Assembly (NCBI RefSeq): GCF_014904745.1
Contig: NZ_JACZCS010000023.1
Location: forward strand, 62,001-126,000
Reading direction: 5' to 3'
Origin: Oricola nitratireducens
Lineage (GTDB): Bacteria > Pseudomonadota > Alphaproteobacteria > Rhizobiales > Rhizobiaceae
Length of the DNA: 64,000 bases
In this document: positions 1 to 64,000 of the stretch, one piece after another
How positions within the stretch are numbered: position 1 is the first letter of the stretch
Layout of the letters: every line of letters starts with the position of its first letter
The notes under the pieces: generated by a model
What the model saw: only the letters and a program-made list of their open reading frames with translations
Database searches by the model: none
Told to the model about the DNA's origin: nothing
Program-made: the position numbers and the translations under genes

Positions 1-173
1 CATGTTCTGCCTGTCACAAGGTCAATGAAATCACGGCGATCAACCTGCCTTGGGGCGAGCCCGTGACATGCTCGCATTGCCGGGCGCCGTTGGGCGCATG
101 GGATGTCCTGATGGCCGCTGCGACCGGACAGGATGAATCGCCCGAATTGCCCGGAACGCCGGCTCCCGCCTAG
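1..173 (+). CDS. C-terminal fragment of a small CxxC zinc-ribbon-like protein
   Basis: The reading frame is open from base 3 to a TAG at 171-173, so only the last 56 residues are in the window. They carry two cysteine pairs, CSAC near the left edge and CSHC about 25 residues later, in the spacing of a zinc ribbon, followed by a Pro/Glu-rich tail ending in TPAPA. The ATG at base 2 is in another frame and stops within nine codons, so the true start lies upstream. I do not recognise the family. The convergent gene downstream is a c-type cytochrome on the other strand. Metal binding is an inference from the cysteine spacing only. Confidence 0.55.
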   Translation, partial: CSACHKVNEITAINLPWGEPVTCSHCRAPLGAWDVLMAAATGQDESPELPGTPAPA

Positions 174-219
174 GTGGTACAGCCCGGACACCCGTCCGGG
201 CTGCACGCAGCGTGAATGC

Positions 220-633
220 CTATTTGTCCTGGATGCGGTATAGGTAGTAGACTAGCGACGAAACCCGCCCGAGCGTGTTGATCTCGTTTTCGACAGGGTC
301 GGGCGAACCGCTGTCCGTCATGAAGCGATCGCCCCAGACCGGCATGGATATTCCGTGCGCACCGATTTGGCGCTCGGCGTTGCGGCCGTCGATCATTTCC
401 ATCAGGTCCTGGAATGGGAACGTCCCCCCGTTCCTGGCGGTAATCTTCGTCAGATTCGGAACTTTGACGCTCAGATAGGTCGAAACCGGGCCGTCGCCCT
501 TGCCGGAGGCGCCATGACAGGATGCGCAGGCCTGGGTGTACTCGATCTCGCCCGCGGTCATCTGGGCGGACGCGACACCTGGAACGGCAATCGCCGCCAC
601 GGCGACACACGCAAAAAACACGTTGAATTTCAT
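220..633 (-). CDS. Class I c-type cytochrome, periplasmic
   Basis: A 137-residue exported electron carrier. Residues 1-24 form a Sec signal peptide (start MKFNVFF, hydrophobic core, cut after ASA). One haem-binding motif CASCH lies at residues 36-40, and a downstream SMPVWGD segment probably supplies the axial methionine. The start is fixed by an AGGAGG ribosome site five bases upstream; a longer in-frame extension lacks one. It resembles the cytochrome at 6221-6652 (similar length, single N-terminal haem, shared IDGR and MP-WGD segments), so the two look like paralogues. An FNR/FixK-like dyad lies about 117 bases upstream, which suggests low-oxygen induction. The redox partner is unknown. 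Confidence 0.88.
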   Translation of the reverse strand: MKFNVFFACVAVAAIAVPGVASAQMTAGEIEYTQACASCHGASGKGDGPVSTYLSVKVPNLTKITARNGGTFPFQDLMEMIDGRNAERQIGAHGISMPVWGDRFMTDSGSPDPVENEINTLGRVSSLVYYLYRIQDK

Positions 634-749
634 GGGTTTCCTCCTCAAGGCGGTTCGTTGACGCGGCAATCCCGATCCGGAGGCTTCTGCGGGCAAACGG
701 TTGCGAGATTACCTGAGATCAAATGTATGCAGAGGATGGGCGCCAGGCG

Positions 750-763
750 TTGACGTTGATCAA
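750..763 (-). promoter_or_regulatory. FNR/FixK-type box upstream of the cytochrome c gene
   Basis: TTGAC-GTTG-ATCAA matches the FNR/FixK/FnrL consensus TTGAY-N4-RTCAA with both half-sites intact. It sits about 117 bases upstream of the cytochrome start at 633, within the non-coding stretch 634-969. No other gene is seen in that stretch, which also has to hold the promoter of the diguanylate cyclase at 970. The match rests on sequence alone, but two further good boxes precede respiratory-type genes in this window (6138 and 62693). Confidence 0.6.
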
Positions 764-969
764 TAGCGTCGCCGGTACACGCAAATCAGGGGGTGTTTCT
801 TAACCGGAGATTCAGCGGATACGGCTAGATTTTACCTGCCAGACCCTGCCGCCATCCTTGCGGCACCGCATGACGCCGCGTCTGGAATGCCGTATCGGCA
901 GATGTTCCGCCACCGGATCGGGTCCGCCTGCGGCCGTCCGGACGCGCTTCATCCAATGCGGAGTCCTGC

Positions 970-1959
970 ATGCAACCCAGCAATCGCGCGCGCGCCGGGA
1001 GCGCCGCGCCGGTCAATACGGTTTACGACAGGCTGCTTGCGGCGACGCCCGACGATCTCGTCGAGCAGTTGCTGACCTTCCAGGCGATCCTCGACCATTT
1101 TCCGGGTGGCATCTCGGTTATCGACAGCACCCTTCGGCTGGTCGCCTACAACGAGCAATTCAAGTCGATGCACGGCTATCCGGACAGCATGTTCGAGCCG
1201 GATCCGCCGCATCTGGAGGATATCTTCCGCTTCAATGCCGAGCGTGGCGAATACGGGCCGGGCGATGTCGAGGAGATCCTCGCGGAGAGGCTGGCGCTGG
1301 TGCGCAAGCGCGAAGCGCATCACTACGAGCGCTGGCGTTCGAACGGATCGCTGATCGAGGTGCGGGGCGCGCCGCTGGCGGGCGGCGGTTTCGTGACCAC
1401 CTATTTCGACATCACGGAGACGTGGCACAACCAGAACATCATTCACCACATGGCGCATCACGACCAGTTGACCGATCTCGCCAACCGGCGGCTGCTCGGC
1501 GAACGCTTGAACCAGGCGCTGGCGGCGGCGCGCCACGGTACCAAATTCGCGGTCCATTGCCTGGACCTCGACAAGTTCAAGCCGGTCAACGACACCCATG
1601 GTCACGCAGTGGGCGACGAGGTGCTGAAGCTTGTCGCGGAGCGGTTGCGGCGGTTCTCGCGCCAGGGCGACACGGTCGCGCGGATCGGCGGCGACGAATT
1701 CGTGCTCATCCAGGCCGGGATCGGCGGTCGCGGCGACGCGGAGGCGCTCGCCAAGCGCATCGAACTGGAAATGCTGCAACCGTTCACCGTGGACGACGAG
1801 ACGATCCGGATCGGAACGAGCGTCGGGATGGCGCTGGCGCCCGACGACGGCGCCGATGCGGAAACGCTGTTCCAGATCGCCGACGCGGCGCTCTACGAGG
1901 CGAAGAATGCCAAGCACGTGCGGCAGGCGGACGACGGGGCGTGGCTGAAACGTGCTTGA
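970..1959 (+). CDS. PAS-GGDEF diguanylate cyclase
   Basis: A 329-residue soluble protein predicted to make cyclic-di-GMP from two GTP. Residues about 35-150 form a PAS-type sensor domain, and residues about 160-320 form a GGDEF domain with an intact GGDEF active-site motif at 240-244. An RxxD inhibitory site (R231, D234) lies five residues ahead of it, so product inhibition is expected. There is no membrane segment or signal peptide, so sensing should be cytoplasmic. A GGAG ribosome site precedes the ATG. The ligand of the PAS domain cannot be read from the sequence. Confidence 0.9.
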   Translation: MQPSNRARAGSAAPVNTVYDRLLAATPDDLVEQLLTFQAILDHFPGGISVIDSTLRLVAYNEQFKSMHGYPDSMFEPDPPHLEDIFRFNAERGEYGPGDVEEILAERLALVRKREAHHYERWRSNGSLIEVRGAPLAGGGFVTTYFDITETWHNQNIIHHMAHHDQLTDLANRRLLGERLNQALAAARHGTKFAVHCLDLDKFKPVNDTHGHAVGDEVLKLVAERLRRFSRQGDTVARIGGDEFVLIQAGIGGRGDAEALAKRIELEMLQPFTVDDETIRIGTSVGMALAPDDGADAETLFQIADAALYEAKNAKHVRQADDGAWLKRA

Positions 1960-2016
1960 TGCGGTGTAGCGCCGCCGGATCTTTCCCATGCGAACCGACC
2001 GTGACATTGTGACGGC

Positions 2017-2397
2017 ATGAAAGCCTCGCGCAGATTGCAGCCGGCCGGCGCCGTTTTCGGCATGGCCCTTATGCTGTCGATGGCGGCCGCGCAGGCCGGT
2101 GAAAGCCAATGCGAACGGCCGGAACTCGCCTGGGAACATTGGCGTGACGATGTGATCGCCCGCAATGCGGGGATCCGCTATTTCGAACTTCTGGGCGAGG
2201 GGCGCGACGCACTTCTGCGCGCCTATTCCTGCGACGGCGAGAGCGACACATGCCCGCCCGACCGCGTCATGGTCATGCATTGCAGCGGCAATGCGAATGT
2301 TCTCGTCGCGTTTGTAAAAGGCGGCTGCGTCACGATGGCGGAGGACATGGCGATCGAGGATTATCTCGGTTTCGTGGGCGGCGGCGAACCCTGCTGA
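2017..2397 (+). CDS. Small exported cysteine-containing hypothetical protein
   Basis: A 126-residue protein with a Sec-type leader (positive MKASRR start, hydrophobic stretch to about residue 27, cut near AQA-GE). The mature part has six cysteines, including the C-terminal residue, which suggests disulfides in the periplasm. No family is recognised. It lies between the PAS-GGDEF cyclase and another exported protein on the same strand with short gaps, so co-transcription is possible but not shown. Confidence 0.6.
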   Translation: MKASRRLQPAGAVFGMALMLSMAAAQAGESQCERPELAWEHWRDDVIARNAGIRYFELLGEGRDALLRAYSCDGESDTCPPDRVMVMHCSGNANVLVAFVKGGCVTMAEDMAIEDYLGFVGGGEPC

Positions 2398-2482
2398 AGC
2401 GCATCTTGCGGCGGTTTGGCCTTGGCTGAGCCCGCCCATTGGCGCACACTTCCCGACCTGACCCAACGGAAAATTTGCGCCC

Positions 2483-3205
2483 ATGATCGCCAGGCCGAAG
2501 ATCACCATCGCGTACCTGTCCGGCATTTTCTGCCAGCTTGCCGCCAGCGCCGTCGCGCCGGCCGAAGCGGGGGAAGCATCCGCGCCGTCCTTTCGCTGCA
2601 GCGGAACCGACGCGGTCATCCGTCTCGAGGCGCCGGCCAATACGGACTGGATCTGCGAGGGTGCGGCTGCCGCGATCGATTTCCTCGGCGCGATTGGCGT
2701 GCCGCAACGCGCAACGGTCGAGATCAACATCGTGGAAACGCTGCCGTCCGGTCTGCGCGATGCCGTCGGCTGTTATGACTGGCTCCATGGCGACATCCAT
2801 GTCCTCGGGAGCGACCGGTGCATCCGCGATACCGAAGCGCCGCAGGCCTTCAGGGTCCCGAACGACGCGGGCATTTACAGGAGTTACGTTGCGCACGAGG
2901 TGGCGCATGCGCTGGCGGCGGGGAGTTTCGGTTTTGCGCATCCATCCGCCGCCGCCCAGGAATATATCGCGGGCGTGGTGCAGATTTCGGTCCTGGAGCC
3001 GGGCCAGCGATCCGAGATCCTGAGCCGGTTTCCCGGCGATGGTTACGACGGCGCGGTGGAAATCAACTTCCTGAGCTATCAACTCGATCCCGGACGATTC
3101 GCCGTCGAGGCATACCGGCATTTCATGAAGCAGGAAGATGGCGGCGCGTTTGTCGAACGGCTTCTTTCCGGCGACATAAGGCTGAAGGACCAGCCGACCT
3201 ACTGA
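2483..3205 (+). CDS. Exported putative zinc metallopeptidase-like protein (HEVAH)
   Basis: A 240-residue protein with an N-terminal hydrophobic leader (residues about 6-29). A zinc-peptidase type HExxH motif, HEVAH, lies at residues 138-142, and a glutamate at 160, 18 residues after the second His, fits a gluzincin third ligand. Four cysteines are spread through the first half of the mature part. The family resembles proteins catalogued as a domain of unknown function (possibly DUF6639; recalled, not searched). It would act in the periplasm or outside the cell. Substrate is unknown, and hydrolase activity is inferred from the motif only. Confidence 0.6.
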   Translation: MIARPKITIAYLSGIFCQLAASAVAPAEAGEASAPSFRCSGTDAVIRLEAPANTDWICEGAAAAIDFLGAIGVPQRATVEINIVETLPSGLRDAVGCYDWLHGDIHVLGSDRCIRDTEAPQAFRVPNDAGIYRSYVAHEVAHALAAGSFGFAHPSAAAQEYIAGVVQISVLEPGQRSEILSRFPGDGYDGAVEINFLSYQLDPGRFAVEAYRHFMKQEDGGAFVERLLSGDIRLKDQPTY

Positions 3206-3233
3206 GACAGTGGATGCCCGCTTTACGCGGTCT

Positions 3234-3932
3234 TCAGAACTTTTCCACCCATGGCCGGAGCGTCAGTTCCTCCGACCATGCGGAACGGTCCTGTCTGACC
3301 AGGGCGAGGTAGCTTTCGGCGATGGCGTCCGGATCGAGCATCGAGTCGGGCCGGTCCGGCGGCTCGACGCGGCCGGGAATGCGGATGGCGCCGTCGATAT
3401 TGATCCACGCCACGTGGATGCCCTGCGGATGCAGTTCGCGCGACATCGACTGCGCTAGGCCGCGCTGGGCGAACTTGCCCATGGCGAAGGGCGCCGATTG
3501 CGGAAATCCCTTCGCGCCCGCCGAAGCGCCGGTGAACAGGATCGTGCCGAGAACGCCGTTTTCCGGGGGCTGCGCCAGCATCTTGCGGGCCGCCGCCTGG
3601 CCGACCAGGAAGGCGCCGAATGCCGTGACCTGGATGGCATGGTTGACCGCGTCCGGGTCAAGCTCGACCAGCGGGCCGCGCTGGCGCGCCGAGGGGTTGT
3701 AGATCGCGACGCGCAGCGGGCCGCCGATGGCGGCGAACAGCTTGTCGACGTCGGCGGGTTTCGATGCGTCGCAGGCGATCCGCTCGGCGCCGGTTTCGCC
3801 GGCGAGCGCGGCGATCTTGCCGATGTCGCGCGCGGCGAGCACAAGCGCGTAGCCTTCCTTGTGGAGGCGGCGGGCCAGCGAGGCCGACAGGCCGTCTCCG
3901 ACGCCGACAACGAGAGCGATTGGTTTGGTCAT
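3234..3932 (-). CDS. SDR-family NAD(P)-binding protein lacking the catalytic Tyr
   Basis: A 232-residue Rossmann-fold protein of the short-chain dehydrogenase/reductase family. The nucleotide-binding loop GVGDGLSASLA is at residues 10-20, and a TGASAG strand supplies the usual serine (S137). Where classical SDRs have YxxxK, this protein reads F149-A-M-G-K153, so the general acid tyrosine is missing while the lysine is kept. I chose the ATG at 3932 because AAGGTGAT lies just upstream; an 18-residue longer version has no support. It is convergent with the HEVAH gene. It may be an atypical reductase or a non-catalytic binding protein; the substrate is unknown. Confidence 0.75.
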   Translation of the reverse strand: MTKPIALVVGVGDGLSASLARRLHKEGYALVLAARDIGKIAALAGETGAERIACDASKPADVDKLFAAIGGPLRVAIYNPSARQRGPLVELDPDAVNHAIQVTAFGAFLVGQAAARKMLAQPPENGVLGTILFTGASAGAKGFPQSAPFAMGKFAQRGLAQSMSRELHPQGIHVAWINIDGAIRIPGRVEPPDRPDSMLDPDAIAESYLALVRQDRSAWSEELTLRPWVEKF

Positions 3933-4090
3933 TGCGCTATCACCTTGCGAGCAGGATTGGCCGGGCAAGGGGCGATAAAACGCCATATGCGCCGCTCACG
4001 CAAATAACAGGCAGGATAACCGGTTCTTCCCGATCAACATGTGGCATCGCCTGTCAGGGAGGAGCCGGGCAAACTCGCGCGGCCGACGGG

Positions 4091-5893
4091 TTACGCGCTT
4101 TCGCGGTGAAGGCGCACTTCCTCGAGGAAGGTGTCGGCGAATTTTTCCAGCTTGGATGCGCCGACGCCGTGGAGTTCGGCGAAATCGGCGTGGTTTGCCG
4201 GCTGGCGTTTCGCCATGTCGATCAGCGTCTTGTCGGAGAAGATGACATAGGCCGGGACCGAGCGTTCGCGCGCCAGAACGGTGCGCCGCGCCTTCAGGCG
4301 TTCGAGGAGTGCTTGCGGGACATCGGCGTCCAGCTCGATCGCGGCGCCCGAGCGCGCCTTCCTGCCGGCGGGACGGATCATGTCCGGCCGGTAGCGGAAC
4401 TCGCATTTGCGTTCGAGCAGGTCGTGGCCCTTGGGCGAAATCGAGATGCCGCCATAGCCGGCGACGTCGATCACCAGATAGCCGCCGCCGACGAGCTGGC
4501 GGACCAGCGACTGCCAGACATTGCGGGGCTGGTTGCGGCCGGCCGCGAAGACCGGCAACCGGTCATGGCCGAGCGACTGCGCCTTCGGGTTGGCCTTGCC
4601 GAGCAGCAGGTCGACGAGATGCGTCGCGCCGAAGCGCTCCCCGGTCATCTGCGCGGCGAGCAGGATCTTGCGCGCATCCTCGCCGCCGTCGACGGTCTCG
4701 GCCGGATTGATGCAGACATCGCAATTGCCGCAGGGCCCGGTCGTCTCGCCGAAATAGGACAAGAGGCTCTGGCGGCGGCATTCCGGCGCCTCGCAATAGG
4801 CGACCAGCGAGTCGAGGCGCTTGTGTTCGCGGCGGCGGCGCTCCTCGTCGCCATTCTCGCCGTCGATGAAGCGGCGGCGCATCGAGATGTCCTGCAGGCC
4901 GAAGACCATATGGGCGTCGGCGGGCATGCCGTCGCGCCCGGCGCGGCCGATTTCCTGGTAATAGGCGTCGAGCGAGCCGGGCAGGTCGGCATGGAACACG
5001 AAGCGCACGTCCGGCTTGTCGATGCCCATGCCGAAGGCGATCGTGGCGCAGACGATGACGCCGGTTTCCGTCATGAAGAGGTTTTGCGCATCGGATCTCT
5101 GCTCGGGCGAAAGCCCCGCGTGATAGGGCACGGCGCGGTAGCCATTGTCCGACAGGAAGGCGGCCAGTTCCTCGCTGCTCTTGCGCGAAAGGGCATAGAC
5201 GATGCCGCTTTGCGACGGGCGGCCCTCGAGGAAGGCGAGGAGCTGCTTTTTCGTGTTCGCCTTGGGCTCGACGGTCAGGCTGATATTGGGGCGGTCGAAG
5301 CCGGCGACATATTGCTCGGCATCGCCGGCGAAGAGCTTCTCGACGATGTCGCGGCGCGTCGCCTCGTCGGCGGTGGCGGTGACCGCGCCGATCGGCACAC
5401 CGGGAAAGGCCGTCCTCAGTTCCTGCAGCATGTCGTATTCCGGCCGGAAGGACGCGCCCCATTGCGAGATGCAATGCGCCTCGTCGATGGCGATCAGGCT
5501 GACGCCGGTCTTTTGCAGCGCCGCGATCATGCGGCCGGTCATCAGCCGCTCGGGCGCAAGGTAGAGGATGCGCACCTGTCCGGAAGCGACGCGGCGCCAG
5601 ATCGCGACATTTTCCTCGCGGCCGGCGGACGAGTTGATGGTCTCCGCGGCGACGCCGGCGAGCTTGAGGGCCGCGACCTGGTCCTGCATCAGCGCGACCA
5701 GCGGCGAGACGACCACGGCCAGACCGCCCTTGACCAGCGCGGGAACCTGGTAGCACAGCGACTTGCCGGCGCCCGTCGGCATGACGGCGAGCACGTTGCG
5801 GTCCGCCAGCAGGATATCGACGATGCGCTCCTGGCCCGGCCTGAAATCGTCGAAACCGAAAACGTCTTTCAGAACGGCGTGTTTGCTGGACAT
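4091..5893 (-). CDS. recQ: ATP-dependent DNA helicase RecQ
   Basis: A 600-residue 3'-5' DNA helicase used in recombination and replication-fork repair. It has Walker A TGAGKS at residues 40-45, the DEAH box at 137-140 followed by the RecQ-typical CISQW, the helicase C domain, a four-cysteine zinc site (the CEAPEC and CGNCDVC segments near 370-397), a winged-helix region and a C-terminal HRDC domain. The length is normal for the family. I used the ATG at 5893; a 14-residue extension is possible and neither start has a strong ribosome site. It appears to be monocistronic. Confidence 0.95.
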   Translation of the reverse strand: MSSKHAVLKDVFGFDDFRPGQERIVDILLADRNVLAVMPTGAGKSLCYQVPALVKGGLAVVVSPLVALMQDQVAALKLAGVAAETINSSAGREENVAIWRRVASGQVRILYLAPERLMTGRMIAALQKTGVSLIAIDEAHCISQWGASFRPEYDMLQELRTAFPGVPIGAVTATADEATRRDIVEKLFAGDAEQYVAGFDRPNISLTVEPKANTKKQLLAFLEGRPSQSGIVYALSRKSSEELAAFLSDNGYRAVPYHAGLSPEQRSDAQNLFMTETGVIVCATIAFGMGIDKPDVRFVFHADLPGSLDAYYQEIGRAGRDGMPADAHMVFGLQDISMRRRFIDGENGDEERRRREHKRLDSLVAYCEAPECRRQSLLSYFGETTGPCGNCDVCINPAETVDGGEDARKILLAAQMTGERFGATHLVDLLLGKANPKAQSLGHDRLPVFAAGRNQPRNVWQSLVRQLVGGGYLVIDVAGYGGISISPKGHDLLERKCEFRYRPDMIRPAGRKARSGAAIELDADVPQALLERLKARRTVLARERSVPAYVIFSDKTLIDMAKRQPANHADFAELHGVGASKLEKFADTFLEEVRLHRESA

Positions 5894-6137
5894 CGGGGCT
5901 CGACTGCCGGGCGAGGGCGCGTTGCGGGGAATCACGGGTGAATGCGCCCAGCATTAGGCATGCCGGCGGGGCGGCGCAATCGCGGCGGGGCAATTAGGCG
6001 TGGATGGCTGTTGGCGGGCCGGAAAATCGGCGATGGCGGGACTGACGTGAACCATGCCGTTTGATCGGGGATCCCTAACCCGGTGGCGCGGTCATCGCGT
6101 CCATGTCGCCCTGGTTCGTGAGTGCCGGATTTCCGTA

Positions 6138-6151
6138 TTGATGGAAATCAA
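6138..6151 (+). promoter_or_regulatory. FNR/FixK box upstream of the second cytochrome c
   Basis: TTGAT-GGAA-ATCAA is a perfect match to the FNR/FixK consensus TTGAT-N4-ATCAA. It is centred about 77 bases upstream of the start at 6221, a distance compatible with activation near -40 of a promoter with a short leader. The region 5894-6220 around it holds no gene I can support and must also contain the recQ promoter. Confidence 0.72.
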
Positions 6152-6220
6152 TGAAGGTGGGAACGGCAAAAATCATAATGAATTGTCCATCAGCTTTTGG
6201 GTGGAATGAAGGAGGAGTTC

Positions 6221-6652
6221 ATGACGGCACGAATTGGGAAATATCTGGTCGCGGCATTGGTTGGCGGCGCCGGAGTAATTGGGCTTGCGGGTCCGAGCGC
6301 CGCGGCCGACGATATGGCAATGGGGAAACAGCTTTACACTGAGGCATGTGCCGTCTGCCACGGGGCCGACGGCAGGGGGCACGGCGAATTCGCCGACGAA
6401 CTGAAAGTTCCTCCGTCCGACCTGACGAAGCTGCTCAAGGACAATGGCGACGTATATCCCTTCGTGAAAGTCTACCACATTATTGACGGCCGTTCCGGCA
6501 CCCGCGGTCATGGCGACAGCAAGATGCCGATATGGGGCGATGTCTTCTCGCGCGAGGCTACCGGCGGCACGCAGCCGTTCAGCGCGGAACTTCTGGTGCG
6601 GGCGCGCATGGTCGCGCTGGTCGATTACATCGAATCCATCCAGGAAAAGTGA
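6221..6652 (+). CDS. Class I c-type cytochrome, periplasmic (paralogue)
   Basis: A 143-residue exported cytochrome with a Sec leader to about residue 29 (cut after AAA), one haem site CAVCH at residues 43-47 and a KMPIWGD segment that probably carries the axial Met. The ATG at 6221 is preceded by GGAGGAG; an upstream in-frame ATG lacks this. It shares layout and the IDGR and MP-WGD segments with the cytochrome at 220-633. A perfect FNR/FixK box about 70 bases upstream suggests induction under low oxygen, and a strong hairpin right after the stop points to a single-gene transcript. The electron donor and acceptor are not visible. Confidence 0.9.
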   Translation: MTARIGKYLVAALVGGAGVIGLAGPSAAADDMAMGKQLYTEACAVCHGADGRGHGEFADELKVPPSDLTKLLKDNGDVYPFVKVYHIIDGRSGTRGHGDSKMPIWGDVFSREATGGTQPFSAELLVRARMVALVDYIESIQEK

Positions 6653-6660
6653 ATGCAAAG

Positions 6661-6690
6661 CACATCAGGGCGTGTCGGCGCCCTGATGTG
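6661..6690 (+). terminator. Hairpin terminator of the cytochrome c gene
   Basis: A perfect 12-base-pair stem (CACATCAGGGCG with CGCCCTGATGTG) around a six-base loop starts eight bases after the cytochrome stop. The following bases are only moderately T-rich, so it may end transcription or mainly protect the 3' end. Confidence 0.7.
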
Positions 6691-6784
6691 TGAGCCTCTT
6701 CACGTCCAGTTCGACAGATCGCAGCAATCCCTTCCCGGATCCGGGAACGGGCCGATCAAGGCTGAATGTGGCGGGATTTCTGGA

Positions 6785-6859
6785 TGGTGCTGCCGGAGAG
6801 ATTCGAACTCTCGGCCTCTCCCTTACCAAGGGAGTGCTCTACCCCTGAGCTACGGCAGC
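6785..6859 (-). tRNA. tRNA-Thr (anticodon GGU)
   Basis: The minus strand folds as a full tRNA of 75 bases with encoded CCA. The acceptor stem is GCTGCCG paired with CGGCAGC, discriminator A. The D arm contains the AGCTCAGGGGTAGAGC segment, the anticodon stem is CTCCC/GGGAG with loop TTGGTAA giving anticodon GGT, and the T arm is GAGAG-TTCGAAT-CTCTC. The anticodon reads ACC and ACU threonine codons. It stands alone, downstream of the convergent cytochrome terminator. Confidence 0.97.
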
Positions 6860-6975
6860 GTCGTCCGGGAAACGTGAGCGGCTTCTGCCACAAGCAAATT
6901 GCGAGTGCAAGGCGTAATCAGCGGCAATTCGGCGGTGCCTTTGCACAGGCGCGGAAATGCGCCATATCCATCGTC

Positions 6976-7158
6976 ATGACAACGAAATCGCCCGAAGACC
7001 GGCGCAAGGAGCGTCTGGCGCAGCAGTTGCGCGCCAATCTGGCGCGCCGCAAGGCGCAGGCGCGCGCCAAGCGGGCCGGCGAGGCCGACGAGCGGCCGGA
7101 AGGGCTGGGGGCGGCCGGGAAGGACGCATCCGATCCGGACGGGAATGACGACGGCTAG
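6976..7158 (+). CDS. Small basic conserved hypothetical protein
   Basis: A 60-residue Arg/Ala/Lys-rich peptide with the amphipathic segment EDRRKERLAQQLRANLARRK near its start and an acidic Asp/Gly tail. The reading frame also runs back through the tRNA gene, so the internal ATG at 6976 is the only sensible start. Small proteins of this type often sit just upstream of murA in rhizobia (recalled, not searched). No function is known, and there is no membrane segment or cysteine. Confidence 0.6.
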   Translation: MTTKSPEDRRKERLAQQLRANLARRKAQARAKRAGEADERPEGLGAAGKDASDPDGNDDG

Positions 7159-7192
7159 AGCCGCGGCCTTGCGGGTCTGGAATCTTGCGGGT

Positions 7193-7354
7193 CTAGAATA
7201 CGGCCAGGTATTTCAGCAGCGACACGATGCCGATGATGATGACGATGACCTGCGCGATCTGGCGGGCTTTCGCATCGAGCGGCAGGCGCTGGATGAGGTA
7301 GAGCACCAGCACGATGACGAGAAAGGTGATCAGGATTCCGATGATTATGGACAT
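7193..7354 (-). CDS. 53-residue membrane protein (Thivi_2564-like)
   Basis: A tiny protein with two hydrophobic helices (residues about 2-20 and 33-50) joined by a short polar segment, QRLPLDAKARQIAQ. The pattern resembles the Thivi_2564 family of small membrane proteins, of unknown role (family assignment recalled from memory). The ATG at 7354 directly starts the first helix; the longer in-frame version adds a cysteine-rich stretch with no support. It is convergent with the small basic protein at 6976. Confidence 0.65.
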   Translation of the reverse strand: MSIIIGILITFLVIVLVLYLIQRLPLDAKARQIAQVIVIIIGIVSLLKYLAVF

Positions 7355-7473
7355 GGCGCTTTCTTCCTGCCGGCGCGATTGTCCGGCGTGGTTCGGGTGG
7401 AACTGTCGAGAGGTATAATGGTTGAGGCGGACAGGGGTTCCCTCCTTCTCCCGCTCTGGGCAGCCGGCTTGCC

Positions 7474-7502
7474 TTGAACATAACATAACCATGCGTTAAA
7501 CG
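7474..7502 (+). promoter_or_regulatory. Candidate murA promoter with overlapping CtrA-like half-sites
   Basis: TTGAAC (7474-7479) and TAAACG (7497-7502) are spaced by 17 bases, a possible sigma-70 promoter 80 bases ahead of murA. ATAA-N7-TTAA at 7485-7499 overlaps it and differs by one base from the CtrA consensus TTAA-N7-TTAA. This is a sequence match only. Confidence 0.3.
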
Positions 7503-7580
7503 CTCGCGACCGCAATTTCGGCCGCCGCGACAATTTCGCGGACGAAGAGAGGCCCGCCCGAGAGGCCGGGGACAGCATAT

Positions 7581-8870
<1,290 letters not shown>

Positions 8871-8986
8871 CCGCCGGTCCGGTACAAAACTGCCTCCCTG
8901 GTCCGGTTGCGTTGCAGCATGGAAAGCCGTATCAGCACAGCTGAATGGCGGTCATGCCCGCCCGCAAAACCCAGGTACCGAGGACG

Positions 8987-9430
8987 ATGGACCGGCTCAA
9001 ACTGATGGCCCTGGACGCCGAAGACCTCGCCGTGATCTCGGCGCAGGCGCAGGATGCCGTGACCAGACCGGACGCGATCGACTACCGGTCGCGCGAAAAA
9101 CGCTTCACGCTCGTCATCAACCGTTTTGCCTGGGATGCCGCGGGCAAGAAATCGCGCGACGGCAACAGCTATGAACGCCGCCAGGCGGTTCTCTCGTTCG
9201 CGCGCGTCCTCAAGGTGCGCACCAGCGGCGTGCGCCAGGGCGATTCCGACCAGGTGCTGTCGCTTCTGGCGGTGCGCTTCGCCGAAACCGATGCGCCGGC
9301 GGGCACGATCGAGCTGGTCTTCGCCGACGGGCCGTTGATCCATCTCGACGTCGAATGCGTGGAAGCGCAGCTGGAAGACCTCGGCGGCGCGTGGGAAACC
9401 CGCTTCAAGCCGCGCCATCCCGTCAACTGA
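8987..9430 (+). CDS. DUF2948 family protein
   Basis: A 147-residue soluble protein of the DUF2948 family, which is found next to hisD in many alphaproteobacteria. The hallmark start LKLMALDAEDLAVISAQAQD is present, so I placed the start at the ATG at 8987 behind GAGG rather than 14 codons earlier. No catalytic motif, signal or membrane segment is seen. The function is unknown; its location between murA and hisD is a conserved context rather than a clue to activity. Confidence 0.85.
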   Translation: MDRLKLMALDAEDLAVISAQAQDAVTRPDAIDYRSREKRFTLVINRFAWDAAGKKSRDGNSYERRQAVLSFARVLKVRTSGVRQGDSDQVLSLLAVRFAETDAPAGTIELVFADGPLIHLDVECVEAQLEDLGGAWETRFKPRHPVN

Positions 9431-9448
9431 TCCGGGTGGAGACCTGAT

Positions 9449-10747
9449 TTGCCGCTTTTTCTCAATGCCAGCGATGCCGATTTCGAAACCCGTTTCCGGG
9501 CTTTCCTGCTGACCAAGCGGGAAGCGTCGGCGGATGTCGACACGACCGTGCGCGCGATCCTCGACGACGTGCGCAAGCGCGGCGACGCGGCGCTTGCCGA
9601 TTACACGCTGAAATTCGACCGGCTCGACCTGAATGCGATTCCGGTGCGCATCGGGGCGGAGGAAGCCGAAAAGGCGGTCGAGGGAGCCGACCCGTCGGTG
9701 GTCGAGGCGCTGAGGCTGGCGCGCGACCGCATCCGCTCGCATCACGCGCGGCAGATGCCGAAGGACGACATCTATGTCGATCCGATCGGGGTGACGCTCG
9801 GTTCGCGCTGGACGGCGGTGGAGGCCGTCGGTCTCTACGTGCCGGGCGGCACGGCGTCCTATCCGAGCTCGGTGCTGATGAACGCGGTGCCGGCGTTCGT
9901 CGCCGGCGTCGAGCGCGTGGTGATGGTGGTGCCGTCGCCGGACGGCAAGCTCAACCCGCTGGTGCTGGTGGCCGCGCATCTGGCCGGCGTGACCGAAATC
10001 TACCGGATCGGCGGGGCGCAGGCGGTCGCCGCGCTTGCCTACGGGACGGAGACGATAGAGCCTGTCGCCAAGATCGTCGGGCCGGGCAACGCCTATGTCG
10101 CGGCCGCCAAGCGGCAGGTCTTCGGCACGGTCGGCATCGACATGATCGCCGGCCCGTCGGAAGTGCTGGTGATGGCCGATGGCGAGAACGATCCCGACTG
10201 GATCGCCGCCGACCTGCTGGCGCAGGCCGAGCATGACGCAGCGGCGCAATCGATCCTGATCACCGACGACGCGGGCTTCGGCCAGCGGGTCGCGGAGGCC
10301 GTCGAGACCCAGTTGAAGACCTTGCCACGCGCGGAAACGGCGTCGGCGAGCTGGCGCGACTTCGGCGCCGTCATCGAGGTGCCGGACTTGGCCGGCGACA
10401 CGGCGGTCGCGATCGCCAACCGGATTGCCGCGGAACACCTGGAACTGGCGTGCGAGGGCGCCGAGGCGCTGGCGGGCAGGATCCGCAATGCGGGCGCGAT
10501 CTTCATCGGTCGCTATACGCCGGAGGTGATCGGCGACTATGTCGGCGGTTCCAACCACGTGCTGCCGACGGCGCGCTCGGCGCGGTTTTCCTCGGGCCTG
10601 TCGGTGATGGATTTCGTCAAGCGCACGTCGCTGCTACAGTTGGGGCCGGAGCAATTGCGCGCGCTGGGGCCCGCCGCGATCGCCCTTGCGGAAGCGGAGG
10701 GACTGGACGCGCATGGCCGTTCGGTCTCCATCCGGCTCAATCTTTGA
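9449..10747 (+). CDS. hisD: Histidinol dehydrogenase HisD
   Basis: HisD (432 residues) catalyses the last two steps of histidine synthesis, oxidising L-histidinol to L-histidine with 2 NAD+ and zinc. The family signature [15 protein letters not shown] is near residue 230, and the AAEHLEL segment with its conserved His follows. The start is TTG at 9449, 18 bases after the DUF2948 stop; a weak GGTGGAG lies upstream and the [13 protein letters not shown] beginning matches family starts. It is separated from any other his gene, as is usual in rhizobia. Confidence 0.96.
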
Positions 10748-10763
10748 GGTTGAAGTTCCGGCG

Positions 10764-11255
10764 ATGGCGAGCGGCGATAATTTCGGACCCAATGCGCGAC
10801 TGATCGACGTCGTCCTCGATGAGTCCATCGGCCGTTCGACGCCGGACGTCGAGCATGAGCGCGCGGTCGCGATCTTCGACCTGCTGGAGGAAAACAAGTT
10901 CCAGGTCGTCGGCGACGAGAAGAGCGGTCCCTACAAGTTGTCGCTGTCGATCATGGAAGGGCGGCTGGTCTTCGACGTGACGCGCGAGAACGGCGACAAG
11001 GTCGCCACCCATATCCTTGCGCTCGGGCCGTTCCGGCGGATCATCAAGGATTACTACATGATCTGCGACAGCTATTACGAGGCGATCAAGATGTCGACGC
11101 CGGGCCAGATCGAGACGATCGACATGGCCAGGCGCGGCGTTCACAATGACGGGTCGCAGACGCTGATGGACCGGCTGAGCGGCAAGCTCGACATGGATTT
11201 CGACACGGCGCGGCGGCTTTTCACGCTGGTCTGCGTGCTGCACTGGCGCGGGTAG
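10764..11255 (+). CDS. UPF0262 family protein
   Basis: A 163-residue protein of the UPF0262 family, restricted mainly to alphaproteobacteria and usually encoded right after hisD. The ATG at 10764 follows the hisD stop by 16 bases and gives the normal family length; an upstream start would overlap hisD by about 60 bases. It has the conserved [18 protein letters not shown] and [13 protein letters not shown] segments. No enzyme motif or membrane segment is seen and its role is not known. In many relatives a low-molecular-weight phosphatase gene follows; here infA comes next. Confidence 0.87.
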
Positions 11256-11382
11256 AACCGGAACCCGTGCGTTTGCAATTCATTAAACTATTGTCGGCCA
11301 AGGGCCGACGCGTTAAGAGATGGCCGAATAACAGGCTGCGTCCGAAGGGCAGCCTTTTTGCATTGGACAGAAAAGAGACCGA

Positions 11383-11601
11383 ATGGCGAAAGAAGAAGTC
11401 CTCGAGTTTCCGGGCGTGGTGACGGAATTGCTGCCGAACGCCACCTTCCGGGTGAAACTGGAAAACGAACACGAAATCATTGCCCATACCGCCGGCAAGA
11501 TGCGCAAGAACCGCATCCGCGTGCTCGCGGGCGACAAGGTGCTTGTCGAGATGACGCCCTACGACCTGACCAAGGGCCGTATTACCTATCGCTTCAAATA
11601 A
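11383..11601 (+). CDS. infA: Translation initiation factor IF-1
   Basis: A 72-residue S1/OB-fold protein that binds the ribosomal A site on the 30S subunit during initiation. The [20 protein letters not shown] start, the [19 protein letters not shown] core and the [11 protein letters not shown] end are all characteristic. The 127-base gap upstream suggests its own promoter. A short GC hairpin (11609-11626, loop AATG) follows the stop but has no T run. Confidence 0.97.
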
Positions 11602-11679
11602 CCGCCTCGCGGGCGAATGCGCCCGCAACGCAAGGGCGGCGGATGCATTGACCAGAGTTTCCCGGAACAGAGTTTCCCA

Positions 11680-12303
11680 ATGAGCGCGTTTCAGAAACTT
11701 GTGCTGGCATCCGGTTCACCCAGGCGGGTGGAGCTGCTCGCCCAGGCCGGCATCGAGCCGGACCGGCTGCTGCCGGCCAATATCGACGAGACGCCGCTGA
11801 AATCCGAACATCCGCGCTCGCTGGCGCGCCGGCTGAGCCGCGAGAAGGCGGAAAAGGCCTGGGCGCATCTGCGCGACGAGGACAAGCCGGAAGACGCCTT
11901 CCTGCTCGCCGCCGACACTGTCGTCGCCGTCGGCCGCCAGATCATGCCGAAGGCCGAACTGCTCGACGAGGCGTCGCAATGCCTGCGCATGCTGTCGGGG
12001 CGCAATCACAAGGTGTATACCGGGCTTTGCCTGATCACGCCGAAGGGCAAGCTGCGCCAGAAATTGTGCGAGACGCGGGTGCGGTTCAAGCGGATCACGT
12101 CGGAAGAAATGGAAAGCTATCTCGCCTCGGGCGAATGGCGCGGCAAGGCAGGCGGCTATGCCATCCAGGGACTGGCGGGCACTTTCGTCGTGCGTCTCGT
12201 CGGCTCCTATACCAATGTCGTCGGCCTGCCGCTCTACGAGACCGTCTCGCTGCTGACCGGAGAGGGCTACAAGGTCCATTTCAACTGGCTGCAGGGTGTC
12301 TGA
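11680..12303 (+). CDS. maf: Maf-family nucleotide pyrophosphatase
   Basis: A 207-residue Maf/YhdE-type nucleoside triphosphate pyrophosphatase, which hydrolyses non-canonical or modified nucleotides. The N-terminal LASGSPRR motif and the AADTVV segment (catalytic Asp) are intact, as is the [10 protein letters not shown] loop. I placed the start at the ATG giving [16 protein letters not shown]; the longer frame begins inside the infA tail without support. It sits between infA and yacG, a conserved trio. Confidence 0.93.
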
Positions 12304-12310
12304 GGCTGTC

Positions 12311-12493
12311 ATGGTGGCCAAGGTCGAACCGCTGCGCCCGAAGCGCAAATGCCCGGAATGTGGCAAGGAGAGCAAACGCGAGACCTATCCGTTCTGCTCG
12401 CAGCGCTGCAAGGACATCGACCTCAACCGCTGGCTGTCCGGTTCCTACGCGATCCCGGTGACGGAAGCCGAAGAAAACCTCGACGAGGAATGA
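12311..12493 (+). CDS. yacG: YacG zinc-finger DNA gyrase inhibitor
   Basis: A 60-residue protein with the YacG zinc site, CPECG followed by CSQRC, which in Escherichia coli binds and inhibits GyrB. The ATG at 12311 has a TGAGG ribosome site at good distance; a GTG at 12296 overlapping the maf stop is an alternative that would add five residues. The protein ends in an acidic tail. The maf-yacG coupling is common in Rhizobiales. Confidence 0.92.
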
Positions 12494-12544
12494 CCGGCCG
12501 CCGGCGGTGACAGCGGCCGTACCGCGTGCCGTCGAATCCGTCTT

Positions 12545-13210
12545 CTACGCCCGGGTCGCGTCGCCGTCGAGGAGCGACGCCTCGAGCATGCCGGCCAGCC
12601 AGTCCGCATAATCCGCATGGGCGATGCCTTCGGTGCGCGTGACGAGGAGGAAAAGCTCCGGGCTCGCCAGCCGCCAGACCGTGGCCACAGCGATGTCCCG
12701 ATCGAGGCCTTCGCGCAACATTCCCTGGCTGTCCAATGCGGCGATGAAGATTTCAAGATTGTCGCGGCGTCCGCGATGCAGCCTGGCATAGAGTTCCGCG
12801 ATTTCAGGATTTGTGCGCGCGGCCGAACGCACGACGTCGACAAGGGGGGCGATGCGGGCGAGAACCGCCGCGATGTCGGTCGCGAACAGGCGGATCCGGC
12901 GCTTCGGGTCGGCCTCGGCGAGAATGGCCCGCCGTTCCGGCTGATCGATGAGCGGCGTCTTTTCGTCGCCGCCGCGCAGCACGGCGCCAATCAGCTGTTC
13001 CAGGATCGCCTGCTTGTTGCCGAACACCGCGTAGACCGTTTCGTTCGAGACGGAGGCCTCCCGGGCTATGGCGCTGACCGGCGTCTCCCAACCTTTTTCG
13101 GTGAAGAGCTTGCGCGCGGCTTCCAGAACCGCGTTGCGGGTGTCGTGCGCCTGGGCGGCGCGCAGGGCGGACCGGTAGCGGCGCTTATTCGGCTTGACAG
13201 GTTCAATCAT
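12545..13210 (-). CDS. TetR/AcrR-family transcriptional regulator
   Basis: A 221-residue repressor-type regulator. A helix-turn-helix lies at about residues 43-66 (VSAIAREASVSNETVYAVFG), preceded by the usual helix that begins TRNAVLEAARKLF, and the C-terminal half is an all-helical ligand domain. It is transcribed divergently from the DUF1772 membrane protein gene at 13316 across a 105-base AT-rich gap, so that gene and its own promoter are the likely targets. The inducer is unknown. Confidence 0.9.
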   Translation of the reverse strand: MIEPVKPNKRRYRSALRAAQAHDTRNAVLEAARKLFTEKGWETPVSAIAREASVSNETVYAVFGNKQAILEQLIGAVLRGGDEKTPLIDQPERRAILAEADPKRRIRLFATDIAAVLARIAPLVDVVRSAARTNPEIAELYARLHRGRRDNLEIFIAALDSQGMLREGLDRDIAVATVWRLASPELFLLVTRTEGIAHADYADWLAGMLEASLLDGDATRA

Positions 13211-13315
13211 TTCGATACATATACACTGTATTCAATATATTGCCAGTTTATCAAAATCAAGATTCCACGGGAACACGCGACTGTCGCGCCGTACCGGCCG
13301 GGAGAGGATATCGCC
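13211..13315. promoter_or_regulatory. Divergent promoter and probable TetR operator region
   Basis: This AT-rich 105-base gap separates the TetR gene from the DUF1772 gene. It contains the inverted repeat ATACA-N7-TGTAT (about 13215-13231) and the perfect palindrome CAATATATTG (13233-13242), both close to the TetR start and well placed for autorepression. Which of them is the operator cannot be decided from sequence. Confidence 0.5.
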
Positions 13316-13786
13316 ATGCTTTCCGTCGTGACCACACTTGTCCAGATACTCGCCATCTCGCTGATTTCCCTGGTCGCCGGAAGTACCTTCGGCGTCTGGC
13401 AGGGATACAATCCGCACGGTTTTTCGCCCGCGACTTTCGTGGAGGTCCATCAGGGCGCGGTGCGCGGTCTGAACGTCCTGCTCCCGGGGATAGCGATGGC
13501 CGGCCTTGTGCTGACGGTCGTGCTTGCCTTCATGAGTCGCGAACGGCCTGTGGCGCTTTCGCTCTACGTCATCGCCATCGTCGGGTTCATTGCGGGCGGC
13601 GTGATCACGCGTTTCGCAAACCAGCCGATCAACGCCCAGGTCATGACATGGACGACGGACGCCCTGCCGCCGGACTGGACCGCCATACGCGACACCTGGT
13701 GGCACTGGCATGTTGTCAGGATGGTCGTGTCGGTGCTGACTGAGGTTGCCCTGATCGCAGCCGTCTTCAGCCAAAGAAGCGCCTGA
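13316..13786 (+). CDS. DUF1772-like integral membrane protein
   Basis: A 156-residue protein with four predicted transmembrane helices (about 7-29, 50-75, 80-100 and 130-150), a layout matching the DUF1772/anthrone-oxygenase-like family. The start is the ATG at 13316 behind GGAGAGG; the reading frame is open far upstream through the regulator gene, but that part is antisense to TetR. The divergent TetR gene probably controls it. Activity is unknown: some family members act on polyketides, but nothing here identifies a substrate. Confidence 0.72.
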   Translation: MLSVVTTLVQILAISLISLVAGSTFGVWQGYNPHGFSPATFVEVHQGAVRGLNVLLPGIAMAGLVLTVVLAFMSRERPVALSLYVIAIVGFIAGGVITRFANQPINAQVMTWTTDALPPDWTAIRDTWWHWHVVRMVVSVLTEVALIAAVFSQRSA

Positions 13787-13872
13787 ACGGCTGCGGGGAG
13801 CGACGCCGGCATGGCGCAAACGGATGGCGGAAGCGTGGCTGTTTGCGCTAGATTTGCGGCGGGAGGACCGCC

Positions 13873-14574
13873 ATGACCTCGGACCGCGACCATCAAAGCC
13901 CCGCATCCTATGCCTCGCCGCCCTGTATGGCGCATGAACTCGCCGAGGGGTTCGACGGCGCATTCGTGGCCGTGGACGAGGAACAGCGCCGCGACGTCGC
14001 GCGCTGGCGCAAGGCCGAACGGCAGCGCCTGATCGCGGCGCGGCTGGCGTTCTCCGCCGAGGAACGGAAACAATGGTCGCAGGCGATTGCCGATGGCGTG
14101 ATCGCGCAAGCGGGCGGTTTCAAAGACCGCATCGTCAGTTTCTACTGGCCGTTCCGGGGCGAGCCGGATCTCAGACCGCTGATCGATCATGTGCTGGCGG
14201 AGGGCGGGACCGCGGCGCTGCCGGTCGTCGTCGAAAAGGGCCGTCCGCTCGTCTTCCGGTCATGGCGGCCCGGCGAGGCGCTGGAACCGGGCGTCTGGAA
14301 GATCCCGGTTCCGAAGGACGGGCGCATCGTGACGCCCGATATCGTGCTGGCGCCGGTGGTCGGCTTCGACGAGAGATGTTTCCGGCTCGGCTATGGCGGC
14401 GGCTTCTTCGACCGGACGCTTGCCGGCATGTCCGCAAAGCCGCAGGTGATCGGCGTCGGCTACGATTGCCAGCGGATCGCGACGATCTTCGCGCAGCCGC
14501 ACGATGTTCCCATGGATGTAATCGTGACGGAGGGCGGCACGGTGCGGCGGAGCGTGCCGGACGCCGGAAAGTGA
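13873..14574 (+). CDS. 5-formyltetrahydrofolate cyclo-ligase
   Basis: A 233-residue enzyme that converts 5-formyl-THF to 5,10-methenyl-THF using ATP. The family's LGYGGGFFDRTL segment near residue 176 and the upstream PDIVLAPVVGFD are intact. The protein carries about 40 extra residues before the conserved WRKAERQRLIAARLAFS start, so the true start could be internal; the ATG at 13873 follows GGGAGGA, a good ribosome site. I saw no zapA gene or convincing 6S RNA beside it, although both accompany this gene in some relatives. Confidence 0.9.
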   Translation: MTSDRDHQSPASYASPPCMAHELAEGFDGAFVAVDEEQRRDVARWRKAERQRLIAARLAFSAEERKQWSQAIADGVIAQAGGFKDRIVSFYWPFRGEPDLRPLIDHVLAEGGTAALPVVVEKGRPLVFRSWRPGEALEPGVWKIPVPKDGRIVTPDIVLAPVVGFDERCFRLGYGGGFFDRTLAGMSAKPQVIGVGYDCQRIATIFAQPHDVPMDVIVTEGGTVRRSVPDAGK

Positions 14575-14755
14575 CGTGACGTCGTGCCGCCGAAAGGCCG
14601 CGCGATGCCGGATTCGGGCGCAAAAATCCCGGAACGCGGGGCTTTTTGCGCTGCGACTTAATGAAGTCTTTGCTCTTTTCGACAAGGATTGCCGCGAACC
14701 GACTTCGCGGGCGGCATGAAGCCCCGGCGCCTGACATGGATGGCAAGCCTCGCCG

Positions 14756-16393
14756 ATGACCGGCTGCTTGCCCGGTCCGCAGCACGCCCTTTCAAACACG
14801 CGCGAGAGTCATCCGGTGCCTGTCCATCGTCCGACGCCAGAACTTCACAATTCCGCACAGGTCTTCTGCTACCTGGAAGGCTTCCGCAAGGAACGCCGGC
14901 TGCTGCTCGGGCTGTTCTTCATCGCCGCGCTCGCACCAGCCTATTTCGCCGCCGATTTTTCCAATCTGATGCCGTCCACGCTGTTGCGGCTGGTTCCGGC
15001 CATCGGCGTGGCGCTGGCCGCCGCGTCGGTCCTGGCCGTGATCGAACTCTACCGGTCGATGGCGCGCAAGCTGATCAAGCTTCACGGCACCTATTCGATG
15101 ATCGACAGGCAGAACCGTATCGATCCGCTGACCGGGGCATTGTCGCGGAGCTGCTTCCTCGATGCCTATGAGGAGGCGCTCGCCAGGCACCGCAAGCGCG
15201 GCTCCGTCGCGCTGGTCGTCATCGACATCGATCATTTCAAGCAGCTCAATGACGGGTTCGGCCATCCGGCCGGCGACCAGGTGCTCGAATTCTGCGCCCG
15301 GGCCGCCAAGGATGCCTTCCACCAGGCGACGGTGGGCCGTCTCGGCGGCGACGAATTCGCGGTCTTCTTTTCGCATGAGGAGGAGATTTCGGAAGCCTAT
15401 ATCGAACAGGCCTGCGAAACCCTGCTCGCCACCTTGCGCGACGGGGTCTATCTGAACAGCCGGCGCCAGCCGCTCTCGGCCTCGATGGGCATCGCCGTCT
15501 CGCCGCGCGACGACACCAATATGCGCGTCCTGATGTCCCATGCCGACATGGCGCTCTACCAGACCAAGCGCAACGGACGCGCCGGATGGTCGTTCTTCCG
15601 CAAGGACATTCTCGGCGACATGCGCCACGAGCGCTTCGTCGAACGCGAATTGCGCGCGGCGATCCTGATGCAGCAGCTGTCCGTGGTCTATCAGCCGATC
15701 GTCGACGGCGACGGGCAGCTGAATTCGCTGGAGGCGCTGGTGCGCTGGGACAATCCGGTGCGCGGCACGATCAGCCCGGCGGAGTTCATCCCGGTCGCGG
15801 AAAAATCGAACATGATCCACGATCTCGGGGTTTTCGTGCTCAGCCGAGTATGCCGCGACCTGCCGGAATTGCCGGATGTGCCGGTCAACGTGAACGTTTC
15901 GGCACGGCAGTTGCGGCTGGCCGAATTCAAGCGCGACTATCTCGACGTGCTGGAAAAGCATGGCGTCGAGGCCCGCAACATCATCCTGGAGATCACCGAG
16001 AGTTCGCTGCTCGAGACGTCGGAGAAATTCGTCAAGCGGATCGACGATCTGCGCGCGGCGGGTTTCAGGATCGCGCTCGACGATTTCGGGCTCGGCTACA
16101 GCGAGTTCAACCAGCTGCGCACGCTGCCCTTCGACATCATCAAGATCGACAAGTCGTTCATCCAGAATATCGGCCTCGATCGCGTCACCGACGTTTTCGT
16201 CAGCGCGGTGGTGCAGATCGCCGACCATCTCGACCGGTCGGTGGTCGCCGAGGGGATCGAAAGCGAGGCGGACGGCGTGCGCGCCGCCGTTGCCGGATGC
16301 CGGCTGTTCCAGGGCTATCATTACAAGCGGCCCGTCAGCCGCGAGGAACTGGCGCTGACATATGGCCGCCGTCCCATCCGCGCGGTCGCCTGA
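14756..16393 (+). CDS. Membrane GGDEF-EAL bifunctional cyclic-di-GMP protein
   Basis: A 545-residue inner-membrane protein. Two transmembrane helices (about 48-66 and 77-96) are followed by a GGDEF domain with the motif at 197-201 and an EAL domain with EALVRW starting at 326 and DDFG at 442-445. Both active sites look complete, so it may both make and degrade cyclic-di-GMP. The RxxD inhibitory site is not conserved (HQAT at the equivalent place). The first 35 residues are poorly supported and a later start near residue 21 is possible. rnpB starts 72 bases downstream. Confidence 0.88.
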   Translation: MTGCLPGPQHALSNTRESHPVPVHRPTPELHNSAQVFCYLEGFRKERRLLLGLFFIAALAPAYFAADFSNLMPSTLLRLVPAIGVALAAASVLAVIELYRSMARKLIKLHGTYSMIDRQNRIDPLTGALSRSCFLDAYEEALARHRKRGSVALVVIDIDHFKQLNDGFGHPAGDQVLEFCARAAKDAFHQATVGRLGGDEFAVFFSHEEEISEAYIEQACETLLATLRDGVYLNSRRQPLSASMGIAVSPRDDTNMRVLMSHADMALYQTKRNGRAGWSFFRKDILGDMRHERFVERELRAAILMQQLSVVYQPIVDGDGQLNSLEALVRWDNPVRGTISPAEFIPVAEKSNMIHDLGVFVLSRVCRDLPELPDVPVNVNVSARQLRLAEFKRDYLDVLEKHGVEARNIILEITESSLLETSEKFVKRIDDLRAAGFRIALDDFGLGYSEFNQLRTLPFDIIKIDKSFIQNIGLDRVTDVFVSAVVQIADHLDRSVVAEGIESEADGVRAAVAGCRLFQGYHYKRPVSREELALTYGRRPIRAVA

Positions 16394-16430
16394 ACGGCGT
16401 CCCGCACCGGCAACCGGGAAATCCCGGCGT

Positions 16431-16459
16431 TTGCATTGTCCGGCGCGGCGGACTACATG
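16431..16459 (+). promoter_or_regulatory. Promoter of rnpB
   Basis: TTGCAT (16431-16436) and TACATG (16454-16459) are spaced by exactly 17 bases. The first base of the RNase P RNA deduced from its terminal helix is seven bases after the -10 element, the expected position of a transcription start. Confidence 0.6.
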
Positions 16460-16465
16460 CATCCG

Positions 16466-16883
16466 ACCAGCCGGCCGGACGGCCGCGCCCTCCATATGCC
16501 GAAAGGCGGCGGGCGAGGAAAGTCCGGGCTCCATGGGAACACGGTGCCGGATAACGTCCGGCGGGGGCGACCCTAGGGAAAGTGCCACAGAAAGCAAACC
16601 GCCCCGCCTGCCTTTTTCGCCGTAAACGGGCGCAAACACAGGCGGGGCAAGGGTGAAAGGGTGGGGTAAGAGCCCACCGCATGGCTGGCAACAGGCATGG
16701 CATGGCAAACCCCACCGGGAGCAAGACCGAATAGGGATGGCACAGGGCTTCGGCCCGGTTCTGTTTCCGGAATGCCATCCGGGTAGGTTGCTTGAGGCGG
16801 GCAGCAATGTCCGTCCCAGAGGAATGGCCGTCACGCCGGGGCTTGCCCCGGCCGTACAGAACCCGGCTTACAGGCCGGCTGGT
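16466..16883 (+). ncRNA. rnpB: RNase P RNA (type A), catalytic subunit
   Basis: About 418 bases that contain the universal RNase P core: GAGGAAAGTCCGGGCTCC near 16515, GGGTGAAAGGGTGGGGTAAG in the middle, AGAGGAATGGCC further on and ACAGAACCCGGCTTAC at about 16856. The ends are set by the P1 helix, ACCAGCCGGCC at 16466-16476 pairing perfectly with GGCCGGCTGGT at 16873-16883, followed by ATTTTTC, a likely termination tract. The RNA cleaves 5' leaders from tRNA precursors together with the RnpA protein. No protein-coding frame in this stretch is credible. Confidence 0.97.
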
Positions 16884-16992
16884 ATTTTTCCGCTCAACAA
16901 GGCGTGATTATCGCGCGCCGAGATGTGATCCCGAGTGAACGCGGCGCTGTGTATACGTGAGGCAAATGCAATCCTGTCGTGAGGAGGCTTTG

Positions 16993-17943
16993 TTGCCTGT
17001 CTACCGTTATCCCGTTCCGCCGGCGTCCGAAATCACGCCGAAATCCGTTTTTCTGAACCGCCGCGCCTTCATGGCCGGGGCCGCGGGCCTCGCGCTGGCG
17101 GGGGCGAGCGGGACCGCCCGGGCCGAAGAGGAGCGCCAGAAGCTTGCAACGGTTTCGAGCCCGCTTTCGACCGACGAGACGCCGAATAGCTACGAAGACA
17201 TCACGACCTACAACAATTTCTACGAATTCGGGACCGGCAAGGGCGATCCGGCGAAAAATGCCGGCTCGCTGACGACGCGGCCCTGGACGATCGAGGTCGG
17301 CGGACTGGTCAACAATCCGGGCACGATCGACATCGAGGACCTGCTGACCAAATACACGCTGGAAGACCGCATCTACCGGCACCGTTGCGTCGAGGCCTGG
17401 TCGATGGTGATCCCGTGGGCCGGCATTCCGCTCGCCAGCATCATCGACAAGTTCGACGTGCAGGGCAGCGCCAAATACGTCGCCTTCGAAACGCTGGTGC
17501 GGCCCGAGGAAATGACCGGACAGAACTCGACCTTCCCGATCCTGCCCTGGCCCTATGTCGAGGGGCTCAGGATGGACGAGGCGATGCATCCGCTGACCAT
17601 TCTCGCCGTCGGGCTCTACGGCGAAACGCTGCCGAACCAGAGCGGCGCGCCGGTGCGGCTCGTGGTGCCGTGGAAATACGGCTTCAAGGGCATCAAGTCG
17701 ATCGTCAAGATCAGCTTCACCGAGGAGCAGCCGCCGGCGACCTGGAACATGCAGAACCCGCGCGAATACGGCTTCTATTCCAACGTCAATCCGAATGTGG
17801 ACCATCCGCGCTGGAGCCAGGCGACGGAGCGGCGCATCGGTGGCGGGCTGTTCGCGAGCCGCATCGACACGCAGATGTTCAACGGCTACGGCGATCAGGT
17901 CGCTTCGCTCTACGAGGGCATGGACCTGAAGAAGTATTTCTGA
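16993..17943 (+). CDS. msrP: Protein-methionine-sulfoxide reductase catalytic subunit MsrP
   Basis: A periplasmic molybdoenzyme (YedY/MsrP family, 316 residues) that reduces methionine sulfoxide in oxidised envelope proteins. A Tat leader with NRRAFMAG at residues 22-29 exports it folded; the molybdenum-binding cysteine is C132 in [13 protein letters not shown]. The most likely start is TTG at 16993 behind GAGGAGG; GTG at 16957 or ATG at 16966 would lengthen it. The partner msrQ starts five bases after the stop. Confidence 0.95.
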
Positions 17944-17947
17944 CGTC

Positions 17948-18553
17948 ATGGCACAATCAAAACTCTGGACCGCGCTGCCCGACTGGGTGATCTATCCCGT
18001 CGGGCTGATCCCGGCGGTGGACCTTCTCTGGCGCGGCGTCGAGAACAGGCTCGGCGCGGACCCGATGAAGGTGCTGGAGCACGGGCTCGGCGAATGGGCC
18101 CTGCGCTTCCTGATCCTCGGTCTCGCGATCACGCCGTTGATGCGGTTCGCGCGCATCAACCTGGTGAAATACCGGCGCGCGGTCGGGCTGACGGCCTTCC
18201 TCTATGTCGTGCTGCACCTGGCGGTCTATCTGGTGCTCGACCAGCAATTCGACTGGCTGGCGATCGGCAAGGACATCGTCAAGCGGCCCTATATCACCAT
18301 CGGCATGGCGGCCTTCGTGATGCTGATCCCGCTGGCGATCACCTCGAACAGCCTGTCGATCCGCAAGCTCGGAGCGGCCGGGTGGCGCAAGCTGCACAAG
18401 CTCGTCTATCCGGCGGCGCTGTTCGGCGCGGTTCACTATCTGTTGCTGGTGAAGGCGTGGCCGCCGGAACCGATCATCTATCTGGCGATCATCGCCGGGC
18501 TGCTGGCGATCCGGCTGGTCAAGCCGGCACGGCGCAGGGCGCGGGCGGCCTAG
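17948..18553 (+). CDS. msrQ: MsrQ haem-binding membrane subunit
   Basis: A 201-residue inner-membrane protein with about five helices of the ferric-reductase-like transmembrane type. It passes electrons from the respiratory chain or flavin donors to MsrP. Conserved histidines in the helices (VLHLAVY, KLHKLVYP and AVHYLLL segments) are the likely haem ligands. It is coupled to msrP by a four-base gap, and the pair forms a two-gene operon ended by the hairpin at 18553-18582. Confidence 0.95.
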   Translation: MAQSKLWTALPDWVIYPVGLIPAVDLLWRGVENRLGADPMKVLEHGLGEWALRFLILGLAITPLMRFARINLVKYRRAVGLTAFLYVVLHLAVYLVLDQQFDWLAIGKDIVKRPYITIGMAAFVMLIPLAITSNSLSIRKLGAAGWRKLHKLVYPAALFGAVHYLLLVKAWPPEPIIYLAIIAGLLAIRLVKPARRRARAA

Positions 18554-18582
18554 TTTTCCGATCGCAATTCCGAGCGGAAAAC
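18553..18582. terminator. Hairpin between msrPQ and the P450 gene
   Basis: GTTTTCCG (18553-18560) pairs with CGGAAAAC (18575-18582) around a 14-base loop. The A/T-rich base of the stem allows it to act for both converging genes, msrQ and the cytochrome P450. Confidence 0.5.
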
Positions 18583-18608
18583 CGCTTCACACTTTTCCTG
18601 GAAAAGCT

Positions 18609-19778
18609 CTAGGCATCCCAGACAACCGGAACGGATAACGGGCCGCGAAAGGCCCAGCCGACGAAGGGGACGTCGGCGCCTTCGGCGAGACGCAATCCCG
18701 GCAGGCGGGCAAAGAGTTTCGGCAGCGCGACCTCGGCGATCAACGCGCGCGACGCCCATGCGCCGGCGCAGAAATGCGGGCCGGCCCCAAACGAGATCGT
18801 CTGCTGCAGGTCACGGGTGATGTCGAATTCCTCGGGGGCGTCGAAGATCTCCTCGTCGCGATTGCCCGAGCTGAACATGAAGAAAAAGCGCTCCTCCGCC
18901 TCCAGCGACACGCCGTCGACTTCGGCGTCGCGGGCGATGCGGCGCGGCGACATGCCGATCGGCGCGATCCAGCGCGCATATTCCTCGAAGGCCTGCGACC
19001 ATGTCGCCTCGCCGCGTGCGATCAGCGCGAGTTGATCGGGATGGGTCATGAGGGCCCAGGCGGCGCCGGCGATGGCGTCGCGCGGCTCGTTCTGGCCGCC
19101 GGAAATTGCGAGCTTGATGTTGGCGCGGACCTGTTCGTCCGACAGGCCGGCCCGCATCTGCACCGAGAGCAGCGAATGATCGGGCGCGGCCTCGACCTGC
19201 GGCATGCGCTCGTCGATATGCCGGTCGATCGATGCCGTGCAGTCGTTGCAGCGCGCCTCGATTTCCGGGTCGCCGGCATAGTTGGCGCAGCCGTCGATCA
19301 TGCCCTGGCTGACGCGGTTCATCTCGGCGAAATGCATGTTGGTGAGACCGGTTATCGCCTTCAGCGCCTCGGCGGATAGTGGCAGGGCATAGTCAGCGAC
19401 CAGATCGGCCTCACCCTTCGGTGCGATGCCGTCGAGGATGCGGTCGGCGTTCTCCTCGAATCCGGCCAGCCACACCGTCTTGACGGTTTTCGGCGAGACG
19501 GTCGGAAAGATGGCGCGGCGTTCGGCGGCATGGGCGTCGCCATCCTTGCGCATCATGTTCTCGCCCATCAACTGCGTCATCAGGCCGCCGGGCTGGCGGG
19601 ACGAGAAGATGTCGGTGCGTTTTTCGTTGACGAAGATGGCGTCGCGTTTCGTCATCAGCGTCGCGCCGAGCTGCGGCACATAAGCGACGGGACAGTCGCG
19701 GCGCATGATCTTCAGATCGGGATAGGGATCGCGCCAGAAGGCGTCAGGATCGATGTCGTAGACCGGCGCATTCGACAC
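18609..19778 (-). CDS. Cytochrome P450
   Basis: A 389-residue soluble bacterial P450. The haem-binding loop FGAGPHFCAGAWAS places the cysteine ligand at C337, and the K-helix ExxR is E266-R269. The oxygen-binding I-helix reads SGGQNEPRD at about 226-234, so the usual acid-alcohol Asp/Glu-Thr pair is Glu-Pro here. No ferredoxin or reductase gene is adjacent, so redox partners must come from elsewhere. It is convergent with msrQ and divergent from mraZ. The substrate is unknown. Confidence 0.93.
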   Translation of the reverse strand: MSNAPVYDIDPDAFWRDPYPDLKIMRRDCPVAYVPQLGATLMTKRDAIFVNEKRTDIFSSRQPGGLMTQLMGENMMRKDGDAHAAERRAIFPTVSPKTVKTVWLAGFEENADRILDGIAPKGEADLVADYALPLSAEALKAITGLTNMHFAEMNRVSQGMIDGCANYAGDPEIEARCNDCTASIDRHIDERMPQVEAAPDHSLLSVQMRAGLSDEQVRANIKLAISGGQNEPRDAIAGAAWALMTHPDQLALIARGEATWSQAFEEYARWIAPIGMSPRRIARDAEVDGVSLEAEERFFFMFSSGNRDEEIFDAPEEFDITRDLQQTISFGAGPHFCAGAWASRALIAEVALPKLFARLPGLRLAEGADVPFVGWAFRGPLSVPVVWDA

Positions 19779-19933
19779 GTGCTCCTCCTCGAACGGTGTC
19801 CTGCATTTCGATGACCCGCGCCATCACGGGTGTCAAGGCGCGGGTCCGCCGCGGCTTCAACGCTTCCTTAAGGTTAACGGTTCACAAAGGATGGGATCCG
19901 CATGGCGCGGGGAGGGCTGTTTTTCGGATTGTG

Positions 19934-19976
19934 TCCCGTGATCCCATTGATTCCCATGTTCACCCATGATATCCCA
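19934..19976 (+). promoter_or_regulatory. MraZ-binding repeat ladder upstream of the dcw cluster
   Basis: Four boxes TCCCA, TCCCA, ACCCA and TCCCA begin at 19942, 19952, 19962 and 19972, an exact 10-base period, with a fifth TCCCG at 19934. Read on the other strand these are TGGGN repeats separated by five bases, the arrangement described for MraZ operators in Escherichia coli. They lie 227-261 bases upstream of mraZ, so the cluster probably has a long leader and MraZ autoregulation. The rest of the 424-base gap 19779-20202 shows no gene. Confidence 0.75.
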
Positions 19977-20202
19977 TAAGCACAAGATTCAAGCCGGGCA
20001 GAACTGCCTCATTCATCAGGGATTGCACGTTGCCCGCGAGGGGCGGGCGCAGCGTGACCTCGGGTCGCGTGACGTGCCTTTTGCGCTCTACACGCAGCTT
20101 CTTGATGGACGGCGCGAGGTGAAACCACCTTGTGCGGCACGATGAACGGAAAGTCTTTGGCGATGGCTTCGGGACGGGCCTTCAGCGGGACGGGAACGGC
20201 AG

Positions 20203-20652
20203 GTGTTTGGCGTGGACCGTTTTCTCTCGAACGCGGTGAACAGAATAGACTCCAAGGGACGGGTCTCGGTGCCCGCCCTGTTTCGCGGCGTGCTGCAGAA
20301 ACGGGGCCTGGGGGAACTCTATGCGCTGCAGGCGATCGACATGGATGCGATCGACGCGGGCGGCATGGATCTTCTGGAGCGCTACGAGGCGCGGCTGGCG
20401 CAGGACGATCCTTTCCTTCGCTCCTCCGACGACATGTCCTTCTTCTGTCACGGGGATGGCGCGTTCCTGAAACTGGACAAGGACGGACGCATCACGGTGA
20501 CGGATTTCATTCGCGAGCATACGGGCATAACCGACGAGATCGCCTTCGTCGGGCGCGGCCACTTCTTCCAGATGTGGGAGCCGGGCCGCTTCCACGCCTA
20601 TCGCGAGGCGGTGCGTCAGCGCCTGCGCGCAGCGCGCGAGGCCTCGGCTTGA
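20203..20652 (+). CDS. mraZ: Transcriptional regulator MraZ
   Basis: A 149-residue DNA-binding protein with two AbrB-like SpoVT folds, each with a version of the DxKGR motif ([11 protein letters not shown] near residue 15, [16 protein letters not shown] near 90). It represses its own cluster in other bacteria by binding TGGGN repeats, which are present upstream at 19934-19976. The start is GTG, at 20203 or possibly 20212. The stop overlaps the TTG start of rsmH by four bases. Confidence 0.92.
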
Positions 20653-21644
20653 GCGCGCCCCATATCCCGGTGATGCTCGACGAGGTCGTGGCGGCGCTCG
20701 CGCCGGCGCCCGGCGACCATGTCGTCGACGGTACGTTTGGCGCCGGCGGCTATGCGCGCGCGATCCTCGGCAAGGGCGCGCAGGTGACCGGCTTCGATCG
20801 CGATCCCGACGTCATCCGCGATGCGGCTCCGATGCTCGCCGAGTTCCAGGGAAAGCTGGACCTGATCGAAGCGCCGTTCTCGCGGATGGACGAGCATTTC
20901 GGCGCGGCGAGTGTCGACGGCGTCGTGCTCGACATCGGCGTGTCCTCGATGCAGATCGACCAGGCGGAGCGCGGTTTCTCGTTCAGCAAGGACGGGCCGC
21001 TCGACATGCGCATGGCGCAGTCGGGGCTGAGCGCCGCCGACGTGGTCAATTCCTTTGCGGTTTCCGAACTGATCCGGATCATCGGCATTCTCGGCGAGGA
21101 GCGCCATGCGGGGCGCGTGGCGCGGGCAATCGAGAGGGAGCGCGCGGCCGGACGCATCGAGACGACCGGGCATCTCGCGCGCATCGTCGAAAAGGCGGTC
21201 GGGCGCGGCCCGAAAGACCGCATCCATCCGGCGACGCGGACCTTCCAGGGGCTGCGCATCTTCGTCAATGACGAGCTCGGAGAACTCGCCCGCGCGCTGT
21301 TTGCCGCCGAACGCATTCTGAAGAGCGGCGGCCGGCTCGCCGTGGTGACCTTCCATTCGCTGGAAGACCGCATCGTCAAGCGCTTCTTCCAGGACCGGAT
21401 GGGCGGCGGCGGCGGCTCGCGCCACATGCCGGAAGTCGCGGAAAAGCCGGCGACCTTCGCCGCCGAGGGCAAGGCGATGCTCAAGGCCTCCGAGGCCGAG
21501 GCGGAGCGCAATCCGCGCGCCCGCTCGGCGAAACTGCGCGCCGGCACGCGCACGGACGCGCCGGCACTGCCGGCCGACATGGGGCTGTTCGGCCTGCCCG
21601 ACCTTCCCTGGCCGAAAACGACAGACGGGAGACGGCAGCCATGA
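20649..21644 (+). CDS. rsmH: 16S rRNA m4C1402 methyltransferase RsmH
   Basis: RsmH (MraW), 331 residues, methylates the N4 of C1402 in the ribosomal P site using S-adenosylmethionine. The opening [13 protein letters not shown], the SAM motif [11 protein letters not shown] and the [11 protein letters not shown] motif are all present. The start is TTG at 20649, in a TTGA overlap with the mraZ stop and behind GAGG; the frame is open upstream through mraZ but that part is only a shadow. It overlaps ftsL by four bases (ATGA). Confidence 0.95.
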
Positions 21645-22012
21645 TGCGCATCATCAATATCGCGCTGATCGTCCTGATGCTGGGCGCGGCGACCTGGACC
21701 TATAACGTCAAGCATGACGCGGAGCGCAATCTCAAGCAGATCGCGGAGCTGCAACGGCGCATCAAGCTCGAGAAGGACACGATCAATCTCCTGCATGCCG
21801 ACTGGGCCTATCTCAGCCAGCCGTCGCGGCTGCAGCAGCTTTCCGACCTCTATGCGGATCAGCTAAATTTGCGCCCGACCGAACCGCAACAGATCGTCCA
21901 TCCGAACGAGTTGCCGGCGCCGCCGGCCGTCCCCGCCGGGGACGGCATCGCCGACATCATCGCCGGCGAGATGCCGGATTCGGTGACGACCGGAAGCGTG
22001 AAGGGCAACTGA
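21641..22012 (+). CDS. ftsL: Cell division protein FtsL
   Basis: A 123-residue bitopic septal protein. One transmembrane helix (residues about 3-22) is followed by a periplasmic coiled coil (about 26-55) and a Pro-rich tail. FtsL bridges FtsB and FtsI/FtsW in the divisome and helps to activate septal synthesis. Sequence conservation in this family is low, so the call rests on the layout and on the position between rsmH and ftsI. The start overlaps the rsmH stop in ATGA. Confidence 0.9.
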
Positions 22013-22013
22013 G

Positions 22014-23699
22014 ATGGCGCGTTCGTTCCCGTTCCGGAAAGCCCGCAAGACGGTATCGGAGAGCCCGTCGGCGCAGATGCGCTCGCGCACGGTGATCGCC
22101 ATCGGCTGCTTCGTGATGGTCTATGCGGCCATCGGCGCGCGGCTGGTGCAGTACGGGATGACCGAGGTGGACGACGCCAGCCACTATATCGCGAACGACC
22201 GCACGCTTGCCGCGCGGCCCGATATCGTCGACCGCAATGGCGACGTGATGGCGACCGACATCCGCGTCGCCTCGCTTTACGGCGAGCCGCGCCGGATCGT
22301 CGACGCCGACGAGGCCGTCGAGGCGCTGTCGTCGGTGCTGCCCGACGTCGATTACAAGGAGTGGCACCGCAAGCTGTCCTCGGGCGCGGGTTTCGTCTGG
22401 CTGCGCCGCGAACTGACGCCGCGCCAGCAGGCCGACGTGCTGGCGCTCGGCATTCCGGGTATCGGGTTCCGCACCGAAACGCGCCGCTTCTATCCCGGTG
22501 GACCGGTCGCGTCGCATATTCTCGGCCTCGTCAATATCGACAATGCCGGCATTGCGGGATTGGAAAAATATATCGACGACCAGGGCCTCGGCACGCTGCA
22601 GGATCTCGGGCTCGACGTCGGGACGGATCTCGCGCCGGTGAAGCTTTCGATCGACCAGCGCGTGCAATACGCGATGCGCGACGAGCTTTCCGCGGCCATC
22701 GAGCGCTACCAGGCGATCGCGGCCGGAGGCGTGATCCTGAACGTGCACACAGGCGAAGTGATCGCCATGGCGTCGCTGCCCGATTACGATCCGAACAATC
22801 CCTACAACGCGCTCGACAAGGACCGGCTGAACCGCATGTCGGCCGGCGTCTACGAGATGGGCTCGACCTTCAAGAGCTTCACCACGGCGATGGCGCTCGA
22901 TTCCGGCAAGGTGAAGATCACCGACAAGTTCGACACCAGTCCGTTCCGGGTCGGCGGTTACACGATCAAGGAATTCCACTCCAAGCACCGTCCGCTCAGC
23001 GTGCCGGAGATCTTCGAATATTCCTCGAATGTCGGGTCTGCGCGCGAGGCCGACCTGATCGGCATCGAGGGTCACAGGGCCTTCCTGACCAAGATGGGGC
23101 TGCTCAGCCGCCTGCACACCGAGTTGCCGGAGGTCGCCATGCCGACGCAGCCGAAGGAGTGGAAGAAGATCAATTCGATGACGGCCGCCTTCGGCCATGG
23201 CGTCGCGACGACGCCATTGAATACGGCGGTTGCCGCCGCGGCGCTGATGAATGGCGGTTACCTGATCCCGCCGACCTTCCTGCCGCGTACGCAGGAAGAC
23301 GCGATGCAACTGGCGAAACGCGTGGTCAAGCAGAAGACCAGCGACGAGATGCGCTACATGTACGAGTTGAACGGCAAAAAGGGGTCCGGGCGTCAGGCGC
23401 TGGTGGAGGGCTATCACGTCGGCGGCAAGACCGGGACGGCCGAAAAGGTCGTCAATGGCCGCTATGTCGGCAACAAGCGCTTCAACGCCTATCTCGCCTC
23501 GTTCCCGATCGACCACCCTGATTATGTCGTGCTGGTGGTGGTCGACGAACCGAAACCCGTGCCGGGTTCCGGCCAGGGCGCGACGGCGGCCTCCAACGCG
23601 GCGCCGACCGCGGGCGCCATCATCCGCCGCGCCGCGCCTCTTCTCGGCGTGATGCCCGAGTTCGGCGAGGGCGATGATGCCTTGCTCGTGTCGTATTGA
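22014..23699 (+). CDS. ftsI: Septal peptidoglycan transpeptidase FtsI (PBP3)
   Basis: A 561-residue class B penicillin-binding protein that crosslinks septal peptidoglycan. It has a cytoplasmic N-terminus, one transmembrane helix at about 26-46, a PBP dimerisation domain (70-200) and a transpeptidase domain with the SxxK motif S284-TF-K287, SSN at 337-339 and KTG near 459. It starts one base after the ftsL stop. The beta-lactam-sensitive serine is S284. Confidence 0.96.
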   Translation: MARSFPFRKARKTVSESPSAQMRSRTVIAIGCFVMVYAAIGARLVQYGMTEVDDASHYIANDRTLAARPDIVDRNGDVMATDIRVASLYGEPRRIVDADEAVEALSSVLPDVDYKEWHRKLSSGAGFVWLRRELTPRQQADVLALGIPGIGFRTETRRFYPGGPVASHILGLVNIDNAGIAGLEKYIDDQGLGTLQDLGLDVGTDLAPVKLSIDQRVQYAMRDELSAAIERYQAIAAGGVILNVHTGEVIAMASLPDYDPNNPYNALDKDRLNRMSAGVYEMGSTFKSFTTAMALDSGKVKITDKFDTSPFRVGGYTIKEFHSKHRPLSVPEIFEYSSNVGSAREADLIGIEGHRAFLTKMGLLSRLHTELPEVAMPTQPKEWKKINSMTAAFGHGVATTPLNTAVAAAALMNGGYLIPPTFLPRTQEDAMQLAKRVVKQKTSDEMRYMYELNGKKGSGRQALVEGYHVGGKTGTAEKVVNGRYVGNKRFNAYLASFPIDHPDYVVLVVVDEPKPVPGSGQGATAASNAAPTAGAIIRRAAPLLGVMPEFGEGDDALLVSY

Positions 23700-23745
23700 C
23701 GGTTAAACAGGCGTAGGAAACAGAATCACGGATACCGGGCTCGCA

Positions 23746-25203
23746 ATGCGTTTGCAGGATTTCGACGGACAAGTATTTGCAGACGCCGCGACACCGGCGG
23801 GCGAGGTGGAGTTTTCCGGCGTAACCGCGGATTCGCGCAAGGTTGCGCCGGGCGACCTGTTCGTGGCGCTGGCTGGCGTCAAGGCCGACGGCGCGGCCTT
23901 CGCCAGGGCGGCGGCGGATGCCGGCGCGGCGGCCGTGCTGTGCGCGACCGGCGCCGATGTCGGCGAGCTTGCCGTTCCCGTCATCCGCAGCGACGACCCG
24001 CGCCGCGCGCTGGCGCTGATTGCGGCGAAGCTCTATGCGCCGCAGCCCGAAACCGTGGTCGCCGTCACCGGAACGGCCGGAAAGACCTCGGTCGCCTCGT
24101 TCACCCGACAGATCTATGCGCATGCCGGCTTCGATGCCGCGAGCATTGGGACGACCGGCGTGGTGTCGCCGAACCTGACCATCGAGGGCTCGCTGACGAC
24201 ACCCGATCCGGTGGTGCTGCACACCGTGCTGCGCGATCTCGCGAAAGCCGGCACGACGCATGTCGCAATGGAAGCGTCCAGCCACGGGCTCGACCAGCGC
24301 CGGCTCGATGGCGTGAAGCTTGCCGCCGGCGCGTTCACCAATCTCGGCCGCGACCATCTGGATTACCATCCGACCGTCGAGGACTATCTCGCCGCCAAGC
24401 TTCGATTGTTCGACACGCTGCTCGCCAAGGGTAGCCCGGCGGTGATCTTTGCCGACGATCCCTATTCGCGGGCGGCCGAAGAGGCGGCGGCCAAGGCCGG
24501 TCTCGAGGTGCTGACCGTCGGCCGCAGGGGCGATTTCATCGACCTGAAACGCGTCGAGCACGAGCGCTACCGCCAGGAAGTCGAAGTGACCCATGGCGGC
24601 GCGACCTATCTGTTCAAGCTGCCGCTGGCGGGCGAATTCCAGGTCTCGAACGCGCTGGTTTCGGCGGGACTGGCGATCGCCACCGGCGTCAGGCCGGCGG
24701 ATGCCTTCGCGGCGCTGGAAGGGATCGAGGGCGCGCCGGGGCGACTCGATCTCGTTGCGCATCTGCCGAACGGGGCGCTGGTCTATGTCGACTACGCCCA
24801 CAAGCCGGAAGCGCTGGAACAGGTGCTGTTGTCGGTGCGGCCGTTCACCAGCGGCGAGATCGTCGTGGTTTTCGGCGCCGGCGGCGACCGCGATCCCGGC
24901 AAACGGCCGATCATGGGCGAGATCGCCAGCCGGCTCGCCAACCGGGTCTACGTCACCGACGACAATCCGCGTTCCGAGGAAGCCGCCGCCATCCGCGCGG
25001 CGATCCTGCAAGCGGCACCCGGCGCGACCGAGATCGGCGACCGGCGCGAGGCGATCCGCACGGCAATCGCATCGCTTAAGCAGGGCGACACGCTGATCAT
25101 CGCCGGCAAGGGTCACGAGACCGGCCAGACGGCAAAGGGCGTGACGGTGCATTTCTCCGACCACGAAGAAGTGCGGACGGCAATCGGCGAGGTCGCGGCG
25201 TGA
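23746..25203 (+). CDS. murE: UDP-MurNAc-tripeptide ligase MurE
   Basis: A 485-residue ATP-dependent ligase that adds meso-diaminopimelate to UDP-MurNAc-L-Ala-D-Glu. The P-loop is [11 protein letters not shown] near residue 108, and the DDNPRSEE segment near 406 is the signature of meso-DAP rather than lysine specificity. It lies in the cytosol, with a 46-base gap after ftsI, and its stop overlaps the GTG start of murF. Confidence 0.96.
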
Positions 25204-26648
25204 ACGAGGAAGCAGCCGACACAATCGCCATCGAACCGTTGTGGACCGGCCAGGACATGGCCGACGCCATGGGCGCGCGCCCGGTCCACGGACTGCCAAA
25301 TGCGGTGACCGGCATTTCCATCGACAGCCGGACGCTGCAACCCGGCGACGCGTTTTTCGCGATCAAGGGCGAGAATTTCGACGGTCACAATTTCGCGACG
25401 GCGGCGGCGGCCGCGGGCGCGTCGGTGCTGGTCATCTCGGAAAACAAGCTGCCGGCGCTCGGCCGGCTGAACCTGCCGATGATGGTCGTTTCCGACGTGC
25501 TCGACGCGCTCGGGCGGCTGGGGGCGGCGGCGCGGGCGCGCTCGAAGGCCAAGATCATCGCGGTGACGGGATCGGCGGGCAAGACGACCACCAAGGAAGC
25601 GCTGCGCCACGTGCTGGAAGCCTCCGGCAAAGTGCATGCCTCGGCGGCGTCGTTCAACAATCACTGGGGCGTGCCGCTGACGCTGGCGCGCATGCCTGCC
25701 GACACCCGGTTCGGCGTGTTCGAGATCGGCATGAACCATCCCGGCGAGATCACGCCGCTGGTCAAGCTGGTCAGGCCGCATATCGCCATCGTGACGCTGA
25801 TCGCCGCAGCCCATCTCGGCCATTTCAAGGACCTCAACGAGATCGCGCATGCCAAGGCGGAAATCTTCGGCGGGATCGCATCCGGCGGCGCGGCGCTGAT
25901 CAATCGCGACGACGGCAAGTTCAACCTGCTGCAGAAACTGGCCAAGGCGGCCGGCGTCGACAAGATCTACGGCTTCGGCGCGCATGACCGCGCCAAGGTG
26001 CGGCTGCTCAACGCGAAATATCTCGACGACTGCACGACGGTGACGGCGCGCGTCTTCGACGAGGAGGTCGCCGTCAAGATCGGCGTGCCCGGCCGGCACA
26101 TGGTGCAGAACGTGCTCGCCGTGCTCGGCGCGGCGAAGCTTTCCGGCGCCGACATGACCAAGGCCTGCCACGCGCTGTCGACGCTGGAACCGGAGAAGGG
26201 GCGCGGCCAGCGCCACAAGCTGCAGGCGGGCAACGGCACCTTCACGCTGATCGACGAGAGCTACAACGCCAATCCGGCCTCGATGGAGGCGGCGCTGGAC
26301 CTGCTCGCCACCGCACCGGTGGAAAGACGCGGACGGCGCATCGCGGTTCTCGGCGACATGCTGGAACTGGGCCGCCACTCGCGCGATCTGCACGAGCGGC
26401 TCGCCGATCCGATCGTGTCCGCCGGCGTCGACCGGCTCTACCTTGCGGGGCCGGAGATGAGGGCGCTCGCCGACAAGGTGCCGAACGACATTTATTGCGA
26501 GTACGAAAAATCGGCCGACGATCTGGTCGGATCCCTGATGGCGACACCGCAGGCGGGGGACGTCTTCATGGTCAAGTCATCGAACGGGATCGGGTTTTCG
26601 CGTATCGTGAAGGCGTTTCTCGACAAGTATCCCCGCGCGGGCGGGTGA
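25200..26648 (+). CDS. murF: UDP-MurNAc-pentapeptide synthetase MurF
   Basis: A 482-residue Mur ligase that joins D-Ala-D-Ala to the UDP-MurNAc-tripeptide. The P-loop [12 protein letters not shown] is near residue 122, and the family segment [15 protein letters not shown] lies near 355. It starts with GTG in a GTGA overlap with murE, which implies translational coupling. An upstream N-terminal uridine-binding domain with [15 protein letters not shown] is intact. Confidence 0.96.
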
Positions 26649-26696
26649 GGGAAAAACTCCGCAGGATCGGCCTGGCGCCGGAGAGGGATTGACGAC

Positions 26697-27779
26697 ATGT
26701 TCTACTGGCTGACGGATTTTTCCGAGCAATTTCAGCTTTTCAACCTGTTCCGATACATCACGTTTCGCACCGGCGCCTCGCTGATCACCTCCGCCTTCAT
26801 CGTCTTCCTGTTCGGGCCGCAGATCATTTCCGCGCTGCGCATCCGCCAGGGCAAGGGCCAGCCGATCCGCGCCGACGGGCCGCAGACGCATTTCAAGAAG
26901 GCGGGCACGCCGACGATGGGCGGGCTGATGATGCTCTGCGGCATCGTCGGCTCGATCCTTCTGTGGGGAAATCTCACCAGCATCTATGTCTGGATCGTGC
27001 TGCTGGTGACGCTCGGTTTCGGGCTGATCGGGCTTTACGACGACTATCTGAAAGTGACGAAGCAGAGCGACAAGGGCTTTTCCGGCAAGGCGCGGCTCGG
27101 CATCGAGTTCGTGATCGCCGGCATGGCGACCTATGCCATCATGCGCGCCGGAAATCCGCCGTTCTCCTCGAGCCTGACCTTTCCGTTCTTCAAGGACTGG
27201 ATCCTCGATCTCGGCTGGTTCTTCATCCCGTTCGGCGCCTTCGTCGTCGTCGGCGCCGGCAATGCGGTGAACCTCACCGACGGGCTCGACGGGCTGGCGA
27301 TCGTGCCGATCATGATCGCGGCGTCGTCCTTCGGGGTGATCGCCTATCTGTCGGGCAACGCCATCTTCGCCGAATATCTGCAGATCCATTTCGTGCCCGG
27401 CACGGGCGAACTCTCCGTCGTGCTGGGCGCGGTGATCGGCGCCGGCCTCGGCTTCCTGTGGTTCAACGCGCCTCCGGCGGCCATCTTCATGGGCGACACC
27501 GGGTCGCTGGCGCTTGGCGGGCTGATCGGGACGGTCGCGGTGGCGACCAAGCACGAGATCGTCATGGCGATCATCGGCGGGCTGTTCGTCGTCGAGGCGC
27601 TGTCGGTGATCATCCAGGTCGGCTATTTCAAGGCGACGGGGCGGCGGGTGTTCCTGATGGCGCCGATCCACCACCACTACGAGAAGAAGGGCTGGACCGA
27701 GAGCCAGATCGTCATCCGGTTCTGGATCATCGCGGTCATTCTCGCGCTGGTCGGCCTGTCGACGCTGAAGCTCAGATGA
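26697..27779 (+). CDS. mraY: Phospho-MurNAc-pentapeptide translocase MraY
   Basis: A 360-residue polytopic enzyme (about ten helices) that transfers phospho-MurNAc-pentapeptide to undecaprenyl phosphate, giving lipid I at the inner membrane. Active-site segments include the DDYLKV motif near residue 115, [13 protein letters not shown] near 190 and the HHHYEKKGW loop near 325. Its stop overlaps the murD start in ATGA. Confidence 0.97.
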
Positions 27780-29131
27780 TCCCCGTCACGACCGCCAGGG
27801 GAAAACGCGTCGCGCTGTTCGGGCTGGGCGGTTCCGGACTGGTGACGGCGCGCGCGCTGATCGCCGGTGGGGCGGAACTTACCTGCTGGGACGACAATCC
27901 GGAAAGCGTGGACAAGGCAAAGGCCGAGGGCCTTCCCGTCGGCGACCTGCGCGGTTTCGACTGGGGGTCCGCCGCCAGCCTCGTGCTCTCGCCCGGCGTG
28001 CCGCTGACCCATCCGAAGCCGCACTGGTCGGTCGATCTCGCGCATGCGGCGGGCGTCGAGATCATCGGCGACGTGGAACTGTTCTGCCGCGAGCGCCGCA
28101 TATTGGCGCCGGATTCGCCCTTCGTGGCGATCACCGGCACCAACGGCAAATCGACGACGACGGCGCTGATCGCCCATATCCTGCGCGCGGCGACGCGCGA
28201 CGTGCAACTCGGCGGCAATATCGGCACGCCGATCCTCGCCCTGGAGCCGCCCGCGTCGCACCGTTACCACGTCGTCGAATGCTCCTCCTACCAGATCGAT
28301 CTCGCGCCCTCGCTCGATCCGAGCATCGGCGTGCTGCTCAACCTGTCGCCGGACCATCTCGACCGGCACGGAACGATGGAACATTACGCGGCGATCAAGG
28401 CGCGGCTGCTGCAGGGCGCGGATTATGCGGTTTGCGGCATCGACGACGACTATTCGCGCCGCATCGCCATCGGGCTCGAAAACGACGCGGCGCGCATCGA
28501 GACCATCTCGGTGACAGGCGGCGGACAGGGCCTCGACCTGTCGAACGCGCCGTCGCTGCGCGGCGACCACAATCTGCAGAACGCGCTCGCCGCCGCCGCC
28601 GCATGCCGGGCTTTCGGGCTGACGCAGGGCGAGATCGCTGCCGGTCTGGACAGTTTTCCGGGCCTTGCCCACCGCATGCAGATCGTCGCGCGGCGCGGAC
28701 GCGTCGCCTTCGTCAACGATTCCAAGGCGACGAATGCCGATGCGGCGGAAAAGTCGCTGTCGAGCTTCGATGCGATCCACTGGATCGCCGGCGGGCTGCC
28801 GAAGGAAGGCGGGATCGAGGCGCTCCGGCCGTTGTTTCCCCGCATCGCGAAGGCCTATCTGATCGGCGAGGCCGCGCCCGCCTTCGCGGCGACGCTGGGC
28901 GAGGCGGTCGCTTACGAAATCTCCGGCACGCTCGACAAGGCGGTCGCCCATGCGGCGGCCGATGCGGCGGCGTCCGGCGCGGCGGAACCGGTGGTGCTGC
29001 TGGCGCCGGCGGCGGCCAGTTTCGACCAGTTCAGGAACTTCGAGAAACGTGGTGAAGCCTTTGTTAATGCCGTCATGGCATTGAATGGAATCGAGGCTTC
29101 GACAACAGGGGAACCGGGGAGCGACGCATAA
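27776..29131 (+). CDS. murD: UDP-MurNAc-Ala-D-Glu ligase MurD
   Basis: A 451-residue cytosolic ligase that adds D-glutamate to UDP-MurNAc-L-Ala with ATP. The uridine-binding loop [11 protein letters not shown] is at the N-terminus and the P-loop [12 protein letters not shown] is near residue 121. The [15 protein letters not shown] segment is typical of MurD. The start at 27776 overlaps the mraY stop; the long upstream extension of this frame lies inside mraY and is spurious. The TAA stop shares a base with the ftsW ATG. Confidence 0.96.
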
Positions 29132-30285
29132 TGTACAACCGCAGTGACCGCAGCGCAGTCGCCGAATGGTGGCGGACGATCGACCGCTGGTTTCTCGCGG
29201 CGTTCATCGTGCTGATCGGGTTCGGCGTCGTGTTGTCGTTTGCCGCCAGCCCCTCGGTCGCCGACCGTATCGGGCTCAACACCTATCACTTCGTCGAGCG
29301 GCACGCGCTGTTCCTCATCCCGGCGCTGGCCGTGATGATCGGGGTGTCCTTCCTCAATCCGCGGCAGATCCGGCGCTTGGCGCTTATTGTGCTTGTCATA
29401 TCGGTGGTGCTGATGATCATGGCGCTGTTCTTCGGCGTCGAGGTCAAGGGATCGCGGCGCTGGGTGCGTCTTCTCGGCCTTTCGCTGCAGCCGTCGGAAT
29501 TCATGAAACCGGCCTTCGTCATCCTGTGCGCCTGGCTGTTCGCGGAGTCGAAGCGGCGGCCGGAAATCCCCGGCAGCCTGATCGCGATGATCATGTTCGG
29601 CGCGATGGCCGCGCTGCTGGTGGCCCAGCCCGATCTCGGCCAGACCGTGCTGCTGGCGGGCACATGGGGCGCGATGTTCTTCATTGCCGGCCTGTCGTGG
29701 CTGTGGATCGTGGTTCTGGGCGGGGTCGCCGGCACGGGCATGCTGGGCGCCTATTTCGTCTTCCCGCACGTCGCCGGGCGCATCAACCGGTTCCTGACCG
29801 GGGAGGGCGACACCTACCAGGTCGATACCGGGCGCGAGGCGATCATCGGTGGCGGCTGGCTCGGAAAGGGGCCGGGCGAGGGCACCGTGAAGCGGATCCT
29901 GCCCGACAGCCACACCGATTTCGTCTTTTCCGTCCTCGCCGAGGAATACGGCATCATCCTGTGCAGCGTACTCGTCGCGGTGTTCGCCTTCATCGTCCTG
30001 CGCGGCCTACTCAAGGCGATGCGCGACCAGGACCCGTTCCAGCGTTTCGCGATCAGCGGACTGGTGATCCTGATCGGGCTGCAGTCGACCATCAACATCG
30101 CCGTGAACCTGCAGCTGATGCCGGCCAAGGGCATGACGCTGCCCTTCGTTTCCTACGGCGGGTCGTCGATGATCGCCGTGGCGCTGACGGCCGGGATGCT
30201 GCTGGCACTAACCCGGCGCAGGCCGGAAAGCCGGGCCGGGCGGGTGCAGTTCCACGCCGCATCGCGGTTCCAGCCCGCATCATAG
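29131..30285 (+). CDS. ftsW: Septal peptidoglycan polymerase FtsW
   Basis: A 384-residue SEDS-family glycosyltransferase with about ten transmembrane helices that polymerises lipid II at the septum together with FtsI. SEDS hallmarks are present: the [12 protein letters not shown] segment near residue 120, the periplasmic loop [20 protein letters not shown] near 230 and [13 protein letters not shown] near 265, including the catalytic Asp. It is coupled by a one-base overlap to murD. Confidence 0.96.
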
Positions 30286-30293
30286 GCGCGCCC

Positions 30294-31412
30294 ATGACGG
30301 AGACGAAAGGCACGATTCTCATTTCCGCCGGCGGCACCGGCGGCCATCTGTTTCCGGCGGAGGCGCTGGCGCATGAGCTGAAGGCGCGCGGCTGGGATGT
30401 GCCGCTTGCGACCGACGAGCGGGCCGCGCGCTATGCCGAGCGTTTTCCCGAGGACCGGTGGCACGTCATCCAGTCGGCGACGCCGTCGGGCAAGAACCCG
30501 CTGAAGCTGATTGCCGCCGCGTGGACGCTGTTCAAGGGATTTCGCCAGTCGAGCGCGCTGCTGCGCATCCTGAAGCCGAAGGCCGTGGTCGGCTTCGGCG
30601 GCTATCCGACCGTGCCGCCGCTGGTCTCGGCGTCCGGCGCGTTCCCGACGGTCATTCACGAACAGAATGCGGTGATGGGCCGCGCCAACAAGATGCTGTC
30701 CGGCCGGGTGACCGCGATCGCCGGCGGATTCCTGAAAGCCGAAGGCCCCCTGGCCGACAGAATAGTCGAGACCGGCAATCCCGTCCGGCCGGCGGTGATC
30801 GAGGCGGCGAAGCTGCCCTATGAAAAACCGGAACGCGACGGCCTGTTGCGGCTCGCCGTTTTCGGCGGCAGCCAGGGCGCGCGGTTCTTTTCCGACTGCG
30901 TTCCCGACGCGATCGCGAAACTGCCCGCTCCGATGCGCGCCCGGCTGCGGATCACGCAGCAGGCGCGGCCGGAAGACGAGGGCCGGGTCAAGGTGCAATA
31001 TGCGGAACTGGGCGTCTCCGCCGAGGTCGCTCCGTTCTTCGACGACCTGCCGGAGCGTATCGCCATCGCTCATCTCGTGATGTCGCGGTCGGGAGCGTCC
31101 ACTGTCTCCGAGATCGCGGCGATCGGCCGGCCGGCGATCCTCGTTCCCTATCCCTATGCGCTCGACCACGACCAGGCGGCGAATGCAGCCGCGCTGGAGG
31201 CAGCGGGCGGCGCGCTGGTGCGCCGCCAGGCCGATCTCGACGCGGCGTCGCTGAGTGTGCTTCTTCTCGAGCTTCTGGAAAATCCGGACCGGCTCGAACA
31301 GATGGCCGAGGCCGCGCGCCGGGTGGGCAAGCCCAATGCCACCGCCTTGCTTGCCGATCTGGTAGAGGCTATTGCCTCGGGCCGGACCGTTGCCGCCTTC
31401 AAGGCTGGCTGA
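30294..31412 (+). CDS. murG: UDP-GlcNAc lipid I transferase MurG
   Basis: A 372-residue GT-B glycosyltransferase on the inner face of the membrane that adds GlcNAc to lipid I, giving lipid II. The N-terminal glycine loop [15 protein letters not shown] and the [11 protein letters not shown] segment are intact, as is the C-terminal [14 protein letters not shown] sugar-nucleotide site. The ATG at 30294 starts eight bases after the ftsW stop. Confidence 0.96.
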
Positions 31413-31438
31413 AAAAACTCATACAGGACGCAAATCCC

Positions 31439-32851
31439 ATGAAAATGCCGCAGAATATCGGCCTTGTGCATTTCGTCGGAATCGGCGGCATCGGCATGAG
31501 CGGCATCGCCGAGGTGCTGCACAATCTGGGCCACAAGGTGCAGGGATCCGACCAGGCAGACAACGCCAATGTGCAGCGCCTGCGCGCCAAGGGCATCGAG
31601 GTCTTCGTCGGCCACTCCGCCGACAATCTCGGCGACGCGGAAGTCGTCGTCGTGTCGACGGCGATCAGGCGCGACAATCCCGAACTCGTGGCGGCAAGGG
31701 AAAAGTTCCTGCCGATCGTGCGGCGCGCCGAGATGCTGGCCGAAATCATGCGCTTCCGCAACGCGGTCGCGATCGGCGGCACGCATGGCAAGACGACGAC
31801 GACATCGATGGTGGCGACGCTGCTCGACGCCGGCGGCCTCGACCCGACGGTGATCAATGGCGGCATCATCAACGCCTATGGCACCAATGCGCGCATGGGT
31901 GCGGGCGAGTGGATGGTGGTGGAGGCCGACGAAAGCGACGGCACCTTCCTGAAGCTGCCGGCCGACGTCGCCGTGGTGACCAATATCGACCCCGAACATC
32001 TCGACCACTACGGCTCCTTCGACAAGGTGCGCGAGGCGTTCGCGCAATTCGTCGAGAACGTGCCGTTCTACGGGTTCGGCGTGATGTGCATCGACCATCC
32101 GGAAGTGCAGGCGCTGGTGTCGCGCATCCACGACCGGCGGATTGTCACCTATGGCGAGAACCCGCAGGCGGATGTGCGCTTCTCCAATCACCGCATGGAC
32201 GGCGCGACGTCGGTGTTCGACGTGACCATCCGCGACCGCAAGAGCGGTGCGGTGACCGAAATCAGGGACCTGCGGCTGCCGATGCCGGGCCGCCACAACG
32301 TCGCCAATGCGACGGCGGCGATCGCGGTGGCGCATGAGCTCGGCATGGATGCCGAAAGCATCAAGCGCGGCCTGTTGTCGTTCGGCGGGGTGAAGCGGCG
32401 CTTCACGCCGACCGGGACCTGGAACGGGGTGCGGATCTTCGACGATTACGGCCACCATCCGGTCGAGATAAAGGCGGTGCTGCACGCGGCGCGGGATGCC
32501 GCTGGCGACGGGCGCGTGATCGCGGTGATGCAGCCGCATCGCTACTCGCGCCTGCATGACCTGTTCGACGATTTCGCCGCCTGCTTCAACGAGGCGGAAA
32601 CGGTGCTGGTGGCGCCGGTCTATCCGGCGGGCGAACAGCCGATCGAGGGTGTCGGCGCGGCCGAGCTCGTATCGCGGATGAAGGCCGGCGGACACCGCGA
32701 CGCGCGGCTGATCGACGGGCCGGAGGCAATCGCGCCGATCATCCGCGAGATCGCGAAACCGGGCGATTTCGTCATCTTTCTGGGCGCCGGCAACATCACG
32801 CAATGGGCCTATGCGCTGCCGAAGGAACTCGGGGGCGAAGCGGCGCCATGA
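31439..32851 (+). CDS. murC: UDP-MurNAc-L-alanine ligase MurC
   Basis: A 470-residue ligase that adds the first L-alanine to UDP-MurNAc. The opening [17 protein letters not shown] is the UDP-binding loop, the P-loop [14 protein letters not shown] lies near residue 115, and the [11 protein letters not shown] segment near 335 is the MurC signature. Its stop overlaps the murB start in ATGA. Confidence 0.97.
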
Positions 32852-33819
32852 CGGCAATCGACGGAGAGGCACTGCTGGCGCGTCTGTCGGGCAAGCTCGA
32901 CGGCATTCGCGGCCGGCTGACGCCGAACGCGCCGATGGACCAGATCACCTGGTTCCGCACCGGCGGCCCGGCGGAACTGCTGTTCCAGCCCGCCGACGAG
33001 GACGACCTGGCGGCGTTTCTCAAGGCCCTGCCCGAAGATGTTCCCGTCACCGTGGTCGGCGTCGGCTCGAACCTCCTGGTGCGCGACGGCGGCATTCCCG
33101 GCGTCGTGATCCGGCTGTCTGCCAAGGGCTTCGGCGAGGCCGAAGCGGTCTCCGACACGCAGATCCGCGCCGGCTCGGCGATCCCGGACAAGCGTCTCGC
33201 GGCGGTGGCGCTGGAGGCGGGCATCGGCGGCTTTCACTTCTATCACGGCATCCCGGGCAGCATCGGCGGGGCGCTCAGGATGAACGCCGGCGCCAACGGC
33301 GTCGAGACGCGCGAGCGCGTCGTGGAGGTCCATGCCGTCGACCGGAAGGGCAACAGGCGCACGCTTTCGAACGACGAGATGGGCTACGGCTACCGGCATT
33401 CGTCGGCGCCGAAGGACCTGATCTTCACCGGGGCGCTGTTCGAGGGGTATCGCGAGGACCGCGACACGATCAAGGCGGAGATGGATGCCGTGCAGCATCA
33501 CCGCGAGACGGTGCAGCCGATCAGGGAAAAGACCGGCGGATCGACCTTCAAGAACCCCGAAGGAACCTCGGCCTGGAAGGAAGTCGACAAGGCGGGATGC
33601 CGGGGATTGCAGATCGGCGGCGCGCAGATGAGCCCGATGCACTGCAATTTCATGATCAATATGGGCGCGGCGACAAGCCACGACCTGGAAACGCTGGGCG
33701 AGATCGTGCGCGCCCGTGTGCTGGAGAGGTCCGGCGTTCGTCTCGAATGGGAAATCAAGCGCATCGGCCTGTTCAGGCCGGGGCAGGCGGTCCAGGAATT
33801 CATGGGGCGGATGCTTTAG
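32848..33819 (+). CDS. murB: UDP-N-acetylenolpyruvoylglucosamine reductase MurB
   Basis: A 323-residue FAD-dependent reductase that completes UDP-MurNAc formation with NADPH. The FAD-binding [12 protein letters not shown] is near residue 72, and [18 protein letters not shown] near 136 and GSTFKNPEG near 230 place it in the type with the catalytic Ser in the GSTFKNP loop. The start at 32848 overlaps murC; a 15-residue extension lies inside murC. It is the last gene before the dcw cluster is interrupted. Confidence 0.96.
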
Positions 33820-33845
33820 AGCCCGCCGGGTGCTTTTCGGGGCCC

Positions 33846-33879
33846 AAAACGAAAGAAGGCGGTGACCTCGGTCGCCGCC
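33846..33879 (-). terminator. Rho-independent-type terminator for a minus-strand transcript
   Basis: GGCGGTGACC (33858-33867) pairs with GGTCGCCGCC (33870-33879) with one G-U pair and a tight loop. On the minus strand the hairpin is followed by TTCTTTCGTTTT, a proper T-rich tail, whereas on the plus strand the downstream bases are not T-rich. The hairpin may still serve murB, but its polarity suggests a minus-strand RNA coming from 34.3 kb or beyond. Confidence 0.55.
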
Positions 33880-34430
33880 TCCCTGCATCTGATCGGGTTT
33901 TCCAGCTTTTATCGTCCACCCGAAAGCTTCCGACATCCACCGTCGTCCCGACCGATGTTGACCCTTCGGATTCTAACGAACCTTCCGGGCGCGCTGCCCT
34001 GGAACCCGAAAGCCCCTTCGCCGCGCTGGCGTTACGGTACAAACCGCCGTTCGCCACTTTACCGGTTGCACCAGCCGTTCATGTCCCGTTTCCGGTCCAC
34101 GCCGTATCCGGTGCGTCCCATGTTGATCGATCCGCCCGAGCATTTCCCCGCAGGGAGCCGCCAGGCTTTTCGCATGGGCTGCAGCTCGTTCCGGTCCGGG
34201 CGTCTTCTGCTGGCAGTGTCTGCCTTTCCCGGGCTGCAGTGGGATCAGTGTCGGTTCGACGGCGCGGATTGTCCAGCGACATGATCCAGTTGTCCCCGGT
34301 GTCCCCGTTGTTCACAGGCCTCTTGCAATGTTCTCTTGCGCGACGCCGCTTTCGGCACAGGTTCTGACGCTTTCGGAAATCGACATTTTCCGATTTCCGG
34401 CGCGAAATCCCTTCCGTTCGTGCGGGGGCA
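33880..34430. other. Gene-free stretch inside the dcw cluster
   Basis: About 550 bases between the murB-side terminator and the dddP start. Short open frames exist on both strands, but none has a recognisable product, a good ribosome site or the composition of the neighbouring genes. It must hold the promoter of dddP, and may encode a small RNA on the minus strand that ends at the terminator at 33846-33879. It does not match the conserved cores of tmRNA, 4.5S or 6S RNA as far as I can judge by eye. Confidence 0.5.
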
Positions 34431-35780
34431 ATGCCGATGGATGCGGTCAGACCATTCACCAGTTCCAACCGGAAGATCGATCCGTCGCGCCGGCGCGCGA
34501 CGCAATTCCTGAAGCCGGACGGTTCGCCCGACAATCCGGACCGCATCGAGATCGGGCCGACGGAACTGGCCTTTCGCGAATGGGCCGAGCTCGGCATCGC
34601 GGCGCCGAACCTGGAACGCATGCGCCAGACGCGGCTGGAACGGACCGCCGCCGAACTGCGCAGGCGCGATCTCGGCGGCGTCCTGCTGTTCGACCCGCTC
34701 AACATCCGCTACGCCTGCGACTCCTCCAACATGCATCTGTGGATCGCGCACAATCCGTCGCGCGCCGTCTTCGTCAGCGCGGACGGCTACATGGTGCTGT
34801 GGGACTACAAGCGCTGCGAGCATCTGTCGGCGCATCTGCCGCTGATCCGTGAGATCCGGTCCGGCGCGGCCATGTTCTATTTCGTCGCCGGCGACCGGGA
34901 AGACGAAATCGCGGCGGCGTTTGCGGCGGAGGTCGACGACCTGATGCGCGTGCATGCCGGGCGCAACCGGCGCATCGCCATCGACAAGATGGAACTGCAC
35001 GGGGCCTTCGCGCTGCAAAGGCTGGGGCTGGAGATCTTCAGCGGCCAGGAGGTGATGGAGCACGCGCGGCTGATCAAGAGCGAGGACGAGATCAACGCAA
35101 TGCGCTGCGCGATCGCGACCTGCGAGATCGCGATGGCGGAAATGGAAAAGGAATGCCGCCCCGGCATCGCCGAGACCGAGCTGTGGGCGATCCTGCATGC
35201 GGAAAACATCAAGCGCGGCGGGGAATGGATCGAGACGCGCATTCTGTCGTCGGGGCCGCGCACCAATCCGTGGTTCCAGGAAGCAGGCCCGCGCAAGCTG
35301 GAGGCGGGCGACCTGCTCGCCTTCGACACCGACCTGATCGGGCCCTACGGCATGTGCTGCGACATGTCGCGGACATGGTTCGTCGGCGATGGCGAACCGG
35401 GCGCCGAACAGAAGCGTATCTACCGCGATGCGCATGATCACATCATGTCGAACATGCAGCTGCTGAAACCGGGCGTCACATTTTCCGAGCTGACGCATTT
35501 GGGCAAACCGCTGCCGGAGGAATACCGGGCGCAGCGCTACGGCGTGATGGCGCATGGCGTCGGGCTCTGCGACGAGTTCCCGTCGATCTACTACCCGGAG
35601 GATTTCATCGAGGGCGCCTACGACTATGAAATCAGCCCCGGGATGGCGCTGTGCGTGGAGGCCTATTGCGGCGTCGTCGGCGGCCGCGACGGGGTCAAGC
35701 TCGAGGACCAGGTGCTGATCACGGAGACCGGTTTCGAGAACCTGTCGTCCTATCCCTTCGACGCGAAGCTGCTGGGATAG
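34431..35780 (+). CDS. dddP: DMSP lyase DddP (M24-fold)
   Basis: A 449-residue enzyme that cleaves dimethylsulfoniopropionate to dimethyl sulfide and acrylate. The fold is that of M24 metallopeptidases, but the sequence follows DddP closely: IDPSR, RIEIGPTELAF, FDPLNIRYA, ADGYMV-WDYK, then KRGGEWIETR, SSGPRTNPWFQE and LSSYPFDAKLLG. The metal ligands known for Ruegeria DddP (D295, D297, D307, H371, E406, E421, as recalled) and the catalytic D377 correspond to D299, D301, D311, H375, E410, E425 and D381, a constant shift of four. It sits between murB and ddl. An ordinary Xaa-Pro peptidase is the alternative, but the DddP-specific segments argue against it. Confidence 0.88.
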   Translation: MPMDAVRPFTSSNRKIDPSRRRATQFLKPDGSPDNPDRIEIGPTELAFREWAELGIAAPNLERMRQTRLERTAAELRRRDLGGVLLFDPLNIRYACDSSNMHLWIAHNPSRAVFVSADGYMVLWDYKRCEHLSAHLPLIREIRSGAAMFYFVAGDREDEIAAAFAAEVDDLMRVHAGRNRRIAIDKMELHGAFALQRLGLEIFSGQEVMEHARLIKSEDEINAMRCAIATCEIAMAEMEKECRPGIAETELWAILHAENIKRGGEWIETRILSSGPRTNPWFQEAGPRKLEAGDLLAFDTDLIGPYGMCCDMSRTWFVGDGEPGAEQKRIYRDAHDHIMSNMQLLKPGVTFSELTHLGKPLPEEYRAQRYGVMAHGVGLCDEFPSIYYPEDFIEGAYDYEISPGMALCVEAYCGVVGGRDGVKLEDQVLITETGFENLSSYPFDAKLLG

Positions 35781-35786
35781 GCGGGA

Positions 35787-36869
35787 TCAGGTGTCGCTGG
35801 CGATGCGATTGCGGCCGGCGTTCTTGGCTTCGTAGAGCCTGGTGTCGGCGCGTGCGATCAGAGTTTCGGAATCGTCGCCGTCGCGCAATCGCGCGATGCC
35901 GTAGGATGCGGTCAGCTTCCCGATCGGCGTCTTGCCCTGCGACAGGACCAGGTTGGTCGTCTGCAACTGGTTCATGATGTGGCGTATCAGCTTCTGCGCC
36001 TCGCCGGGACCCGTGGCCGGCAGGATGAGCGCGAACTCCTCGCCGCCATAGCGCGCGGCGAGATCGCGTCCCTTGACATTGTTTGCCAGCATCCCCGCGA
36101 AGAAGCGCAACACGTCGTCGCCGACCGGGTGGCCGTATGTGTCGTTGATGATCTTGAAATGGTCGATGTCGACCAGCACCAGGCACATCGGCGCGTTGTT
36201 GTTGCGGGATTCGCCAATCTCGCGCTGCAATTGCAGCTCGAAATAGCGCCGGTTGGCGAGATTCGTCATGGGATCGCGCATTTCCATTTCGCGCGATCTT
36301 TCCAGGCTGGTGCGCAGCTTGCGGACCTGGGCGCGGGACTCGGCGAGCGCGCTGCCGAGTTTGGCCGTCTGCGAGCGCATCTTGGCGTTTTCGGACAAAA
36401 GGATCTCGATGGCGGAACGCACCTGCGCTGGCGTCGCGCTTGCCGACAGCGAAGCGCCGGTGTGTTTCAGCGATCCGGAATAGCTGTCGCTCGATGCGAT
36501 ATGCGCCTGAACGAGTTTCGCGATCTCGTCCATTTCCCGGTCGAGATGAAAGTTGAGCGCATCCTGCCGCTTGCGCTCGCGTTCGGAGAGCGCAAGATAT
36601 TCGAGGTGGATCTGGTCAAGATCGTAGGTGCCGAGCGAGCCGTTCTTTTCGATGATCGCGTTGATCTTGCCGGCGACCTCCTCGGGCACCCCGGCCGCAT
36701 AGGAGTACCAGACTTCGTAGGTCTTGGGCACGGGCGGCGTCTGATAGGTGTCGGCGAGCAGGAGCGCCTTGCAGGCCAGGGCCTCGGCGGCCTTAAATTC
36801 GGGGCCGGGTTGCGGCGCGCCGGAAGGTTCAGGCGCCTTCTTTTGTCCGGCTCTCGCGAGTTCAAGCAT
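35787..36869 (-). CDS. GGDEF diguanylate cyclase with N-terminal helical region
   Basis: A 360-residue soluble protein. Residues 1-150 are a mostly helical domain I do not recognise, 155-195 form a coiled coil, and 198-355 a GGDEF domain with active motif GGEEF at 275-279. The inhibitory site reads KGRD rather than RxxD, so product inhibition may be lost. Cyclic-di-GMP synthesis is expected. It is convergent with dddP (six-base gap) and lies 48 bases downstream of a coiled-coil membrane protein gene on the same strand, perhaps its operon partner. Confidence 0.88.
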   Translation of the reverse strand: MLELARAGQKKAPEPSGAPQPGPEFKAAEALACKALLLADTYQTPPVPKTYEVWYSYAAGVPEEVAGKINAIIEKNGSLGTYDLDQIHLEYLALSERERKRQDALNFHLDREMDEIAKLVQAHIASSDSYSGSLKHTGASLSASATPAQVRSAIEILLSENAKMRSQTAKLGSALAESRAQVRKLRTSLERSREMEMRDPMTNLANRRYFELQLQREIGESRNNNAPMCLVLVDIDHFKIINDTYGHPVGDDVLRFFAGMLANNVKGRDLAARYGGEEFALILPATGPGEAQKLIRHIMNQLQTTNLVLSQGKTPIGKLTASYGIARLRDGDDSETLIARADTRLYEAKNAGRNRIASDT

Positions 36870-36917
36870 GTGTCCGTCCCGCCTTCATGTCCGTTCGCTC
36901 GTTTTCCGGTGGCCCGA

Positions 36918-37472
36918 TCAGGCGGCCGGTCTCTTTTCTTCGGCAATCGCCGCCTCGACGGAATTGACCGCCCAGGTGCTGATCTTTTCCTGCAACTCGG
37001 TGTTCTTCTGGCGCAATTGCTCGATCTCCGAGCCGATCTTCTCGTCCTCGGCCTTGCGAATTTCGTCGAGCTGCGCCTTGAGCGCCTCGTTTTCCGTTTT
37101 CAGCGCTTCGTATTCCGCGCCGAGATGACCGTCGATGCGGGTTTCGACCGACGCGATGCGCTGTTCGAGAAGGTCCCTGAGTTCGCCGACCGACTGTTCG
37201 GCGGCGGTGAATTTCGCCGCATGGATTTTGGCGTTCGCGAAGGCGTGGACCGATGCGGCAAGGATGAGCAGGACAAGCATCGGAACGACCGCGACCTCGA
37301 GGCTATGCGTCAGGTCGATGAAGCCGAGATCGTGCATGCCGGCGACCATGACGGCCACGGCGATGGTCGCCGCGCCGAAGCCCGCGATCTGCAGGATCGA
37401 CATCATGGCGGAACCCTGGCCGGCTCCGGCCTTCGTTTTTCCCGCAGCCTTGTCGGCCGGTTTTTTCGACAT
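36918..37472 (-). CDS. Membrane protein with C-terminal coiled coil
   Basis: A 184-residue protein of unknown family. A Lys/Ala/Gly-rich start (1-20) precedes two transmembrane helices (about 24-46 and 57-78). The rest is a long coiled coil (about 90-165) rich in Glu, Lys and Ala with leucine heptads. Both ends should be cytoplasmic. It is the upstream neighbour of the GGDEF gene at 35787, with a 48-base gap, so it may anchor or control that cyclase; this is an inference from position. Confidence 0.65.
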   Translation of the reverse strand: MSKKPADKAAGKTKAGAGQGSAMMSILQIAGFGAATIAVAVMVAGMHDLGFIDLTHSLEVAVVPMLVLLILAASVHAFANAKIHAAKFTAAEQSVGELRDLLEQRIASVETRIDGHLGAEYEALKTENEALKAQLDEIRKAEDEKIGSEIEQLRQKNTELQEKISTWAVNSVEAAIAEEKRPAA

Positions 37473-37753
37473 CTTTCAACCACCCCCGTGTTCTCGTGCC
37501 GCTTGCGGACAGTGCGCCATGCTTCGCGCGCCGCCGGAGCAGCGCGGACAGATTCAGCCAATGACAGGAAACATCCCGGTTCGAGGACCGGGCCGCCGGG
37601 CAGCGTCATGCTGCATGAAGGCGCACATTGTCGGTCCATGCTTACGCATCGGGATTTAAGAAAGCTCGAAACCATATGGTTAATCGCGCGCCAATGTTCG
37701 CGGACGGCGCGAAATGCATGGAACGGGAACGCAAAACAGGGCATAGCGCGCGC

Positions 37754-39166
37754 ATGGCGCATGGTGTCGACATCAAAACCGCTGGCGGAGAGGGTGCTTT
37801 GCCCGCAGAGGGCGGACCGGCCACGATGGGCTGGGCCGGGCATCTGCGCGCGACCCTGGCGCTCGGCGTGCCGCTTGTCGGGTCGCAAATCGGCCTGATG
37901 CTGATCAACACGACCGACACGATCATGCTCGGCTGGTATTCCGTCGAGGCGCTGGCGGCGGCCGTTCTGGCGACGCCGCTGTTCTTCACGGTGATGATTT
38001 TCGGGTCCGGCTTCAGCCAGGCCGTCATGCCGATCGCGGCGCAGGCGGAAGGCCAGGGCGACACGCGCGGCGTGCGGCGCGCGGTGCGGATGGGGCTGTG
38101 GGTGGCGATCGGCTATTCGGCGCTGGTCATGGCGCCGCTGTGGCATACCGAGAGGCTCCTGCTGGCGCTCGGGCAGGACCAGGACGTCGCGGCGTTGGCG
38201 GGCGAGTATATGCGCGTGGCGCAATGGGCGATGTTCCCGACCCTCGTCGCGCAAGGGCTGCGCGCCTTCCTGTCGTCGATCGAGCGGCCGAGGATCATCT
38301 TCTGGTCGACGGTCGCGGGCGCGCTGTTGAACGCGTTCCTGAACTGGATCCTGATCTTCGGCAACTGGGGCGCGCCCGAGATGGGCGTGCGCGGCGCGGC
38401 GCTGGCATCGCTCGGGACGACGACGCTGACGCTCGTCATTCTCGTGGCGCATGTGATGCTGGCGAAAAAGGCGTCCGAATACACGATTTTCGCCCGGTTC
38501 TGGCGCGCCGACTGGCCCGATTTGCGCGAGGTCCTGCGTCTCGGCCTGCCGATCTCGATCACCATCCTCGCCGAGGTCGGCATGTTCGTGTTTTCGTCGG
38601 TGATGATGGGCTGGCTCGGTGTCGTGGCGCTCGCCGCGCACGGGATCGCCATGCAAATAACCTCGATCGCCTTCATGGTGCCGCTCGGCCTGTCGCAGGC
38701 GGCGACGGTGCGGATCGGGCGCGCGTTCGGCCGCGGCGACGCCGTCGGGCTCAACCGGGCGGCGGCCACGGTCATGGCGGTCTGCCTGTTGTTCGCGCTG
38801 GTCAGCGCGGCCATGTTCTGGCTCATGCCGGCGCCGCTGATCTCGCTATTCCTCGACAATTCCAAGCCCGACGCGCCAGCCGTCGTGCTGTATGCGGTGC
38901 CATTGCTGATGACCGCGGCCGTGTTCTCGGTTTTCGACACCAGCCAGGTCGTCGGGGCAGGCATGCTGCGCGGCCTGCGGGATACGCGCGTGCCGATGTT
39001 GCTTGCCATCTTCAGCTATTGGGTCGTCGGCTTTCCGATGGCTTACGGGCTCGGATTCCTGGCAGGGCTGGAAGGCGTCGGTGTCTGGAGCGGCCTGGCC
39101 GTCGGTCTCTTCTTCGCGGCGGCGTCGATGAACTCGCGGTTTCTGGCGCTTCGGCCCCGCGGCTGA
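37754..39166 (+). CDS. MATE-family multidrug efflux transporter
   Basis: A 470-residue transporter with twelve predicted helices in two MatE repeats, of the NorM type, which exports cationic drugs or metabolites in exchange for Na+ or H+. The N-terminal half opens with LALGVPLVGSQIGLMLINTTDTIM and the second repeat begins near LRLGLPISITILAEVGMFVF. The start is uncertain: ATG at 37754 is used, ATG at 37718 or 37628 would add residues with no homology. It lies in the segment inserted between murB and ddl; the substrate is unknown. Confidence 0.88.
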   Translation: MAHGVDIKTAGGEGALPAEGGPATMGWAGHLRATLALGVPLVGSQIGLMLINTTDTIMLGWYSVEALAAAVLATPLFFTVMIFGSGFSQAVMPIAAQAEGQGDTRGVRRAVRMGLWVAIGYSALVMAPLWHTERLLLALGQDQDVAALAGEYMRVAQWAMFPTLVAQGLRAFLSSIERPRIIFWSTVAGALLNAFLNWILIFGNWGAPEMGVRGAALASLGTTTLTLVILVAHVMLAKKASEYTIFARFWRADWPDLREVLRLGLPISITILAEVGMFVFSSVMMGWLGVVALAAHGIAMQITSIAFMVPLGLSQAATVRIGRAFGRGDAVGLNRAAATVMAVCLLFALVSAAMFWLMPAPLISLFLDNSKPDAPAVVLYAVPLLMTAAVFSVFDTSQVVGAGMLRGLRDTRVPMLLAIFSYWVVGFPMAYGLGFLAGLEGVGVWSGLAVGLFFAAASMNSRFLALRPRG

Positions 39167-39231
39167 GCAGACCAATCCATTCCGCATCGTCTCCAATCGT
39201 TTTCCGTTTTTTTCGGCATGCACTTGCCAGC

Positions 39232-39249
39232 GAATCAAAGCTCTGATTC
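39232..39249. promoter_or_regulatory. GAATCA-N6-TGATTC dyad upstream of ddl
   Basis: A perfect six-base inverted repeat with a six-base centre, 129 bases upstream of ddl. Each arm contains a GANTC sequence, the target of the CcrM methylase in alphaproteobacteria, so methylation could affect protein binding here. ddl needs its own promoter because the cluster is interrupted upstream; TTGCCA at 39225 may be its -35 element. Confidence 0.35.
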
Positions 39250-39377
39250 TTATGGTGGTGTTCCATGTCTTGCCGATTCGGGCGCCGTATGCGTCCACAG
39301 TGTTCGCGTATCCGGAGTACGCGGCAGGACGTCGAGTTTTGTGAGGCGCCGGGGGGCGTTGCGAGGAAGGGGAAGCG

Positions 39378-40313
39378 ATGGATCATCGCGCGCGCAAACA
39401 TGTCGCAGTTCTCATGGGTGGATTTTCTTCGGAGCGGCCGGTCAGCCTGATGTCGGGTGCCGCCTGCGCCGACGAACTGGAACGCTGCGGCTATGACGTG
39501 ACGCGGATCGATGTCGGACGCGACGTCGCGCTCCGGCTGGCCGAGGTCAAGCCCGACGTCGCCTTCAACGCCCTGCATGGCCCGTTCGGAGAGGACGGCA
39601 CGATCCAGGGCATCCTCGAATACATGCAAATTCCCTATACCCATTCCGGCGTGCTCGCGGCGGCGGTGACGATGGACAAGGAGATGGCCAAGCGCGTCGC
39701 GCGGACGCACGGCATCCCGGTCGCCGAATCGAAGGTGATGAACCGGCACGACTTCACCTCGAGCCATCCCATGAAGCCGCCCTATGTGGTCAAGCCGATC
39801 TCCGAGGGGTCCAGTTTCGGCGTCGTGATCGTCAAGGAGGACCAGCCGCATCCGCCGCAGATCATAACCTCGCCTGACTGGAAATATGGCGACCGGGTGA
39901 TGGTCGAGCGCTTCGTTCACGGGCGCGAGCTGACCTGCGCGGTGATGGGCGATGTGGCGCTCGGCGTGACCGAGATCATCCCCCAGGGGCACCAGTTCTA
40001 CGACTATGAATCGAAATATGTCGCAGGCGGATCAAATCATGTGTGTCCGGCGGAAATTTCACCAAATATTTACCAAACAATAACGAAACTGGCGCTCAAA
40101 GCACATCAGGCCTTCGGGTGCCGGGGAGTGACCCGTTCCGATTTCCGCTACGACGATCGTTTCTCCGAAAATGGCGAGGTGATCTGGCTGGAAATCAACA
40201 CCCAGCCGGGGATGACTGCGACGTCGCTGGTGCCGGAATTGGCCTTTCATGCCGGGCATCCTTTCGGCGAGCTTTTGAGTTGGATGGTGGAGGACGCATC
40301 TTGTTTGCGTTGA
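39378..40313 (+). CDS. ddl: D-alanine-D-alanine ligase Ddl
   Basis: A 311-residue ATP-grasp enzyme that makes the D-Ala-D-Ala dipeptide used by MurF. It begins with the [17 protein letters not shown] segment, carries the [16 protein letters not shown] motif near residue 64 and the ATP-grasp site [16 protein letters not shown] near 135, and ends with the metal-binding [16 protein letters not shown]. It restarts the dcw cluster after a 5.5 kb interruption, and its end overlaps the start of ftsQ by 13 bases. Confidence 0.96.
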
Positions 40314-41233
40314 GTGGGAAATCGCCGGGAAAGACCCGCATCGCGTCCGACGGGCGCGACTGCGAGGGCGGCCGCGTGCTGCCGCGGATCCTGCGCCGGC
40401 CGGCCCGCTTCTTCGCCAAGGTCTTCGACGGCGAGATCGTCATCCCGCGGTTCACCGAAGCAGCTGGCCTGGTCGGCATTTTCGCGGCGACCGCAATCTA
40501 TGGCTCCGTCGTCAGCGGGCAGTTTGCCGGCGCGGTGGAACACGCCACGTCGGCGCTCGGTCTCGCGGTCAGCGAGGTCGAGATCACCGGCCACACCAAC
40601 ACGTCGGAAGTCGCGATATTCGAGGCGCTCGGCCTTGACGGCTTCACGTCGCTTGCCTCGCTCGACGCCGGCGAGGCGCGGGCCCGGCTGATGAAGCTGC
40701 CATGGGTCGAAACGGCCGCCGTGCGCAAGGTCTATCCCGGCAAGCTCGAAATCCATATCGGCGAGCGCAAACCCTTCGCGATCTGGCAAACCGGCGCGAC
40801 GCTGGCGCTGATCGAACGCGACGGCCATGTCATCGGCGCCTATGGCGGCTCCGGTTTCAACAATCTGCCGCTCGTCGTCGGACCCGGCGCAGAAACGGCC
40901 GCCGCTCCGTTCATGGACCTGCTGTCGGCCTATCCGTCCTTCGCCAGCCAGGTGAAGGCGCTGATCCATGTCGGCGAACGGCGCTGGGATGTCCGGCTCG
41001 CCAACGGCGTGACCGTGAAGCTTCCCGCCGAACAGCCCGAAAAGGCGGTCGAGCGCCTGCTGGCGATGGACGCGCAAAACCAGATCCTGTCGCGCGACAT
41101 CGCATCCGTCGATCTGCGCCTCGGAGACCGCACGGTCGTGGCGCTGACGGAAAACGCGATGCTGCGCCGCGAAGCCGCACTCAAAGCCCGCGAGAAGGCC
41201 ATCAAGGCAGCCGCCAAACGGAGCAGCATCTGA
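40301..41233 (+). CDS. ftsQ: Cell division protein FtsQ
   Basis: A 310-residue bitopic divisome protein. A cytoplasmic basic region is followed by one transmembrane helix (about 55-72), a POTRA domain (about 83-155) and the periplasmic FtsQ beta domain; the C-terminal Lys/Ala-rich helix is typical of rhizobia. FtsQ links FtsB/FtsL to earlier proteins. The start is TTG at 40301 with GGTGGAGG upstream; a second TTG three codons later is an alternative. The stop overlaps ftsA in TGATG. Confidence 0.93.
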
Positions 41234-42555
41234 TGGCGTCGAAGACCCGCGCTCCCGAACAGAAGAAATCGCGCCGTTCCGCGGTCGTGACCGTCCTCGA
41301 TATCGGTTCGACGAAGACGGTATGCATCATCGCGCGCATGGTGCCGAACGATGGCGGACATTACCTGCACGGGCGCACGCATGCGCCCGAGGTGATCGGC
41401 ATCGGCCATACCAAGTCGCACGGCGTGAAGTCCGGCCTGATCAACGATCTCGACGCCGCCGAGCAGACGATCCGCCACGCGGTCGACTCGGCCGAGCGCA
41501 TGGCCGGGCTGACCGTCGAATCGATGATCGTCAATGTCAGCGCCGGCCGGATCGGCAGCCACATGTCGAGCGCCTCGATCGAACTCAACGAGGACCGTCC
41601 GATCTCCAAGTCGGATATCCAGAAGGTGCTGAAGGCGGCCACGGCGCGCGCGTCGAATGTCGACCGCACCGTGCTGCACATGCTGCCCGTCGACCACGTG
41701 CTCGACGGGGAACGCGGGATCGTCGATCCGCGCGGCATGATCGGACGCGAACTGACCCTGAACATGCATGTTCTGACGGCGGATTCCGCACCGCTGCGCA
41801 ATATCGAGCTTTGCGTCAACCGGGCGCATCTGAGCGTCGAGGCGATGGTGGCGACACCTTATGCGAGCGGGCTGGCGGCGCTGGTCGACGACGAACTGGA
41901 TCTCGGTTGCGCCTGTGTCGACATGGGCGGCGGGACAACGTCGGTCGCGATCTTCGCCGACCGCGCCTTCATCCATGCCGACAGCATTCCGGTCGGCGGG
42001 CATCACGTGACGATGGATATCGCGCGCGGCTTTTCGTGCCGGCTCGAGGATGCCGAGCGGATGAAGGTCATGCAGGGGTCGGCGCTGGCTTCGCCGGCCG
42101 ACGAGCGCGACGTCATCCATGTTCCGGCGATCGGCGACGACGACGACGCCAATGCGACGCAAGTCCCGCGCAGCCTGCTCAACCGTATTATCGCGGCCCG
42201 TGTCGAGGAGACGCTGGAGATGCTGCGCGACCGTATCAACAAGTCCGGCTATTCGAGTGTCGTCGGCAAGCGCGTCGTCCTGACCGGCGGCGCGGCGCAA
42301 CTGACGGGCCTGCCGGAAGTGGCGCGTCGGATTCTCGGGCGCAACGTGCGTATCGGCCGCCCGCTCGGCGTCAGCGGCCTGCCGGCCTCGGCCAAGGGGC
42401 CCGCCTTCGCGGCGGCGGCCGGTTTGATGATTTACCCGCAGGTCGCGGACAACGACCAGAGCAGCATGAAGTTCGGCAGTCCATTCCGGGTCGCGGGAAC
42501 CGGAACGGACGGACCGCTGGGTCGCATGACCCAGTGGCTGAAAGAAAGTTTTTAG
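41233..42555 (+). CDS. ftsA: Cell division protein FtsA
   Basis: A 440-residue actin-like ATPase that tethers FtsZ to the membrane. The phosphate-1 loop LDIGSTKTVCII is near residue 24, the phosphate-2 segment VDMGGGTTSVAIF near 227 and the adenosine motif VLTGGAAQLTG near 352. The C-terminus ends in a short amphipathic helix (GRMTQWLKESF), the membrane anchor. The upstream extension of the frame lies within ftsQ and is not coding. Confidence 0.96.
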   Translation: MASKTRAPEQKKSRRSAVVTVLDIGSTKTVCIIARMVPNDGGHYLHGRTHAPEVIGIGHTKSHGVKSGLINDLDAAEQTIRHAVDSAERMAGLTVESMIVNVSAGRIGSHMSSASIELNEDRPISKSDIQKVLKAATARASNVDRTVLHMLPVDHVLDGERGIVDPRGMIGRELTLNMHVLTADSAPLRNIELCVNRAHLSVEAMVATPYASGLAALVDDELDLGCACVDMGGGTTSVAIFADRAFIHADSIPVGGHHVTMDIARGFSCRLEDAERMKVMQGSALASPADERDVIHVPAIGDDDDANATQVPRSLLNRIIAARVEETLEMLRDRINKSGYSSVVGKRVVLTGGAAQLTGLPEVARRILGRNVRIGRPLGVSGLPASAKGPAFAAAAGLMIYPQVADNDQSSMKFGSPFRVAGTGTDGPLGRMTQWLKESF

Positions 42556-42621
42556 CAAATCGCGGGGGGAGCCCCGCGTACGGATGTGGCGGCGCATCCG
42601 GCATCAGAAAGGATGAAAACC

Positions 42622-44301
42622 ATGTCGATCAATCTTCAAAAGCCGGATATCACTGAACTGAAGCCGCGCATCACCGTGTTTGGCGTCGGCGGTGGCGGCG
42701 GCAACGCGGTCAACAACATGATCAATGCGGGCCTCGAGGGCGTCGATTTCGTCGTCGCCAACACCGACGCGCAGGCGCTGTCGATGAACAAGGCGGAACG
42801 CATCATCCAGCTCGGGCTCGGCGTCACCGAGGGGCTTGGCGCCGGATCGCAGCCCGATATCGGCCGTTCGGCCGCCGAGGAATGCATCGACGAGATCAAC
42901 GATCACCTGAGCGGTACGCATATGTGCTTCGTGACCGCCGGCATGGGCGGCGGCACCGGCACCGGCGCGGCCCCGGTCGTCGCCGGCGCGGCGCGCGCCA
43001 AGGGCATCCTGACCGTCGGCGTCGTCACCAAGCCGTTCCATTTCGAAGGCCAGCGCCGGATGCGCACGGCCGATGCCGGCATCGAGGAACTGCAGCGCAA
43101 CGTCGATACGCTGATCGTCATTCCGAACCAGAACCTGTTCCGCATCGCCAACGACAAGACGACATTCGCCGATGCCTTCGGCATGGCCGACCAGGTTCTC
43201 TATTCGGGCGTCGCCTGCATCACCGACCTAATGGTCAAGGAAGGCCTGATCAATCTCGACTTCGCCGACGTGCGCTCCGTGATGCGCGAAATGGGCAAGG
43301 CGATGATGGGCACCGGCGAAGCGTCGGGCGAGGGCCGCGCGATGACGGCCGCCGAAGCGGCGATCGCCAATCCGCTGCTCGACGAGACCTCGATGCGGGG
43401 CGCACAGGGCCTGCTGATCTCGATCACCGGCGGCCGCGACATGACGCTGTTCGAGGTCGACGAGGCGGCGACCCGCATTCGCGAGGAAGTCGATCAGGAT
43501 GCCAACATCATCCTGGGCGCGACCTTCGACGAGTCGCTCGAGGGCATCATCCGCGTGTCGGTCGTCGCGACCGGCATCGAGGCGCAGGTCGAGGCCGGCA
43601 CGCGTCCGGAAACCGAACTGCGCGCGCAGCCGCGTCCGGCGATCACCGCTCCGGTCTCCCGCCCGGCGCCCGCACAGGCCCTGGCAGCCACTGCCCAGAC
43701 GGCTACTCCGGCCCCGAAACCCGCGGCCGCCAGCGATCCGGTGAGCGAAGTCATTCGCGAAACCGAGCGTGACATGGCCGCCTTCGAGGAAAAGGCCGCC
43801 ACGGCGACTGCCACAGCGCCGGAATTCCGGCCGCAAAGCCGTCTGTTCACCTCGGCGCAGCAGCCGATGCGGGCAACGCCGGCAACGCCGCCGATCGCCG
43901 CCGAACCGCAGCAGCGGCCGGTGCGGACAGAGCCTGAATCGCCGCGCATGCCGCGCGTCGAGGATTTCCCGCCGATGGTGAAGGCGGAAGTGGAATCGCA
44001 TGGCGCGCGCCAGCATGGCGAGGATGAGGACGAGCGTGGCCCGCTCGGTCTTCTGAAGCGGCTCACCCATGGCCTGAGCCGCGAGGACAAGACGGCGCCG
44101 GCGCAGAAACTGCGTCCGAGCGAAGGCGGGGTCGATCAGCGCCCGGCCGAACCGCGCCGTCAGCTCTCCCAGGACGCCCAGCTTTACGCGCCGCGCAAGG
44201 GCCAGCTGGACGACCACGGACGCGCCGCGCCGCAGGGTTCGTCTTCCGCCGAGGAGGACCAGCTGGAGATCCCGGCGTTTTTGCGCCGGCAGGCGAATTG
44301 A
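42622..44301 (+). CDS. ftsZ: Cell division GTPase FtsZ
   Basis: A 559-residue tubulin-like GTPase that forms the Z ring. The GTP-binding loop GGGTGTG is at residues 109-115, and the globular domain ends near 320. A disordered linker of about 220 residues rich in Pro, Ala and Gln follows, longer than in enteric bacteria but normal for Rhizobiales, and the conserved tail LEIPAFLRR binds FtsA. The ATG at 42622 matches the [16 protein letters not shown] family start; ATG 42613 is possible. A terminator follows at once. Confidence 0.97.
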
Positions 44302-44329
44302 CGCTGGCGAATTGTAACAGGATGAAACA

Positions 44330-44360
44330 AAAGGCCGCGTCATGCGGCCTTTCGTTTTTT
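44330..44360 (+). terminator. Rho-independent terminator after ftsZ
   Basis: AAAGGCCGC (44330-44338) pairs with GCGGCCTTT (44344-44352) around GTCAT, followed by CGTTTTTT. This is a classic intrinsic terminator 28 bases after the ftsZ stop, marking the end of the ddl-ftsQAZ transcript. The AT-rich stretch from 44361 to 44573 must contain the lpxC promoter. Confidence 0.88.
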
Positions 44361-44573
44361 ATTAACCAATTGAATTCACAAATAATTTATGGAAGTCACG
44401 CAATGCGCCGACTGGTAACAATCGGTAAAAAAGCGTGATTTGGTCGGAGAGCCGACTCGCGGATATTGTCCACGCCACGAGGGGAGTGCTGTCCGGGCCG
44501 TATGGCCGGGACCGGGTTGCGGATACTAGCCAACCAAACTGCGTTTTGTAACGTGGCGTAAGTGGGAAGGCCG

Positions 44574-45530
44574 ATGGGGACAAAATTGTTAGGATATCAA
44601 GCGACGCTTTGCGAAAAAGCGGAACTGTCGGGCGTAGCGGTACACAGCGGCGAACAAGTCTCTATCACCCTCCTCCCCGCAGCCCCCAATACCGGGGTGA
44701 AATTCAGACGCATTTTCGATGACGGCACGGCGACGGAAATCATGGCCGTTGCCGGTCAGGTCGGCGCGACCGACCTGTGCACCATGCTTGGCGATCCGGC
44801 CGGCATCCATGTCGCCACGGTCGAGCACCTGATGGCGGCCTTCTGGGCGACCGGGCTGGACAACGTGATCGTCGAGATCGACGGCAACGAAGTTCCGGTG
44901 ATGGACGGCTCCAGCCGCGTCTTTATCGATGCGATCGACGAAGCCGGGATGACGCACCATGCCGTCAAGCGCCGCTATGTGCGCGTCAAGAAGACGGTGC
45001 GCGTCGAGATCGGCGGCTCGTGGGCGGAATTCCGACCTTACCAGGGAACGCGATTCGAGGTCGTGATCGATTTCGACAGCCCGCTCATCGGCCGTCAGGA
45101 GTTCAAGTCCGACATCAATGGCGACGTCTTCCGCGGAGAGCTGGCCGATGCGCGCACCTTCGGCTTCATGAAGGACGTCGAACGGCTGTGGGCTTCGGGC
45201 CACGCGCTCGGCTCCTCGCTCGAGAATTCGGTGGTGATCAGCGACGATCACACGATCATCAATCCGGAAGGCCTGCGTTTCCGCGACGAATTCGTGCGTC
45301 ACAAGACGCTCGATGCCGTCGGCGATCTGGCGCTGGCCGGCGCGCAGTTCATCGGCTGCTATGCGTCCTATCGCGGCGGGCATCGTCTGAATGCTGCCGC
45401 CCTGAAGGCGCTTCTGACCGACCGCACCGCCTATGAAGTCGTCGAAACGCCCGAAAAACGCGAGCGCGTCTTCTCCGGCGATTTCGTCACCGTCGCCGCC
45501 GCTCCGGCGCATGCTCCGTGGATTCTCTGA
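44574..45530 (+). CDS. lpxC: UDP-3-O-acyl-N-acetylglucosamine deacetylase LpxC
   Basis: A 318-residue zinc amidase catalysing the committed step of lipid A synthesis. It has the VHSG segment near residue 24, zinc ligands in TVEHLMAAFW (His) and HKTLDAVGD (His and Asp), and the GHRLN segment with the catalytic histidine near the end. The ATG at 44574 follows GGAAGG; a GTG four codons earlier is possible. It is separated from ftsZ by a terminator, so it has its own promoter. Confidence 0.96.
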   Translation: MGTKLLGYQATLCEKAELSGVAVHSGEQVSITLLPAAPNTGVKFRRIFDDGTATEIMAVAGQVGATDLCTMLGDPAGIHVATVEHLMAAFWATGLDNVIVEIDGNEVPVMDGSSRVFIDAIDEAGMTHHAVKRRYVRVKKTVRVEIGGSWAEFRPYQGTRFEVVIDFDSPLIGRQEFKSDINGDVFRGELADARTFGFMKDVERLWASGHALGSSLENSVVISDDHTIINPEGLRFRDEFVRHKTLDAVGDLALAGAQFIGCYASYRGGHRLNAAALKALLTDRTAYEVVETPEKRERVFSGDFVTVAAAPAHAPWIL

Positions 45531-45725
45531 CGCTATTTTACGCCTGATTCCGGAAATCGGCGACGCCGCCCTCGCGCCGCGGGGAATGCGAAAACGCGGC
45601 GATTGACGGAATGCCACAAAATCGCGACATTCTGGCCCCACGGCGTTGCCGGGCCGGTGCCGTCGCGGTAATGGACGGCAGCGCAGATGCGGTCGCGGAA
45701 CCGCAGCGAACACAGGAAATCGAAC

Positions 45726-46595
45726 ATGGCGACCTTGTCACACGGGAATGCAGCGCGAAATGGCCGGATGATCGTCCGCTTGGCCGTGGTTGCCGCCTGC
45801 GCGGGGCTTCTGGGCGCCTGCACCACCAAGGACGACAAGCTGGACATACAGTCCTACGTGGACACGATCGAACCGGCCGACGCGCTCTACAACCAGGGGC
45901 TGGCGAACCTGAACGCCGGCAATCTGCGTGAAGCGGCGAAGAAGTTCGAGGCGGTCGACCGCCAGCATCCCTATTCGGAATTCGCCCGCAAGGCCAATGT
46001 CATGGCGGCCTGGACGTCCTACAAGCTTGGCAAGTTCGACGATGCGATCCAGGCGGCGCGGCGGTTCGTGAACCTGTATCCGACCGACGAGGACGCGGCA
46101 TACGCGCAGTACATCATCGGCCTGTGCTATTTCAGCCAGATGCCCGAAGTGACGCGTGACCAGCGCGAGACCAAGCTCGCCGTCCAGAATTTCAACGAGC
46201 TTCTGGAGCGCTATCCCGGGTCCATCTACGAGGAGGACGCGAAGGCGAAGATCCGCGCCGCACGCGACCAGCTCGCCGGCAAGGAGATGCAGATCGGGCG
46301 CTACTATCTGGAGCGGCGCGAATATCCGGGCGCGATCAACCGCTTCCGCAATGTCGTCGAGGAATATTCCAACACCCGCCAGGTCGAGGAGGCGCTGGCG
46401 CGTCTCGTCGAGACCTATTACGCGATGGGGCTCGTCTCCGAGGCGCAGACCGCCGCCGCGGTGCTCGGCCACAACTTCCCGGACAGCCAGTGGTATGCGG
46501 ATTCCTATGCGCTGCTGAAGTCGGGCGGCGTCGAGCCGCGCGAGAACACCGGTTCGTGGATCTCTCGTACCGGCAAGCGCGTCTTTGGAAGCTGA
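45726..46595 (+). CDS. bamD: Outer membrane assembly lipoprotein BamD
   Basis: A 289-residue lipoprotein of the BAM complex, which inserts beta-barrel proteins in the outer membrane. The lipobox LLGAC puts the lipidated cysteine at residue 32, and five TPR-like repeats follow ([20 protein letters not shown] and later helices). The ATG at 45726 has AGGAAA upstream; an internal ATG at 45768 would give a shorter leader. It lies between lpxC and recN, as in many alphaproteobacteria. Confidence 0.95.
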
Positions 46596-46626
46596 GGCAA
46601 TCCGGACCGCGAGGAACTGAGCCGTC

Positions 46627-48297
46627 ATGCTGTCGCAGCTCTCGATCCGCGATATCGTCCTGATCGAGGCGCTGGACATCGACTTCGACAAGGGCCTGTC
46701 CGTGCTGACGGGTGAAACCGGCGCAGGCAAATCCATCCTTTTGGACGCGCTTTCGATGGCGCTCGGCGCGCGCGGCGATGCCTCGCTGGTGCGGCACGGG
46801 GCGAGCCACGGTCAGGTGACGGCGCTGTTCGACCTGGCGCGCGGCCATCCGGTGCGCGCCCTGCTCGAGGAAAGCGGCATCGATGCCGATCCCGGCGAAC
46901 CGGTGATCCTGCGCCGCGTCCAGTCCGACGACGGACGCACGCGCGGCTTCGTCAACGACCAGCCGGCGAGCGCCGGGTTGCTGAAGACGATCGGGCGCAG
47001 CCTGGTCGAGATCCACGGCCAGCATGACGACCGGGCGCTGGTCGATACATCCACCCACCGCACGCTGCTCGATGCCTTCGGCGGACTGAAGGCCGAGACC
47101 GGCCATGCCGGCGCGCTGTATCGCGCGTGGCGGGCGGCCGAACGCATGCTGGCCGAGCATCGCAAACGCGTCGAGGAGACGTCGCGCGAGGCCGACTACC
47201 TGCATTCGTCGCACGAGGAACTTGCCGCGCTGGCGCCGGAACCGGGCGAGGAAGAGGTGCTTGCCGAAAAGCGCGCGCAGATGATGCGGGCCGAAAAGAT
47301 CGCCGGCGACCTCAACGAGGCGCATGACGTTCTGTCCGGGCAGGCGTCGCCGGTGCCGCATATCGCGAGCCTGCTGCGGCGCCTGGAGCGCAAGGCCGTG
47401 GAGGCGCCGGGCCTGCTCGAAGAGGTCAATGCCGCGCTCGGCCAGGCGCTCGATCATCTTGCCGATGCGCAAAGCCGCATCGAGGTCGCGGTCAACACCA
47501 GCGAATTCGATCCGCGTGAGCTGGAAACGATCGAGGAGCGGCTGTTCGCGCTCAGGGCCGCGTCGCGCAAATACAATGTCGCCGTCGACGATCTGCCGGC
47601 GCTGGCGGTGCAGTTCGCCGACCAGCTGGCCGAACTCGACGCCGGCGAAGCGCGGCTAGCCGAACTGGAGAACGCCGCCGCGGAAGCGCGCGCGCTTTAC
47701 GACCGCGCGGCCGCGGCCTTGTCGGAAGCCCGGCAGACGGCGCGGGCCGATCTCGTCGGCGCGGTGATGGCGGAACTGCCGGACCTGAAACTCGAACGGG
47801 CCGAATTCATCGTCGAGATGGAGACCGATCCGGAGAAACGGTCGGAGGAGGGCATCGACCAGATCGAGTTCTGGGTGCGCACCAACCCCGGCACGCGCGC
47901 CGGGCCGATGATGAAGGTCGCTTCGGGCGGCGAGCTTTCGCGTTTCCTGCTGGCGCTGAAAGTGGCGCTTGCCGACCGCGGCTCGGCGCCGACGCTCGTC
48001 TTCGACGAGATCGACACCGGCGTCGGCGGCGCGGTGGCGGACGCCATCGGCGCGCGGTTGCGGCGGCTGTCGGAGACCGTGCAGGTGCTCTCCGTCACCC
48101 ATGCGCCGCAGGTCGCCGCGCGGGCGGCGACGCATTACCTGATCGCCAAGGCGCCGTCGCATGGCGAGCAGGTGGTCACCTCGGTCGCCTGCATGGGCGC
48201 CGACGAGCGGCGCGAGGAAATCGCCCGCATGCTGGCCGGCGCGACGATCACCGACGAGGCGCGGGCCGCGGCGGCGCAACTTCTGAAGGCCGGCTGA
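46627..48297 (+). CDS. recN: DNA repair ATPase RecN
   Basis: A 556-residue SMC-like protein for double-strand break repair. The Walker A GETGAGKSILLDAL is near residue 34, a long coiled coil spans about 160-370, and the C-terminal ABC signature ASGGELSRFLLALK and Walker B LVFDEIDTGVGG close the ATPase head. The length is standard. It is 31 bases downstream of bamD, followed 88 bases later by ligA. Confidence 0.96.
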   Translation: MLSQLSIRDIVLIEALDIDFDKGLSVLTGETGAGKSILLDALSMALGARGDASLVRHGASHGQVTALFDLARGHPVRALLEESGIDADPGEPVILRRVQSDDGRTRGFVNDQPASAGLLKTIGRSLVEIHGQHDDRALVDTSTHRTLLDAFGGLKAETGHAGALYRAWRAAERMLAEHRKRVEETSREADYLHSSHEELAALAPEPGEEEVLAEKRAQMMRAEKIAGDLNEAHDVLSGQASPVPHIASLLRRLERKAVEAPGLLEEVNAALGQALDHLADAQSRIEVAVNTSEFDPRELETIEERLFALRAASRKYNVAVDDLPALAVQFADQLAELDAGEARLAELENAAAEARALYDRAAAALSEARQTARADLVGAVMAELPDLKLERAEFIVEMETDPEKRSEEGIDQIEFWVRTNPGTRAGPMMKVASGGELSRFLLALKVALADRGSAPTLVFDEIDTGVGGAVADAIGARLRRLSETVQVLSVTHAPQVAARAATHYLIAKAPSHGEQVVTSVACMGADERREEIARMLAGATITDEARAAAAQLLKAG

Positions 48298-48364
48298 CGG
48301 CAGTCTTCGTGGATCGCGCCGAAATCGGTTTGCCTGCCGGGGGTTCGCCGCTAAATTCCGCTGA

Positions 48365-50506
<2,142 letters not shown>

Positions 50507-50723
50507 GGGAGTAGGGGAGCGCGAGCCGTTGTGGCCGGTTTGTGGGGCGGGAACGGACTGGCGGCTTGTGGCGAGCCGAGCAACCGAAGCGGACATCCAA
50601 TTATCTAACGCCCATAGCCGCTTCCGGCCCATAGCTTTCATGGAGCGGGCGGCCCGCCGCTGCAATGCAGATTCCTCGAAGTTGACATTCGCTGTAGGCT
50701 TGGGAGTCGCGTAGTGAACTTCA

Positions 50724-51671
50724 TCAGTTCAACGCCTCGATGATGCGGCCAGCGATTTTCGGCTTGTCCAAGTAACCGATGATTCCGTGACGATTTTCTG
50801 TTTGGTTTCGCAAGGTGGCGATATTCTCGATCGCCGGATCGATGTCGAAATTGTCCGCATCGAGCGGATAGAGCGCCACAACGTCTCGATTGTCATAGCC
50901 GTTGAGCCACGCCTGGACGACGGCGGGGTGATGGAGCGGCTTGAGCGGCCGGCGGATGGCTCGGATACCGAGCGGCGATCCGAGGGTGACGAGTAACGGC
51001 ACCTTTGGCGCCGTAAGTTCCCGTAGGATATAGTAGGCGACGACCGAACCAAGCGAATGGGCGATGATTACCGTCGGACGATCATCGATTTCCCTGCTGA
51101 CGATACCGTTGATGATCCGACGTACCGCCGGGCTCGAATTGTAGACATAGACATCGCGGAGTGCGATCTGCAGTGCATCGGAGGTGATGCCGTCGCTATG
51201 GCTGTCGATTGCGCGGAAGATCGCTTGCACCCATTCCCAGTTGAGCGGCCCCTTCGGGCGCGGATTGTCTCCGTAGGCATCATCAACCTCAGCGTCGGTG
51301 ACGCCAGCCTTAATTCGCAGGTCCTGCGCGACTTCGGCCTGGAATGCCAGGAAAGCGTCCTGCTCGGCCGTTCCGCGGGCCGTTACGTCCGCGGCGAGCG
51401 GCAGATCGAACTCGGCCGTCAGGCGGTCGAGCTCGTCTCCGTAGAACGGCAGCGCGATATTGAGATCGTCCGGAAGGGCCATCCCCGCAGCGCTAGCCCC
51501 CTCCTTGAGCGCCTTGATCCATTCTCTGCGGATGTCGGCAACATTGCGCCCGCCCTGCGCGCGGCCATGAACGAACAGGATTCGCCGTATCGGCTCCCCC
51601 CTTGCCTCATGGAACGCCAGCGCCGACATTGCGGCTGTCGCCCCGGCCATGAATTCGCGTCGTCCAATCAT
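50724..51671 (-). CDS. Tat-leader alpha/beta hydrolase, partner of the caspase-like gene
   Basis: A 315-residue predicted serine hydrolase. The N-terminus GRREFMAGA followed by a hydrophobic stretch (residues 3-24) is a twin-arginine export signal. The mature part has an oxyanion-type FVHG at 33-36, the nucleophile elbow AHSLGS with S206, and candidate acid and His residues at about D260-D263 and H295. This is a lipase/esterase-like fold with unknown substrate. Its ATG overlaps the stop of the caspase-like gene in ATGA, so the two proteins are translationally coupled. The flanking 50507-50723 holds no gene. Confidence 0.72.
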   Translation of the reverse strand: MIGRREFMAGATAAMSALAFHEARGEPIRRILFVHGRAQGGRNVADIRREWIKALKEGASAAGMALPDDLNIALPFYGDELDRLTAEFDLPLAADVTARGTAEQDAFLAFQAEVAQDLRIKAGVTDAEVDDAYGDNPRPKGPLNWEWVQAIFRAIDSHSDGITSDALQIALRDVYVYNSSPAVRRIINGIVSREIDDRPTVIIAHSLGSVVAYYILRELTAPKVPLLVTLGSPLGIRAIRRPLKPLHHPAVVQAWLNGYDNRDVVALYPLDADNFDIDPAIENIATLRNQTENRHGIIGYLDKPKIAGRIIEALN

Positions 51672-53551
51672 TGCGGAACGCCTCTCGGGGGTGTGTTGGC
51701 GACAATATCGGTGATGAGTTTGGCGGCTTCGTCGCCGTATGTGGTCCAGAGGCTGTCGAGCAACGCCGGCCGCGCGATGGCCATGATGCGCGACATCGCC
51801 ACGCCGCGGACCCTCAGATATTCCCAGCCTTGGCGCATCAACGGAAACGGCGGCACCACGGGCACGCCATTCCGGCTGCGTCCGTCCGGATCGAGACGCC
51901 CGGCGAGCAGTCCGATGTCGAAGATCTCGGCGCCGAGCGAATCGAGTATGATATCGTGTACCGAGCGAACGCCGTCCTCCATGAAGCCGGTTGCGTAAGC
52001 GTAGGCGGCGAAGATGCCGAGGGTCGGATCGAATCCCTTGCCCATGCGGACCCGGCCGGCGAAGCTGCGCGCCGCCGCCTCCCGCTCCTCGCGCGATCCT
52101 TCAAAGACGAGCGCGCCCTGCCGCGTCGCTTCGGCCGCGAGCCCGCGCAGGAACGCCAACCGGTCGACCTCGTTCAGATATTCGAAGAAAAGATAGTTTG
52201 ATTGCGCCGGATTGAAGCGCAGGTCGATGACGCCTTGTGGCCCGACTGTCACGTGTGTCCCGAAATCCTTCAGGATGGGAAGAACCGTCCCGCGACCATC
52301 CTCGAAGAGCACCGCCGCATGCGCAGCCCGCTGGCCATCGGGCATGTAGGCGCGCCAGTTGTCGGCGCCCGGCACTTCGGGCGCCCTGCCCGTATCGATC
52401 CCCCATGCCCCGACCTGTGCGACCTTGGCTCCGTAGACGACGAACCCGGTATCCTCCACTTCCACGTCCTTGCGCTGGAAATCGACCGACTGGAAGACGA
52501 GTTCGCCGGCCTTGCGTGCCGCCGGGGACATGTCACCGGTAACGACAAACAGCTCTCCCGCCGCCCTGGTACCGGTCACGATGTCCTGCACCGCCTTCTG
52601 CACCGCATCGGGCACGGCGATGTCCGACGGTTCGGGCCCTCTTGGCGGCGGAGCGGGACCGTCGTCCGCCACATGGAGCTGGCCGACGAATGTCGGGATG
52701 TCGGAGGTGATGCGCGCTTCGGGATATTGCGTCAACCGGATCGAATGGTCCTGCGCCCGCGCGCTGACTTCGCGAAACAGGAAGTCGCGCATTTTCCGGT
52801 TCGGAATCACGGTCACGCCATTGTCGAAGCGATAGACCATGTCGTCCGTGGGCCGGGTGAACGCCTTGAGGAAGGCGGCCGTGTAGATGCCTTCATGCTG
52901 CGGAACGCTCTCGCTGACGGGAAGTTCGTAGGAATCAGCACCGGGCCTCGTGCCGAAGAAGACGTCGACGTCGGTGCGGCGATCCGGCGTCCGCCCGGCG
53001 GGGAAGATCTTGCGTCCCGTCACCTGGCTGGTTCCGAGGTCGCTAGCGAGAGACCTGCAGGCATCCGATATCATGACGACGTTGGGAATGTTCGACTGGT
53101 AGGCAAGTTCGGTGCTTTCGAGCACCGATACGGCTTCCGCCGTGTCGTAAGGCGCGTTCGACAGCATCCAGATCTCGGTCGTGCCGCTCAGGAAGCCGTG
53201 CCCCGAGAAGTAAATGACGAGCTGGTCCAGACCGGCCGGATCGTCGACGAAACCGGCGACGGCATCGAAGAGATCCGAGCCTCTGACAGGACCACCGCTA
53301 TCGGTGAACAGTCGCGTATCGAAACCTTCGCCGCGCAGAAAGGCAGACATTTCCTCGGCGCCTGAAACGGCAGCTCTGAGGTGAGGAAGATGCGGGTAGG
53401 AGTCGATGCCAATAACTACAGCCGCCCGCCGCAACCTGCTGATATCGAATGTGCCCTGCGCATGAAGGTGCCTAGTGGCAAGGCTTCCGAACAAGGTCAT
53501 ACCCCCCACCAATACGTGTCGCCGTCCTACGCGTTTCGATAGGTGACCCAT
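51668..53551 (-). CDS. Exported caspase-family (C14) protease-like protein
   Basis: A 627-residue protein. A twin-arginine type leader (RR at 10-11, hydrophobic core, end near AQG at 33) precedes a caspase-like domain (about 40-280) with catalytic His118 in SGHG and Cys165 in ISDACRS, the normal dyad spacing. A Pro-rich hinge follows near 300, then about 300 residues I do not recognise, including an AAYAYATG segment. The ATG at 53551 gives the clean leader; a TTG ten codons upstream is an alternative. A sigma-70-like promoter lies just upstream. It is coupled to the hydrolase gene. Confidence 0.78.
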   Translation of the reverse strand: MGHLSKRVGRRHVLVGGMTLFGSLATRHLHAQGTFDISRLRRAAVVIGIDSYPHLPHLRAAVSGAEEMSAFLRGEGFDTRLFTDSGGPVRGSDLFDAVAGFVDDPAGLDQLVIYFSGHGFLSGTTEIWMLSNAPYDTAEAVSVLESTELAYQSNIPNVVMISDACRSLASDLGTSQVTGRKIFPAGRTPDRRTDVDVFFGTRPGADSYELPVSESVPQHEGIYTAAFLKAFTRPTDDMVYRFDNGVTVIPNRKMRDFLFREVSARAQDHSIRLTQYPEARITSDIPTFVGQLHVADDGPAPPPRGPEPSDIAVPDAVQKAVQDIVTGTRAAGELFVVTGDMSPAARKAGELVFQSVDFQRKDVEVEDTGFVVYGAKVAQVGAWGIDTGRAPEVPGADNWRAYMPDGQRAAHAAVLFEDGRGTVLPILKDFGTHVTVGPQGVIDLRFNPAQSNYLFFEYLNEVDRLAFLRGLAAEATRQGALVFEGSREEREAAARSFAGRVRMGKGFDPTLGIFAAYAYATGFMEDGVRSVHDIILDSLGAEIFDIGLLAGRLDPDGRSRNGVPVVPPFPLMRQGWEYLRVRGVAMSRIMAIARPALLDSLWTTYGDEAAKLITDIVANTPPRGVPQ

Positions 53552-53586
53552 GTCAATATTGCCAAGCCGTAATGCAGTCAAAATTA

Positions 53587-53615
53587 ACTATACCACAATT
53601 GACTATGCTCGCCAA
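53587..53615 (-). promoter_or_regulatory. Promoter of the caspase/hydrolase operon
   Basis: On the minus strand TTGGCG (53610-53615) and TATAGT (53587-53592) are separated by exactly 17 bases, leaving a leader of about 30 bases before the ATG at 53551. It sits in a markedly AT-rich stretch (about 53570-53770) unlike the GC-rich surroundings. The remaining gap to 53973 shows no gene I can support. Confidence 0.55.
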
Positions 53616-53973
53616 CACAATAGATTTTCCGTTGACAGCAGACACAGTCTATTTTTCTGATGGTGGAATTTGGCTTGCTTTGAGTATTCATTCAGATATT
53701 GACCGGATGCGTTCAGGATATGGCGCATCATTTATATCGGGAGCTGCGCAAAGCATACGTCTTCTTTAATGGTACGCAAAGCCGCCGTTCGGCAACCATT
53801 TCCTCGCCGTCTGCCTCGGGCCGCGAATGCCCATTCAGCACGCTCCACACGCCGCCCAAGCGTTGGATAACCGCGTCCCCTCCCAATATCCCTTTCCCTT
53901 CGATCTCAACACCTTCCCCGCACCGCGCCCAAATTCTTGTCCACCGCCCGAAACCCGCTCCCATACTGCCCGC

Positions 53974-54810
53974 ATGGACCGCGACACGGACAATTGGTGG
54001 GAACTCGCTGTCGCGCGCAACCGCGCGGCGCTGACGCCGATCGTCACGGTGCTGTTCCTCATGGCGGGGCTGGACGAGGGCGGGGCGGCGACGCTGCCGC
54101 GCCGGGTCTTTCGCCGCATCCTCAAGGTGCTGCGTCCGGCCGAAACGGCGCTGCGCCGCCTGATCATGATCGCGGCGCACGGCATCGCGGTGACGGTGCG
54201 CGCGCCGGCCGCGCCGAAATATGTGCCGTGGTGGGCCGTCAGGCGGCGCGCGCGGGCAAAGGCCGCGAAGGCCGCGCCTGCCGAAACCGGCCGGCGCGCG
54301 GCGCCGCCGCCGGTGGTCGCCGCGATGCGTCCGGGCGCAGCGAAACCGAGGCCGGTCCCGGCGCACGAGATCTGCCGCCGCTTCGGGCTCGCCTGGGCCG
54401 GGCCGTTGCCCGAACCGGAAACGTCCGCCGCCCGCGTCCCGGCCTTCCGGCTGTTCGATCCGCTGAAGCGGTTCGCGTTCGAACCGGAGCCTGCGCCCGC
54501 GCCGCCGGGGCGTTTCGATCCCGCGCCGGACAGCGAGATCGGCGCCAAGCGGATCTGCCGCCGTGTCGCGGCGCTGAAGGCCGCGCTCGACGACATCGGC
54601 GGCGAGGCGATCCGGCTTGCGCGCATGCGGGCGCGCGCAAACCAGGCGTGGCTGTCCGGCCGCCATGTCCGCGGTCTGCGCTCGTCGCCGGTGCGCGCCG
54701 GCTGGCCGCCCGGCTGGCGCAAGCGGCCGGTCCACGCGATCGACGACATCCTGCGCGAATGCGACACGCTGGCGCGCAATCTGCCGGCAAAAGATCCCGA
54801 CACGTCGTGA
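53974..54810 (+). CDS. Pro/Ala/Arg-rich conserved hypothetical protein
   Basis: A 278-residue protein with no recognised domain. It begins MDRDTDNWWELAVARNRAAL, has a moderately hydrophobic stretch near residues 20-35, and then long low-complexity Ala/Pro/Arg segments (about 75-180). The C-terminal part contains RRVAALKAALDDIGGEAIRLARMRARA, probably helical. The ATG at 53974 is chosen because the upstream extension is Pro-rich and lacks a ribosome site. Its codon use fits the GC-rich neighbours. It may be a lineage-specific rhizobial protein; function unknown. Confidence 0.55.
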   Translation: MDRDTDNWWELAVARNRAALTPIVTVLFLMAGLDEGGAATLPRRVFRRILKVLRPAETALRRLIMIAAHGIAVTVRAPAAPKYVPWWAVRRRARAKAAKAAPAETGRRAAPPPVVAAMRPGAAKPRPVPAHEICRRFGLAWAGPLPEPETSAARVPAFRLFDPLKRFAFEPEPAPAPPGRFDPAPDSEIGAKRICRRVAALKAALDDIGGEAIRLARMRARANQAWLSGRHVRGLRSSPVRAGWPPGWRKRPVHAIDDILRECDTLARNLPAKDPDTS

Positions 54811-54840
54811 CCGCCGCGTATCCCGCGCCGGCCGCGCAAC

Positions 54841-54865
54841 CCTTCTCCGCCCGCGCGGGGGAGGG
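54841..54865. repeat. Short GC-rich palindromic element
   Basis: CTTCTCCGCCCGCGCGGGGGAG forms an imperfect hairpin between the unknown protein gene and the convergent cupin gene. It resembles the small intergenic palindromes scattered in rhizobial genomes, but only one copy was noticed here, so the repeat status is unproved; it could equally be a transcription-end hairpin. Confidence 0.3.
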
Positions 54866-54896
54866 CGGCCGCATGCGCGGGTGGGGCCCGCAAGCG

Positions 54897-55580
54897 TTAT
54901 TTTTTGCGCGCGCGGGTGAATTTCATGGTGTGGCCGGCAATCGCGTCGGCCGCGCCGGTCCACGCATAGGCGAGCAGGGCCGGCTCGTGCAGCGAGGTGC
55001 GGATCGTGTGGGTCGTGCCGGCGGCGTTGAAGATCATCGATGGCGGGCGGAAGACGCCGAGATCGTTTTCGGAGACGGCGCCCGACAGGACGATATAGCT
55101 CTCGGTAATGCCGTCGTGGCGATGCGAGGGATAGACGCATCCCGGCGCGAACAGCACGAAACCCAGGACGAGTTCGGCGCAATCGACGAAGCCGCCGGGG
55201 CCGAGAATGTCGGCATAGGCATATTTGCGCGCCAGCGCGGCGGGCAGCTTCTCGTAGCCATATTCCCAGCGCAGCCGCGGCGCCAGCTTGGCGGTCGCGC
55301 GCACGAAGATCTCGGTCGGTTCGCGCACGCCATTGTCGAGGGCGCGGCCGAGATGCCGCGTGGCGGGCAGGCTTGCCGGCTCCGGCATGCGCGTCTGCGG
55401 CCCGGCTTTGAGGATCTTCGCCAGCCGCTCGCGAACCATGCGCATATGCGCGCGGATCGGGGCGCTGCCGCCGGTCGGCGCGTAGCGATAGGCGGTTTCG
55501 AACTCCCGCAGGAGATAGAACAGGTCGATATCGTCGGCGAGATGCGGCGCGGCCGGCATCTGGTCCTGGGTCGTCTGCAT
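54897..55580 (-). CDS. Cupin DMSP-lyase-like protein (DddQ/DddL superfamily)
   Basis: A 227-residue protein: helical N-terminal half, then a single cupin barrel. Cupin motif 1 is at 147-166 with metal ligands H153, H155 and E160 and the nearby Y162, and motif 2 ends with H191. The H-x-H-x4-E-x-Y pattern and the long helical N-terminus match the cupin DMSP lyase-like superfamily, in which some members cleave DMSP to DMS and acrylate while others have different substrates. The ATG at 55580 has AGGAGG upstream. The dddP gene in the same window supports the idea; activity itself is an inference. Confidence 0.6.
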   Translation of the reverse strand: MQTTQDQMPAAPHLADDIDLFYLLREFETAYRYAPTGGSAPIRAHMRMVRERLAKILKAGPQTRMPEPASLPATRHLGRALDNGVREPTEIFVRATAKLAPRLRWEYGYEKLPAALARKYAYADILGPGGFVDCAELVLGFVLFAPGCVYPSHRHDGITESYIVLSGAVSENDLGVFRPPSMIFNAAGTTHTIRTSLHEPALLAYAWTGAADAIAGHTMKFTRARKK

Positions 55581-55674
55581 GGGGCCTCCTGAACCCAAAG
55601 AGTTGTCACGGTCACATTATTGCCCGTGACGCGTCAGTATCCTTGACCTATACCGCGTCGCGGAGCAAACCATC

Positions 55675-56373
55675 ATGAACGCGAAACGGGAAATCGCCGA
55701 CGGAATCAGATCGGCCATGCCGGTCATTTTCGCCGCGGCGCCGTTCGGCCTGCTGTTCGGCGCGCTCGCCATCGACAACGGTTTCAGCGTGTTCGAGGCG
55801 GTGCTGATGAGCGCGACCGTCTATGCCGGCGCCAGCCAGATGGTCGGGATCAACCTGTTCGGCGACCATATTGCGCCGTGGCTGATCGTCCTGTCGATCT
55901 TCGCGGTCAATTTCCGCCATGTGCTCTATTCCGCGGTCGTCGGCCGGCATGTCGGCCACTGGTCGAAGCTGCAGCGCTATTTCGGCTTCTTCTTCCTGAT
56001 CGATCCGCAATTCGCCGAGGCAGAAAAGCGCGCGGAGGACGGCAAGACCGTAACCTTCCTCTGGTACATGAGCACCGCGACCGCGATCTATGCGTCATGG
56101 ATTCTGGAAGGCTGGCTCGGCGCGGTCTTCGGCAAGCTGGTGGCCAACCCCGCCGATTACGGCGTCGATTTTCTGCTGCCGGTCTATTTCCTCGGCCTGG
56201 TGATGGGCTTTCGCAAGCGCCCCAGCTGGTTGCCGGTTGTGGCGGTCAGCGCAGTGGCCTCGATCGGCGCCTATGTTCTGGTCGGCTCGCCCTGGCATGT
56301 CTCGCTGGGTGCGCTCGCCGGCGTGCTGGCGGCGGCCGCAATCGGCGGCGAACCGGCGGAAGCGGCGGAGTAG
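55675..56373 (+). CDS. azlC: AzlC-family branched-chain amino acid exporter subunit
   Basis: A 232-residue membrane protein with seven to eight helices, the large subunit of AzlCD/BrnFE-type exporters of branched-chain amino acids. The N-terminal GIRSAMPVIFAAAPFGLLFG and the ATVYAGASQMVGINL segment are characteristic. The small subunit azlD starts three bases after its stop. The actual substrate is not proven by sequence. Confidence 0.93.
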   Translation: MNAKREIADGIRSAMPVIFAAAPFGLLFGALAIDNGFSVFEAVLMSATVYAGASQMVGINLFGDHIAPWLIVLSIFAVNFRHVLYSAVVGRHVGHWSKLQRYFGFFFLIDPQFAEAEKRAEDGKTVTFLWYMSTATAIYASWILEGWLGAVFGKLVANPADYGVDFLLPVYFLGLVMGFRKRPSWLPVVAVSAVASIGAYVLVGSPWHVSLGALAGVLAAAAIGGEPAEAAE

Positions 56374-56376
56374 GAC

Positions 56377-56679
56377 ATGGAACTCTCGACGACGACATGG
56401 ATCATTCTGGCGGGCGCCTTCGCGACCTATCTGACGCGGATCGGCGGGCACCTGGTGCTGTCGCGTTTCAAGACGATCCATCCGCGCGTCAATGCGGGGC
56501 TGAACGCGGTTCCCGCCGCCGTCCTGACGACGCTGGTCGCGCCGGCGGCGGTGTTCACGGGGCCGGCGGAGACGGCGACGATCATCGTCGCCTTCGTCGC
56601 GGCCTTCTATCTGCCGATGATGGCCGTCTTCGTGCTGGGCTGGATCGCGGTCCTTGCCTTCAGAGCCCTCATCGGCTGA
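56377..56679 (+). CDS. azlD: AzlD-family exporter small subunit
   Basis: A 100-residue protein with three to four helices that pairs with AzlC. It has the TYLTRIGG segment near residue 17 and NAVPAAVLTTLVAP near 43, both typical of AzlD. It follows azlC by three bases, and its last 11 bases overlap the end of the convergent aminopeptidase gene. Confidence 0.92.
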   Translation: MELSTTTWIILAGAFATYLTRIGGHLVLSRFKTIHPRVNAGLNAVPAAVLTTLVAPAAVFTGPAETATIIVAFVAAFYLPMMAVFVLGWIAVLAFRALIG

Positions 56680-58504
56680 GTTCGGCCGTCATCTTCTCCA
56701 GCCATGCGAGCACGTTCCCGTCCTCGACCAGCGGCGAAACCTCCTCGCGCACGCGGGCGTGATAGGCGTTGAGCCAGTCGAGTTCGGCGTCGGCCAGCAG
56801 CGAGACGTCGATCAGGCGGCGGTCGATCGGGCACAGCGTCAGCGTCTCGAAGGAATGCATCGCGATCTCGCCGCCTTCCGGGACATCGACCGGGCGCACC
56901 AGAACGAGGTTCTCGATGCGGATGCCGTGCGATCCCGCCTTGTAGTAACCGGGCTCGTTGGAAACAATCATGCCGGGCAGCAGCGCCTGCATGCCGCGCC
57001 GGGAAATGTTTTGCGGCCCCTCATGGACGCCGAGGAAGGAGCCGACGCCATGGCCGGTGCCGTGGGCATAGTCGAGGCCGGCCTGCCAGAGCGCGTTGCG
57101 CGCCAGCACGTCGATGTCGACGCCGCGCGTGCCGGCCGGAAAACGCGCCACCGAAATCGCGATCATGCCCTTCAGCACCAGCGTGAAGTGGCGGCGGTAT
57201 TCGTCCGTCGGTTTATCGATCGGGATGACGCGGGTGATGTCGGTGGTGCCGTCGTGATATTGCGCGCCGGAATCGACCAGCAGCAAATCGCCGGCATCGA
57301 CCTTGCGGTTGGTCTTCTCCGTCACCCGGTAGTGGACGACGGCGCCGTTCGGGCCCGCGCCGCAGATCGTGTCGAAGGAAATCTCGGCCAGCGGCATGGA
57401 AAGACGCTCGCCGGTCTCGCGGCGGAATTCCTCCAGCGCGGTGACGACGGCGATCTCGTCGAGCGAGCCCGGCTGCTGCGCGTCGAGCCAGGCGAGAAAG
57501 GCGGCGAGGGCGGCGCCGTCGCGGCGCTGGGCGTTGCGGGCGCCCTGCTGCTCGGCGGCGTTCTTGCGCGCGCGGGGCAGGCGGACGGGATCCGCCTCTT
57601 CGACAAGGTGCGCGCCGGCTCCCGTCAATTCGTCGGCGATCCGGCGGGCGGTCAGCGTCGGGTCGATCATCACCTTCGTTCCGGCCTTCCCGAGTTCGCG
57701 CAATCCGTCGTCGAATTCGGACGGCGGGCGCAGGCCGGCGAGCTGGGTGAGATAGGCTTCGGTTTTGACCGGCAGCTTGCGATTGTCGATGAACAGCGTC
57801 GGCTCGCCTTTTACCGGCAGGATGGCGAAGGCCAGCGCCAGCGGCGTGTGGGCGACATCGGCGCCGCGAATGTTGAACAGCCAGCAGATCGAGGCCGGGT
57901 CGGTGACGACGAGTGCTTCTGCGCCCTTGTCGTCCACGGCGTCGGCGATGCGGCCGATCTTGTCGCGCGGCGTCTCGCCTGCGAATTCGAACGGATGGAT
58001 GGCGACCGGCTCGAGCGGCGGGGGCGGCAGGTCGTTGCGGATGGCGTCGACGAGGTTGCGGTCGACGGCGACGAGTTCCGCCTTGTTGCCCGAGCAGGCC
58101 TTGGCAAGCCGTTTCGCATCGTCGACGGTGTGCAGCCAGGGATCGAAGCCGATGCGCATGCCGGTTTTGATGTTTTCGGCCAGCCACTCGTGCGGCGGGG
58201 TCGCCATCATGTCCTGCGGCGTGAAGACGGTCGGGTCGGTCTGCGAACGGACCTGCAGCGTGTAGCGGCCGTCCGTGAAGACATGCGCGGTCTCGGCGAG
58301 GATGATCGCACTGCCGGCGGACCCGGTGAAACCGGTCAGCCAGGCAAGGCGCTCGGCGCGCTCGGGAAGATATTCGTTCTGGTGCTCGTCGGCATGCGGG
58401 ACGATAAAGGCGTCGAGCTTTTCTTCGCGCATGCGGGCGCGCAGCGCTGCGACCCGCGCCTTGCCTGCGGAGGGATCACTCTTTTCGGAAAATTGCTGGA
58501 ACAT
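56669..58504 (-). CDS. Xaa-Pro aminopeptidase (M24B, AMPP2-like)
   Basis: A 611-residue three-domain aminopeptidase that removes N-terminal residues before proline. Two creatinase-like N-terminal domains precede the M24 catalytic domain, whose metal ligands are visible as VDSGAQYHDGTTDITR (two Asp), GTGHGVGSFLGVHEGP (His), SNEPGYY (Glu) and GIRIENLV (Glu). The length matches the 600-residue eukaryote-like class. The ATG at 58504 follows GAAGG; a 20-residue extension is possible. It should be cytosolic. Confidence 0.93.
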   Translation of the reverse strand: MFQQFSEKSDPSAGKARVAALRARMREEKLDAFIVPHADEHQNEYLPERAERLAWLTGFTGSAGSAIILAETAHVFTDGRYTLQVRSQTDPTVFTPQDMMATPPHEWLAENIKTGMRIGFDPWLHTVDDAKRLAKACSGNKAELVAVDRNLVDAIRNDLPPPPLEPVAIHPFEFAGETPRDKIGRIADAVDDKGAEALVVTDPASICWLFNIRGADVAHTPLALAFAILPVKGEPTLFIDNRKLPVKTEAYLTQLAGLRPPSEFDDGLRELGKAGTKVMIDPTLTARRIADELTGAGAHLVEEADPVRLPRARKNAAEQQGARNAQRRDGAALAAFLAWLDAQQPGSLDEIAVVTALEEFRRETGERLSMPLAEISFDTICGAGPNGAVVHYRVTEKTNRKVDAGDLLLVDSGAQYHDGTTDITRVIPIDKPTDEYRRHFTLVLKGMIAISVARFPAGTRGVDIDVLARNALWQAGLDYAHGTGHGVGSFLGVHEGPQNISRRGMQALLPGMIVSNEPGYYKAGSHGIRIENLVLVRPVDVPEGGEIAMHSFETLTLCPIDRRLIDVSLLADAELDWLNAYHARVREEVSPLVEDGNVLAWLEKMTAELSR

Positions 58505-58598
58505 GTGGGCGCCTTCGCTTCGCATTGTCGCGCGGACGTTATGCCGAGGCCCGGACCGGATCAATCCGGTGATTGGTGTTTGCTGTAGTGCACAAGTT

Positions 58599-58618
58599 TA
58601 TTTCGCATATGCGAAATA
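58599..58618. promoter_or_regulatory. 20-bp perfect palindrome, candidate operator
   Basis: TATTTCGCATATGCGAAATA reads the same on both strands. It lies in the 211-base gap between the start of the aminopeptidase gene (58504) and that of the DUF1127 gene (58716), where a dimeric regulator could act on one or both promoters. The identity of the protein is not visible. Confidence 0.6.
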
Positions 58619-58715
58619 TGCATGGCTGCCCTGCCGCTTTGGGCGTGGTCATCGGCCGTGACCGCGCTCATATTCAAGTCACCGGCACGAGCCGGTTGTA
58701 ATCAGGAGAATGAAA

Positions 58716-58901
58716 ATGACCGTCAGATCGAACAAGAGCATGCTTCACAATGCTTTCGACGCAATGGTCAACGCCCGTGCCCGCCAGGTTTCCGCTTATG
58801 TCAACGGCGCATTGTTGATGCTCGACGATGACACGCTGAAATCGCATGGCTACGACCGTTCGGAACTGCGCCGCCGCCCGACGGCCTTCTATCCGTTCTA
58901 A
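58716..58901 (+). CDS. DUF1127-type small protein
   Basis: A 61-residue basic protein. The second half, LMLDDDTLKSHGYDRSELRRRP, matches the DUF1127 pattern (L-x-D-x-x-L-x-x-x-G-x-x-R-x-x-[IL]). Small DUF1127 proteins of this kind act in RNA turnover and phosphate or stress responses in some alphaproteobacteria. AGGAG lies seven bases before the second ATG, so 58716 is preferred over 58710. A bidirectional terminator follows. Confidence 0.75.
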   Translation: MTVRSNKSMLHNAFDAMVNARARQVSAYVNGALLMLDDDTLKSHGYDRSELRRRPTAFYPF

Positions 58902-58923
58902 AGAGTTTCTTTCCGCGTTAAGC

Positions 58924-58951
58924 AAAGGGCGGCCCTTGTGGCCGCCCTTTT
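58924..58951. terminator. Bidirectional terminator between DUF1127 and prmA
   Basis: AAAGGGCGGCC (58924-58934) pairs with GGCCGCCCTTT (58940-58950) around CTTGT. A T run follows on the plus strand (TTTTGCGTTTC) and A-rich bases precede it, so it can serve both converging genes. Confidence 0.8.
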
Positions 58952-58956
58952 GCGTT

Positions 58957-59841
58957 TCAGCCGCGGTCGAGATGTATGGTGACCCATTCGTCGCGCCAGA
59001 TCGTGCGGCGGTGAAAGAGCCCCGCCGCGCGGAAGCCGGCGAGCACCATCTGGCGCTGCGTGGCGAGAATGCCCGACAGGACGACATCTCCGCCGGGCGA
59101 GAGTTCGGCGGCGATATCGGGTGCCATGCGCATCAGCGGGCGCGCCAGGATATTGGCGACGATCAGGTCGAACGGACCTTCCTCGAGGAAGGCGCGGTTC
59201 GAGAAGCCGGCCGCCGTCTCGAAACGGATCAGCCCGGCTTCGCCGTTCAGCCTCGCATTGGATTTGGCGACGCGGGTCGCGACAGGGTCGATGTCGGTCG
59301 CCAGCACCGGGCATTTGGCGAGCTTGGCAACCGCGATCGCCAGCACGCCGCTGCCGGTTCCCAGATCGAGCACGTTTTTCGGCCGGCGGGTGCGGATCAG
59401 CCGTTCCAGCATGACGAGGCATCCGGAGGTCGTGCCGTGATGACCGGTGCCGAAGGCCTGGCCGGCCTCGATTTCGATGGCGATGTCGTTGGCGCGCGCG
59501 GCGGCGCGGTCGTGGCGGCCATGGACGAGGAAACGTCCGGCGCGCACGGGCTTCAGCCCCTCCAGCGATTTCGCCACCCAGTCGATGTCCGGCAGGATCT
59601 CGCGGTCTATGCCGAGGCCGAAACCGTCGGATCCGAGGCAATCCGCCATGCGCGTCTCGATCGCCGCGATTTCATCGTCCTCGCCATCCGCGTAGAGCGA
59701 GACCTCGAATATCTGCGCCGGCTCGTCGATCTCCGTGTTGGCGAGCGCGTATCCGTCATCCTCGAATTCGCGCTCGAGGAGCTCGAAGATACGCTCCGCC
59801 TCGAGCTTTTCGGCGGAGAGATGGAGACGGGTTTGCGGCAT
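58957..59841 (-). CDS. prmA: Ribosomal protein L11 methyltransferase PrmA
   Basis: A 294-residue SAM-dependent methyltransferase that trimethylates ribosomal protein L11. The SAM motif LDLGTGSGVLAIAVAKL is near residue 160 and the post-motif ANILARPL (an NPPY-like variant of PrmA) near 225. The segment GQAFGTGHHGTT preceding it is a PrmA hallmark. The start at 59841 (MPQTRLHL) is one base after the antiporter stop at 59843, so the two are probably co-transcribed; a 17-residue extension lies inside that gene. Confidence 0.94.
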   Translation of the reverse strand: MPQTRLHLSAEKLEAERIFELLEREFEDDGYALANTEIDEPAQIFEVSLYADGEDDEIAAIETRMADCLGSDGFGLGIDREILPDIDWVAKSLEGLKPVRAGRFLVHGRHDRAAARANDIAIEIEAGQAFGTGHHGTTSGCLVMLERLIRTRRPKNVLDLGTGSGVLAIAVAKLAKCPVLATDIDPVATRVAKSNARLNGEAGLIRFETAAGFSNRAFLEEGPFDLIVANILARPLMRMAPDIAAELSPGGDVVLSGILATQRQMVLAGFRAAGLFHRRTIWRDEWVTIHLDRG

Positions 59842-59842
59842 G

Positions 59843-61690
59843 CTATGTGTCTTCCCTATCGGCCGTTTCGGCGCGTTTTCTCTTGCGGCCATCCGCCGTA
59901 TCAGCTTGTTTCGGCGGTGCGAAGCTTAAAATCACGTCGCCTTCCTGTGCTTTCGTGTCCTTGCCGCTGCTCTCGAAGACCAGAGAACCGTCGGGCTTGC
60001 GCCAGAGGATGACGCGGGCATCCTCGTGCCGGCTGGCGATGTAGGCTTCGCGGCCGAACTCTTCGGTCAGCCGGGTGGACTGGAAGGTCCAGCCGCTGGC
60101 GTGGCGCCAGCGCAATTCGCGGAAATCGAGGCCGGGCTTGAACAATTGCCGTCCGCCGATGGTGAAATGCATGGCGCGGCGGTCGGACTGCTCGCGCATG
60201 CCGCCGATCTCGTAGACGTTGTTGCGGCCGATTTCCGGCCCGAAGTCGGAGCAGACAAGCGCGTTGTAGGCGTCGTTGTCGGTCGCCGCGATCAGCGCGT
60301 TGAAGCGTTCGACGTTGAGATTGTGGTGGGCGTGCTCGGACAGCGCTTCGCCGAAATAGGTTTCCAGCCCGGCCTGGCGCGCTTCTATGAGATGGTTCCA
60401 GTTGCCGTCGGCGATGGTGACCGGGATTTCCATGTCCTTCAGCTTGGAGGCTAGCGCGGTCGCCCAGCGCGAACCGCCGACGATCAGGATGCCGGGCTTG
60501 CCCGCCATGCGCAGGCCGAGAATGCGGGCGAGCGGCGCCAGGGTGAAGCCATGCAGGAGAATGGTGGCGACCACGACGGCGAAGGTGAAGGCGACCATGC
60601 GTTCGCCGTCCGCCGTGCCGGAGGCCGCGAGCAGTGAGCCGAACAGGCTGGCGACCGCGACGGCGACGATGCCGCGCGGCGCGATCCATGCGGCGAGCAG
60701 GCGTTCCTGCCATTTCAGGCCGGTGCCGATGGTGGCGACAAGGATCGCGACCGGCCGGATGACGAAGAGCAGCGCGATCACGAAACCGGCCGCCCGCCAG
60801 TCGAGGCTGCGGATCACCGGCCATTCGAGCGCCGCCGTCAACATGACGAACAGGCCGGAAACGAGCAGCACGGTGATCGTTTCCTTGAAGCGGCGGATCT
60901 CGCCGAGTGAGGCCATGCGTGAATTGGCCATCCGAATGCCCATGACCGTGACGGCCAGCAGGCCCGATTCCTCGAGGAACAGGTTGGAGGCGGCAAAGAC
61001 AGCGAGCACGGATGCGAAGAGCACCGGGACCTTCAGATATTCCGGCACATGGCCGCGAATGAAGGCCCAGATCAGCAATTGCGCCATGCCGAGGCCGGCC
61101 AGGAGCGCGAACAGAAAGGCAAGGACGATGTTGAACGCCAGTCCGTGTGCGGCGTGGCCGCCCTGAAAGACGAGGAAGATCTCGAAGGAGACAACTGCGA
61201 AGAGGGCGCCGATCGGATCGTTGACGATCGCCTCCCAGCGCAGCAGCGATGCCGGGCGCGGATTCAGCTTCGCCGAGCGCAGCAACGGCATGATGACTGT
61301 CGGTCCGGTGACAACGAGGATGGCGCCGAGAATGATCGCCACGGCCCATGACAGGCCGCCGACATAGTGGCCGGCCAGTGCCGCGCCAAGCCATGTCAGC
61401 GGACCGCCCAGAAGGACGATCCGGCGCACCGCCCTGGAGGTTTCGCGGATTTCGCGGAAATTGAGCGTCAGCCCGCCCTCGAACAGGATGATCGCCACGG
61501 CGAGGCCGATGGCGGGCTGATAGACCTTGCCGAAATCCTCGGCCGGCTGGATGAAGCCGGTGACGGGGCCGGCAACGAAACCGGCGGCCAGCAGAAGAAC
61601 GATGGCCGGCAGGCGCAAGCGCCAGGCAAGCCACTGGGCGGCAATGCCCGCGGCGCCGACGAAGGCCAGTTTGACCGCTATGTTTTCCAT
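59843..61690 (-). CDS. CPA1-type cation:proton antiporter with TrkA-N-like domain
   Basis: A 615-residue protein. Residues about 1-400 form twelve to thirteen helices of the Na+/H+ exchanger fold, with the ion-binding pair in EAIVNDPIGALFAV (Asn-Asp) near residue 158. Residues about 405-525 form a cytoplasmic Rossmann-like domain (GILIVGGSRWATALASKLKD) that probably senses nucleotides, and the end resembles a TrkA-C-like module. It may control pH or Na+/K+ balance, fitting a marine cell. It is followed directly by prmA. Confidence 0.9.
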   Translation of the reverse strand: MENIAVKLAFVGAAGIAAQWLAWRLRLPAIVLLLAAGFVAGPVTGFIQPAEDFGKVYQPAIGLAVAIILFEGGLTLNFREIRETSRAVRRIVLLGGPLTWLGAALAGHYVGGLSWAVAIILGAILVVTGPTVIMPLLRSAKLNPRPASLLRWEAIVNDPIGALFAVVSFEIFLVFQGGHAAHGLAFNIVLAFLFALLAGLGMAQLLIWAFIRGHVPEYLKVPVLFASVLAVFAASNLFLEESGLLAVTVMGIRMANSRMASLGEIRRFKETITVLLVSGLFVMLTAALEWPVIRSLDWRAAGFVIALLFVIRPVAILVATIGTGLKWQERLLAAWIAPRGIVAVAVASLFGSLLAASGTADGERMVAFTFAVVVATILLHGFTLAPLARILGLRMAGKPGILIVGGSRWATALASKLKDMEIPVTIADGNWNHLIEARQAGLETYFGEALSEHAHHNLNVERFNALIAATDNDAYNALVCSDFGPEIGRNNVYEIGGMREQSDRRAMHFTIGGRQLFKPGLDFRELRWRHASGWTFQSTRLTEEFGREAYIASRHEDARVILWRKPDGSLVFESSGKDTKAQEGDVILSFAPPKQADTADGRKRKRAETADREDT

Positions 61691-61771
61691 GACCGCCCGG
61701 CGTTGTTGAACAATTCGCCGGTCATATTGCGTTTAGCGCCGCTGCGGCAAGGGCGCGGCGGGCAGAACCGG

Positions 61772-62350
61772 TCAGGTGGCGGCGAGATCGCGCAGTTTCT
61801 GGATCGCGCTGTCGGAGTCTTCGCCGAATGCGATTGTCTTGCGGAACCGGCCCTTGCTGTCGAGCAGCAGGATCGAGGCGGTGTGGTCCATCGTGTAATC
61901 GCCATCGCCGGTGTCGATGCGCTTGAAATAAATGTTGAAGCCGCGCGCCATGGTGCGCACCGCCTCGGGATCGCCGGTGATGCCGCGCACGCGGTCGGTC
62001 ACGTTGCCGAGATAGTTGCCGAGCACCTCGGGCGTATCGCGCTCGGGATCGATCGATACGAAATAGGCCTTGATGTTTTCGCCGTCCTTGCCGAGCGCCT
62101 CGAACCAGTTGCCAAGTTCGTAAAGCGTGGTGGGGCAAATCTCGGGGCAATGGGTGAAGCCGAAGAACACCACGGTCGGGTGGCCGCGAAAGGCCTGTTC
62201 CGTGATCGGCTGTCCGTCCTGATCGGTCAGGTTAAAGGCCACGCCGTAAGGTTTTTCGGAGTTCACGGCGGACTGGTTGTAGATCTCGTATCCGAGCCAG
62301 GCACCGGCCGCGACCAGCACGACGATCAGGGCAGCGAAAATCGCGCGCAT
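61772..62350 (-). CDS. SCO1/SenC-family copper chaperone
   Basis: A 192-residue thioredoxin-fold protein anchored by an N-terminal helix (about 5-22). The copper-binding CxxxC is C68-PEI-C72 and the third ligand H156 lies in MDHTAS. Such proteins deliver copper to the CuA site of cytochrome oxidases or handle periplasmic thiols. No oxidase genes are in the window, although two c-type cytochromes are. A small membrane protein gene lies 83 bases upstream on the same strand. Confidence 0.93.
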   Translation of the reverse strand: MRAIFAALIVVLVAAGAWLGYEIYNQSAVNSEKPYGVAFNLTDQDGQPITEQAFRGHPTVVFFGFTHCPEICPTTLYELGNWFEALGKDGENIKAYFVSIDPERDTPEVLGNYLGNVTDRVRGITGDPEAVRTMARGFNIYFKRIDTGDGDYTMDHTASILLLDSKGRFRKTIAFGEDSDSAIQKLRDLAAT

Positions 62351-62433
62351 TATGCACCTCTTTGTGTTTGCGGCCTTTATCTAGCAATCCGGGGGTGTGA
62401 TTTCATCCGGTCAAATTGGCGCGGCGGCGCGAA

Positions 62434-62619
62434 TTACATGCACCAGGCCAGTCCCGCCTGCAGAAGCGACCAGAACAGCGTGTCGCCATGGGCGAACCAG
62501 CCGGCGAAACCGGCAAGGCCGATCACCGCGACGCCAGCGGTGAGCGCCACCCCCAGGCGGATATTGTCCGTGCGCGATTCGCGCGGTCTGTCGGTGCGGG
62601 TGGTCATTCGTTCGCTCAT
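62434..62619 (-). CDS. Small single-helix membrane protein
   Basis: A 61-residue protein with an Arg-rich N-terminus (residues 1-21) and one helix of about 25 residues (ALTAGVAVIGLAGFAGWFAH) ending in LAWCM. An ATG four codons in is an alternative start. It precedes the SCO gene on the same strand. No function is known; the position suggests a link with respiratory or copper proteins. Confidence 0.6.
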   Translation of the reverse strand: MSERMTTRTDRPRESRTDNIRLGVALTAGVAVIGLAGFAGWFAHGDTLFWSLLQAGLAWCM

Positions 62620-62692
62620 GCCGGATTTTTAGCGGATTTCACCGCACAAACCAATCCAGGGATGCGAATCGGCGCGGGACAGTTGCGCCCTA

Positions 62693-62706
62693 TTGACCTG
62701 CGTCAA
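62693..62706 (+). promoter_or_regulatory. FNR/FixK-type box upstream of the DUF2189 gene
   Basis: TTGAC-CTGC-GTCAA is a perfectly symmetrical FNR/FixK-like site centred about 62 bases upstream of the start at 62762. With the boxes at 750 and 6138 it suggests a small low-oxygen regulon in this window. Confidence 0.62.
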
Positions 62707-62761
62707 TGTGCGCGGGCATGTGCGGACACACATTAAAGTTTCGGACGAGGGAGGAGAGACC

Positions 62762-63562
62762 ATGGCCGAAGAGAACAGAACAGCGGGCGCAACGCCGCGT
62801 CCGCCCGCCATGCCGCAAGTGAACAGGATCGGTTTCGCGGATCTCGCCGAGGTCTTGCGAAAAGGCTTGGCGGATTTCGCTAGCGCACCGCTGTTCGGAT
62901 TGTTTTTCGGCGGCGTCTATGCGGCGGGCGGCATCATCATCGCCTTGTCGCTGACGGTCTGGGACATTCCGTGGATGATCTATCCGGTGGCGATCGGCTT
63001 CCCGCTGATTGGACCGTTCATCGCCGTCGGGCTTTACGAGGTCAGCCGCCGGCTGCAGGCCGGCAAACCGCTGGTGTGGAGCGAAATTCTCGGTGTCGTC
63101 TGGCTGCAGCGCCAGCGTGAACTCGCCTGGATGGCCTTCGTGATGCTGTTCGTGTTCTGGGTCTGGATGTATCAGGTGCGCCTGCTGGTCGCGATCATCC
63201 TGCAACACTCGTCCTTCTCGACCCTCGACCGGTTTGTCCATGTCGTCTTCACCACGCCGCAGGGCTGGATCTTCCTTGCCATTGGCCATGTCGTCGGGGC
63301 GGTTCTGGCGCTGGCCCTGTTTTCGATCACGGTGATCTCGATCCCGCTGCTGCTCGACCGCGAGGCCGACTTCGTGACCGCGATGATCACCAGCGTGAAG
63401 ACCGTGACGTCCAATCCCGCGCCGATGGTCGCGTGGGGGATTTTTGTTACGCTGGCGGTGATCGTCTCTTCGGTTCCGCTGTTTCTCGGACTCGTGGTGG
63501 CGTTGCCGGTGCTGGGGCATGCGACGTGGCACCTGTACCGGAAGGCGGTGTCCCCGGCATAA
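62762..63562 (+). CDS. DUF2189-family polytopic membrane protein
   Basis: A 266-residue protein with six predicted helices from about residue 48 onwards, preceded by a polar N-terminus. The segments VNRIGFADLAEVLRKGLADF and FPLIGPFIAVGLYEVSRRLQAG match the DUF2189 family, often linked to respiratory genes in alphaproteobacteria (recalled, not searched). The ATG at 62762 follows GGAGGAGAGA, and an FNR/FixK-like site precedes it. Function is unknown. Its 3' end overlaps the convergent frame of the LuxI-type gene. Confidence 0.85.
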   Translation: MAEENRTAGATPRPPAMPQVNRIGFADLAEVLRKGLADFASAPLFGLFFGGVYAAGGIIIALSLTVWDIPWMIYPVAIGFPLIGPFIAVGLYEVSRRLQAGKPLVWSEILGVVWLQRQRELAWMAFVMLFVFWVWMYQVRLLVAIILQHSSFSTLDRFVHVVFTTPQGWIFLAIGHVVGAVLALALFSITVISIPLLLDREADFVTAMITSVKTVTSNPAPMVAWGIFVTLAVIVSSVPLFLGLVVALPVLGHATWHLYRKAVSPA

Positions 63563-64000
63563 GCGCGGCTGCGGTTCCGGAGGCGAAAGGACGCATCCGT
63601 TCTGCGAGTTCCAGCGTGCGTGCGTTGATCGAAAACAGGCCGCAGACGACGGGGCAGTCGTCGATCGTCTTGCGTGCGAGCAATTCCATGCCGAGATCGA
63701 AGAGTTTCGTCAGTTCGAAAATGCGCTCCTCTGTCACGGTGATGAAGTGGGTGATGCCGTTGCGGCGGGCATAATCGACATTGGCCAGCGTCAGTTCGAG
63801 CGAGGCGAGGCCCAGTCCGGCGGGCAGGCGGTCCTGTGCAACGTCATGATCGACACAGTAGCGCGACAGTTCCCAGATCGTCGGCGAGCGAAAGTTGCAG
63901 GCGTCGGGCACCAGACCGTCGAAGGCGAGGTCGAGCAGCGTGGTCTGGGTGGTCGGGATGAGCCGAATGCCGGCATTGACCGCTCCGTCGGGATCGAGCG
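63447..64000 (-). CDS. LuxI-type acyl-homoserine-lactone synthase, C-terminal part
   Basis: The visible 183 residues match the C-terminal part of LuxI synthases: GIRLIPTTQTT (the conserved Arg region), then SPTIWELSRYCVD with the conserved Glu-x-x-Arg that positions S-adenosylmethionine, and the acyl-carrier-facing TLANVDYARRNGITHFITVTEERIF segments (two runs). The start lies beyond the right edge. The frame continues 116 bases into the DUF2189 gene on the other strand, giving an extra Pro/Ala-rich tail of about 40 residues that is poorly conserved. A luxR gene may lie outside. Confidence 0.82.
   Translation of the reverse strand, partial: LDPDGAVNAGIRLIPTTQTTLLDLAFDGLVPDACNFRSPTIWELSRYCVDHDVAQDRLPAGLGLASLELTLANVDYARRNGITHFITVTEERIFELTKLFDLGMELLARKTIDDCPVVCGLFSINARTLELAERMRPFASGTAAALMPGTPPSGTGATSHAPAPATPPRVRETAEPKRRSPPA

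What the first reader, a model, noticed from the sequence alone, without database searches (positions are those of the whole stretch)
50724..53615. Two-gene operon of an exported caspase-like protease and an exported alpha/beta hydrolase
The caspase-like gene (SGHG and SDACRS dyad) and the hydrolase gene (AHSLGS elbow) overlap in ATGA, share one promoter and both carry twin-arginine type leaders. Caspase-like proteins paired with an effector occur in bacterial cell-death and defence systems, but those usually act in the cytosol; a Tat-exported, translationally coupled caspase-hydrolase pair does not match any system I can name. The caspase C-terminal 300 residues are unrecognised and may be a substrate or sensor domain. 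Possible roles: activation of the hydrolase by proteolysis, envelope remodelling, or a secreted toxin-like module.
Basis: partly seen in the sequence, partly recalled or inferred. Interest (0 to 1): 0.78.

Follow-up and report, generated by a model that had tools for sequence, protein, structure and literature searches.

The report
Exported caspase paired with gated hydrolase
Two overlapping bacterial genes encode an exported caspase-like protease and an exported lipase-like enzyme that seems built to be switched on by two cuts from that protease, much as caspases switch on killer enzymes in animal cells.

Summary
Window 50724-53551 (-) encodes a caspase (PF00656; H118/C165) and an alpha/beta hydrolase (S206) overlapping in ATGA, both with twin-arginine-type leaders. 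The pair is a widespread module: 40 caspase-hydrolase neighbours were compared, from Proteobacteria, Bacteroidota and plasmids. The H/C dyad is kept in 40 of 40; leaders agree in 40 of 40 (16 both, 24 neither), perhaps through one joint origin. Caspase-hydrolase pairing is already published for VMAP conflict systems, so the pair is not unknown; the stand-alone, Tat-type form is the variant. New here: in the 31 pairs whose caspase has the S1-type acid E209, the hydrolase has only two invariantly basic positions, R99 and K140 here, each followed by invariant Gly and 41 residues apart in its helical cap. Site 1 resembles a MALT1 cut site. In all nine pairs without E209, site 1 is Met or Gln (site 2 non-basic in seven of nine). 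Best reading: the caspase excises a 41-residue gate and so activates a lipase-like effector, here outside the cytoplasm, probably as a conflict or defence module carried by mobile DNA. The S1 change is one event on the trees, and nothing was tested at the bench.

The parts
51668..53551 (-). caspase-like protease gene, 627 aa from ATG (in-frame TTG at 53581 also possible)
   Evidence: full-length conserved partner
53459..53551 (-). caspase leader, residues 1-31, twin-arginine type (KRVGRRHVLVGG...)
   Evidence: RR leaders in homologues; a Tat-signal Pfam model (PF10399) hits 3 of 19 members weakly, best E 0.017
52676..53431 (-). caspase domain, about residues 41-292; H118 at 53198-53200, C165 at 53057-53059, S1-type acids D163 (53063-53065) and E209 (52925-52927)
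   Evidence: PF00656; fold; conservation
51695..52525 (-). C-terminal region, residues 343-619: strands 369-448 then helices 455-619; shared by the paired caspases, no Pfam name; proposed sensor or regulator
51668..51671 (-). ATGA overlap of caspase stop and hydrolase start
   Evidence: the same 4-bp overlap in 12 of the other 39 pairs
50724..51671 (-). alpha/beta hydrolase gene, 315 aa; S206 at 51054-51056; D260/D263 and H295 invariant
51597..51671 (-). hydrolase leader, residues 1-25, twin-arginine type (MIGRREFMAGA...)
51372..51377 (-). candidate cut site 1, R99-G100 (VTAR|G), in a stretch of the model with pLDDT under 50
51249..51254 (-). candidate cut site 2, K140-G141 (PRPK|G)
51252..51374 (-). 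41-residue segment (100-140) predicted to be excised as a gate of the hydrolase cap
   Evidence: inference
53587..53615 (-). sigma-70-like promoter candidate
   Evidence: weak
50505..54895 (.). approximate extent of DNA present here but absent from this site in 5 of 5 congeners (between ligA and the next conserved gene; gene name ligA by recall from the translation)

Best explanation
The locus encodes a two-gene protease-effector module. The caspase is the sensor/activator; its conserved C-terminal region is the likely sensor or regulator (inferred). The hydrolase is a lipase/esterase-like pro-enzyme. On triggering, the caspase cuts the hydrolase after R99 and after K140, both before glycine, which removes a 41-residue part of the helical cap and opens the active site (inferred from conservation and S1/P1 covariation, not shown). 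The open enzyme then attacks lipids or another ester (inferred from fold only). In this group both proteins carry Tat-type leaders, so they most likely travel folded to the periplasm and act on the envelope there. Patchy, mobile distribution and company with known conflict components suggest defence or cell death rather than housekeeping. Shown: the pair, its conservation, joint leaders, conserved sites, absence of the insert in congeners. Inferred: cutting, activation, substrate, trigger, export, defence role.
For: Adjacency: 19 of 20 genome-contig loci have the caspase upstream (L024 keeps a 220-aa fragment); 10 of 10 stronger hits from genome sampling (E under 1e-49; one, L052, broken by stops); 9 of 13 plasmid records fetched from the hydrolase search. 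Gap within 35 bp in 37 of 40 pairs. Leaders agree in 40 of 40 pairs: 16 both, 24 neither. Hydrolase R/K-G at 99-100 and 140-141 in 31 of 31 pairs whose caspase has E209; these are the only two invariantly basic columns of 285 there. In 9 of 9 pairs without E209, site 1 is M (8) or Q (1), and site 2 is non-basic in 7 of 9. Site 1 has I/V/L at P4 in 31 of 31 and A/T/S/P at P2 in 28 of 31, close to the published MALT1 consensus LXP/SR|G (PMC4659944, passage). The caspase model is closest to MALT1. D163 and E209 correspond by motif and spacing to the MALT1 P1-Arg anchors D462 and E500 (PMC4626109, passages). Hydrolase homologues sit beside other proteases too: CHAT (L032), TPR-S/trypsin (4 loci), a VMAP protein (L028). 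Canu precedent. Insert absent at this site in 5 of 5 congeners. Exported pair L030 sits beside an MBL protein and a subtilase that match defence models.
Against: The loss of E209 is a single event on both trees, and 12 hydrolase columns (site 1 among them) and 17 caspase columns (E209 among them) separate those two groups just as cleanly, so covariation alone is weak. Exported rows may have one origin (AU p 0.515), so 40 of 40 leader agreement is far fewer independent events. Site 2 lacks the MALT1-like P4 and P2 pattern. Two of nine non-E209 pairs keep R or K at site 2. MALT1 itself cut a Lys variant of HOIL1 hardly at all (PMC4659944), while 12 of 31 pairs have Lys at site 1. Two hydrolases beside other partners still have R-G at site 2 (L032, L059) and one beside a trypsin has M-G at site 1 (L065). 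No direct test of export, cutting or lipase activity; no complex was modelled. No recognised defence gene flanks the pair in this window among the few neighbours looked at.
Confidence: 0.6

Rival explanations
1. Same proteolytic switch, but not immunity: an envelope-remodelling or stress-response pair, in which a periplasmic caspase activates a lipase during envelope damage, starvation or development.
For: Tat-type leaders in both proteins; lipase-like fold neighbours including phospholipase A2 and LCAT; no recognised defence neighbour in the window among those looked at.
Against: Very patchy spread: strong hits in 3 of 199 family, 4 of 397 order, 2 of 385 class and 5 of 398 phylum genomes, own genome counted each time; insert absent in congeners; plasmid carriage; relatives in conflict systems.
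Confidence: 0.25
2. The pair works together but without cutting: the caspase is scaffold or inhibitor of the hydrolase, and the R/K-G positions are structural.
For: Conserved Gly after a basic residue can be structural; no cutting was shown; the S1 change is one event.
Against: Caspase H/C dyad kept in 40 of 40; the basic residue of site 1 is M/Q in 9 of 9 pairs where E209 is missing; site 1 lies in a stretch of low model confidence.
Confidence: 0.15
3. Two independent degradative exoenzymes in one operon (nutrient scavenging).
For: Both look exported.
Against: 24 of 40 pairs are leaderless by the rule; invariant non-catalytic basic-Gly sites; repeated pairing of this hydrolase family with other protease types.
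Confidence: 0.05
4. The leaders are not Tat signals: Sec export or membrane anchoring of the same module.
For: Only motif and hydrophobicity were tested, and the rule itself demands RR.
Against: RRxFL-type motifs in both proteins across the exported group (Tat consensus recalled); 3 of 19 caspases hit a Tat-signal Pfam model weakly, best E 0.017; TatC present.
Confidence: 0.15

Closest known systems
[quoted passage not shown] 2020 eLife, PMC7159879 (passages)
   Same: Caspase-superfamily domain with a neighbouring alpha/beta-hydrolase gene, said there always to co-occur. A Streptomyces relative of our hydrolase sits beside a VMAP-M2 protein whose N-terminus has a caspase-like GHG...DTC pattern (the profile match is weak, E 0.1).
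   Different: There the caspase is fused to VMAP, or on occasion stands beside it, and works with MoxR and vWA parts; the words 'exported' and 'secreted' do not occur in its main text. Here it is a two-gene unit without them, with leaders and another C-terminal region; the passages give no cut sites.
Canu caspase-nuclease defence (CanABC), PMC12799240 (passages, and section 8 read)
   Same: MALT1-like caspase upstream of an effector; effector gated by two disordered insertions with conserved glycines; conversion to an active enzyme by the caspase complex.
   Different: Effector is an MBL-type nuclease, three genes, Ig-like C-terminal fold in the caspase. Ours has an alpha/beta hydrolase, two genes, Tat-type leaders.
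Cyanobacterial YS pseudo-orthocaspases with a TAT-like leader, PMC6426788 (two passages)
   Same: A caspase homologue with an N-terminal RR leader, so the leader type on a caspase homologue is not new.
   Different: Those have the catalytic HC dyad replaced by Tyr and Ser and are proposed to serve photosynthesis; 'hydrolase' does not occur in the paper's main text.
Prokaryotic metacaspases surveyed in PMC3501461 (passages)
   Same: 46 of the surveyed sequences have a single N-terminal helix that may be a signal peptide; hydrolases are named among the commonest operon neighbours.
   Different: No leader pairing, Tat motif or cut site in the passages seen ('Tat' and 'periplasm' do not occur in the main text).
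EACC1-associated caspases (NF047832)
   Same: Caspase domain, weak match 41.1 bits.
   Different: Far below cut-off 140.
Human MALT1 paracaspase
   Same: Closest solved caspase fold; acid at Cys-2 and a second S1-type acid; R|G-type site in the candidate substrate.
   Different: Bacterial, exported-looking, other C-terminal region; Lys at P1 in 12 of 31 candidate substrates.

Membership tests
Caspase superfamily (Peptidase C14) | Pfam model over its cut-off | tested here: met
   PF00656 60.8 bits against 21.4; 19 of 19 members match at E up to 1
Caspase superfamily (Peptidase C14) | His/Cys dyad and caspase fold | tested here: met
   H118, C165 in 40 of 40; Z 20.8, rmsd 3.1, 217 aligned to MALT1
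Caspase superfamily (Peptidase C14) | protease activity after Arg/Lys | not testable with these tools
   inferred from D163 and E209 only
Alpha/beta hydrolase superfamily | fold and Ser-Asp-His triad | tested here: met
   Z 13.7, rmsd 3.7, 210 aligned; S206, D260, D263, H295 invariant in 27 of 27; no Pfam model reached its cut-off
Phospholipase/lipase-like hydrolases | lipid substrate | tested here: inconclusive
   NirD/DDHD, lysosomal phospholipase A2 and LCAT are among the top rows but thioesterases and others are within about 1 Z
VMAP (MoxR-vWA) ternary systems | caspase with neighbouring alpha/beta hydrolase | tested here: met
VMAP (MoxR-vWA) ternary systems | MoxR, vWA and VMAP components in the locus | tested here: not met
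   the insert holds the pair and one further long ORF (327 aa) without Pfam match; beyond it lie ligA (by recall) and a DMSP-lyase-like gene; no VMAP model on the caspase proteins
Canu (caspase-nuclease) | MBL-type nuclease as effector | tested here: not met
   effector is an alpha/beta hydrolase
EACC1-type caspase | NF047832 over cut-off | tested here: not met
   41.1 bits against 140
Tat substrate | twin-arginine motif, hydrophobic stretch, Tat machinery in genome | tested here: met
   TatC (TatA/B not looked for); motif consensus recalled
Tat substrate | Tat-dependent export | not testable with these tools
   needs a reporter or fractionation

The most novel reading that the evidence does not exclude
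A MALT1-like bacterial caspase working outside the cytoplasm cuts its operon partner at two basic-Gly sites and excises a 41-residue cap segment, turning a pro-lipase into an envelope-attacking effector; an NTPase-free immune or suicide module whose cytosolic ancestor was moved to the periplasm by adding Tat leaders to both proteins.
Probability: 0.38. Interest if true: 0.87.

Novelty: new variant of a known kind. Interest (0 to 1): 0.72.

Why it matters
The bacterial caspase defences that PMC12799240 lists (type III CRISPR, gasdermin, NLR, Thoeris, canu) act inside the cell as far as I recall. A joint shift of protease and effector to the periplasm would show that caspase-type activation can work at the envelope, where lipid targets lie. 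The two predicted cut sites and the S1-type residue that goes with them make a pairing noted in 2020 (caspase plus alpha/beta-hydrolase) testable with point mutants. It would also extend the nuclease-protease theme of 2025 to a second effector class, found here beside caspase, CHAT and trypsin-type proteases.

Tried and rejected
Rejected: unknown orphan pair (the pairing is in PMC7159879). Rejected: VMAP, canu or EACC1 membership (see table). Dropped: the idea that a Tat-type leader on a caspase homologue is new in itself (PMC6426788; possible signal peptides also in PMC3501461). Dropped after the trees: that leader agreement in 40 of 40 is many independent events. By the rule three changes are needed, two with L049 read as exported, and one exported clade is not rejected. 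Roots were put at midpoints, so gain against loss of leaders is not shown.

A first leader rule with a 13-residue window called the hydrolases of L030 and L069 leaderless; with 12 residues they pass. This relaxing was made after seeing the result; without it agreement is 38 of 40. By the rule L049 counts as neither, but both its proteins have RR leaders by eye; relabelled only for the recount. The rule demands RR, so it cannot tell Tat from Sec.

Rows dropped before the 40-pair counts: short duplicates L002-L004 and L035-L047; L020 (caspase cut by contig end), L024 (fragments), and loci with hydrolase profile score under 150 bits (L005, L006, L028, L034, L052, L058-L067, L072). L032 and L073 were scored but have no such caspase. 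The 40 are: own 1, genome contigs 18, sampled genomes 9, plasmids found by hydrolase 9, plasmids found by caspase 3 (those three were picked because a caspase was there). Of 50 plasmid records, 13 were fetched; of 25, 3 more.

Led nowhere: a PDB profile hit for MALT1 on the second half of the domain (none), so E209 = MALT1 E500 rests on motif and spacing, not on a printed alignment. The C-terminal region was not folded or searched alone; barely test it. Shared-neighbour clustering gave mostly frames of the pair itself; only the first twelve groups were printed and no extra shared partner stood out. PHROGs: one weak hit for the caspase, none for the hydrolase. Of 18 hydrolase loci scoring low or without this caspase that were aligned, 12 could be placed at the sites: 0 of 12 have R/K-G at site 1 and 2 of 12 at site 2 (L032, L059), one has M-G at site 1 (L065); these alignments are remote. 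Paper searches whose listings (several capped at 20) showed no exported caspase-hydrolase pair; open-licence library only.
Full report
What is there. On the minus strand, 51668-53551 encodes a 627-aa caspase-like protein and 50724-51671 a 315-aa alpha/beta hydrolase; they overlap in ATGA. The caspase has PF00656 well over its cut-off, H118 and C165, and a model (mean pLDDT 78.4) whose best solved match is MALT1 (Z 20.8, rmsd 3.1, 217 residues). The hydrolase has no Pfam model over cut-off, but its model (mean pLDDT 80.7) is an alpha/beta hydrolase; top rows are NirD/DDHD domains (Z 13.7, rmsd 3.7, 210 residues), lysosomal phospholipase A2 and LCAT, with thioesterases close behind. S206, D260, D263 and H295 are invariant in 27 of 27 rows.

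Is the pair conserved? Yes. A scan of species genomes found 20 hydrolase relatives; 19 have a P0001-like caspase upstream and the twentieth keeps a fragment. Ten stronger hits from sampled genomes all have it too, one of them (L052) in broken form. Of 13 plasmid records fetched from the hydrolase search, 9 have it; the other four have beside the hydrolase a CHAT protein (L032), a VMAP protein (L028), a WD40 protein (L034) or a protein without Pfam match (L072). One caspase profile of 572 positions, C-terminal region included, matches the 40 partners over nearly its whole length, two of them (L027, L048) in two pieces, so the unrecognised C-terminus is a regular part of this caspase. Among 19 members it gave only weak hits to single members in Pfam; the model gives a strand-rich part (369-448) followed by helices (455-619). 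The two genes lie within 35 bp in 37 of 40 pairs and overlap by 4 bp in 13 of 40, this one included.

Leaders. With a mechanical rule (RR, a start codon before it, and a hydrophobic 12-mer after it), 16 of 40 pairs have leaders in both proteins and 24 in neither; none is mixed. The rule was relaxed by one residue after a first pass that gave two mixed pairs, and L049 has weak RR leaders in both proteins that the rule misses. The outer groups of both midpoint-rooted trees are leaderless; with L049 counted as exported two changes suffice, and a single exported clade is not rejected (AU p 0.515). So export was probably added to both proteins together, perhaps once; the direction depends on the root, which was not inferred. 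TatC is present in this genome.

The gate. In the 31 pairs whose caspase has E209, exactly two of 285 hydrolase columns are basic in every row: 99 and 140 of P0002. Both are followed by glycine in 31 of 31; only five columns are invariant Gly, so by simple counting the chance that both fall next to one is 2.5e-4 (this ignores relatedness and was computed after noticing the sites). Site 1 has I/V/L at P4 in 31 of 31 and A, T, S or P at P2 in 28 of 31, and lies in a stretch of the model with pLDDT under 50. The MALT1 consensus is given as LXP/SR|G in PMC4659944 (passage). Site 2 has no such P4/P2 preference. The two sites are 40-48 residues apart in these rows and bracket the first helices of the long cap between strand 71-73 and the nucleophile strand 201-205.

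Match of protease and site. Nine pairs lack E209 (A, M, H or V instead). In all nine, site 1 is M (8) or Q (1), still followed by Gly in 9 of 9; site 2 is non-basic in 7 of 9 and followed by Gly in 6 of 9. Thinned to 22 rows under 60% identity: E209 16 of 16 basic at both sites; non-E209 0 of 6 basic at site 1 and 2 of 6 at site 2. Acids at these caspase places anchor P1-Arg in MALT1 (D462, E500; PMC4626109, passages) and were proposed for a cyanobacterial orthocaspase (D132, E176; PMC8283722, passage). D163 is at Cys-2 like MALT1 D462 (Cys464 is named in PMC4659944); E209 was assigned by motif and spacing. Limits: the change of S1 class is one event on each tree, and 12 hydrolase columns (site 1 among them) and 17 caspase columns (E209 among them) separate the two groups as cleanly.

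Relatives and company. Remote hydrolase relatives stand beside TPR-S/trypsin proteins in four loci (L062-L065), and one is fused with trypsin and an endonuclease domain (L066). This repeated coupling with unrelated proteases parallels the nuclease-protease pairs of PMC12799240, whose canu caspase complex activates a pro-nuclease thought to be gated by two insertions with conserved glycines (section read). In Kaur et al. 2020 a caspase in a VMAP is always accompanied by an alpha/beta-hydrolase gene (PMC7159879, passages); our Streptomyces relative is such a case by its VMAP-M2 neighbour, whose N-terminal region shows a caspase-like GHG...DTC pattern, although the profile comparison itself is weak (E 0.1). 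In a related paper alpha/beta-hydrolase effectors are taken to hydrolyse membrane lipids (PMC8195603, passage).

Prior art on export. TAT-like leaders were already noted on cyanobacterial YS pseudo-orthocaspases, which lack the HC dyad (PMC6426788, passages), and possible signal peptides on 46 metacaspases of an early survey, which also names hydrolases among common operon neighbours (PMC3501461, passages). So neither a leader nor a hydrolase neighbour is new alone; the matched leaders on an HC-type caspase and its hydrolase partner are what I did not find.

Mobility. Strong relatives (E under 1e-49) are rare and scattered: 3 of 199 genomes of the family, 4 of 397 of the order, 2 of 385 of the class, 5 of 398 of the phylum, own genome included each time. 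In 5 of 5 congeners the site lacks the pair: two have ligA followed by the DMSP-lyase-like gene, two have ligA followed by azlC, and one has another insert (the names ligA and azlC are by recall from the translations). Pairs lie on plasmids typed as conjugative, such as pSinB and a pTi plasmid. One exported pair on a Sinorhizobium medicae plasmid adjoins an MBL protein matching LmuA/Avs1a/RTasMBL models and a subtilase.

Most likely mechanism and how sure. A caspase-activated, cap-gated lipase-like effector, moved to the periplasm in this group. I hold about 0.6 for the paired proteolytic switch with a conflict role, about 0.85 that the leaders are real export signals (judgement), and about 0.4 for the full two-cut, periplasmic reading.

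Novelty. New variant of a known kind: the pairing and the activation principle are published; the stand-alone exported form with matched leaders and the two covarying candidate cut sites were not found in the searches named under Tried and rejected.

Noticed in passing
window 54897-55598 (-): DMSP-lyase-like cupin gene (PF16867, E 1.7e-33) beside the insert; present in two of five congeners at this site.
   Followed up: no
window about 53939-54818: Stretch with many diverged copies elsewhere in this genome and congeners; the 327-aa ORF over it has no Pfam match. A multi-copy family of unknown kind.
   Followed up: no
L085 (congener G058), about 3600-5100: The ligA 3' end occurs three times with cargo between (a nucleotidyltransferase-like gene, PF12281), so the ligA 3' end may be an insertion hotspot.
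   Followed up: partly
L030 959-4290 (-): MBL nuclease-like gene plus subtilase, divergent from an exported caspase-hydrolase pair: looks like a gated nuclease-protease pair with a subtilase.
   Followed up: partly
L062-L065, L066: Hydrolase relatives beside TPR-S/trypsin proteins; L066 fuses trypsin, non-specific endonuclease and hydrolase in one 1115-aa frame.
   Followed up: partly
L074, L075 (Sinorhizobium fredii and Rhizobium ruizarguesonis plasmids): Leaderless pair followed by a HTH gene, an ImmA/IrrE or I42-inhibitor protein and a C1 peptidase on the same strand.
   Followed up: no
L073: Record labelled Acinetobacter phage holds gltX, tRNAs and metal-efflux genes beside an orphan hydrolase without either R/K-G site; possibly a bacterial contig under a phage name.
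   Followed up: no
L052 (genome G798): Both caspase and hydrolase frames are interrupted: a decaying copy of the module.
   Followed up: no
L017 9949-11631, L018 2-1888, L070 3-1082: A second caspase-like frame lies within a few kb of the pair.
   Followed up: no
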